DNA of 34,561 nucleotides, from the NCBI GenBank assembly GCA_947039395.1, contig CAMQYS010000021.1, forward strand, positions 1 to 34,561, in the 5' to 3' direction. The translations under genes and the position numbers were made by a program. This document shows, piece by piece, positions 1 to 34,561 of the stretch. Below the pieces are notes generated by a model. The model searched no databases. It was not told the origin of the DNA and was given only the letters and a program-made list of their open reading frames with translations. Source of the DNA: an uncultured Deferribacteraceae bacterium (GTDB taxonomy: Bacteria; Chrysiogenota; Deferribacteres; Deferribacterales; Mucispirillaceae). Each line of letters opens with the position of its first letter. Within the stretch, counting starts at the first letter, position 1.

Positions 1-118
1 CTTACCACAAACACTAGTAGATAAAGTTTACAACTTCAACGATATTCAAAACTATCTAACTTACCACAAACACTAGTAGATAAAGTTTACAACTTCAACG
101 ATATTCAAAACTATTTAA
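1..118. repeat. 59-bp direct tandem repeat, two copies, at the left edge
   Basis: Copy 1 starts at position 1 and copy 2 at position 60, each opening CTTACCACAAACACTAGTAG. Over the full 59-bp period I see one difference near the end of copy 2 (CTATCTAA against CTATTTAA). The whole period repeats, not a short repeat with differing spacers, so this is a minisatellite-like duplication and not CRISPR. More copies may lie left of the window. Read on the plus strand, each copy carries an open frame (LPQTLVDKVYNFNDIQ) that could be the 3' end of a gene convergent with leuA. Confidence 0.9.
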
Positions 119-124
119 TATATA

Positions 125-1672
125 TTATAAACTGCCGTTCATAGGTTTAACCCTATCAACTCCCCTTAAAAAACTATTTAATGCCGATAAATATGCCTCA
201 ACAGATGCTATTAGAATATCTGTAGAAAAACCCTTTCCACCTGTGTTATAACCACATTGATTGAACTCGATAGATACTGTAACATCACCTTGTGCATCTT
301 TACCCGGAGTTATAGCAGCTAGTTTATAACTCTTCAACTTACTCTCAATACCAACAATTCTTTCAATAGTTTTAAATGCTGCATCAATAGGTCCATCTCC
401 TATATTTGAATCACTAAGTACCGTACCATCATCTCGTTTTAGTTTCATTGTAACTGTAGGTATAGTATCTGTACCTGAATTAAATCCTATATAGTCAAGC
501 TCGTAAAATATCTGAACCTTACCTAACTGCCCTAAAACAATTATCTCTAAATCCTCATCGAAAACTTCTTTCTTCTTATCAGCAAGTAACTTAAATTTTA
601 CAAAACATTCATCAAGTTCATCTTTAGATAATTTGTAACCTAAAGTTCCTAACCTATTAGATAAAGCGTTTCTTCCTGAATGTTTACCTAACACCATCGT
701 ACTCTCTGCAATACCAACCGACTCTGGTGTCATAATTTCATACGTCTTACGATTTTTCAACATACCAGCTTGATGAATACCTGACTCATGTGCAAACGCA
801 TTCTTACCAACAATAGCTTTATTAGGTTGAACATTAACACCTGTTATTGTAGATAAAAGTTTACTACTTCTATATATCTCTTTCGTATTAATATTATGTT
901 TAAAATCAGTATATATATCTGAACGTACATTCATTATCATAACAATTTCTTCAAGTGCAGCATTTCCAGCTCTTTCACCAATACCGTTAATCGTACACTC
1001 AATCTGCGTTGCTCCTGCTCTAATGGCTGCAAGAGAGTTAGCAACAGCTAAACCTAAATCATTATGATTATGTACAGATATCTTTGCCTTTTTAATATTT
1101 CGAACATTTTTAATTATATAAGATACCATATCAAATATCTCATCAGGAGTTGTATAACCTACCGTATCAGGAAGGTTTATAGTTTTTGCTCCTGCATCAA
1201 TAACCGCCTCTATTATCTTAACAAGAAACTCTTTATCTGATCTTGTTGCATCCTCACAAGAGAACTCTATATCACTAAATAAAGTTTTAGCATACGCTAC
1301 TGATTCAACTGCAATCTGTAACGCCTCTTCACGCGTTTTATCAAGTTTAAACTTTAAATGTAAATCACTTGTTGCGATAAAAATATGTATTCTAGGTTTT
1401 TTAGCATCTTTTAATGCTTCAAAAGCTCTATCAATATCAAGTTTGTTAGCTCTTGCTAAAGAACACACTGATGACTTCTTGATATGTTTAGCAATTAATC
1501 TGATCGACTCAAAATCACCATCTGATGATATCGCAAAACCAGCCTCAATAACATCTACACCTAACTTTTCTAACTGTTTAGCAAGTTGCAACTTCTCCTC
1601 TATCTTCATAGAGAAACCCGGAGCTTGTTCGCCATCTCTTAATGTTGTATCAAAAAAAACTATTTTATCCAT
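125..1672 (-). CDS. leuA: 2-isopropylmalate synthase
   Basis: LeuA condenses 2-ketoisovalerate with acetyl-CoA to 2-isopropylmalate, the first committed step of leucine synthesis, in the cytosol. The 515-residue protein has the usual family length. The N-terminal TIM barrel shows the signature LRDGEQAPG at about residues 11-19, the metal-binding HNHNDLGLA around residue 200, and INGIGERAGNAALEE just after. The C-terminal part, from about residue 370, matches the LeuA dimerisation/regulatory domain that senses leucine in this family. The ATG at 1672 is preceded by AGAGG. The gene is last in the ilv-psd-pss-leu block but is separated from pssA by an intrinsic terminator, so it may be expressed by controlled readthrough or from its own weak promoter. 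Homocitrate or citramalate synthase is less likely given the context. Confidence 0.96.
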   Translation of the reverse strand: MDKIVFFDTTLRDGEQAPGFSMKIEEKLQLAKQLEKLGVDVIEAGFAISSDGDFESIRLIAKHIKKSSVCSLARANKLDIDRAFEALKDAKKPRIHIFIATSDLHLKFKLDKTREEALQIAVESVAYAKTLFSDIEFSCEDATRSDKEFLVKIIEAVIDAGAKTINLPDTVGYTTPDEIFDMVSYIIKNVRNIKKAKISVHNHNDLGLAVANSLAAIRAGATQIECTINGIGERAGNAALEEIVMIMNVRSDIYTDFKHNINTKEIYRSSKLLSTITGVNVQPNKAIVGKNAFAHESGIHQAGMLKNRKTYEIMTPESVGIAESTMVLGKHSGRNALSNRLGTLGYKLSKDELDECFVKFKLLADKKKEVFDEDLEIIVLGQLGKVQIFYELDYIGFNSGTDTIPTVTMKLKRDDGTVLSDSNIGDGPIDAAFKTIERIVGIESKLKSYKLAAITPGKDAQGDVTVSIEFNQCGYNTGGKGFSTDILIASVEAYLSALNSFLRGVDRVKPMNGSL

Positions 1673-1704
1673 ATATATATTGAACCTCTGGATTATATCT
1701 CTAC

Positions 1705-1728
1705 AAAAAAAGCCCCTAGGGAGCTTTT
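1705..1728 (-). terminator. Intrinsic terminator between pssA and leuA
   Basis: On the minus strand the sequence AAAAGCTCC-CTA-GGGGCTTTT forms a 9-bp stem with one U-G pair and a 3-base loop. Its right arm runs directly into a T tract (seven T in all). It lies after the pssA stop and about 33 bases before the leuA start, so it ends the ilv-psd-pss transcript or acts as an attenuator for leuA. Confidence 0.75.
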
Positions 1729-1766
1729 CTGTTAGATCATATTATATATCACAGTTTACAACCACT

Positions 1767-2546
1767 CTAATTACTTTTTTTTCTTCTAAACAGTAGCAAT
1801 ACCATGCCAAATAATATATATAGTATTGCAATAAAAAAGAAAATTATCTCAAAATATAATGCAACAACTAATATAAACATAACTAATATAACAAGCGTAT
1901 TAAAAGGATGCTCTTTAAAATAACGTACCTTCTTAAAACTATAATAAGGTATTGAACTTACCATTAAAAATGCAAGTATATATACCGAGACAGTCATTGA
2001 TATATTCACTATACTCTGCCAATGAACATTATCTAAAAACTTAATATTAAAGCTTTTTAAATTAGTTATAAAGATAACAAACGATGCAATATATGCTGCC
2101 GAAATCGGAATAGGTAAACCTACAAAATATTCTGAATGTCCACCACGTGATGCTTGAACATTAAACCTTGCAAGTCGTAAAGCACCTGTTGCTACAAATA
2201 AGAAAACTCCCATTATACCAACTCTACCAAGATCTTCTAATGCATAGTTATAAGCTAGCAACACTGGAGCTACTCCAAATGAAACCATATCACATAATGA
2301 ATCTAATTGTACTCCAAAATCTGAAGTACCTTTCATCAATCTTGCAACTCTTCCATCAAGAAAATCAAATATCGCCGCTAATATCAAAGCATACGCAGCA
2401 TACACATACGATCCTGCTGATGATAATATAATAGAGTAAACTCCACATAACAACCCTAAGATAGTAATAAAGTTTGGCAATATTACATTTTTATTCTTTA
2501 GAAAAAGATCTATCTTCTCTGACTTACCTCTACTAAACCCAACCAT
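1767..2546 (-). CDS. pssA: CDP-diacylglycerol--serine O-phosphatidyltransferase
   Basis: PssA makes phosphatidylserine from CDP-diacylglycerol and serine in the inner membrane; the neighbouring psd product then decarboxylates it. The CDP-alcohol phosphatidyltransferase signature is intact at about residues 63-92: DGRVAR, then LDSLCD (pattern DGxxAR...G...D...D). The 259 residues contain several hydrophobic membrane segments in the second half (for example around residues 175-200 and 215-250) and end in a basic tail. The ATG at 2546 has only a poor ribosome binding site, 30 bases after the psd stop, so translation may depend on coupling. The pairing with psd makes phosphatidylserine synthase a safer call than phosphatidylglycerophosphate synthase. 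Confidence 0.93.
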   Translation of the reverse strand: MVGFSRGKSEKIDLFLKNKNVILPNFITILGLLCGVYSIILSSAGSYVYAAYALILAAIFDFLDGRVARLMKGTSDFGVQLDSLCDMVSFGVAPVLLAYNYALEDLGRVGIMGVFLFVATGALRLARFNVQASRGGHSEYFVGLPIPISAAYIASFVIFITNLKSFNIKFLDNVHWQSIVNISMTVSVYILAFLMVSSIPYYSFKKVRYFKEHPFNTLVILVMFILVVALYFEIIFFFIAILYILFGMVLLLFRRKKSN

Positions 2547-2576
2547 TAATATATTACCAACTTATATAATATTTTT

Positions 2577-3188
2577 TTAGAATGTCGCAAGTATAGATTC
2601 TCCAGCCTTAACAACATCATCTTCTCTTACTGTTATATTAAAATCAAGTGGGAAGTAATGATCTACTCTTGATGAAAATTTAATCATTCCATATCTGTCA
2701 CCAGTTGTGGTACTATCACCCGCTTGAACATTACACACCGTACGTCTTGCAACTAATCCTGCAACTTGAACACAGACTATATCGCCATGAGCAGTATCAA
2801 AAACAACTACCGTTCTCTCATTCTCTACAGACGCCTCTGGTTTTGCAGCGTTTAAAAACTTGCCTTCAATATGGTTTACAGATTTAACAACACCAGATAA
2901 GGGAACTCTATTAACATGAACAGAGAACACATTCATAAATACAGAAACTTTCTGATATTTAACGCCATCAAGTTCTGATTGAGACACATCAACAACTTTG
3001 CCATCTGCAGCCGAAACTGCAACGTTTTCCGATGTTGGAATTTTTCTCTCTGGATCTCTAAAAAACCATAGAAAAAGTAGCAATGTTAATACCGCAAGAA
3101 CTACTAATAACTTTGTTGGTAAAATAATAAAAACTATAAGTGCAATAACCGCACCTAATATAAACGGAAACCCTTCTTTAGCTATCAT
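2577..3188 (-). CDS. psd: Phosphatidylserine decarboxylase, short type, with Ser-Ser cleavage site
   Basis: Psd converts phosphatidylserine to phosphatidylethanolamine. It is made as a proenzyme that cuts itself to create an N-terminal pyruvoyl group. At 203 residues this is the short form, with a hydrophobic anchor at about residues 8-42 followed by FRDPER. Likely catalytic residues are D62 (in ADGK) and H91 (in HVNRVP). The self-cleavage motif, normally (L/F)GS followed by RVD or T, reads FSSRVD at residues 171-176, so the usual Gly before the pyruvoyl-forming Ser is replaced by Ser. I confirmed this in the bases (TTT TCA TCA AGA). Pyruvoyl histidine decarboxylase cuts between two serines, so activity is still plausible. 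TAGGAG stands 6 bases before the ATG. It sits between ilvC and pssA in the same direction. Confidence 0.92.
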   Translation of the reverse strand: MIAKEGFPFILGAVIALIVFIILPTKLLVVLAVLTLLLFLWFFRDPERKIPTSENVAVSAADGKVVDVSQSELDGVKYQKVSVFMNVFSVHVNRVPLSGVVKSVNHIEGKFLNAAKPEASVENERTVVVFDTAHGDIVCVQVAGLVARRTVCNVQAGDSTTTGDRYGMIKFSSRVDHYFPLDFNITVREDDVVKAGESILATF

Positions 3189-3229
3189 AAAATTCTCCTA
3201 ATTGATCAATTTTATTTAACACCATCTTC

Positions 3230-4249
<1,020 letters not shown>

Positions 4250-4301
4250 CTACTTCCTCCGTAATAACCCTATAAAATATATAGAATTTAATTTATATTT
4301 T

Positions 4302-4817
4302 TTAAATTGAACTTATTTTTTTATCCATATCTGCTGTAGGTTTACTACCCCTTCCTATCGCTAAAGCACCTGTTCTAACTAACTCTATTATTCCAAACGG
4401 TCTGACAACTTCGATAAAAGCCTCTAATTTAGACTCCTCTCCTGTTATCTCTATCACTATAGAGTCACTAGTTAAATCAACAACCTTACCTCTAAAGCTA
4501 TTTACAATATTATATACATCACTTCTGTTTTTAGAATTAACAAATAATTTTATTAAAATCAATTCACGCTCTATATGATTATAAAGTGTTAAATCTCGCA
4601 CCTTGATAACATTAATAAGTCTTCTCAACTGTTTTATTATCTGCTCTATAACCTGATCATCACCCGTTGTAACTATCGTAATCATAGATAGATCAGATTT
4701 TTCAGTCATATTAACTGTTAGACTCTCTATATTGTACCCTCTACCAGAAAACAGTCCTGATATTCTCGATAAAACACCGAATTTATTCTCAACTAAAATA
4801 GACATTATATGACGCAT
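4302..4817 (-). CDS. ilvN: Acetolactate synthase small (regulatory) subunit
   Basis: This is the regulatory subunit of acetohydroxyacid synthase, which activates the large subunit and gives valine feedback control. The N-terminal ACT domain is clear: MSILVENKFGVLSRISGLF, then GRGYNIESLTV. The C-terminal small-subunit domain follows (from about residue 80 on). I start at the ATG at 4817, giving 171 residues, because GAGAG lies at good distance and the protein then begins MRHIMSILVEN like known IlvH/IlvN proteins; an ATG two codons upstream (4823) is possible. It lies 137 bases after ilvB with a candidate internal promoter between them. Either ilvH or ilvN would be an acceptable symbol. Confidence 0.94.
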   Translation of the reverse strand: MRHIMSILVENKFGVLSRISGLFSGRGYNIESLTVNMTEKSDLSMITIVTTGDDQVIEQIIKQLRRLINVIKVRDLTLYNHIERELILIKLFVNSKNRSDVYNIVNSFRGKVVDLTSDSIVIEITGEESKLEAFIEVVRPFGIIELVRTGALAIGRGSKPTADMDKKISSI

Positions 4818-4842
4818 AATCATTCTCTCAACTAAAGTTTTT

Positions 4843-4872
4843 AATATAACAAAATTAACTACTAAAAATCAA
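4843..4872 (-). promoter_or_regulatory. Candidate internal promoter before ilvN
   Basis: On the minus strand a TTGATT (4867-4872) is followed after 18 bases by TATATT (4843-4848), or after 17 bases by TTATAT. It lies in the ilvB-ilvN gap about 25 bases before the ilvN start. In DNA this AT-rich such matches arise easily, so it is only a candidate. The same -35 hexamer recurs before ilvB and tatA. Confidence 0.35.
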
Positions 4873-4954
4873 TTCTTTTTTATTTTGATAGTAATAAAAG
4901 TATATTACAAAATAAATATCTAAAAGATTTAACTAAATATTACTGATCAAAATA

Positions 4955-6652
4955 TTATCCTATTATCATCTCACTAATTGATGCTCCAGCTGGTACCATC
5001 GGATAAACATTCTCTTCTCTTGCACAAACAAAATCTATCATCACAGGGATATTTTTTACCTTTAATGATTCTTTAATAACATCGGCAACTTCTGATGGTT
5101 TTTCAGCTCTAAGTCCAACTGCTCCAAATGATTCTGCTAATTTCACAAAATCAGGTTGTGATTCAAGACAAGTATATGAATATTTTTTATCAAAAAATAA
5201 CTCCTGCCACTGACGAACCATACCTAAAAATCTATTATTTAGTATAGCAATCTTTATACCTAGTCTATACTGCACACATGTCATCAACTCTTGAATATTC
5301 ATCAATACCCCGCCATCTCCAACAACCGCTATAACCTCTTTATCTGGAACACCTAGTTTTGCACCCATCGCTGCTGGTAATCCAAAACCCATTGTGCCTT
5401 GTCCACCTGATGATATAAACTGTCTCGCAAATTGAAATTTATAAAATTGTGCAGTCCACATCTGATGTTGTCCAACATCTGTTGTTATAATCGCATTGCC
5501 ATCTGTTGCTTTATATAAACTCTCAACCACAAACTGAGGTTTAATAATCGTATCTGAATATGTATAACTAAATGGTTGCTTTTTATCTAATGATTTAACA
5601 TGATCCAGCCACTCAACTCTTGCTGTTTCATTTTTATCCCATTTAAAATCATCTACCATTTTATTCGCCATCTCTAAAACATTTTTAGCATCACCTACAA
5701 TCGGAATATCAACTTTAACATTTTTACTAATAGATGCTGGATCAAAATCAACATGTGCAATTGTAGCCTTTGATGCAAAACTATCTAATCTTCCCGTTGA
5801 TCTATCTGAAAATCTACTAGCAATAGATATAATATAATCAGCCTCTGATACCGCTATATTAGATGCGTAATTACCATGCATTCCTAACCAACCAACATAG
5901 TTATTATTCTTTGAAGATAATCCACCTTGTGCGATAAATGTAGTAACTGTTGGAACTTTTACTCTATCAACAAACTTCTCTAATTCGCCACTACCGTTTG
6001 CAGATATAAGTCCACCACCAACGATTATTAACGGTTTCCTTGCACTCTCTAAACTTTTAAGAAGTTTCTTAACCTGCATAGGGTGTCCATGTTCGTTCGG
6101 TTGATAACCAACAAGACCAATCTTCTTAACCTTTTCATATCTACATTTATTCTGTAAAACATCTTTAGGTATATCCACAAGTACAGGACCAGGTTTACCT
6201 GTTCGTGCAATATGAAAAGCCTCTTTTAGCGTTTCTGCAAGATCTTTAACATCTTTAACTAGATAACTATGCTTAACTATAGGACGTGTTATACCTACTA
6301 TATCCGCCTCTTGAAAAGCATCTCCACCGATTAACTCTGTAGATATCTGCCCTGTTAAAACTATCATAGGGATAGAGTCGGTATACGCTGTTGATATCCC
6401 TGTAACTAAATTCGTAGCACCAGGACCTGATGTCGCTAAACAAACACCAACTTTACCAGTTGCTCTTGCATACCCATCAGCTGCATGCGCCCCACCTTGT
6501 TCATGTCTTGGAAGAACGTGTGTTATATTTGAATCAAACAGTGTGTCATAAAAACCTACCAACACCCCACCTGGATATCCAAAAATAGTATCCACACCCT
6601 CTGCCTTCAAACACTCTATTAATATCTCGCCACCACTTTGCATATTAGTCAT
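4955..6652 (-). CDS. ilvB: Acetolactate synthase large (catalytic) subunit
   Basis: The thiamine-diphosphate enzyme of the first shared step of isoleucine and valine synthesis, joining two pyruvates or pyruvate with 2-ketobutyrate. The 565 residues show the three expected domains: an N-terminal pyrimidine-binding domain with the catalytic Glu in RHEQGGAHAADGYAR (about residues 49-63), a central FAD-binding-type domain, and a C-terminal ThDP pyrophosphate domain with GDGGVLMNIQEL and the closing N of AILNN. ATG at 6652 is used; the ATG three codons inside (6643), giving MQSGGEILIECL, is equally close to family starts and neither has a strong ribosome binding site. It lies 185 bases downstream of ilvD, enough for the internal promoter noted there. 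Confidence 0.97.
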   Translation of the reverse strand: MTNMQSGGEILIECLKAEGVDTIFGYPGGVLVGFYDTLFDSNITHVLPRHEQGGAHAADGYARATGKVGVCLATSGPGATNLVTGISTAYTDSIPMIVLTGQISTELIGGDAFQEADIVGITRPIVKHSYLVKDVKDLAETLKEAFHIARTGKPGPVLVDIPKDVLQNKCRYEKVKKIGLVGYQPNEHGHPMQVKKLLKSLESARKPLIIVGGGLISANGSGELEKFVDRVKVPTVTTFIAQGGLSSKNNNYVGWLGMHGNYASNIAVSEADYIISIASRFSDRSTGRLDSFASKATIAHVDFDPASISKNVKVDIPIVGDAKNVLEMANKMVDDFKWDKNETARVEWLDHVKSLDKKQPFSYTYSDTIIKPQFVVESLYKATDGNAIITTDVGQHQMWTAQFYKFQFARQFISSGGQGTMGFGLPAAMGAKLGVPDKEVIAVVGDGGVLMNIQELMTCVQYRLGIKIAILNNRFLGMVRQWQELFFDKKYSYTCLESQPDFVKLAESFGAVGLRAEKPSEVADVIKESLKVKNIPVMIDFVCAREENVYPMVPAGASISEMIIG

Positions 6653-6681
6653 CCCATGTTAATTATAAAACTACCTAAATC

Positions 6682-6710
6682 TATATACATAAACATTATA
6701 ATAAAATCAA
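6682..6710 (-). promoter_or_regulatory. Candidate promoter before ilvB
   Basis: On the minus strand TTGATT (6705-6710) and TATATA (6682-6687) are separated by exactly 17 bases, which would put transcription start about 20 bases before the ilvB ATG. The 185-base ilvD-ilvB gap holds no T-box or other riboswitch that I can recognise. AT-richness lowers the weight of the match. Confidence 0.4.
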
Positions 6711-6837
6711 CCATATTCTATTGAGTAATATAAAATTGATTTTACTTACTTTTAAAATATTCTCATAAATCTAAACTACTTATCAGTAAAAATTACAACA
6801 ACAAAACTATCGCACTAACCAAACGAAGAAGCTAGAT

Positions 6838-8493
6838 TTACTTATTTCTAAATATTGCGCCTTCTGCCGCTGATGATACAGATTTTGCATATTTTAAAAG
6901 ATACCCTTTCTTTATCTTAGGTTCAGGAGCTTTCCAACTCTCTCTTCTTTTAGATAAAGTAGCCTCATCAACATTCAATGATATCTTTCTATTAGGAATA
7001 TCTATCTCAATCTCATCACCATCATTGACTAAACCGATCATTCCACCTTCCATAGCCTCAGGAGATATATGTCCGATACAAGGCCCTCTTGTTCCACCTG
7101 AAAATCTTCCATCTGTGATAAGTACAACTTCTGTTAATCCAAGCCCCATAATTGCAGCGGTAGGTGCAAGCATCTCACGCATTCCAGGACCACCTTTAGG
7201 TCCTTCATAACGGATAACTACAACATCGCCATTCTTAATAACTCCACCCATAATAGCTGCCATCGCAAGCTCTTCACTATCGTAACATTTAGCAGTACCT
7301 TTGAATGTCATCATATGTTCTGCAACAGCTGATTGCTTAACAACTGAACCATCAGGCGCTATATTACCTTTTAGAACCGCAATTCCACCCTCTTTATGAT
7401 ACGGGTTATCTAGCGATCTAATTATATTGTTATCATATATTGTAGCTTTATCACATATTTCATGAATAGCTAAACCAGATACCGTCATACTATTATGAAG
7501 AATAGGTTTAAGAGATTTTAATACACCCGGAATTCCACCTGCATGATCTAAATCTTCCATGAAAAACTCTCCACCTGGACGCATTGATGTAATATGAGGT
7601 GTAGTTTTTGAGAGTCTATCAAACGTATCAAGATTAACTTTTACACCCGCTTCGTATGCGATAGCTGGAATATGTAATGTAGTGTTTGTTGATCCACCTA
7701 ACGCTAAATCAACTATTACTGCATTTTCAAACGCTTCTTCAGTCATTATATCAAGAGGTTTAATATCTTCTCTTACTAATCTATTTATCTCAACTCCAGA
7801 ATCAAACGCTATACGACGTTTATCAGCAAGTCCTGCAAGTGCAGTTGCCATACCCGGAAGACCCATACCCATACTTTCAGTTAAGCATGCCATCGTGTTT
7901 GCAGTGAATAACCCTTGACAAGCACCTTCACCTGGACAAGCAGTTCTTTCAAGATTATCCATCTCTTCCGCATCTATCTCGCCTTTAGAAAATTTTGCCA
8001 TAGCTTCAAATGAGTCTGTTATAAAATCTCTTCTTATCATTTTATAGTTACCAGATGGCATAGGGCCTGCTGTTACAAATATTGATGGAACATTTAATCT
8101 AGCTGATGCCATCAACATTCCAGGAGTAATCTTATCACAATTAGTAAGAAACACAACTCCATCTAACTGATGTGCATTTACAACACACTCTATAATATCT
8201 GCAATAGCATCTCTACTTGGAAGACTGTAATGCATACCAGAATGTCCCATCGCTATCCCATCACATATACCCGGCACTGAAAATATAAACGCTTGTCCAC
8301 CACCTGTGTGAACACCTTTCTCTATAAATCTCTCTAACACACGCATACCAGAATGTCCAGGGATTAAATCTGTAAACGATGAACATATTCCGATAAATGG
8401 TGCATTCATCTGCTCTTTAGTTACTCCAGTACCGTATATTAATGCTCTATTTGGTGCACGTTCGCAACCTTTTTTGATAATATCACTTCTCAT
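6838..8493 (-). CDS. ilvD: Dihydroxy-acid dehydratase
   Basis: An iron-sulfur dehydratase that turns the dihydroxyacids into 2-ketoisovalerate and 2-keto-3-methylvalerate. Cluster cysteines are visible in NCDKITPGM (about residue 119) and in [10 protein letters not shown] (two Cys near residues 186 and 192), and the C-terminal region contains [14 protein letters not shown]. The length, 551 residues, is typical. I start at the ATG at 8493 ([14 protein letters not shown]), with AAAAGG 9 bases upstream; a TTG three codons earlier (8502) is in frame but less likely. It is the first gene of the minus-strand block and is divergent from tatA. 6-phosphogluconate dehydratase is related, but the ilv context decides. 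Confidence 0.96.
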
Positions 8494-8502
8494 TATTCTC
8501 AA

Positions 8503-8665
8503 CCTTTTAAACTGTAATATACTTATCAGATATAATATAATTTTCCAATCTTGTATTGTACACTAATTTTATACAATTTTCCATAAAATATATAATTTTC
8601 TCTATTAATCTTGATTTTTATCTAATATTGTTGCAATATATGTATATAGCTTAGGAGTATATATT
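8503..8665. promoter_or_regulatory. Divergent promoter region, ilvD and tatA
   Basis: This 163-base region separates the leftward ilv block from rightward tatA. On the plus strand TTGATT (8611-8616) is followed after 18 bases by AATATA, and AGGAG precedes the tatA ATG by 8 bases. For the minus strand, several TATAAT-like strings exist around 8530-8545 but none is decisive. I see no clear operator dyad. Confidence 0.5.
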
Positions 8666-8989
8666 ATGTTTGGTTTAGGAATGTCTGAACTTATTTTAAT
8701 CGCAGTTGTTGCATTGTTGGTAATAGGTCCTAAAAGGTTGCCTGATGTTGCAAAATCAATCGGTAAAGGTTACGGTGAATTTAGAAGATCTTTCTCTGAC
8801 TTTAAAGAGAGTGTTAATCTTGATGAGACTATAAACCCTACTGATAGAAAAACTGATACTAATAATAGTAGTACCACAAAAGAAGTTGTTGCTGTTGAAA
8901 AATATAAAAATGAGTGGAAAGCAAAACTCCCTGATACTAAAACTAAGAAAACCCCTGATGTAAATGACAACTCTGATAAAGGTAGCTAA
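8666..8989 (+). CDS. tatA: Sec-independent protein translocase, TatA/TatB family
   Basis: A single-pass membrane protein of the twin-arginine translocase, which moves folded proteins across the inner membrane. The 107 residues show the family layout: a short N-terminal membrane helix (ELILIAVVALLVIG, residues 8-21), the hinge GPKRLPD, an amphipathic helix (VAKSIGKGYGEFRRS), and a polar, poorly conserved tail. The residue at position 8 is Glu, and the tail is long, which is TatB-like. Because no second tatA/B gene is next to it, the protein may serve both roles. It is followed after 3 bases by tatC, so the two are one operon. The start is set by AGGAG. Confidence 0.9.
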   Translation: MFGLGMSELILIAVVALLVIGPKRLPDVAKSIGKGYGEFRRSFSDFKESVNLDETINPTDRKTDTNNSSTTKEVVAVEKYKNEWKAKLPDTKTKKTPDVNDNSDKGS

Positions 8990-8992
8990 TAA

Positions 8993-9781
8993 GTGGATAA
9001 TAGTAGTGATAATTTAACTAAACCAGAAGTAACATCAAAATACCCTCTAATGCACCATTTAGTAGAACTTAGAAAAAGATTAGTATATATAATTATTTTT
9101 CTGATCATTGTTTTTATCGGCGCATACTCTCAAGGACAAAAATTGATGAACTTTGCTATAGCCCCATTAATTGAAATTATGCCAGAAGGTTCTACGATTT
9201 CTTTTCTTAAACTTACAGAAGGTTTTATAACCGAACTAAAATTATCTGCTCTTGTTGCACTCTTTATCTCTATGCCTTTTATTTTATATCAACTATGGAG
9301 ATTTATTGCACCAGGATTATATGTTAATGAAAAGAAATATTTTATTACATTTGTTGTATCTGCATCTATTTTATTTTTTGTAGGAGCATCATTTGCATAC
9401 TTTATTGTTTTCCCATTAGGATTTCAATTCTTTCTAAAATATGCCTCCCCTGAATGGAATATGGTAGCTAACTTATCAGTTGATTGGTATTTAAGCTTTG
9501 TGATTAAATTAACATTAGCTTTCGGTTTAGTTTTTGAGTTACCTGTAATTATGTTTTTCCTAGCACTTATGGGAATTGTTACAGATAAAAAACTTATCAA
9601 ATATAGAAGATATGCGATTGTTGCAATATTTATACTTGCTGCTATATTAACACCTCCTGATATAATATCTCAAATAACTATGGCGATACCGTTACTGATA
9701 CTTTATGAGATAAGTATCTATATAGCTAAATTTGTTAACAGAAAACATAAAGAAGAATCTGCTCTCAATATTTATGAGTAG
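8993..9781 (+). CDS. tatC: Sec-independent protein translocase TatC
   Basis: TatC is the polytopic receptor that binds the twin-arginine signal. The 262 residues contain six hydrophobic segments. Diagnostic motifs are HHLVELRKRL near residue 21, WRFIAPGLY near residue 102, FELPVIMFF near residue 183, and YRRYAIVAIFILAAILTPPD near residue 204. The reading frame starts with GTG, three bases after the tatA stop, so translational coupling with tatA is likely. No obvious Tat substrate gene lies in the window. Confidence 0.96.
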   Translation: MDNSSDNLTKPEVTSKYPLMHHLVELRKRLVYIIIFLIIVFIGAYSQGQKLMNFAIAPLIEIMPEGSTISFLKLTEGFITELKLSALVALFISMPFILYQLWRFIAPGLYVNEKKYFITFVVSASILFFVGASFAYFIVFPLGFQFFLKYASPEWNMVANLSVDWYLSFVIKLTLAFGLVFELPVIMFFLALMGIVTDKKLIKYRRYAIVAIFILAAILTPPDIISQITMAIPLLILYEISIYIAKFVNRKHKEESALNIYE

Positions 9782-9795
9782 ATAGATATAACTAA

Positions 9796-9825
9796 TTCAT
9801 GAAATAATCAATTTGATTTCATGAA
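9796..9825 (+). other. Perfect 10-bp inverted repeat between tatC and moaA
   Basis: TTCATGAAAT (9796-9805) and ATTTCATGAA (9816-9825) are exact reverse complements around a 10-base loop. There is no run of T after the right arm, so it is a weak terminator for tatC at best. It lies 29 bases before the moaA ATG and could equally be an operator or leader hairpin controlling moaA. Confidence 0.5.
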
Positions 9826-9854
9826 CAAAATAATTTGATTTTGAGTGATGCAAT

Positions 9855-10859
9855 ATGAATAATTATAACAACAATATTATACAACCTGATAAATATGGAA
9901 GAAGATTAAAGTACTTACGTATATCTGTTACTCCTGCTTGTAACTTCAAATGTATATACTGTAAACCACACTCTGAAAATATGAAAAGTGAAGTTGTAGA
10001 AAAAATTCTTGGATATGATGATATCCTTTATGTATCTGAAATCTTTGCAGGGCTTGGAGTAAACAGATTAAGAGTAACTGGTGGAGAACCGCTTGTTAGA
10101 AAAGATATCGTTCCTTTTCTATCTAAACTATCAGCGATTAATGGTATAGAAGAAGTGATGATAACTACAAACGGTTCATTATTAAAAAAATATTCTGCCG
10201 ATCTATTAAACGCAGGTGTCGCTAGATTAAATATATCGCTTGATACCTTAAATGCTGAAAGATTTAATTATATCGCTGGTACAAATAAGTTTGAAGAAAC
10301 TATGGAAGGGATAAGAACTGCTATTAAAACAGATTTCAAACAAGTTAAAATCAATGCCGTAATGATTAAAGGATTTAACGATGATGAACTTGTCGATTTT
10401 GTAAATTTTGCAGCTGAAGAGAATATTATCATGCGATTTATAGAGTTTATGCCTGTAGGTAATCATAATCTATGGAGTCAAGAAAATATTATTACAAGTG
10501 AGATGATACTTAATCAACTATCTCACCTAAACCCTGTTAAATTAGGAAAAGATAAAAACTCTGGACCTGCTGTAAATTATAAATTATCTAACGGTGCTAC
10601 AATAGGAATTATCACTCCTATTACAAAACACTTCTGTGATGATTGTGATAAAGTAAGATTAACGTACGATGGATATATCCGTTCTTGTCTCCTAGATGAT
10701 AGAGAGATAGATATTAAGGACGCTATAAGAAATAGAGATACCGATATGCTAATTGAAGGTATTAAAGAGGCATTAGCTATCAAATCGAAGGAATACGATA
10801 AAAACTCTGTAGAGGTAAAAAATGGATATAATAGAACAATGTCTAGGATCGGTGGATAA
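9855..10859 (+). CDS. moaA: GTP 3',8-cyclase, molybdenum cofactor synthesis
   Basis: A radical-SAM enzyme that, with MoaC, turns GTP into cyclic pyranopterin, the first step of molybdenum cofactor synthesis. The N-terminal cluster motif CNFKCIYC gives C29, C33 and C36. The second, C-terminal cluster typical of MoaA is C261, C264 and C278 (CDDC...SC). The protein ends in the diagnostic double glycine (SRIGG). The length of 334 residues is normal. No other moa/moe gene is adjacent. Its last 38 bases overlap the start of the LarA-like gene, suggesting a co-translated group. Molybdoenzymes are common Tat cargo, so the nearby tatAC genes make sense. Confidence 0.96.
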   Translation: MNNYNNNIIQPDKYGRRLKYLRISVTPACNFKCIYCKPHSENMKSEVVEKILGYDDILYVSEIFAGLGVNRLRVTGGEPLVRKDIVPFLSKLSAINGIEEVMITTNGSLLKKYSADLLNAGVARLNISLDTLNAERFNYIAGTNKFEETMEGIRTAIKTDFKQVKINAVMIKGFNDDELVDFVNFAAEENIIMRFIEFMPVGNHNLWSQENIITSEMILNQLSHLNPVKLGKDKNSGPAVNYKLSNGATIGIITPITKHFCDDCDKVRLTYDGYIRSCLLDDREIDIKDAIRNRDTDMLIEGIKEALAIKSKEYDKNSVEVKNGYNRTMSRIGG

Positions 10860-12063
10860 AAAGTTTAGATATAGCAACACAGGACAACCTATTGATCACA
10901 CCGATTTCATAAACAGTATAAACAGTAGCGTAGTAAAATCTTCGACTTTTTTTGATCTTCTTGAAAATAATAAAAGTAAAAACATACTACTTATTCTTGA
11001 TCAAAAAACTGACTCCAAACTTATGTCTACAATCTTAAAAGCCATAGAAGATAAAATCAATTCAACAGATAATTTAAAAATTATTCTAGCTTCATATGCA
11101 ACAGAAAAAATAGTGAAAGCTAGCTACAAAAAGATACTCGCAGATTGTTATAACAAGTATGAAAATAATCTAGTAGAGTACGATCCTGATGATACAACTA
11201 ATTTTGATTTCTTCGGAACAACATCAAATAAACAACCTATACTTCTGCATAAATTATTTCTTAAATCTCAAGTGGCTATCGCTGTATCTGAAGTCTATCC
11301 TGATTTAATCTACGGATATAAAGGTAGTAGATCACTAGTGTTTCAAGGGATAGCTCCTAAAAAATCATTTATTAAAACTGCATCTTTAATACTTGATGAA
11401 GATATAAACGATAGCAAAAAACTGTTCAAAAAAAACTATTACGCTGGAAGTAAAGAAAATTTTATGATAGCAGATGTGATCGCTGGAACATTAATCGCTA
11501 GAAGTGAGATTGAATACTATTCTATCAATTATATTAAAAATACTGAAAATAAAATTACAGATCTTGTTACTGGAGATATATTTTTGTCACAAATAGAGGC
11601 GATAAATAAAATCGACAAACTATCTTTTACTAATAGCGAAATAAATGATAAAAAATATCATCAATCTGCTTTAATTAAACTTGATAAAAATCATAAATCT
11701 TTTGAAAACTACATACAATATATATATTCTATCTTCAGAAAAATTGAGAAAGGATCTAGAGTTATTATTGATGCAACAGATTTAGATGAATTCGGATCAG
11801 AAAAATTTATAACATATCTTAATATCAATACCGTTATAGAGCAAAAAGAGAAACTACTTACAGATTTTGACCATAACTTATTAAATGCATTGATAATAAA
11901 ATATCTATCATCAATATATCATCTAGCTATTATATCTAACTTCGATAAAGATATAGTTAGCAGATCAGGATTAAATCATTTAGATATAGATAATGTAAAA
12001 TATTTTTTTGCAGACAAAAAGGATATACTAGGGGTTACATGTGTCGAAAGATTTTCAATCTGA
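10822..12063 (+). CDS. LarA-like protein (lactate racemase family fold) lacking cofactor-binding residues
   Basis: This 413-residue protein has a region that aligns by eye with the LarA/DUF2088 family: FGTTS (residues 131-135), LLHKLFLKSQVAIAVSEVYP leading to G165-x-x-G-S, then QGIAP (residues 175-179). LarA binds a nickel-pincer nucleotide through a Lys in the GxSGGxK motif and uses several His. Here the Lys position is S171, the PH position is P160-D161, and the HD position is Y120-D121; the later His (NH after the glycine motif) is also absent. I infer a non-racemase, possibly cofactor-free, relative. No signal peptide or membrane segment is seen. AGAGG precedes the ATG, which overlaps moaA by 38 bases, and its end overlaps the response regulator by 23 bases. 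Family assignment is moderately sure; function is unknown. Confidence 0.7.
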   Translation: MDIIEQCLGSVDKKFRYSNTGQPIDHTDFINSINSSVVKSSTFFDLLENNKSKNILLILDQKTDSKLMSTILKAIEDKINSTDNLKIILASYATEKIVKASYKKILADCYNKYENNLVEYDPDDTTNFDFFGTTSNKQPILLHKLFLKSQVAIAVSEVYPDLIYGYKGSRSLVFQGIAPKKSFIKTASLILDEDINDSKKLFKKNYYAGSKENFMIADVIAGTLIARSEIEYYSINYIKNTENKITDLVTGDIFLSQIEAINKIDKLSFTNSEINDKKYHQSALIKLDKNHKSFENYIQYIYSIFRKIEKGSRVIIDATDLDEFGSEKFITYLNINTVIEQKEKLLTDFDHNLLNALIIKYLSSIYHLAIISNFDKDIVSRSGLNHLDIDNVKYFFADKKDILGVTCVERFSI

Positions 12064-12766
12064 TAAAAAAACCATTCTTATAATAGACGATGATATAGAG
12101 ATCATAGAACTCTTAAAAATGTTTCTAGATTTAGAGGGGTATACTGTTGTTTCATCAATCTGTGGAATAGATGGAATAAAAATAGCAGAAATCAACAACG
12201 ATATAGATCTAGTTATACTAGATGTTGGACTGCCTGACATTTCTGGACAACAGGTGTGCAAAATTATTCGTCAAAAAACTGGCATACCTATTATCATGCT
12301 CTCTGCTAATGATTCTGTATCAGATAAAGTTATATGTCTTGAGTACGGTGCTGACGATTATATCACTAAACCGTTTGAGAATATGGAACTGATGGCAAGA
12401 ATTAAAGCAGTGCTTAGAAGATTTGAAAGTAATCACGAACTGCTAGATAACAATTCAGACGAAAATAAAAATTTTAATGGAATAGTAATTAATTTTAAAA
12501 ATAGATATGCAACTATAAATAATAAAAATCTAAATCTTACTCCAAAAGAGTTTGAACTACTTGTATATTTTAGTAAACACGCTGGACAAACTTTGATTAG
12601 AGATAAAATAATCGAAGATCTGTGGGGTAAAAATACTCTCTATAGATGGAGCAGAAGTTTAGATGTACATATACAAAACCTAAGACAGAAGATAGAACAA
12701 AACCCTAAAAATCCATCTATAATAAAAACGGTATCGGGTATAGGCTATAAGATCAGAAAAGATTAA
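12041..12766 (+). CDS. OmpR/PhoB-type response regulator, orphan
   Basis: A two-component DNA-binding regulator of 241 residues. The receiver domain (residues about 10-122) has the acidic pair IDDD at 15-18, the phosphoacceptor Asp in LVILDVGLPD, the Thr/Ser position in MLSAND, and the Lys of YITKPF. The C-terminal winged helix (about 145-240) has LTPKEFELLVYF, then RSLDVHIQNLRQKIE and a closing VSGIGYKI. The start is a GTG with AGGGG 6 bases upstream, inside the 3' end of the preceding LarA-like gene, so it is probably translationally coupled. No histidine kinase lies nearby; the partner must be elsewhere. Its targets cannot be read from the sequence. Confidence 0.92.
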   Translation: MSKDFQSDKKTILIIDDDIEIIELLKMFLDLEGYTVVSSICGIDGIKIAEINNDIDLVILDVGLPDISGQQVCKIIRQKTGIPIIMLSANDSVSDKVICLEYGADDYITKPFENMELMARIKAVLRRFESNHELLDNNSDENKNFNGIVINFKNRYATINNKNLNLTPKEFELLVYFSKHAGQTLIRDKIIEDLWGKNTLYRWSRSLDVHIQNLRQKIEQNPKNPSIIKTVSGIGYKIRKD

Positions 12767-13108
12767 ATCAGTTTATATAAATTAGGTTTAGGTTTATAAA
12801 ATTAGGTTCGTTAAAAAACTATAAAGTTATAACGTCACTGAAATTATAAAATATAAAAATATCTAAAAAACAGTTTATAATATAAAACATTAACATAGTA
12901 ACTCATTTGTAATAGGTTATAATATATTCCGATATTAAAAAATATATATACTACTCATAAATATCACAAAAATAAATTAATTTACTTAAATATCACAATA
13001 TATATTCAATAATGATAGACAACAACTCTATCTCGTAGTATAATCATCAGTTCAAGTGTAATTAAAAAATATTACCCTAGATATGTAATAAACTTCGGAG
13101 TATAGATT
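12767..13108. other. 342-base intergenic region before gltX
   Basis: No credible gene or RNA is seen. The region is extremely AT-rich, with two close copies of AAATTAGGTT (near 12779 and 12799) and two of AAATATCACAA (near 12958 and 12988). It must hold the gltX promoter; GGAG lies 9 to 10 bases before the gltX ATG. There is no clear T-rich hairpin ending the preceding operon. Confidence 0.6.
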
Positions 13109-14560
13109 ATGTCAATTAGAGTTCGATTTGCACCAAGTCCAACAGGACACATACATGTTGGAAACCTGCGTACAGCTCTATTTAATTATCTGTTTGCAAA
13201 AAATCAAAATGGGCAAACTATTTTAAGAATAGAGGATACTGATACAGTACGCTCAACACTTGAAAGTGAAGAGTTGATATATAAAGATCTCGATTGGGTG
13301 GGATTAGAGTTTGATGAGTCTCCATTATTTGAAGGTGATTACTCCCCATACCGTCAATCTGATAGATTGGATATATATAAAAAATATGCAGATAAATTAT
13401 TAGAAGATGGATTTGCATATTACTGTTTCTGTAGTAAAGAAGAGCTTGATGCTGAAAGAGAGAAAGCCGCTAAAGAGAGCCGTCCCCCATTATATAATTT
13501 AAAATGCGCAAACACATCTTTAGATGAAGCAAAAAAACGTATAGCAAACGGTGAAAAACCTGCAATTCGTTTTAGAGCTTTTAAAGAGAATATTATTGTT
13601 AAAGATATCATTCATGGTGATATTGATTTTCCAACTAATTCGTTCGGTGATTTTATTATAGTTAGACCTGATGATATGCCTATCTACAATTACGTTGTTG
13701 TAGTTGATGATGCACTAATGAAAATATCGCATGTTATAAGAGGCGATGATCATCTATCTAATACTCCTAAGCAAGCATTAATATTTGAAGCATTAGGATT
13801 TGAAACTCCGATATTTGCTCATATACCGATGATCGTTGGAGATGATCATGCTAAACTATCTAAAAGACATGGAACAACTTCTGTTGAACAGTTTAGAGAT
13901 AACGGATATCTACCTGAAGCATTAATAAATTATCTTGCACTTCTATCATGGTCTTCAGATGATGGTAAAGAGGTGTTCTCTATTGATGAACTTATTGAAA
14001 GATTTTCTATAAAAAGAGTTTCTAAATCAGCAGCAGTTTTTGATTTTGATAAATTAAATTGGATGAACGGACAGCATATAAGATTGTTAGACAGTGATAG
14101 ATTATTTAAAGAGTGTCTTCCATATATGAAATCTATTGAACTTCTAACTGATGAGTTCATTGAACAAAATATCTATAGATTAAAAGAGTGCCTACTATCT
14201 GTTAAAGATAGTTTAGTAACGATAAAAGATGTCACACAAAATATATCGGTTTACTTTAAACAACCTGATGATATAACATCTGCTGCAAAAGAAATATTAG
14301 AGTTAGAATCAACAAAACCTGTTTTAGAAAATTTTATTCAACTTATAGGTGATGATGAATATCTTACTATTGATAGATATAAATCAATTATGAAAGAGAT
14401 TCAAACAACTATAGGTGTAAAAGGTAAACCATTATATATGGCTGTGCGTGTTGGTATATCAAAATCAACTGAGGGGCCTGAACTTGACTCACTTACAACA
14501 TTAATACCTGTAAAATGTATTAAAAAACGTATTGAAAAAGTTTTGTTGATAAAAAAATAA
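13109..14560 (+). CDS. gltX: Glutamate--tRNA ligase
   Basis: A class I aminoacyl-tRNA synthetase charging tRNA-Glu. The 483-residue length is typical of bacterial GluRS. The HIGH motif appears as HIHVGN at residues 14-19 after APSPTG, and the KMSKS motif as KLSKR at residues 249-253. Cysteines at 106, 108 and 133 sit where zinc-binding GluRS proteins have theirs (CxC...YxxxC), so a zinc site is possible but the fourth ligand is not obvious. The C-terminal helical anticodon-binding domain covers roughly 330-483. The start is supported by GGAG. der follows after 20 bases, so gltX is first gene of an operon. Some lineages with one GluRS also charge tRNA-Gln; that cannot be judged here. Confidence 0.97.
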   Translation: MSIRVRFAPSPTGHIHVGNLRTALFNYLFAKNQNGQTILRIEDTDTVRSTLESEELIYKDLDWVGLEFDESPLFEGDYSPYRQSDRLDIYKKYADKLLEDGFAYYCFCSKEELDAEREKAAKESRPPLYNLKCANTSLDEAKKRIANGEKPAIRFRAFKENIIVKDIIHGDIDFPTNSFGDFIIVRPDDMPIYNYVVVVDDALMKISHVIRGDDHLSNTPKQALIFEALGFETPIFAHIPMIVGDDHAKLSKRHGTTSVEQFRDNGYLPEALINYLALLSWSSDDGKEVFSIDELIERFSIKRVSKSAAVFDFDKLNWMNGQHIRLLDSDRLFKECLPYMKSIELLTDEFIEQNIYRLKECLLSVKDSLVTIKDVTQNISVYFKQPDDITSAAKEILELESTKPVLENFIQLIGDDEYLTIDRYKSIMKEIQTTIGVKGKPLYMAVRVGISKSTEGPELDSLTTLIPVKCIKKRIEKVLLIKK

Positions 14561-14580
14561 ATAAATAGTAGGAAACAAAT

Positions 14581-15924
14581 TTGTTTGCAATAGGAATAAT
14601 AGGTAGACCCAATGTTGGAAAATCTACGCTTTTTAACAGAATAGCAGGTAAAAGGGTATCGATCGTTCACGATAGACCTGGCGTTACACGTGACAGAATA
14701 GAGGTATATACCGATTGGGTAAATAAGAAATTTAAACTTATAGATACAGCAGGATACGATCTTAAAGATGATCTAATCAAGAAAGAGATGATAGATCAAT
14801 TTAAATTAGCTGTACATGAAGCAGATTTCTTTATTCTTGTAACTGATGTTGCAGAAGGTTTACACGCTCTTGATCAGATGGTTGTAGAGATACTTAGAAA
14901 AGAAGGTAAGAAGTTCTGTGTCGCTGTTAATAAAGTTGACTCACATCAAAGAGAGGATCTACTTGGAGAGTTTTATGCTCTTGGAAGAAATCTTGAACTT
15001 ATACCGATATCTGCTGCACATGGTAAAGGTGTTGATGATCTACTTGATCATGTTATAACTTTTATTGAAGATGAAGATGATGAAGATGATGATGATAGAG
15101 ACGACTCTGAAATAAAAATAACTGTAATCGGTAGACCAAATGTTGGTAAATCATCATTAATTAATGCACTGCTTGATGAAGAGAGAGTTATCGTTACAAA
15201 TATTCCTGGAACTACTAGAGATTCTGTTGATATTGTTTTTAACTATAAAAATAAAAAATATATTCTAACAGATACAGCAGGTATCAGAAAAAAATCTATC
15301 ATGTTTAAAGATTTAATAGAACGTTTTGGATATTATAGATCAATTGATGCTATAGATAAATCAGATATAGCAATAGCAGTTATTGATGCTGTGGACGGCG
15401 TGAATGAGAGAGATGTAAAAGTTATAGGTGAGGCTTGGGAAAGAGGTAGACCTGTTATTATCGTTGTAAGTAAATGGGATCTAGTTGAAGATCCAAAACA
15501 AGCAACAAAAACTATTATGAATGAGATAGATGCTAAACTTCAATTCCTAAATAAACCTCATATCATTTTCACATCAGCTATAACTAAAAAAAATATCTAT
15601 CAAATATTTGAACATGTAAATACTCTTTATGCTTTATATAGCAAACGTATTCAGACAAGTAAGGTTAATGAAGCCTTAGAGGAAGCTGTTGCACGACATC
15701 AAGCTCCTGCTATTGGAACAAAACGATTGAAATTTTTCTATATGACTCAAGTATCAACAAGACCTCCATATTTTGTTGTGTTTGTGAACTTTCCTAAAGC
15801 AGTACACTTCTCGTATCAGAGATTTATTGTAAATGTAATAAGAGATAAGTTTGGGTTTTATGGAATACCTATAAGGCTATCAATTAGAGCAAAAACAAAT
15901 AGAAACAATTACGATGAGAAATAG
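14581..15924 (+). CDS. der: Ribosome biogenesis GTPase Der (EngA)
   Basis: An essential double GTPase that acts in 50S subunit assembly. Two tandem G domains are visible: GRPNVGKST at residues 8-16 and GRPNVGKSS at 184-192, with NKVD (117-120) and SKWD in the second domain, DTAGYD and DTAGIR as G3 motifs. They are joined by a strikingly acidic linker at about residues 162-176 made almost only of Glu and Asp. The KH-like C-terminal domain (from about 355) follows. The start is a TTG at 14581 with AGGA upstream; no better ATG exists before the first G1 motif. It sits between gltX and a pseudouridine synthase gene, all with short gaps. Confidence 0.96.
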   Translation: MFAIGIIGRPNVGKSTLFNRIAGKRVSIVHDRPGVTRDRIEVYTDWVNKKFKLIDTAGYDLKDDLIKKEMIDQFKLAVHEADFFILVTDVAEGLHALDQMVVEILRKEGKKFCVAVNKVDSHQREDLLGEFYALGRNLELIPISAAHGKGVDDLLDHVITFIEDEDDEDDDDRDDSEIKITVIGRPNVGKSSLINALLDEERVIVTNIPGTTRDSVDIVFNYKNKKYILTDTAGIRKKSIMFKDLIERFGYYRSIDAIDKSDIAIAVIDAVDGVNERDVKVIGEAWERGRPVIIVVSKWDLVEDPKQATKTIMNEIDAKLQFLNKPHIIFTSAITKKNIYQIFEHVNTLYALYSKRIQTSKVNEALEEAVARHQAPAIGTKRLKFFYMTQVSTRPPYFVVFVNFPKAVHFSYQRFIVNVIRDKFGFYGIPIRLSIRAKTNRNNYDEK

Positions 15925-15942
15925 GATTAAACAAGAGTAAAT

Positions 15943-16857
15943 ATGAAAACAGATTTTATAGTAGATACAGACACAGAAAGAGTAGACGCATTACTTGCAA
16001 GACTATCAGGCACAACACGAACTTTAATAACAGAACACATAGATTTAGGATTCGTTTACTCTGAAGGTAAAGTTATAAAAAAATCTGCAAAAATGCAGAT
16101 CGGTAAGATTATTACAGTAGATTTTCAAGCAGAAAAAATGCCTAACTTAGAACCTAAAGATATCCCTTTTGAGATACTTGATGATAATGAAAATTATGCG
16201 ATAATCTGTAAGCCTCCTTACCTAACTGTCCACCCAGCACCTGGTAATTTCGATCATACTTTAGTAAATGCACTACTTTATAAATTTAATATAGAACACG
16301 ATAATGAAGATTGTAGACCCGGAATAGTACACAGACTTGATAAAGATACATCAGGTATTATGATTATAACTAAAAACTACGATGCTAAATTAAAGTTCTC
16401 AGAAATGTTTGCTAAAAGAGAAATTAAGAAAAAATATCAAGCTATATTACATGGCAAACTTAAAGAAGATAATATAACAATTGATAAAGCAATAGCAAGA
16501 GATAAAGTTAATCGTAAAAGAATGGCTATCAATGAGAAAGGTAAAAACGCTATATCAATCTTTAAAATTAAAGAGATATATAATGAATCAACATTAGTTG
16601 ATGTTAAAATCTTAACAGGTAGAACACATCAGATTAGAGTACATGCAAAATATCTTAAACATCCAATCGTTGGCGATCTGTTATATGGTGGTAGAGAGTT
16701 ACATGGCATGGATCGTCAAGCACTGCATGCCTGTTCGCTACAGTTTGTTGATCCATACAATAATAAAGATGTTTTTGTTGCTTCACAACTACCTAATGAC
16801 ATGCTATTATTAATGGATAAGTTATCTAATAAATCAAATATTATTAGCAATAAATAA
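15943..16857 (+). CDS. RluA/RluD-family 23S rRNA pseudouridine synthase
   Basis: An enzyme that isomerises uridine to pseudouridine in RNA, most likely in 23S rRNA. The N-terminal S4-like RNA-binding domain covers about residues 12-62. The catalytic domain carries the signature HRLDKDTSG at 130-138, with D133 the expected nucleophile. Family elements LTVHPAP (94-100) and GRTHQIRVH (near 227) are intact. The 304-residue length and the S4 domain favour the RluD group over RluA or RluC, but I cannot fix the exact target sites. It begins 18 bases after der, with a weak ribosome binding site, as the third gene of the gltX operon. Confidence 0.92.
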   Translation: MKTDFIVDTDTERVDALLARLSGTTRTLITEHIDLGFVYSEGKVIKKSAKMQIGKIITVDFQAEKMPNLEPKDIPFEILDDNENYAIICKPPYLTVHPAPGNFDHTLVNALLYKFNIEHDNEDCRPGIVHRLDKDTSGIMIITKNYDAKLKFSEMFAKREIKKKYQAILHGKLKEDNITIDKAIARDKVNRKRMAINEKGKNAISIFKIKEIYNESTLVDVKILTGRTHQIRVHAKYLKHPIVGDLLYGGRELHGMDRQALHACSLQFVDPYNNKDVFVASQLPNDMLLLMDKLSNKSNIISNK

Positions 16858-16862
16858 ACTGT

Positions 16863-16891
16863 TGTAATAAAAAGATATATTTTTTATTACA
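16863..16891 (+). terminator. Probable terminator hairpin after the pseudouridine synthase gene
   Basis: TGTAATAAAAA (16863-16873) and TTTTTATTACA (16881-16891) are exact reverse complements around a 7-base loop, starting 6 bases after the stop codon. The A and T runs inside the stem mean that the RNA hairpin contains its own U tract, which is compatible with intrinsic termination although no further T run follows. Confidence 0.6.
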
Positions 16892-16947
16892 TCTACTATA
16901 AACTAGCTTAGAAATATATATATCGTAAATTTGTATTCTATTAAATC

Positions 16948-16966
16948 GGAAGAATAAAACTCTTCC
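16948..16966 (+). other. Small leader hairpin before the permease gene
   Basis: GGAAGA and TCTTCC pair over 6 bp with a 7-base loop, 39 bases before the permease start. It could be a leader structure or chance; nothing else in the gap supports a riboswitch. Confidence 0.3.
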
Positions 16967-17005
16967 ATACATAAATAAACCCTACGGAGAAAATAACTTT
17001 AAAGT

Positions 17006-18043
17006 ATGAAACTGTCAGAAATAAATATAACATTGAAAAACATATTGCTTTTCACATTCTTTATTATAACAGCAAGCATTGTATATTATTCAATAAATAT
17101 ATTACTTATATTACTTCTATCATTATTTATCGCATATATACTTAACCCACTTGTAGAGTTAATGATTAAAATTCGGATTCCACGAGTCTTAGCAGTCGTT
17201 ATATTAGTAATAATACTTCTTGGATTTATAGTAATATTTCTATCATTAATATTACCATTTATTATTACTGATCTAATTATCTTTGTGAAAGAACTTCCTA
17301 ATTATATTAATGTTTTATTTGGTAAGGTGGAAGAATTATTCTTATATCTTAAAATAGAATTATCATTTGATCATATAAAAAGCTTTATAATAGAAAAGAT
17401 TGACTCTATATCAAGTTACGCCTTAAACACTTTAACAACAGCGTTAACCTCTTTAAAAGGAGCAGTATCTGGTATAATCAATATCTTCATAATACCTGTA
17501 ATGGTATTCTTTTTATTGAAAGATCTACCACAACTTAAGGTATACGGTCTTAAAATATTAGAGAGTTTAGATATGAAAAAAGTTGCAGAATTAATGGCAG
17601 AGTTTGAAAAATTAATCGGCAAATATTTTAAAGGTATGATAATAGTAGGATTAATTCTCTCCGTATTATATTCATCAGTATTAAAAATCATTGGTGTTAA
17701 TCACGGAATATTATTAGGTGTTATAACTGGTATGGGAGTTATTATTCCGTATGTAGGTTTTGGAATAGGGTTATTTGTATCGTTATTTATAACAATTATA
17801 CAGTTCCAAGATTTTATGCATCCGTTATATGTACTGATCGGCTTTACAATAGTACAGATGTTGGAGAGTTTTGTTATAACTCCAAAAATTGTTGGCGATA
17901 GTTTAGGTTTATCACCAATTGTAGTAATCGTTGCACTTCTGATCGGTGGTTCAATATTTGCCATTCCAGGTATGTTACTAGCATTACCTATGGCTGCATT
18001 TATTAAAATTTTAATCGATAGATATATAATAAAAAAACATTAA
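17006..18043 (+). CDS. AI-2E transporter (PerM/YdiK) family membrane protein
   Basis: A 345-residue polytopic inner-membrane protein of the AI-2E/PerM superfamily. Members export autoinducer-2, act as sodium/proton antiporters, or have no known substrate, so no substrate is claimed. Hydrophobic segments occur at about residues 12-48, 58-85, 145-170, 205-270 and 280-335. The family features near the C-terminal half are GVITGMGVIIPYVGFGIG and VQMLESFVITPKIVGDSLGLSP, then the helix with ALLIGGSIFAIPGMLLALPMA. A stop codon one codon upstream forces the start to the ATG at 17006, though GGAG is rather far (16 bases). The IclR regulator gene follows 19 bases later, so the two may be co-expressed. 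Confidence 0.9.
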   Translation: MKLSEINITLKNILLFTFFIITASIVYYSINILLILLLSLFIAYILNPLVELMIKIRIPRVLAVVILVIILLGFIVIFLSLILPFIITDLIIFVKELPNYINVLFGKVEELFLYLKIELSFDHIKSFIIEKIDSISSYALNTLTTALTSLKGAVSGIINIFIIPVMVFFLLKDLPQLKVYGLKILESLDMKKVAELMAEFEKLIGKYFKGMIIVGLILSVLYSSVLKIIGVNHGILLGVITGMGVIIPYVGFGIGLFVSLFITIIQFQDFMHPLYVLIGFTIVQMLESFVITPKIVGDSLGLSPIVVIVALLIGGSIFAIPGMLLALPMAAFIKILIDRYIIKKH

Positions 18044-18062
18044 CTTCAAGGGGTACAAGATT

Positions 18063-18851
18063 ATGAAATACACTTCTGATATCAAACCAGTGCATGCTGT
18101 TAAACATGCATTAGAACTCTTTGAAGTATTTAAAATGTCTTCAAATAAACAAGAGTTTGGAGTAACAGAACTTGCAAAAATTTTAGGTTTACATAAAAAT
18201 AATGTTTTTAGAATTTTAGCAACATTATCAAACGAAGGGTATATTGAACAAAATACAGCAACAGAAAATTATCGTTTAGGAATAAAAATATTTAACCTAG
18301 GACAAAAATTTATATCTAAATTAGGATATCTAAAATTAGCAAAACCTTTCATGGAAAGATTAAAATCAGAACTAAATGAAACAGTATATATAGGTATATT
18401 ACGTAAAGATTCTGTTGTGTATCTAGATATAGTTGAATCAGATAACTCTGTTAGAATAGCATCAAGACTTGGAAAAGATATTCCTGCTCATTGCACATCT
18501 GTTGGTAAAGTACAATTAGCTTATATGTCTAATGATGAACTTACTAGTATCTATGCTGATGAATCAAGATTTATAAAATATACAGAAAATAGTATCCTCT
18601 CATTCTCGGAGTTAAGAAAAATTCTTGATGATGTACTTGTTAACGGATATGCAATAGATAATCAAGAATTCGAAAAAGATGTATCATGTTTCGCTGTACC
18701 TATTAAAGATTATAAAGGAAGACCTGTTGCAGCATTGTCTGTTGCATCACCTATATTTAGATTATCTGAACATAGAATATATAATGAAATTATTCCTATA
18801 GCAAAACGATACGCTAAAGAGATATCTCAACGACTTGGATATCAAGAGTAG
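18063..18851 (+). CDS. IclR-family transcriptional regulator
   Basis: A 262-residue DNA-binding regulator. The N-terminal winged helix-turn-helix (about residues 12-72) is typical: HALELFEVF, then GVTELAKILGLHKNNVFRILATLSNEGYIEQ. The C-terminal IclR effector domain (about 80-262) includes HCTSVGKVQLAY and DNQEFEKDVSCFAVPI, the conserved region that forms the ligand pocket. The ATG is preceded by AGGGG. The ligand and targets are not known. The usual targets are adjacent catabolic or transport genes, which would make the upstream permease gene a candidate, but that is only an inference. Confidence 0.93.
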   Translation: MKYTSDIKPVHAVKHALELFEVFKMSSNKQEFGVTELAKILGLHKNNVFRILATLSNEGYIEQNTATENYRLGIKIFNLGQKFISKLGYLKLAKPFMERLKSELNETVYIGILRKDSVVYLDIVESDNSVRIASRLGKDIPAHCTSVGKVQLAYMSNDELTSIYADESRFIKYTENSILSFSELRKILDDVLVNGYAIDNQEFEKDVSCFAVPIKDYKGRPVAALSVASPIFRLSEHRIYNEIIPIAKRYAKEISQRLGYQE

Positions 18852-19038
18852 TGTAAATGTTATAACTAGATAAATGCTATATAAATAAACTACATACAGA
18901 TAAATAGATATTTTAATATATTCAATAGCAACTCATTTATTTTATATACATGAGTATATCTATGAGCCATATTTCAATAATTATAAATACATATTATTAT
19001 GATAAATAAAGTAATTAATTTAAAAAGTAAGGATTATT

Positions 19039-20880
19039 ATGAAAGAAATTTTAAGAAATGAGAAGTTAAGAAACGTTGCAATTATCGCCCATGTTGATCA
19101 TGGAAAAACAACACTTGTGGACTCTATGTTTAAGCAATCAGGGGTTTATAGAGATAATCAAGCAACTGAAGAACGTGTTATGGATAATATGGATATTGAA
19201 AAAGAACGTGGTATTACTATCGCTGCTAAAAACTGTTCTGTTATGTATAATGATGTAAAGATCAATATTATAGATACACCTGGACACGCCGATTTCGGGG
19301 GAGAAGTTGAAAGAGCTTTATCTATGGTCGATGGAGCAATATTACTTGTTGACTCATCAGAAGGACCTCTACCACAAACAAGATTTGTACTTCAAAAAGC
19401 ACTACAAGGAAAGTTAAAAGTTTTTGTTGTAATAAATAAAATTGATAGAAAAGATTCTCGTATAGAAGAAGTTGTAGATGAAGTATTAGATCTATTTATA
19501 GATCTTGATGCTGATGAGTCTCAATTAGAGTTTCCTATTCTTTATGCAATAGGTAAAGATGGTATCGCATCAGAAGATAAAGATAATTTAGGTGATAGCT
19601 TAAAACCATTATTTGATATGATATTAAAAGAAATCCCTGCTCCTACATTCGAAAATAATGAACCGTTCAAAATGATGGTATCTGATATAGGTTACTCTGA
19701 TTATACAGGTAGATTAGCTATCGGACAAATTCAATCAGGTGAAATAAGTGCTAATGATATGATCGTATATATCAACGATAAAAATGAAGAGAAAGCTGCA
19801 AAAGTTACTAAACTACAAGTGTATAACGGGTTAGAGTTAGAAGATTCAAGTAACCCATTACCTGGAGATATTATTCTTTTAGCAGGTATAACAGATATAA
19901 CAATCGGTGATACTATATGTACTAAAGAGAATATTAAAGCTTTACCAAGATTAAGAGTCGATGAACCAACTGTTGCTATAAGATTTTCTATTAACACCTC
20001 TCCTCTTGCAGGCAGAGAAGGTAAAATTCTACAATCTGGAAAGATAAGAGAACGTCTTGAAAGAGAACAATTAAGAAATGTAGCTATACAAGTTGAAGAA
20101 AGTGATGAAAAAGAATCATTCATCGTTAAAGGTAGAGGAGAATTACAGTTAGCAATTCTTATAGAAAATATGAGAAGAGAAGGATTTGAATTATCAATCG
20201 GTAGGCCAGAGGTTATTTTTAGAAAAGAGAACGGTAAAGTTCTTGAACCTGTTGAGTCTGTTTTTATAGATTGTGAAGAAAGTTTTCTAGGTGTTGTAAC
20301 TGAAAAACTATCTACTCGTAAAGGAAGAATAGTTAACTTTATTAATAAAGGAACTGGAAGAGTTAGAGCAGAATTTTCTATACCATCAAGAGGTTTAATC
20401 GGATATCGTGATGAGTTTTTATCAGATACAAAAGGTACTGGTATTATGAACTCTCTATTTGCAGGCTACGAAGAACATAGAGGCGATTTCCCAGTACGCC
20501 ATACAGGATCGTTAGTATCAGATAGAGCAGGTACTGCCATCACTTACGGTTTATTTCACCTAGAACCAAGAGGAATATTACTTGTATTACCACAAGCTCC
20601 AGTATATGAGGGTATGGTAATAGGAGAATATAATAAAGATACCGATCTAAATGTTAATCCATGTAAAGAAAAAAAATTAACAAACATGCGTGCATCTGGT
20701 AAAGATGAATCATTAACTTTAAGACCTATTACTCCGATGACTTTAGAACGTGCATTACACTTTATTTCAGATGATGAAATTGTTGAAGCAACACCTGTAT
20801 CAATTCGTATAAGAAAGAAAATTTTATCAGCACAAGAACGTCATACAAATCGTGGTAAAGCATATACTGGTAAGTCATAG
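19039..20880 (+). CDS. typA: Ribosome-associated translational GTPase TypA/BipA
   Basis: A translation-factor GTPase related to EF-G that binds the ribosome and is involved in 50S assembly, stress and cold adaptation in other bacteria. The 613 residues show G1 AHVDHGKTT (17-25), G2 with ERGITI, G3 DTPGHADFGGEVE and G4 NKID. Then follow a domain II barrel (about 205-300), domains resembling EF-G III and V, and the C-terminal TypA-specific domain with RHTGSLVSDRAG and the basic tail (RIRKKILSAQERHTNRGKAY). AAGGA lies at good distance from the ATG. It is a single-gene unit between iclR and the sirtuin gene. Confidence 0.97.
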   Translation: MKEILRNEKLRNVAIIAHVDHGKTTLVDSMFKQSGVYRDNQATEERVMDNMDIEKERGITIAAKNCSVMYNDVKINIIDTPGHADFGGEVERALSMVDGAILLVDSSEGPLPQTRFVLQKALQGKLKVFVVINKIDRKDSRIEEVVDEVLDLFIDLDADESQLEFPILYAIGKDGIASEDKDNLGDSLKPLFDMILKEIPAPTFENNEPFKMMVSDIGYSDYTGRLAIGQIQSGEISANDMIVYINDKNEEKAAKVTKLQVYNGLELEDSSNPLPGDIILLAGITDITIGDTICTKENIKALPRLRVDEPTVAIRFSINTSPLAGREGKILQSGKIRERLEREQLRNVAIQVEESDEKESFIVKGRGELQLAILIENMRREGFELSIGRPEVIFRKENGKVLEPVESVFIDCEESFLGVVTEKLSTRKGRIVNFINKGTGRVRAEFSIPSRGLIGYRDEFLSDTKGTGIMNSLFAGYEEHRGDFPVRHTGSLVSDRAGTAITYGLFHLEPRGILLVLPQAPVYEGMVIGEYNKDTDLNVNPCKEKKLTNMRASGKDESLTLRPITPMTLERALHFISDDEIVEATPVSIRIRKKILSAQERHTNRGKAYTGKS

Positions 20881-20976
20881 ATTATAAAGAATGTAAGCAG
20901 AAAAATACTTATTATTAAATAATTTAGTAGCATATTTATTTATTTCAACATATATTTAAGGGTAGCATATAAGTAG

Positions 20977-21008
20977 CAGTAAATAGTTTCGTAGCAAACT
21001 GTTTACTG
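20977..21008 (+). other. 13-bp hairpin between typA and the sirtuin gene
   Basis: CAGTAAATAGTTT (20977-20989) pairs with AAACTGTTTACTG (20996-21008) over 13 positions with one U-G pair and a 6-base loop. It could be a terminator for typA, but no T run follows. Its right arm contains the upstream in-frame GTG of the sirtuin frame, which speaks against that GTG as a start. The left flank has two GTAGCATAT copies. Confidence 0.55.
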
Positions 21009-21076
21009 TGATATTTAACAACTGGATACGAAGTTTCATTGTAAATAATGGTAGTAATGAATTTGAGGTGATAAAA

Positions 21077-21781
21077 ATGCCTAGAATATTATTTTTTTCA
21101 GGTGCAGGATTATCTGCTGATAGCGGACTTGCAACATTTCGTGATAGTAATGGCTTATGGGATAAATACGATCCTTCAGTTGTTTGTAACTATAATAACT
21201 GGAGAGAGAATTATCATCTTGTACATGAATTTTATAATCTAAGAAGAACAGAGTACGAAGGTGCAGAACCGAATAAAATGCATCTATTCATAGCCGAGAT
21301 ACAAGATAAATATGGTTCTAACAATGTTGAAGTTATTACACAAAATATCGATAACTTATTAGAAAAAGCATTGGTACAAAATGTAACTCATCTACATGGA
21401 CGTATCAATTACATTCACTGTGTACAGTGTAATGATGAGTTTGAAATGAGAATTGAGTTTGATAGTAAAAATTATACATGTAAGAAATGTGGATCAAAAA
21501 TTTTTAAGCCATCGATTGTTTTCTTCGGTGAGATGGCACCTATGTATCAATCTATGTATGAGTCATTTTCAAAACTTACAAAGGACGACATCTTAGTAGT
21601 TGTAGGAACAAATGGAAATGTAATACCTATTGCATCTATTGCATCACAGTTAAGCGCTACAAAGATATTGTGTAACCTTGAAGAGTCTTCATATATTGAT
21701 GCAAAAATATTTGATCATGTATTTTATAAACGTGCTGAAGAAACAGTTGACGATATTAGAACCTTACTTGACACTCATTAG
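21077..21781 (+). CDS. NAD-dependent protein deacylase, sirtuin family (class III-like)
   Basis: Removes acyl groups from lysine using NAD+. I start at the ATG at 21077, giving 234 residues, because GAGGTG lies 6 bases upstream and the protein then begins MPRILFFSGAGLSADSG; a longer frame opens with a GTG at 21008 but that lies within a hairpin. Motifs: GAGLS (9-13) for NAD binding, FRD (21-23), TQNID (88-92), catalytic H107 in HLHG, and a zinc site of C115, C118, C135 and C138. FYNLRR at 52-57 gives the Tyr-x-x-Arg pair (Y53, R56) seen in class III sirtuins (CobB/SIRT5), which accept succinyl or malonyl lysine. The late NAD motif reads GTNGNVIP instead of the usual GTS. Confidence 0.92.
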   Translation: MPRILFFSGAGLSADSGLATFRDSNGLWDKYDPSVVCNYNNWRENYHLVHEFYNLRRTEYEGAEPNKMHLFIAEIQDKYGSNNVEVITQNIDNLLEKALVQNVTHLHGRINYIHCVQCNDEFEMRIEFDSKNYTCKKCGSKIFKPSIVFFGEMAPMYQSMYESFSKLTKDDILVVVGTNGNVIPIASIASQLSATKILCNLEESSYIDAKIFDHVFYKRAEETVDDIRTLLDTH

Positions 21782-21801
21782 AAAAGTTGAGCTAATTATA
21801 G

Positions 21802-21963
21802 ATAGGAAATAGAACAGATAATTCCGATGAGAAAAGAAAATACTGCTATGATATATTCACTTTTTATAGATTAGCTAGTAATGGAGGATATTATCGTGCT
21901 CATCAGTATGTAAAATCCATGACTATTAAGTTACAACAGCATAGATGGACACGATGTAAATAG
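21802..21963 (+). pseudogene. Possible remnant of a coding sequence downstream of the sirtuin gene
   Basis: An open frame of 53 codons without a start codon at its head runs from just after a stop at 21799-21801 to the TAG at 21961-21963. It reads as a plausible protein interior (for example RKYCYDIFTFYRLASNGGYY). Such a long stop-free run is unusual in intergenic DNA this AT-rich. I do not recognise the family. It may be a decayed gene 3' part or chance. Confidence 0.25.
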
Positions 21964-22276
21964 ATGAGTTATATTAAACCCATAAGTGCTAATTGCTCAT
22001 ACTCTACCTAATACAAATAATCCTTCTGATTACTAAACTAAGTTATAATTCTTGATTAATACGATTGTATATATATAGTAATTAATTTAACTATTTTATT
22101 GGTTAATAAGTTAGAAATATTCAATAATCTAACACACCAAGTTCGCAATCAATCTTAACTCCATCACGTTAATGAATTACATATGGCATTTCAATAACAT
22201 TAAATTAATATTCATCAATAAAAATATAATAGTAAATATCAACTTCTAATAAATTAATCTATTTAGAAAATTTAGC
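21964..22276. other. Gene-free stretch between converging blocks
   Basis: No gene, RNA or strong dyad is seen. It is part of a 621-base region between the converging sirtuin and encapsulin genes, together with the remnant frame on its left and the encapsulin terminator on its right. Confidence 0.6.
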
Positions 22277-22305
22277 AAAACAAAAGGGAGAGTTTTCACC
22301 CTCCC
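22277..22305 (-). terminator. Intrinsic terminator of the encapsulin operon
   Basis: On the minus strand GGGAGGGT and ACTCTCCC pair over 8 bp (one G-U) around a GAAA tetraloop, directly followed by TTTTGTTTT. It lies about 100 bases after the encapsulin stop. The plus strand lacks a T tract after the hairpin, so it acts on leftward transcripts. Confidence 0.88.
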
Positions 22306-22364
22306 ATAAATATTAAATAAAAAAAGAAATTCACGTTTAAGCAAACGCAAAAAAAAATATCAAC

Positions 22365-22424
22365 TTTTAAATCTACTTTTCTAATACAATTAAATTTTAA
22401 ATCTATTTTTCAAATACAACTATA
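22365..22424 (-). repeat. 30-bp imperfect tandem duplication over the encapsulin stop codon
   Basis: Positions 22365-22394 and 22395-22424 agree at 26 of 30 bases. The second copy is the coding end of the encapsulin gene with its TAG; the first repeats it downstream in the same frame and with its own TAG. The last codons (VFEK-stop) therefore reappear as VLEK-stop ten codons later, behind the first stop. Confidence 0.8.
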
Positions 22425-23215
22425 GCTTCTGGTTTCTTAATTCTTGGAAGAACCGTCTCTATAATACGGAATGAATGATTTAAATCTTTCTGTTCTAAAT
22501 ATGCTGTAACTATATCTTGTCCTATAGCTAGATCAACATATTGAGGCTCTGAACAGATAAGAACAGCTTGTTGTCCTTTTAATATAGGAACTCTAAATAA
22601 ACCAGCTAGCTGTTTAGAAACTCTATCAACCTCTAATAATCCTGTGCCTGCTTGTATTCTTTGAAGATTAACATATAACTCTGGACTAACACATAGAAAG
22701 AAATGACCTATCAATCCTTTACTGATAATCATGTTAACGCCTTTAACAATATCCATAAATGCGTTTTCGCCTTCTTTCCAATCAGAGATAGCAATTTTTT
22801 GAACACCCGGAGCATTCATTATTCCATCAGTTTTTAAAAACTTGTTACCAAAAAATATCAACGTATCTTCAAGATTAGTAATATTATGCGTTGCCTCAAT
22901 TACCGAAGTTAAATCAAGTGGCAAACCTGTTGCAAAATGATTTTCTATATCTCTCCATAATATATTAAAATCTGCATATATCTGTGGAAGTTCTACAAAT
23001 GTCCTTCCTGTTGTTTTTACTACTCCGTTCTCAAACTCTTCATTTCTAACCATTTTATCGTATGAAACATTAATAGCTCCTGAACCTAAAGGTCCGTAAA
23101 CTGTTAAAAATTTTCTACCATTTAGATGGTTTCTAGCTGTCTCCACTACAATCGAATCAATCTGTTTCCAGAAATCTTTCTTTATAGGAGCGCCTTCCCT
23201 TGAAAGGTAATCCAT
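22403..23215 (-). CDS. Family 1 encapsulin shell protein
   Basis: The HK97-fold protein that self-assembles into a hollow protein nanocompartment. The 270 residues match the usual length of small-shell (T=1-type) encapsulins. Characteristic features are the N-terminal helix MDYLSREGAPIKKDFWKQID that in this family binds cargo peptides, RKFLTVYGPLG (about 35-45), PQIYADFNILWRDIE, and the closing RIIETVLPRIKKPEAIVVFEK. AGGAGGAGAG precedes the ATG, one of the strongest ribosome binding sites of the window, fitting high expression of a shell subunit. The gene directly upstream encodes a ferritin-like protein with a cargo-loading tail, so the compartment probably stores or detoxifies iron. The linocin/bacteriocin label sometimes used for this family would be misleading. 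Confidence 0.95.
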   Translation of the reverse strand: MDYLSREGAPIKKDFWKQIDSIVVETARNHLNGRKFLTVYGPLGSGAINVSYDKMVRNEEFENGVVKTTGRTFVELPQIYADFNILWRDIENHFATGLPLDLTSVIEATHNITNLEDTLIFFGNKFLKTDGIMNAPGVQKIAISDWKEGENAFMDIVKGVNMIISKGLIGHFFLCVSPELYVNLQRIQAGTGLLEVDRVSKQLAGLFRVPILKGQQAVLICSEPQYVDLAIGQDIVTAYLEQKDLNHSFRIIETVLPRIKKPEAIVVFEK

Positions 23216-23229
23216 AATATTCTCTCCTC

Positions 23230-23685
23230 CTATTTTTTAATCAAACTACCTACTGTTAGGTTACTATCCACTACAGATTTATCCTCTGACTTACTATCTA
23301 CTTCATGAGTACAATCTGCTTCCCCGCCACAACAAGATGACTCATCACAAGGTGATATTAGCTTACTTGGAATACTTCCTGATTTAATACCTAAATCTTC
23401 CATCATCTCTCTTACTTCTGATTCTCCACCAGCAAAAAATTCTGCTTCTTTAGGATCAAGATAACGAAGTAAAGTTGTTAACTCACCAACATGAGCTTTC
23501 TCTTCATCTCTTATATCTCCTAAAACAGTTTTTACTACTATATCATCTGTTGCAAGAATATGTGCTTCATATAAATATATAGCCTCTAACTCTGCTGCTA
23601 TATCAAGTCTAATAGCCTGTATTAGCTCTTCTTTAGTAATCTTACGATTAACATTACCTGCGAATGGATTTGCAAAACTTGCCAT
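23230..23685 (-). CDS. Encapsulin cargo: ferritin-like protein with C-terminal targeting peptide
   Basis: A 151-residue ferritin-like protein expected to oxidise and deliver iron inside the encapsulin shell. Two helices carry AAELEAIYLYEAH and RDEEKAHVGEL. E32, Y39, E62 and H65 fall on the positions of the ferroxidase residues of encapsulated ferritins (EncFtn). The protein ends LTVGSLIKK, closely matching the LTVGSL-type encapsulation peptide. Between the ferritin part and this tail lies an unusual Cys-rich linker with C113, C118, C119, C125 and H127. GGAGG lies 6 bases before the ATG, and a good promoter stands in the 72-base gap upstream. The encapsulin gene follows after 14 bases. Related labels in databases may be ferritin or rubrerythrin family; the tail decides the cargo role. 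Confidence 0.92.
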   Translation of the reverse strand: MASFANPFAGNVNRKITKEELIQAIRLDIAAELEAIYLYEAHILATDDIVVKTVLGDIRDEEKAHVGELTTLLRYLDPKEAEFFAGGESEVREMMEDLGIKSGSIPSKLISPCDESSCCGGEADCTHEVDSKSEDKSVVDSNLTVGSLIKK

Positions 23686-23723
23686 TATTAACCTCCAATA
23701 AATTTATTATCGTACCACTTATA

Positions 23724-23752
23724 ATTATACACAATCAATCAGTAAATTAAAA
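23724..23752 (-). promoter_or_regulatory. Candidate promoter of the ferritin-encapsulin operon
   Basis: On the minus strand a perfect TATAAT (23724-23729) lies 17 bases after TTTTAA (23747-23752), about 38 bases before the cargo gene start. The msrAB stop is only 6 bases further up, so the promoter would make ferritin-encapsulin independent of the Msr genes. No Fur-box-like 19-bp dyad is obvious. Confidence 0.5.
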
Positions 23753-23757
23753 CAGAT

Positions 23758-24912
23758 TTATTCTGATAACTGATTTAATAAATATCCGTACCCCTCTGAT
23801 ACCATTTTAGATTTTGGAACAAACCTTAACGATGCACTATTAATACAGTATCGCATACCACCTCTATCTTTAGGTCCATCATCAAATAGATGCCCTAAAT
23901 GTGAGTTACTACTGCTACTTTTTACCTCTGTTCTCTCCATACTAAAACTATCATCCATACTATTTTTTATTAAATCTTTATTAATCGGTTTTGAAAATGA
24001 TGGCCAACCTGATGATGAGTTAAATTTATCCTTAGATAAAAATAAAGGCTCTCCTGTAGTTATATCAACATATATTCCTTCTTCTTTATTATCCCAATAC
24101 TCATTATCAAATGGACGCTCTGTCTTATTATTTTGTGTAACATCATACTGCAACTTTGTTAATTTAGATTTTAACTCTTCATCACTAGGCACAGTATACT
24201 TCTTTATTGTAAAATTAGAAACTTCATCTTTATCTATATTAGAACTTACATTATCTTTAGCATTTTTTGCATCTTCAAACTCTGCTTTACCTATATGACA
24301 ATATCCATTAGGATTTTTATCTAAATAATCTTGATGATAATCCTCTGCTTTATGATAATTATTGACTGGCATTACTTCAATAGCTATAGAATCTTTATAA
24401 TCTTTTGAAATCTTCTTTATAAATTTTTCTGTGATTTTTTTCTCTCTATCGCTATCATAATAAATACCTGTGCGATATTGACGTCCTACATCGTTACCTT
24501 GTTTATTAAGCGATGTCGGATCTATAACTTTTATATACATACCCAGTATAAAATCTAGCGATACTACTTTAGGATCATAAACTATCCTAACACCTTCAGA
24601 TGCATCAGATGTTCCTGATGTAACATCTTTATAAGTTGGATTAGCTGTTTTAGAATTAACATATCCAACATCTGTAAAAACAACACCATCTATATATTGA
24701 AAATATTTTTCAACACCCCAAAAACATCCACCTGCTAATATAATAGTATCATATTTATCAGTAGAAAAATCTTCGTATTTCATATCTTTATTTACCAACG
24801 CAATATATTCTAACTCACTCTTTATATCTTTTGCTAAACTACTACTATCTCGCTTGCATGAGATAGTTAGAGATAAGAATATCCCTAACATTAATACATA
24901 TATGATCTTCAT
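23758..24912 (-). CDS. msrAB: Peptide methionine sulfoxide reductase MsrA-MsrB fusion, lipoprotein
   Basis: A bifunctional enzyme reducing both S- and R-methionine sulfoxide in oxidised proteins, predicted to be anchored in the envelope. The N-terminus is a lipoprotein signal ending LTISC with lipid-bearing C19. The MsrA domain (about 52-215) has the catalytic C63 in GGCFWG. The MsrB domain (about 240-384) has WPSF with W303, HLGH with H338 and H341, and catalytic C356 in [20 protein letters not shown] shows the zinc-free MsrB type. The 384 residues are normal for a fusion with a signal peptide. An electron donor (DsbD-like) is not nearby. Upstream lies an obvious shortened paralog, msrB-like, and the ferritin-encapsulin operon is directly downstream, giving an oxidative-stress neighbourhood. 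Confidence 0.95.
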
Positions 24913-25092
24913 AATTATTTCTACCTTTATCTTTAATAGATATTTTATTATATTTTATATCAACAAATTATTACTACTATTTATTTAGCACTCTTACTCA
25001 TATTAATCTCATAACTATTAATAAGTGTATCTGAAAAACCATAAATATCTATTAAATAAAATATATAAATTAAATAAAGAATTGTAGTAGAT

Positions 25093-25680
25093 TTATTTTG
25101 AAACTTGATTTAATAAGTATCCATACCCATCTGCTTCCATGTCAGCTTTTGGAACAAACCTTAATGATGCACTATACATACAGTATCTTGTACCACCACT
25201 ATCTTTAGGCCCATCGTAATATAAATTTCCAAGATGTGAGTTAGTAGTGCTATTTTTTACATCTGTTTTATTTACACCATCTTTATTAGATAGAATATTT
25301 ATTACCATTTTTTTATCAATTGGTTTTGTAAATGATGGCCAACCTGTTCCTGAATCATATTTATCCTTAGATAAAAATAAAGGTTCTCCAGATATTGCAT
25401 CAACATATATACCTTCTGCTTTATTATCCCAATACTCATTTTCAAATGGAAGCTCTGACTTATTTTTTTGAGCAATATCATGCTGTAATTCTGTTAGTTT
25501 TGATTTTGTATTTTCATCACTCAACACAGGATACTTATTTGATACTGGAGAAGAACTTTCATTTACTAAAGCTGTATTTTCTGACTCATTTTTTATATCA
25601 CTAGCTAAGATACCATCTCGTTTACATGATATCACTAGAGATACACATATCACTAATATTAATACATATACTTTCTTCAT
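25093..25680 (-). CDS. MsrB-like lipoprotein, shortened tandem duplicate of msrAB with altered active-site signature
   Basis: A 195-residue lipoprotein with signal ending LVISC (C19). I start at the ATG at 25680 because GAGGAG lies 9 bases upstream; a TTG ten codons earlier (25710) is in frame but weaker. The mature start CKRD...DIK.E.E..ALVN repeats that of MsrAB, then the protein goes straight to the MsrB domain, so the MsrA domain has been lost from this copy (or gained in the other). The MsrB signature is altered: HLGN at 149-152 where MsrAB has HLGH, and C167 is kept in RYCMYSASL where the family has RYCINSASL (Asn to Tyr at 169). W114 and H149 remain. It may have weakened or changed activity. 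Confidence 0.9.
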   Translation of the reverse strand: MKKVYVLILVICVSLVISCKRDGILASDIKNESENTALVNESSSPVSNKYPVLSDENTKSKLTELQHDIAQKNKSELPFENEYWDNKAEGIYVDAISGEPLFLSKDKYDSGTGWPSFTKPIDKKMVINILSNKDGVNKTDVKNSTTNSHLGNLYYDGPKDSGGTRYCMYSASLRFVPKADMEADGYGYLLNQVSK

Positions 25681-25809
25681 AATTATTCTCTCCTCATACC
25701 TTAATAGCAATTTTATTATGTTCTTTATTAATAAATTTAAAGTGAAAATATCTTATAACTTCAGAATATATCCCCTATTAATTTTAAAAATAGTTAAAAT
25801 TTAAAACAA

Positions 25810-27495
25810 TTATCGAACACTCCCGTCCATATAAATATTACGACTATCAATAAATAGGTCTATATCCTTATTAATATTAATATTACTATTAACTAACTGA
25901 AATATACCTATATCTAAATTACTCTTAACCATCGGCAAACCATCTTCCGTACTTGGAGTTTTAGGCTCAAAGTAGTGATTCCATGATTGAGCAATGTTCA
26001 AACCTGCTGAACTGTTATACAGATAGTAAGCATAGCCATTAAAGATAGTAAAGCTTCCTATATTTGGATTTGATTTTATTGTTCCTTCATATGACTGAAA
26101 ACCATTTAAGGCAACATAATCTGTAATATTATCTCCAACTATTATACAATTATCATCTTCGCTCCACCCTGCACATGTAGTATATTCATTTTCATAATGA
26201 AACATGAAATATAACTCTTTCTTACTAACTCCTGCTATAGATACAAAATCTATATTATTATATACAGAGTAGCTTTTAATAACTCTCCATAAACCACTTT
26301 CATACACACTTATCTCTGAACCGATAGCCGTACTATAAATATAATATAAACTACCATCAATAATATCAACACTAAATGAAATAATCTCTAAATCTGTAGG
26401 AGGCTTAATAGTTATATAATCAGCTGATGAACTATCAATAAAATTATTAACTACAATTTTTAGTAACTTACTACTGTTATCTATATATGATGTTATCACC
26501 GTATCATTATCATAAATTTTTATAATAGGTTCTGAAACATTCCCTATCTTTACACCATTAAAGTAATCATTAAAACTAGTTACTACATCAAGACTTCCAT
26601 TATCTTTCTTATACATGCTTAGATTTGCATCTTGATCAACATATGCAACAAATATATCACGATCTTTATTTGTAGCAATTGTTGAATAGATAGCGTTACT
26701 ACCTAGACCGTTATCTTTTGTTAAAGTTCTCCCTTTAATCATATCTGAATTCATTTCATATACTTCTACTTTTTTATCATCTTTAATATATGTTAACGTT
26801 GCATTATCTCCAAATGGCGCAATACTATGATATCCTGTTGTTTTGAGATTACTTGATAGAGAATTGCTCATTTCAATCTCTTCACTTATCTTACGACTAC
26901 CAACTAAAGTATAACCTTTTATAAAACTCTTATTATCAATACTTTTAATTGTAGCTACTGAGTAACGAGCAGACTCTGTTGAGGTTATTGATAATCCTGT
27001 ACTATGAATATATTTATCATCAGATAATTGATCTATATCTTGAGAATTAAATCCTTTTAGTATCGTTGCCTTATTCTCTTCAGTAAATTTAATATCTAAT
27101 GGATCAAGGTAATATTCACCACCATTATAATATAACTCCATACCTACAGCTTGCTGATTATCATTCTCATCTAAAATTAATTCAACACCAAAATAATTAG
27201 AGTAAGTAAGAGATGCTTCATTAAAACCTAACGCATAGATCGCTCTTGTATAGCTATTTTCAATCCCACTTACATAATATCCAATAATTATCTTATTCCC
27301 AAATATACCCTTACCATATAATAATCCTGAAGGAAGCTCTACAGATACATCTCCTCCCAATACAACAAAATAACTATCCTTACTTGCAGCCAATAACCTA
27401 AATGTATCACCATAATCTTCCACACCACTATACGAACATGATATAGTAAATGTAAAAGTTACAAGCAGTATATATCTATATAATCGTTTAAACAC
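25810..27495 (-). CDS. Lipoprotein of unknown function with one copy of a shared ~75-residue module
   Basis: An exported lipoprotein of 561 residues with signal ending FTISC (C20). I start at the GTG at 27495 (MFKRLYRYILL) because GGAG stands 6 bases before it; an ATG four codons upstream (27507) lacks a ribosome binding site. About residues 55-126 resemble the module that is repeated in the protein at 29242-31470: a Gly turn, then ENSYTRAIYAL, YFGVELI, and MELYYNGGEYY. The rest (about 160-540) is rich in short beta-strand-like stretches such as YSTIATNKDRDIFVAYVDQD and SVDIIDGSLYYIYSTA, suggesting a propeller or similar beta fold. No enzyme motif is seen. Possible roles are surface binding or structural; no function is claimed. 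Confidence 0.8.
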   Translation of the reverse strand: MFKRLYRYILLVTFTFTISCSYSGVEDYGDTFRLLAASKDSYFVVLGGDVSVELPSGLLYGKGIFGNKIIIGYYVSGIENSYTRAIYALGFNEASLTYSNYFGVELILDENDNQQAVGMELYYNGGEYYLDPLDIKFTEENKATILKGFNSQDIDQLSDDKYIHSTGLSITSTESARYSVATIKSIDNKSFIKGYTLVGSRKISEEIEMSNSLSSNLKTTGYHSIAPFGDNATLTYIKDDKKVEVYEMNSDMIKGRTLTKDNGLGSNAIYSTIATNKDRDIFVAYVDQDANLSMYKKDNGSLDVVTSFNDYFNGVKIGNVSEPIIKIYDNDTVITSYIDNSSKLLKIVVNNFIDSSSADYITIKPPTDLEIISFSVDIIDGSLYYIYSTAIGSEISVYESGLWRVIKSYSVYNNIDFVSIAGVSKKELYFMFHYENEYTTCAGWSEDDNCIIVGDNITDYVALNGFQSYEGTIKSNPNIGSFTIFNGYAYYLYNSSAGLNIAQSWNHYFEPKTPSTEDGLPMVKSNLDIGIFQLVNSNININKDIDLFIDSRNIYMDGSVR

Positions 27496-27738
27496 AATTA
27501 TCTCCATACTTAAAATAAGTAAAACTAATCAATACAGTAACAATATAATAATTTAGATATTTTATAACAATAGATAAATTGTATATTTAAAAAAGTTATT
27601 ATATAGATATAAATACCTACCAACTACCAAATATAACTATTTACTCTCTTTAAAATAACAGATAATTTAAAATGTTTTGAATATAAAATACGTTTATTAA
27701 TAATACAACAGTAATAGCAAGATTAAGTTCATCAATAT

Positions 27739-29007
27739 TTAATACTGTTCTTCTCTACAACTTCCCATTAACTTCTCTATAATATCTTTATCATCTAATG
27801 TTAATATCCATCTTAACATAGGACATTTATCTTCTATCTTCCATATATTATTAAAATCCCATGCATCAAAATTACCCTTATATTGAAAGTCATTAGCATC
27901 TATTCCAAGTCCTGCATCCTCTGATCTAGGCTCGCCTACAGCCTCTAAACTCTTATCTTTTAAATAGAAGTTATTAGGTTTGCTATACCCACCTCCAAAT
28001 TCATTATCCTCTTTACCTATAAGTCTTCCAACACTGGTCACAGATGATGATGTATATAACAAACCATAATTATAGATATGAGATATATTAACCTCTTTTG
28101 CAACATAACCTACAACTCCTCCGATACCTGAACGACCTTCTAATTTCGCGATATTTGAAGAGTTATCTATTCTACCACCATTACTACTACCGATTAGCCC
28201 ACCGATAAATACCCCTTTCCATATCTGTCCATTATTATGTGAAAGCGATACCGATGAAGATCTATTATAACCTATAATACCACCTATACTTTCATCACCT
28301 GATAGTTTTCCATAATTAGCTGATTTAGTTATAGATGACTCTTTTGCATCACCTATAACTCCTCCAACCCATTTCTCTCCATTAACAGTACCACTGTTTA
28401 TTGCAAGCTCAACTGTGACATTATCTGTAAAACCACTAATACCTCCAATTGAACCTTCATATCCTTTAATTGAAACATTAATGTTTCTAACATTTGTTAT
28501 CTTTGCATTTCTACCACTTCCTGCTATTCCGCCTACTTTCTCTTCTCCACTAATTAAACCATTTTCTATAGTGATATTTTTTATAGTTCCATTATCAAGA
28601 AGTTCTCCGATTAAACCTACATCAGGAGATGCCCTTCGACTGATCTGTATATTAAAAATAGTTTTATTACTACCATCTAAAGTACCTTGAAACTTTCTTA
28701 TGCCTTGTATACTTTTATTATCCATATCAATATCATTAACAAGGATAATCGTATCATTATCATAAACTATAGAAGTATTATCATTTGTTCTTTTCATGAT
28801 CCATGCAAAATGAGTCGCATCAGTAATATAATATGTTCTAGTGTCTAAATTATATTTAGGAGCATTAATCGTTGTACCGTCCCAAGGTCTAGATATAATA
28901 TCACCTGTATTATCTCCTGTATCTCGATCAGAATCATCCATACCAAACCAACCACACGATATTAATAGAAATGATAAACTTAAAATAATAAATTTTATAT
29001 ACAACAT
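27739..29007 (-). CDS. GLUG-repeat lipoprotein, probable surface beta-solenoid
   Basis: A 422-residue exported lipoprotein with signal ending LLISC (C18). The start is the ATG at 29007, with GGAG 5 bases upstream; an earlier in-frame start (29040) would add eleven unneeded residues before the signal. Residues about 130-332 consist of at least seven GLUG-type repeats of roughly 27 residues, each opening [VI]GGI[IAS]G and closing with an N-x-G turn (for example VGGVIGDAKESS, IGGIIGYNRSSS, IGGLIGSSNGGR). The GLUG family is known from adhesins and surface proteins of the beta-helix type. The C-terminus has CPMLRW, typical of the end of such proteins. It does not carry the module of the neighbouring lipoproteins. 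Likely a cell-surface or adhesion protein. Confidence 0.9.
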   Translation of the reverse strand: MLYIKFIILSLSFLLISCGWFGMDDSDRDTGDNTGDIISRPWDGTTINAPKYNLDTRTYYITDATHFAWIMKRTNDNTSIVYDNDTIILVNDIDMDNKSIQGIRKFQGTLDGSNKTIFNIQISRRASPDVGLIGELLDNGTIKNITIENGLISGEEKVGGIAGSGRNAKITNVRNINVSIKGYEGSIGGISGFTDNVTVELAINSGTVNGEKWVGGVIGDAKESSITKSANYGKLSGDESIGGIIGYNRSSSVSLSHNNGQIWKGVFIGGLIGSSNGGRIDNSSNIAKLEGRSGIGGVVGYVAKEVNISHIYNYGLLYTSSSVTSVGRLIGKEDNEFGGGYSKPNNFYLKDKSLEAVGEPRSEDAGLGIDANDFQYKGNFDAWDFNNIWKIEDKCPMLRWILTLDDKDIIEKLMGSCREEQY

Positions 29008-29101
29008 TAATTCTCCATAAGTCTCTTGCTCTAGTAACATTCTAAAATGATACTGTAATCATACTTACAAACACATAATTAAAATTCTTCTAAATAATAA
29101 A

Positions 29102-29133
29102 AGTAGCAAGTACATTTAAGCACTCGCTACTTA
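29102..29133 (-). terminator. Terminator hairpin after the three-module lipoprotein gene
   Basis: AAGTAGC and GCTACTT pair over 7 bp, extended past one mismatch by AGT/ACT. On the minus strand it is followed by TTTTATTATTT. It lies about 110 bases after the stop of the gene at 29242-31470. Confidence 0.65.
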
Positions 29134-29241
29134 TTATATTATTGATCTCTTTGATATTTCTAAAACACATAACAAATAAATTTTGTCTACTATATGCACA
29201 AATGAAAGATTATATATTAACTAAAATCTCATTAAAGTAAC

Positions 29242-31470
29242 TTAAGGTATTGTAGGTAATGGAAATACACCCTTATATTTCATATTAATCTTAACAACCT
29301 CAAGCTTATTGTCTTCTGAAAGATATGTTATATATATATATCCAGTAGGTAAAACATTACCTGCATTAACAAGATCAGATTTAATAGAACTATCTACTAT
29401 CGTTACACCAGCAATCACTTTAGTATTATGTATATCAATTTGAGTACTTGTATTCTTGCCATCTCCAAAAAGTGCTAACCCACTATACTTACCCTTTTTG
29501 ATCCTTAAAGGAGTTATAACTAACTTAGAATCTTTTCTATATAAAAAGTAAATACTTTCTCCCTCTGATATAAGTTGTATATCTTCTACCGCACCTATAC
29601 CTGTTATGCTAGGCAATCTCTGTTTTGTCCATTTTCTATTACTACTATTAAACACATATATATATGTGTTACTATTCTCTGTAACAGCTGCATATATGTT
29701 GTTTTCTGCATAAACTACTGAAATATTACCACCAGTGGTAGGCAGTCCAGTACCTGTTATATCTGTAGACACCCCACTAAAAGAAGTAACGAACACTTTA
29801 GCTGTTGTACCGTTTAAACCAGCTGTAATAATTTCATTTTTCCCTACAGTAGCTGATTTAATATTAAACAGCGGGTATGATGAGTCAACATCTGAGATAG
29901 TACCCTCAATTATTTTTTTCATTTGAGTATTACTACCGTTACTACTTGCAATATAAATAATATCATTAGCAGCAACAGTTACTAAGCCAGTTGGTGCAGC
30001 TCTCTCATCTCTATCTTCATTTATATAACTACTATCATTAGAGTGTAAAGGAGATAAGCCCAGTCTTAATTTTAATACCTCTACATTTCCACTACCATTA
30101 ATAACTGTAGCAAATATATATTTGCCGATAGATTGTAATGATGAACTTACAACCTTATAATTATAATTTAATGATGAATCCCACGCTGGATTATCAGAGG
30201 TACCTATTGTATATGAAAGAAGCGAATTATTACCTGTTTGAGAAAGAACATAAGTTATATTGTCTGCTATAAGAGTTGAAATCTTTGTGTCCGTAGTAGG
30301 AAGTTTACTACTATCAGCAGTAATAACTTTAGGAGTATTCTGTTCCATTCTAACTAACCATGTTGCTAACATTGAAACATCGTTATCAACATGTTTAACA
30401 TCATTTTTATTATCCCAAAACTTCGCAATACCATTATTATTTTTAAAATATATCTCTAGCTCTTTATCATCAAAAGTTGTTCCAACTACCTTAATACCAA
30501 CAAATTTTCCTGAATTAACTTCCTGATATACAGCTTGAGTACTATCATTATAATCTGGTTGAGAGTGATATGTAAATAATTCTTTCGTATCCGTAGAGTT
30601 CATAATTGTTCCATTATAGTGAATATTAGCTCCTTTATCATCTAAGGCAAATTTGTATCCAAATTTTATAGCATGATCTATAAACGTCTTTGGAAATACA
30701 TTCGCATTGGATCTATCATCATCAAAATGAATCGCTTTATTCGTCCAAAATAATGACTCATCATCTTTACCATTGTTTTTATTGAAATAAAATTTTATAT
30801 CCTTATTATCTCCAATACCAATAATTTCGACACCTAAATAATTATCACCTTCAGCTTTATAAACTGATCTGTTTTTTTCAAAAGTTATGGGGGTGCTATC
30901 ATAATCAAAAATCATAACGCTCTCATCATGATAATAAACAATAGATCCTGATTGTAATAGATTAATATAAGAATCATCTTTAGGATAAACATATTTTGTT
31001 TTTGGTGCTAATTCAAAAAATGTTAGCTGATATATAGAGATATTATCCTGAATTGCATATTTAAGATTAGCATCATCTTTATCACTCCAATAAAAACCAC
31101 CACTACTTTCTCCATCTAAATAAAAGTTTAAAGTTTTATTTTTTCCCGTTCCAACAACATGAACAATAAAAAATTTATCATAAAGATCTCTTGGAAGCCT
31201 TGCATTATAAATCGCTCTAGAGTTATCATTACCAAACTGCTCAACATATTTATATACCTGAAACGTGTTATCATGGGACATTATAGAACCATTATCAACT
31301 AAATGGAGTACTGTATCATTAAATAATGGTGAACGATAATTATTCATCGCTGCAAACTTAGTAAAATTGTCAAATGATGCTGGACCTAAAAACTCTTCCT
31401 CCGCACAGGATATTAAAAAAAAGATGGTAATTAATCCCAATATTTTTATTTTATTAAATCGCTTAAACAT
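29242..31470 (-). CDS. Large lipoprotein with three tandem copies of an unrecognised module
   Basis: A 742-residue exported lipoprotein with signal ending FFLISC (C22). The N-terminal half holds three copies of a module of about 75 residues at roughly 57-130, 171-245 and 279-355. Each has a Gly turn (NGSI, SGSI, NGTI), a segment ending S-x-[AV]-[IV]-Y, a strand with V-x-[IV]-[IV]-G-x-G (VVGTG, IIGIG, VVGTT), and an end with L-x-FY followed by [FY]W. Residues about 390-742 are collinear with the C-terminal halves of the lipoprotein at 31760-33283 (shared ITGTGLPTT, at 571-579 here) and of the right-edge gene, and end near FPLP. The C-terminal half looks like a beta-propeller by its repeated strand-turn pattern. 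No function is recognised; a surface role is inferred from the lipid anchor and repeats. Confidence 0.85.
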   Translation of the reverse strand: MFKRFNKIKILGLITIFFLISCAEEEFLGPASFDNFTKFAAMNNYRSPLFNDTVLHLVDNGSIMSHDNTFQVYKYVEQFGNDNSRAIYNARLPRDLYDKFFIVHVVGTGKNKTLNFYLDGESSGGFYWSDKDDANLKYAIQDNISIYQLTFFELAPKTKYVYPKDDSYINLLQSGSIVYYHDESVMIFDYDSTPITFEKNRSVYKAEGDNYLGVEIIGIGDNKDIKFYFNKNNGKDDESLFWTNKAIHFDDDRSNANVFPKTFIDHAIKFGYKFALDDKGANIHYNGTIMNSTDTKELFTYHSQPDYNDSTQAVYQEVNSGKFVGIKVVGTTFDDKELEIYFKNNNGIAKFWDNKNDVKHVDNDVSMLATWLVRMEQNTPKVITADSSKLPTTDTKISTLIADNITYVLSQTGNNSLLSYTIGTSDNPAWDSSLNYNYKVVSSSLQSIGKYIFATVINGSGNVEVLKLRLGLSPLHSNDSSYINEDRDERAAPTGLVTVAANDIIYIASSNGSNTQMKKIIEGTISDVDSSYPLFNIKSATVGKNEIITAGLNGTTAKVFVTSFSGVSTDITGTGLPTTGGNISVVYAENNIYAAVTENSNTYIYVFNSSNRKWTKQRLPSITGIGAVEDIQLISEGESIYFLYRKDSKLVITPLRIKKGKYSGLALFGDGKNTSTQIDIHNTKVIAGVTIVDSSIKSDLVNAGNVLPTGYIYITYLSEDNKLEVVKINMKYKGVFPLPTIP

Positions 31471-31664
31471 AGCTCTTCTCTCTTTAATATAGATATATTA
31501 TTTCAAAACCTAAAAGTAGATTTCTCATTTCATGTAACAATATAATTCAATGATACGCTAATGTCAAAAAAAATATAGATTATTTGAATATATATCCACT
31601 ATAAGATATTTGTTAATAATGATATTCTTATGAAATATGTTTAAATATAAAGGGGAAAGAGGTG

Positions 31665-31725
31665 TAATAGTTAATAAATATAATATAAACACCAAAATAT
31701 ATTATATCTTATTTATTAACTATTA
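31665..31725 (-). terminator. 16-bp perfect inverted repeat after the lipoprotein gene at 31760
   Basis: TAATAGTTAATAAATA (31665-31680) and TATTTATTAACTATTA (31710-31725) are exact reverse complements. The inner sequences TAATATA and TATATTA pair again past a small bulge. It begins about 35 bases after the lipoprotein stop. No T tract follows, so termination or transcript stabilisation are both possible. Confidence 0.6.
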
Positions 31726-31759
31726 TTAAATATCAATACAATTCTAATCTAATCAACAG

Positions 31760-33283
31760 CTATGGTAGCGGAAATGGAGAACTATATATATAAAATGAAC
31801 TATTTTGAATAGAGGGACTAATTCCAGTAACATATGTAAATAATAAACCTCCATTAACAATAGGAGATATACCCGGAATTACCCCACTAATTGTCCAATC
31901 TGGACCTTGATTATCTGCATTGTTAATCATATCCTTTAGATCTCCATTATCTAAAATACTATAACCTCTAAATGAAAGTTTAGTAACGCTATTATATGTG
32001 CATAAAATATATAATATATCATCATGAGACACAGTATAGACTGTATCAACTAAGACTGTTGATAAATCTGATAATGACTGTTCTACCCACTTATAATTTG
32101 ATGTGCCTTCTAACATATATTTATATGCAGACACTTTATCTGTTGTTGCAACAACTGCGTATAAATAATTATTATATGAAGCTAACTTAATACTATTAAC
32201 ATTTGTTGTTGGCAATCCTGTTCCTGTTATATTAGTATTGCTACTATCACTTATAGATAAAATAATTGGAGCACCACTATTTATACCACTAATTGCAACA
32301 TCGTTACTACCTCTATAAACAACTGAATTAACGATAAATCTATCAGATAAAGTGATATCTGTTTGGGTGTTCATATTTCTAGTATAAAATTTTGTATCAT
32401 TATTTTTATCTGTTGTAGCGATATAAATATTTGTTCCATCTGTATCAACTGCAAAAGCAGATACATTATCTGTACCTTTCACTATACCTAAATCTTTACC
32501 GAAAATATCAGTCCTATTATCAGCTACATCATACTTCAATGTTGTAAGAATACCGTTATCTAGTGCAGCAGTTATAACTATATCATCTCCTACTAATTGC
32601 AATGATGATCCAACTATATCTGTAATATTATCATCAACAACTGATATTTGAACACCAAACCATGAGGTAGATGTACCACCGATAAATAATGTAGCGTTAC
32701 TACCAAGAACTTTATTATCAGTTGCAAGTGTATATGCTATATCTCCATTCATTAATGTTGATAACGCTTTACCTGTCTTTGGTACTAAAGTAGAGTCTGA
32801 TGTAACAGAATCAAATGAAATATCAATCGTTCCCATTGATTTCCTAGTAGCTAAAATAGCATCTTTACCTTCTGTTAACGTAACATTATCAATAGACGAC
32901 CAAAAAGAAGCTACATTTGAATTATTATCTAAATAAAAGTCTAATGTTGATTCTGATCCTTCATTGATAACTGCAATACCCATAAACTCTTTATTATCAA
33001 CACCATTAACATAAACAGCTTGAGATGAATTATCACCTACTATATCTATATAAGCAAACTTAACTGTCTTATTATCAATATCTGTTATCGTTCCGTTATC
33101 ATGAAAATAAGCTAGCGTACCTATAGGCTCTGTAACAAGTTGATATGGTCTTCCTGATGCTTTATCTATAAACTCTGAAACTGGTTTAGTAATATTTGGC
33201 GTTTCATTACTCTTATCTACGCAAGCAACAGAAACAGTAATAATACTTACAACTAATAATAACTTACTCATTAATTTTAACAT
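31760..33283 (-). CDS. Lipoprotein paralog with one shared module and the common C-terminal half
   Basis: A 507-residue exported lipoprotein with signal ending TVSVAC (C21). The ATG at 33283 has AGGAG 9 bases upstream; the ATG four codons inside is less well placed. One copy of the shared module lies at about 55-130 (DNGTI, SSQAVY, FMGIAVI, LDFYLDN, ASFW). From about residue 167 it is collinear with the 742-residue neighbour: LVPKTGKALSTLMNGDIAYTL against its LPTTDTKISTLIADNITYVL, then ITGTGLPTT at 352-360, and a common end (SSPFPLP here, GVFPLP there). The spacing between these anchors is nearly equal in both (about 185 residues), so they are true paralogs and differ mainly in module number. 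Function is unknown. Confidence 0.85.
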   Translation of the reverse strand: MLKLMSKLLLVVSIITVSVACVDKSNETPNITKPVSEFIDKASGRPYQLVTEPIGTLAYFHDNGTITDIDNKTVKFAYIDIVGDNSSQAVYVNGVDNKEFMGIAVINEGSESTLDFYLDNNSNVASFWSSIDNVTLTEGKDAILATRKSMGTIDISFDSVTSDSTLVPKTGKALSTLMNGDIAYTLATDNKVLGSNATLFIGGTSTSWFGVQISVVDDNITDIVGSSLQLVGDDIVITAALDNGILTTLKYDVADNRTDIFGKDLGIVKGTDNVSAFAVDTDGTNIYIATTDKNNDTKFYTRNMNTQTDITLSDRFIVNSVVYRGSNDVAISGINSGAPIILSISDSSNTNITGTGLPTTNVNSIKLASYNNYLYAVVATTDKVSAYKYMLEGTSNYKWVEQSLSDLSTVLVDTVYTVSHDDILYILCTYNSVTKLSFRGYSILDNGDLKDMINNADNQGPDWTISGVIPGISPIVNGGLLFTYVTGISPSIQNSSFYIYSSPFPLP

Positions 33284-33461
33284 AGTAACTTTCTCCTTTT
33301 ATTAAATAATAACTATTTAAACATGTAATTTCTAAAAACTCTTACTGATTTAATTCATTCTAATTTAAAAATAAATGTAATATCAAAACTATAAATCTAA
33401 TATATTTTACCTACTCCGTACATAACAACTAATCTGTATTTTTATACATAGGATATAAATA

Positions 33462-33492
33462 AAGTGGATGAGTGCATTACACTCATCCACTT
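33462..33492 (-). terminator. 13-bp perfect hairpin after the right-edge lipoprotein-like gene
   Basis: AAGTGGATGAGTG (33462-33474) and CACTCATCCACTT (33480-33492) pair without mismatch around a 5-base loop, 51 bases after the stop at 33544. The stem is the most stable in this region; the flank on the minus strand is TATTTATAT, so it probably acts as a terminator for the leftward transcript. Confidence 0.7.
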
Positions 33493-33543
33493 ATATTTAT
33501 CATTACTAACTTTTAAAAAATTAGTAAAACTTAACCCTAAAAA

Positions 33544-34561
33544 TTACTCTGCAACTGGCATAGTAAATGGTGCATCAGATACTACTATATTATTATATCT
33601 GATAACATTCTTGCCATCTATGTTTTCAACATCGATAACAACTACTCCTAAATCGCTTCCTAAAGAAACTAACACTGGAGTAACATTAACTACATCTATA
33701 GCAACCTCGTCAACGATCTTAGTTAATACTGTACCTTCTAACGTATAAGCTGTTAATTCTAAACTAGTACCATTAGAAGCTCTTGATGTAACGTAAATAA
33801 ATTTATCATCAGCTACAATAGACTCAATATCCATTGGAAGTATCTCTCCAGTAACTAGTTCAGCTGTATTAGGAGAAAGTTTATACATCTCCTTTGTACC
33901 AGAATTATCAACTATTAAGTATAAACTATCATTCATATTTAACAACTTACCATTACTACGTGAATCAACACGAGAATATATTGATATCGGATCATAAGCT
34001 TGATGAACTACAACATGACCAACTTGAGTAGTGCTAGCGATAAAAACTTCTTTTCCAAGTTTAACTAAAGATGTAGGGTTACGACTAACACCAGGAGATC
34101 TGATATTATTCATAGACATACCTGAATCTGATATAGTTGTATATTTTCCAACTATACCGTCTTCTCCATTAAATGCAATAATTAACAAATTGTTATTATT
34201 TGCTGTAAGGGCAAATAACTGAGTTTTCATAGTACTAAAAAATCCATTTTTAGCTACTACTTGAATACCTTTATCATCAAATAGCTTAACTCTCTGATTA
34301 AACATTGATATTATATATATCTTTGACTTAATAGATTGTAATGAATTGGTTTCCATATCAACAACAGACTGTGTATCAACTTGTGAAGCGCTACCAATTA
34401 TACCTATATCATCAATTATTCCAGTAAATAATATACCTGGATTACCTGAGGTTTTATTATCTGCGGCTACATATATTTTATTGTTTTTATATAATGCAGA
34501 TAGAACACCAGATGTTGGTACTTGGTCGTCAATAGCTGTAATATTATCACTTGGTACTCTA
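33544..34561 (-). CDS. Lipoprotein-like paralog, partial: N-terminus beyond the window
   Basis: The frame stays open on the minus strand from the stop at 33544 to the last base, so at least 338 codons are present and the true start lies to the right; an internal ATG at 34356 is not the start. Near the edge, VPTSGVLSALYKNNKIYV and, about 60 residues on, NSLQSI match in order and spacing the corresponding region of the 742-residue protein (LPTTDTKISTL, then SSSLQSI). The end, APFTMPVAE, resembles the FPLP endings of the two paralogs. Strand-turn stretches such as DDKFIYVTSRA suggest the same beta fold. A lipoprotein signal cannot be seen but is expected from the family. Function is unknown. Confidence 0.8.
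   Translation of the reverse strand, partial: RVPSDNITAIDDQVPTSGVLSALYKNNKIYVAADNKTSGNPGILFTGIIDDIGIIGSASQVDTQSVVDMETNSLQSIKSKIYIISMFNQRVKLFDDKGIQVVAKNGFFSTMKTQLFALTANNNNLLIIAFNGEDGIVGKYTTISDSGMSMNNIRSPGVSRNPTSLVKLGKEVFIASTTQVGHVVVHQAYDPISIYSRVDSRSNGKLLNMNDSLYLIVDNSGTKEMYKLSPNTAELVTGEILPMDIESIVADDKFIYVTSRASNGTSLELTAYTLEGTVLTKIVDEVAIDVVNVTPVLVSLGSDLGVVVIDVENIDGKNVIRYNNIVVSDAPFTMPVAE

Follow-up and report, generated by a model that had tools for sequence, protein, structure and literature searches.

A tandem array of putative lipid-anchored proteins with predicted beta-propeller domains in one genus of Deferribacterota

Three neighbouring minus-strand genes at one end of a contig from an uncultured Deferribacteraceae bacterium, probably related to the gut bacterium Mucispirillum, share a set of sequence anchors. 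Do these genes belong to one family, and what might such a family do at the cell surface? A first-pass annotation had read them as tandemly duplicated, exported lipoproteins of no known family, diverging fast and adaptively. Tandem duplication, export as lipoproteins, fast evolution and the lack of a known family were upheld by the present analysis; adaptive divergence and surface exposure were not shown.

The locus and its genes

The window analysed comprises positions 1-34,561, which is the entire contig C21 of a genome of 2.11 Mb in 64 contigs. For comparison, the genus was represented by four species, all draft genomes (the source genome, G001, G002 and G003). The array is flanked by hrcA-grpE-dnaK on one side and by msrAB-encapsulin on the other. 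It is unbroken in the sister MAG G002 (contig CAMRCY010000002.1), where it starts with bipA, sir2, encapsulin, a ferritin-like gene, msrAB and a second Msr-type gene, continues with D, E (GLUG), an A-type gene, five three-module genes and two one-module genes, and ends with a 157-aa gene followed by hrcA-grpE-dnaK. In the source genome, the array is split over contigs C40 and C21. Contig C40, outside the window, carries dnaK-grpE-hrcA, two extra paralogues (F500 and G717) and a further gene of which 61 codons are present, its N-terminus being almost identical to that of G717. Contig C21 starts inside gene C, which is followed by B, A, E, D, msrAB and encapsulin in this order; over its first 54-55 bases, gene C shows no difference from G717. 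Because this synteny is shared with the sister genome, both contigs are placed next to each other in the genome, the contig break falling within the repeat formed by G717 and C. Additional family copies may lie in the gap.

The three minus-strand ORFs with shared anchors were confirmed. Gene A (29242..31470) encodes a 742 aa lipoprotein consisting of a lipobox, three N-terminal modules (31039..31377, 30700..31026 and 30361..30693; module profile E-values 1.6e-31, 3.5e-25 and 2e-30) and a C-terminal propeller-type domain (29245..30360), assigned by homology to B and by a held-out profile. Its orthologues are S2_A775 and S3_A769, and sequence inspection predicted a promoter upstream on the same strand (TTGACA-17-TATATT, 31539..31567). 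Gene B (31760..33283, minus strand) encodes a 507 aa lipoprotein with a lipobox, one module (32846..33184, E = 3e-31) and a C-terminal propeller-type domain. Of gene C (33544..34561, minus strand), 338 codons are present and the 5' part is missing at the contig end; the remaining piece is the propeller domain. A terminator-like hairpin, GTGGATGAG-TGTAATGCA-CTCATCCAC, is found 3' of gene C (33464..33490, minus strand). Since a hairpin terminator follows most family genes, they are probably transcribed singly.

Two more minus-strand genes of the array were examined. Gene D (25810..27507) encodes a 565 aa lipoprotein that is only distantly related to the family. Its single module (27064..27384) has diverged; it is matched by the module profile (E = 4e-6 and 7e-5) and, together with the signal peptide, by hhalign (probability 93, E = 3e-7). 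The C-terminal part of D gave no match. Gene E (27739..29040) encodes a 433 aa GLUG-type lipoprotein with weak GLUG and Peptidase_M26_N matches. It gave no match to the family and is not homologous to A-C, although it lies within the conserved array, is syntenic in G002 and G003 and is found in the array of three species; with a dN/dS of 0.38-0.58 it evolves as fast as the unrelated family. At the array edge, an encapsulin gene precedes the gene of a ferritin-like cargo candidate of 151 aa with a sub-threshold EncFtn-like match (all within 22403-25710). MsrAB (23758-24912) and a second SelR-type lipoprotein gene (25093-25710) adjoin this pair, and the encapsulin and Msr genes can be read as an oxidative-stress island.

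The lipobox that had been noticed in the two complete genes is present in both (FLIS in A and SVA in B, each directly before the Cys), as it is in all 26 available N-termini of the family, none of which has Asp at +2. We infer that the family is lipidated. An acidic residue at +3 occurs in 23 of the 26, compared to 10 of 41 other lipoprotein candidates in 850 kb of the same genome; this bias is a hint at an export signal only, as family members are not independent. In Bacteroidota, acidic motifs direct lipoproteins to the surface (SDDDD in Bacteroides fragilis), the types of this signal (LES) at +2 to +6 being K-(D/E)2, Q-A-(D/E)2 and S-D-D-D-D (PMC5080379). Some family N-termini are LES-like (CSDDDS, CADDKK, CSEDES, CAEEEF) and others are not (CVDKS, CTQEA, CGIGQ); the LES is not established in Deferribacterota. 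A profile of Slam (PF04575) gave no match in the genome, and likewise none in the control genomes. Based on the lipobox, the absence of Asp at +2 and the acidic +3, an outer-membrane and probably outward-facing placement is suggested.

Kinship, modules and predicted fold

By sequence, A, B and C are paralogues. The direct alignment of A and B is better than shuffled sequences (Smith-Waterman z = 23, 300 shuffles) and extends over 417 residues with E = 8e-19, which puts the homology of this pair beyond doubt. For B-C and A-C, direct alignments were marginal against 300 shuffles (z = 2.7 and z = 1.8), and their kinship was established through the intermediates F500 and G717 on contig C40, which connect them (C-F500 E = 4e-30, F500-B507 E = 5e-19, C-G717 E = 2e-132). 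A propeller profile built without the A-type sequences and B scored 68 bits for the C-terminal half of B (best of 200 shuffles 4.2) and 19 bits for that of A (best of 200 shuffles 7.5), a result which is strong for B and modest for A. In the reverse direction, a profile trained on A-type sequences and B only missed C, G and F and reached two intermediate groups. From the held-out, reverse-profile and intermediate results, the family reads as a chain of diverged paralogues; A and B are on long branches in the gene tree.

The anchors noticed earlier find their places on the predicted propeller. The [LV]PT entry segment (PTxGxLSxL) coincides with the strand that opens the propeller, which is strand a of blade A. 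In SLQ, L and Q do not vary within the family, and this segment makes up strand a of blade B. The stretch separating blades D and E holds ITGTGLPTT, which A and B share; four members of another cluster have the variant ITDLNLP[TA]T. The PFPLP-like or PFxMP ending of nearly every member forms the C-terminal tail.

The likeness had been placed in the C-terminal halves. It is not limited to them, as the N-terminal modules match their profiles more strongly than the propeller does; three tandem modules in A, one in B and the diverged one in D had not been noticed before, nor had the two paralogues on contig C40. The module is strand-rich, comprises about 112 residues (64 units aligned) and occurs once or three times per protein: B, F, 510, 511 and 514 have one, and A, G and the other members of 706-775 aa have three. 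When the whole proteins were compared with Pfam and NCBIfam, nothing was above cut-off. None of 26 single modules was above cut-off in Pfam, and the module profile gave no match in a PDB sequence search. The closest approach was PF21784 (4-fold beta flower), with sub-threshold matches (E = 0.15 and 0.016); membership was rejected, since 12.8 bits were obtained against a gathering cut-off of 25 and only 1 of the 26 modules matched. PDB sequence searches with B, C, the module and the family profile yielded no match accepted as homology. The only matches, of WD40 type, were weak, spanned about 40 residues and contained no stretch significant alone.

For the C-terminal domain of gene C, AlphaFold gave an all-strand model (pLDDT 86.6, pTM 0.85), which is predicted to be a seven-bladed beta-propeller with four strands per blade. 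Blades were assigned from DSSP strands, and the last blade is closed by the N-terminal strand. Foldseek returned 525 matches at E ≤ 1e-3; the best were all propellers (LGI1 EPTP, fungal and Photorhabdus lectins, WD40), with 6-15% identity and a TM of up to 0.60. A comparison of predicted folds had been proposed as a check on the kinship. It yielded a propeller for gene C, whereas the model of gene A, made from an alignment without its closest relatives, was too poor to judge (pLDDT 55), and its Foldseek matches (TM about 0.2) were dropped. Gene B is regarded as a propeller by homology only.

Distribution and evolution of the array

The module profile found the family in 4 of 385 genomes, all of one Deferribacterota genus (4 of 51 genomes in the phylum), and in none of the other 381, which include 11 of the same taxonomic family. 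The whole-family profile matched 4 of 100 genomes, all from the genus of the array, and phage, plasmid and viral contig collections gave no match. Within the genera searched, the protein family is therefore genus-restricted as judged by profile matches. In two genomes of the same taxonomic family, G004 and the Mucispirillum-like G005, unrelated genes take the place of the array upstream of hrcA; in G005 these include two enlarged flagellin genes in tandem, which are 769 and 787 aa long and very similar to each other (L069:2521-8706). In G001 (contig C61, L043:9801-12940), a cytosine-5 DNA methyltransferase-like gene lies between hrcA and the array. Next to it, a family gene is reduced to its C-terminal part, the only copy that looks broken; full-length intact copies are many across the four species.

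Tandem duplication was borne out by the sister genomes, in which copy number differs and orthologous groups are retained differentially. Four genes are reordered (714-706-723K-709 in G003, 723K-709-714-706 in G002), and both genomes also contain a small additional family cluster at another site. Some of the copies are lineage-specific. Elsewhere in the source genome, contig C2 carries three neighbouring minus-strand lipoprotein genes that resemble the GLUG-type gene E (436, 445 and 744 aa; L076:13080-18502) and are another candidate tandem cluster. On contig C16, seven consecutive lipoprotein candidates are ankyrin-repeat-like, and in most of them the lipobox Cys is followed by basic residues (L092:1314-13655). 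Several lipoprotein families seem to have been amplified in tandem in this genome.

Fast evolution was evident from the orthologues of A, D, E and F, which have a dN/dS of 0.34-0.69 and 52-67% identity between species. The neighbours dnaK, hrcA, dnaJ, trmFO, xerC, encapsulin and bipA have a dN/dS of 0.02-0.08 and msrAB of 0.2; dnaK, hrcA, encapsulin and others are 94-100% identical between species. Adaptive divergence found no backing, since orthologue pairs had a dN/dS of 0.27-0.74 and none exceeded 1. The overall value of 1.16 for C versus G was not taken as positive selection, because it comes from a replaced segment of about 50% identity in which dS is raised as well.

This segment makes the C/G717 pair a mosaic. 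Identities for blades A-G are 0.85/0.28/0.22/0.22/0.84/0.98/0.90, the divergent blades B-D covering 33961..34377 (minus strand) of gene C. On DNA level, 264 bases near the 3' end are identical and the middle has 51-57% identity. Variable sites agree in a run of up to 186, compared to 17 expected by permutation. The 3' edge is sharp, near residue 201 at the start of blade E, and the 5' edge is gradual, stretching from the end of blade A over blade B. Selection on point mutations is insufficient by itself, because dS is also raised in the middle; recombination accounts for the pattern, by which either the middle was replaced or the ends were homogenised. The best match of the middle of gene C is S1_716 (32%), a paralogue other than that of its ends, and a close donor was not found in the four genomes. 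Gene p304 of G001 displays the same mosaic pattern against G and C. Among close pairs, the B-D contrast was confined to the G/C/p304 group, being absent in the 712/714 and 709 orthologues. Across the main clade, blades B-D have a mean entropy of 1.75 bits versus 1.10 elsewhere (p = 1e-13). Concentration of variability on one propeller face was not supported (top versus bottom loops, p = 0.79).

Possible functions and known systems

With moderate confidence, we favour a tandem family, restricted to one genus, of proteins with a lipid anchor, stalk modules and a propeller head, which would bind ligands and whose array changes by duplication, loss and mosaic exchange. Each protein would be anchored by its lipobox and carry a stalk of one or three modules of about 112 residues, topped by a seven-bladed beta-propeller head. 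The array would grow and change by tandem duplication, gene reordering, differential loss and changes in module number, and after mosaic exchange, recent duplicates would still agree in blades A and E-G but differ in B-D. The propeller with its variable sector may bind host glycans or mucus, or other microbes, and the array would constitute a set of binding or antigenic surfaces. Owing to fold, anchoring, expansion and variable sector, binding of host, mucus or microbial ligands at the surface appears the most likely function. A single ligand pocket would predict variability concentrated on one face, which the data do not support. A more specific proposal is tentative and on the whole doubtful: blades B-D may be exchanged or replaced among paralogues near blade boundaries, with the rest and the stalk fixed, so that new surfaces arise. 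To our knowledge, there is no example of a propeller-based surface-diversification system in this gut lineage.

The propellers could also do without any ligand, if the array served as antigen or phage-receptor decoys and varied the surface under pressure from antibodies or phages. Weak constraint (dN/dS 0.3-0.7), the variable sector, the mosaic duplicates and the lineage-specific copies would fit, but phase-variation tracts were absent from the upstream regions inspected, most genes have their own terminator, the arrays inspected contain no silent partial cassettes, and orthologues are retained between species with a dN/dS below 1. We regard decoys as unlikely. A periplasmic location is rather improbable: a lipobox supports lipidation only, TolB is among the fold matches and a moderate dN/dS is compatible with relaxation, so that structural envelope lipoproteins similar to the BamB/TolB propellers might simply diverge under relaxed constraint after duplication. 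Many intact full-length copies kept in four species and the acidic +3 bias argue against this. Quite improbable is nutrient capture on a TonB-dependent transporter, in the manner of BtuG on BtuB or SusD on SusC. BtuG is indeed a seven-bladed propeller and a gut surface lipoprotein (PMC6143338), and the Bacteroides thetaiotaomicron lipoprotein BT1954 was at rank 25 of the fold matches. The genome, however, has two TonB plug domains (contigs C2 and C35) for at least five family members, neither adjoins the array, and PDB sequence searches gave no match to BtuG. Chance likeness between three unrelated lipoproteins, to which only the direct A-C score near that of shuffled sequences could point, is refuted by the held-out profile matches, the intermediates, the common modules and a coherent gene tree, and has next to no probability left.

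Returning to surface ligand binding, the family is present in all four species of the genus, the gut members of its phylum have received little study, and its module is a domain without known relative. Should the propellers bind at the surface, the array would be a main candidate for the recognition of host, mucus or neighbours by these bacteria, and the mosaic, limited to certain blades, would offer a natural experiment in how a propeller surface diversifies.

Among known systems, BtuG of Bacteroides (PDB 3DSM; BT1954) is similar in its lipobox, its seven-bladed beta-propeller and its origin from a gut bacterium. The array family differs by its additional tandem modules and its multi-copy tandem genes, and has neither a sequence match to BtuG nor an adjacent BtuB-type transporter; membership was rejected, as PDB sequence searches gave no match and the neighbourhood of the array contains no plug domain. 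Propeller lectins (Photorhabdus PLL/PHL, fungal AofleA) and LGI1 EPTP reach a TM of 0.48-0.59 at 9-12% identity to the gene C model; they have no detectable sequence homology with gene C, and the likeness is one of predicted fold. In Borrelia and mycoplasmas, tandem lipoprotein paralogues diverge fast, change in copy number and recombine among copies. Those proteins have another fold and belong to other phyla, and no switching device was seen in the array, which shares with them tandem paralogy, fast divergence, copy-number change and recombination.
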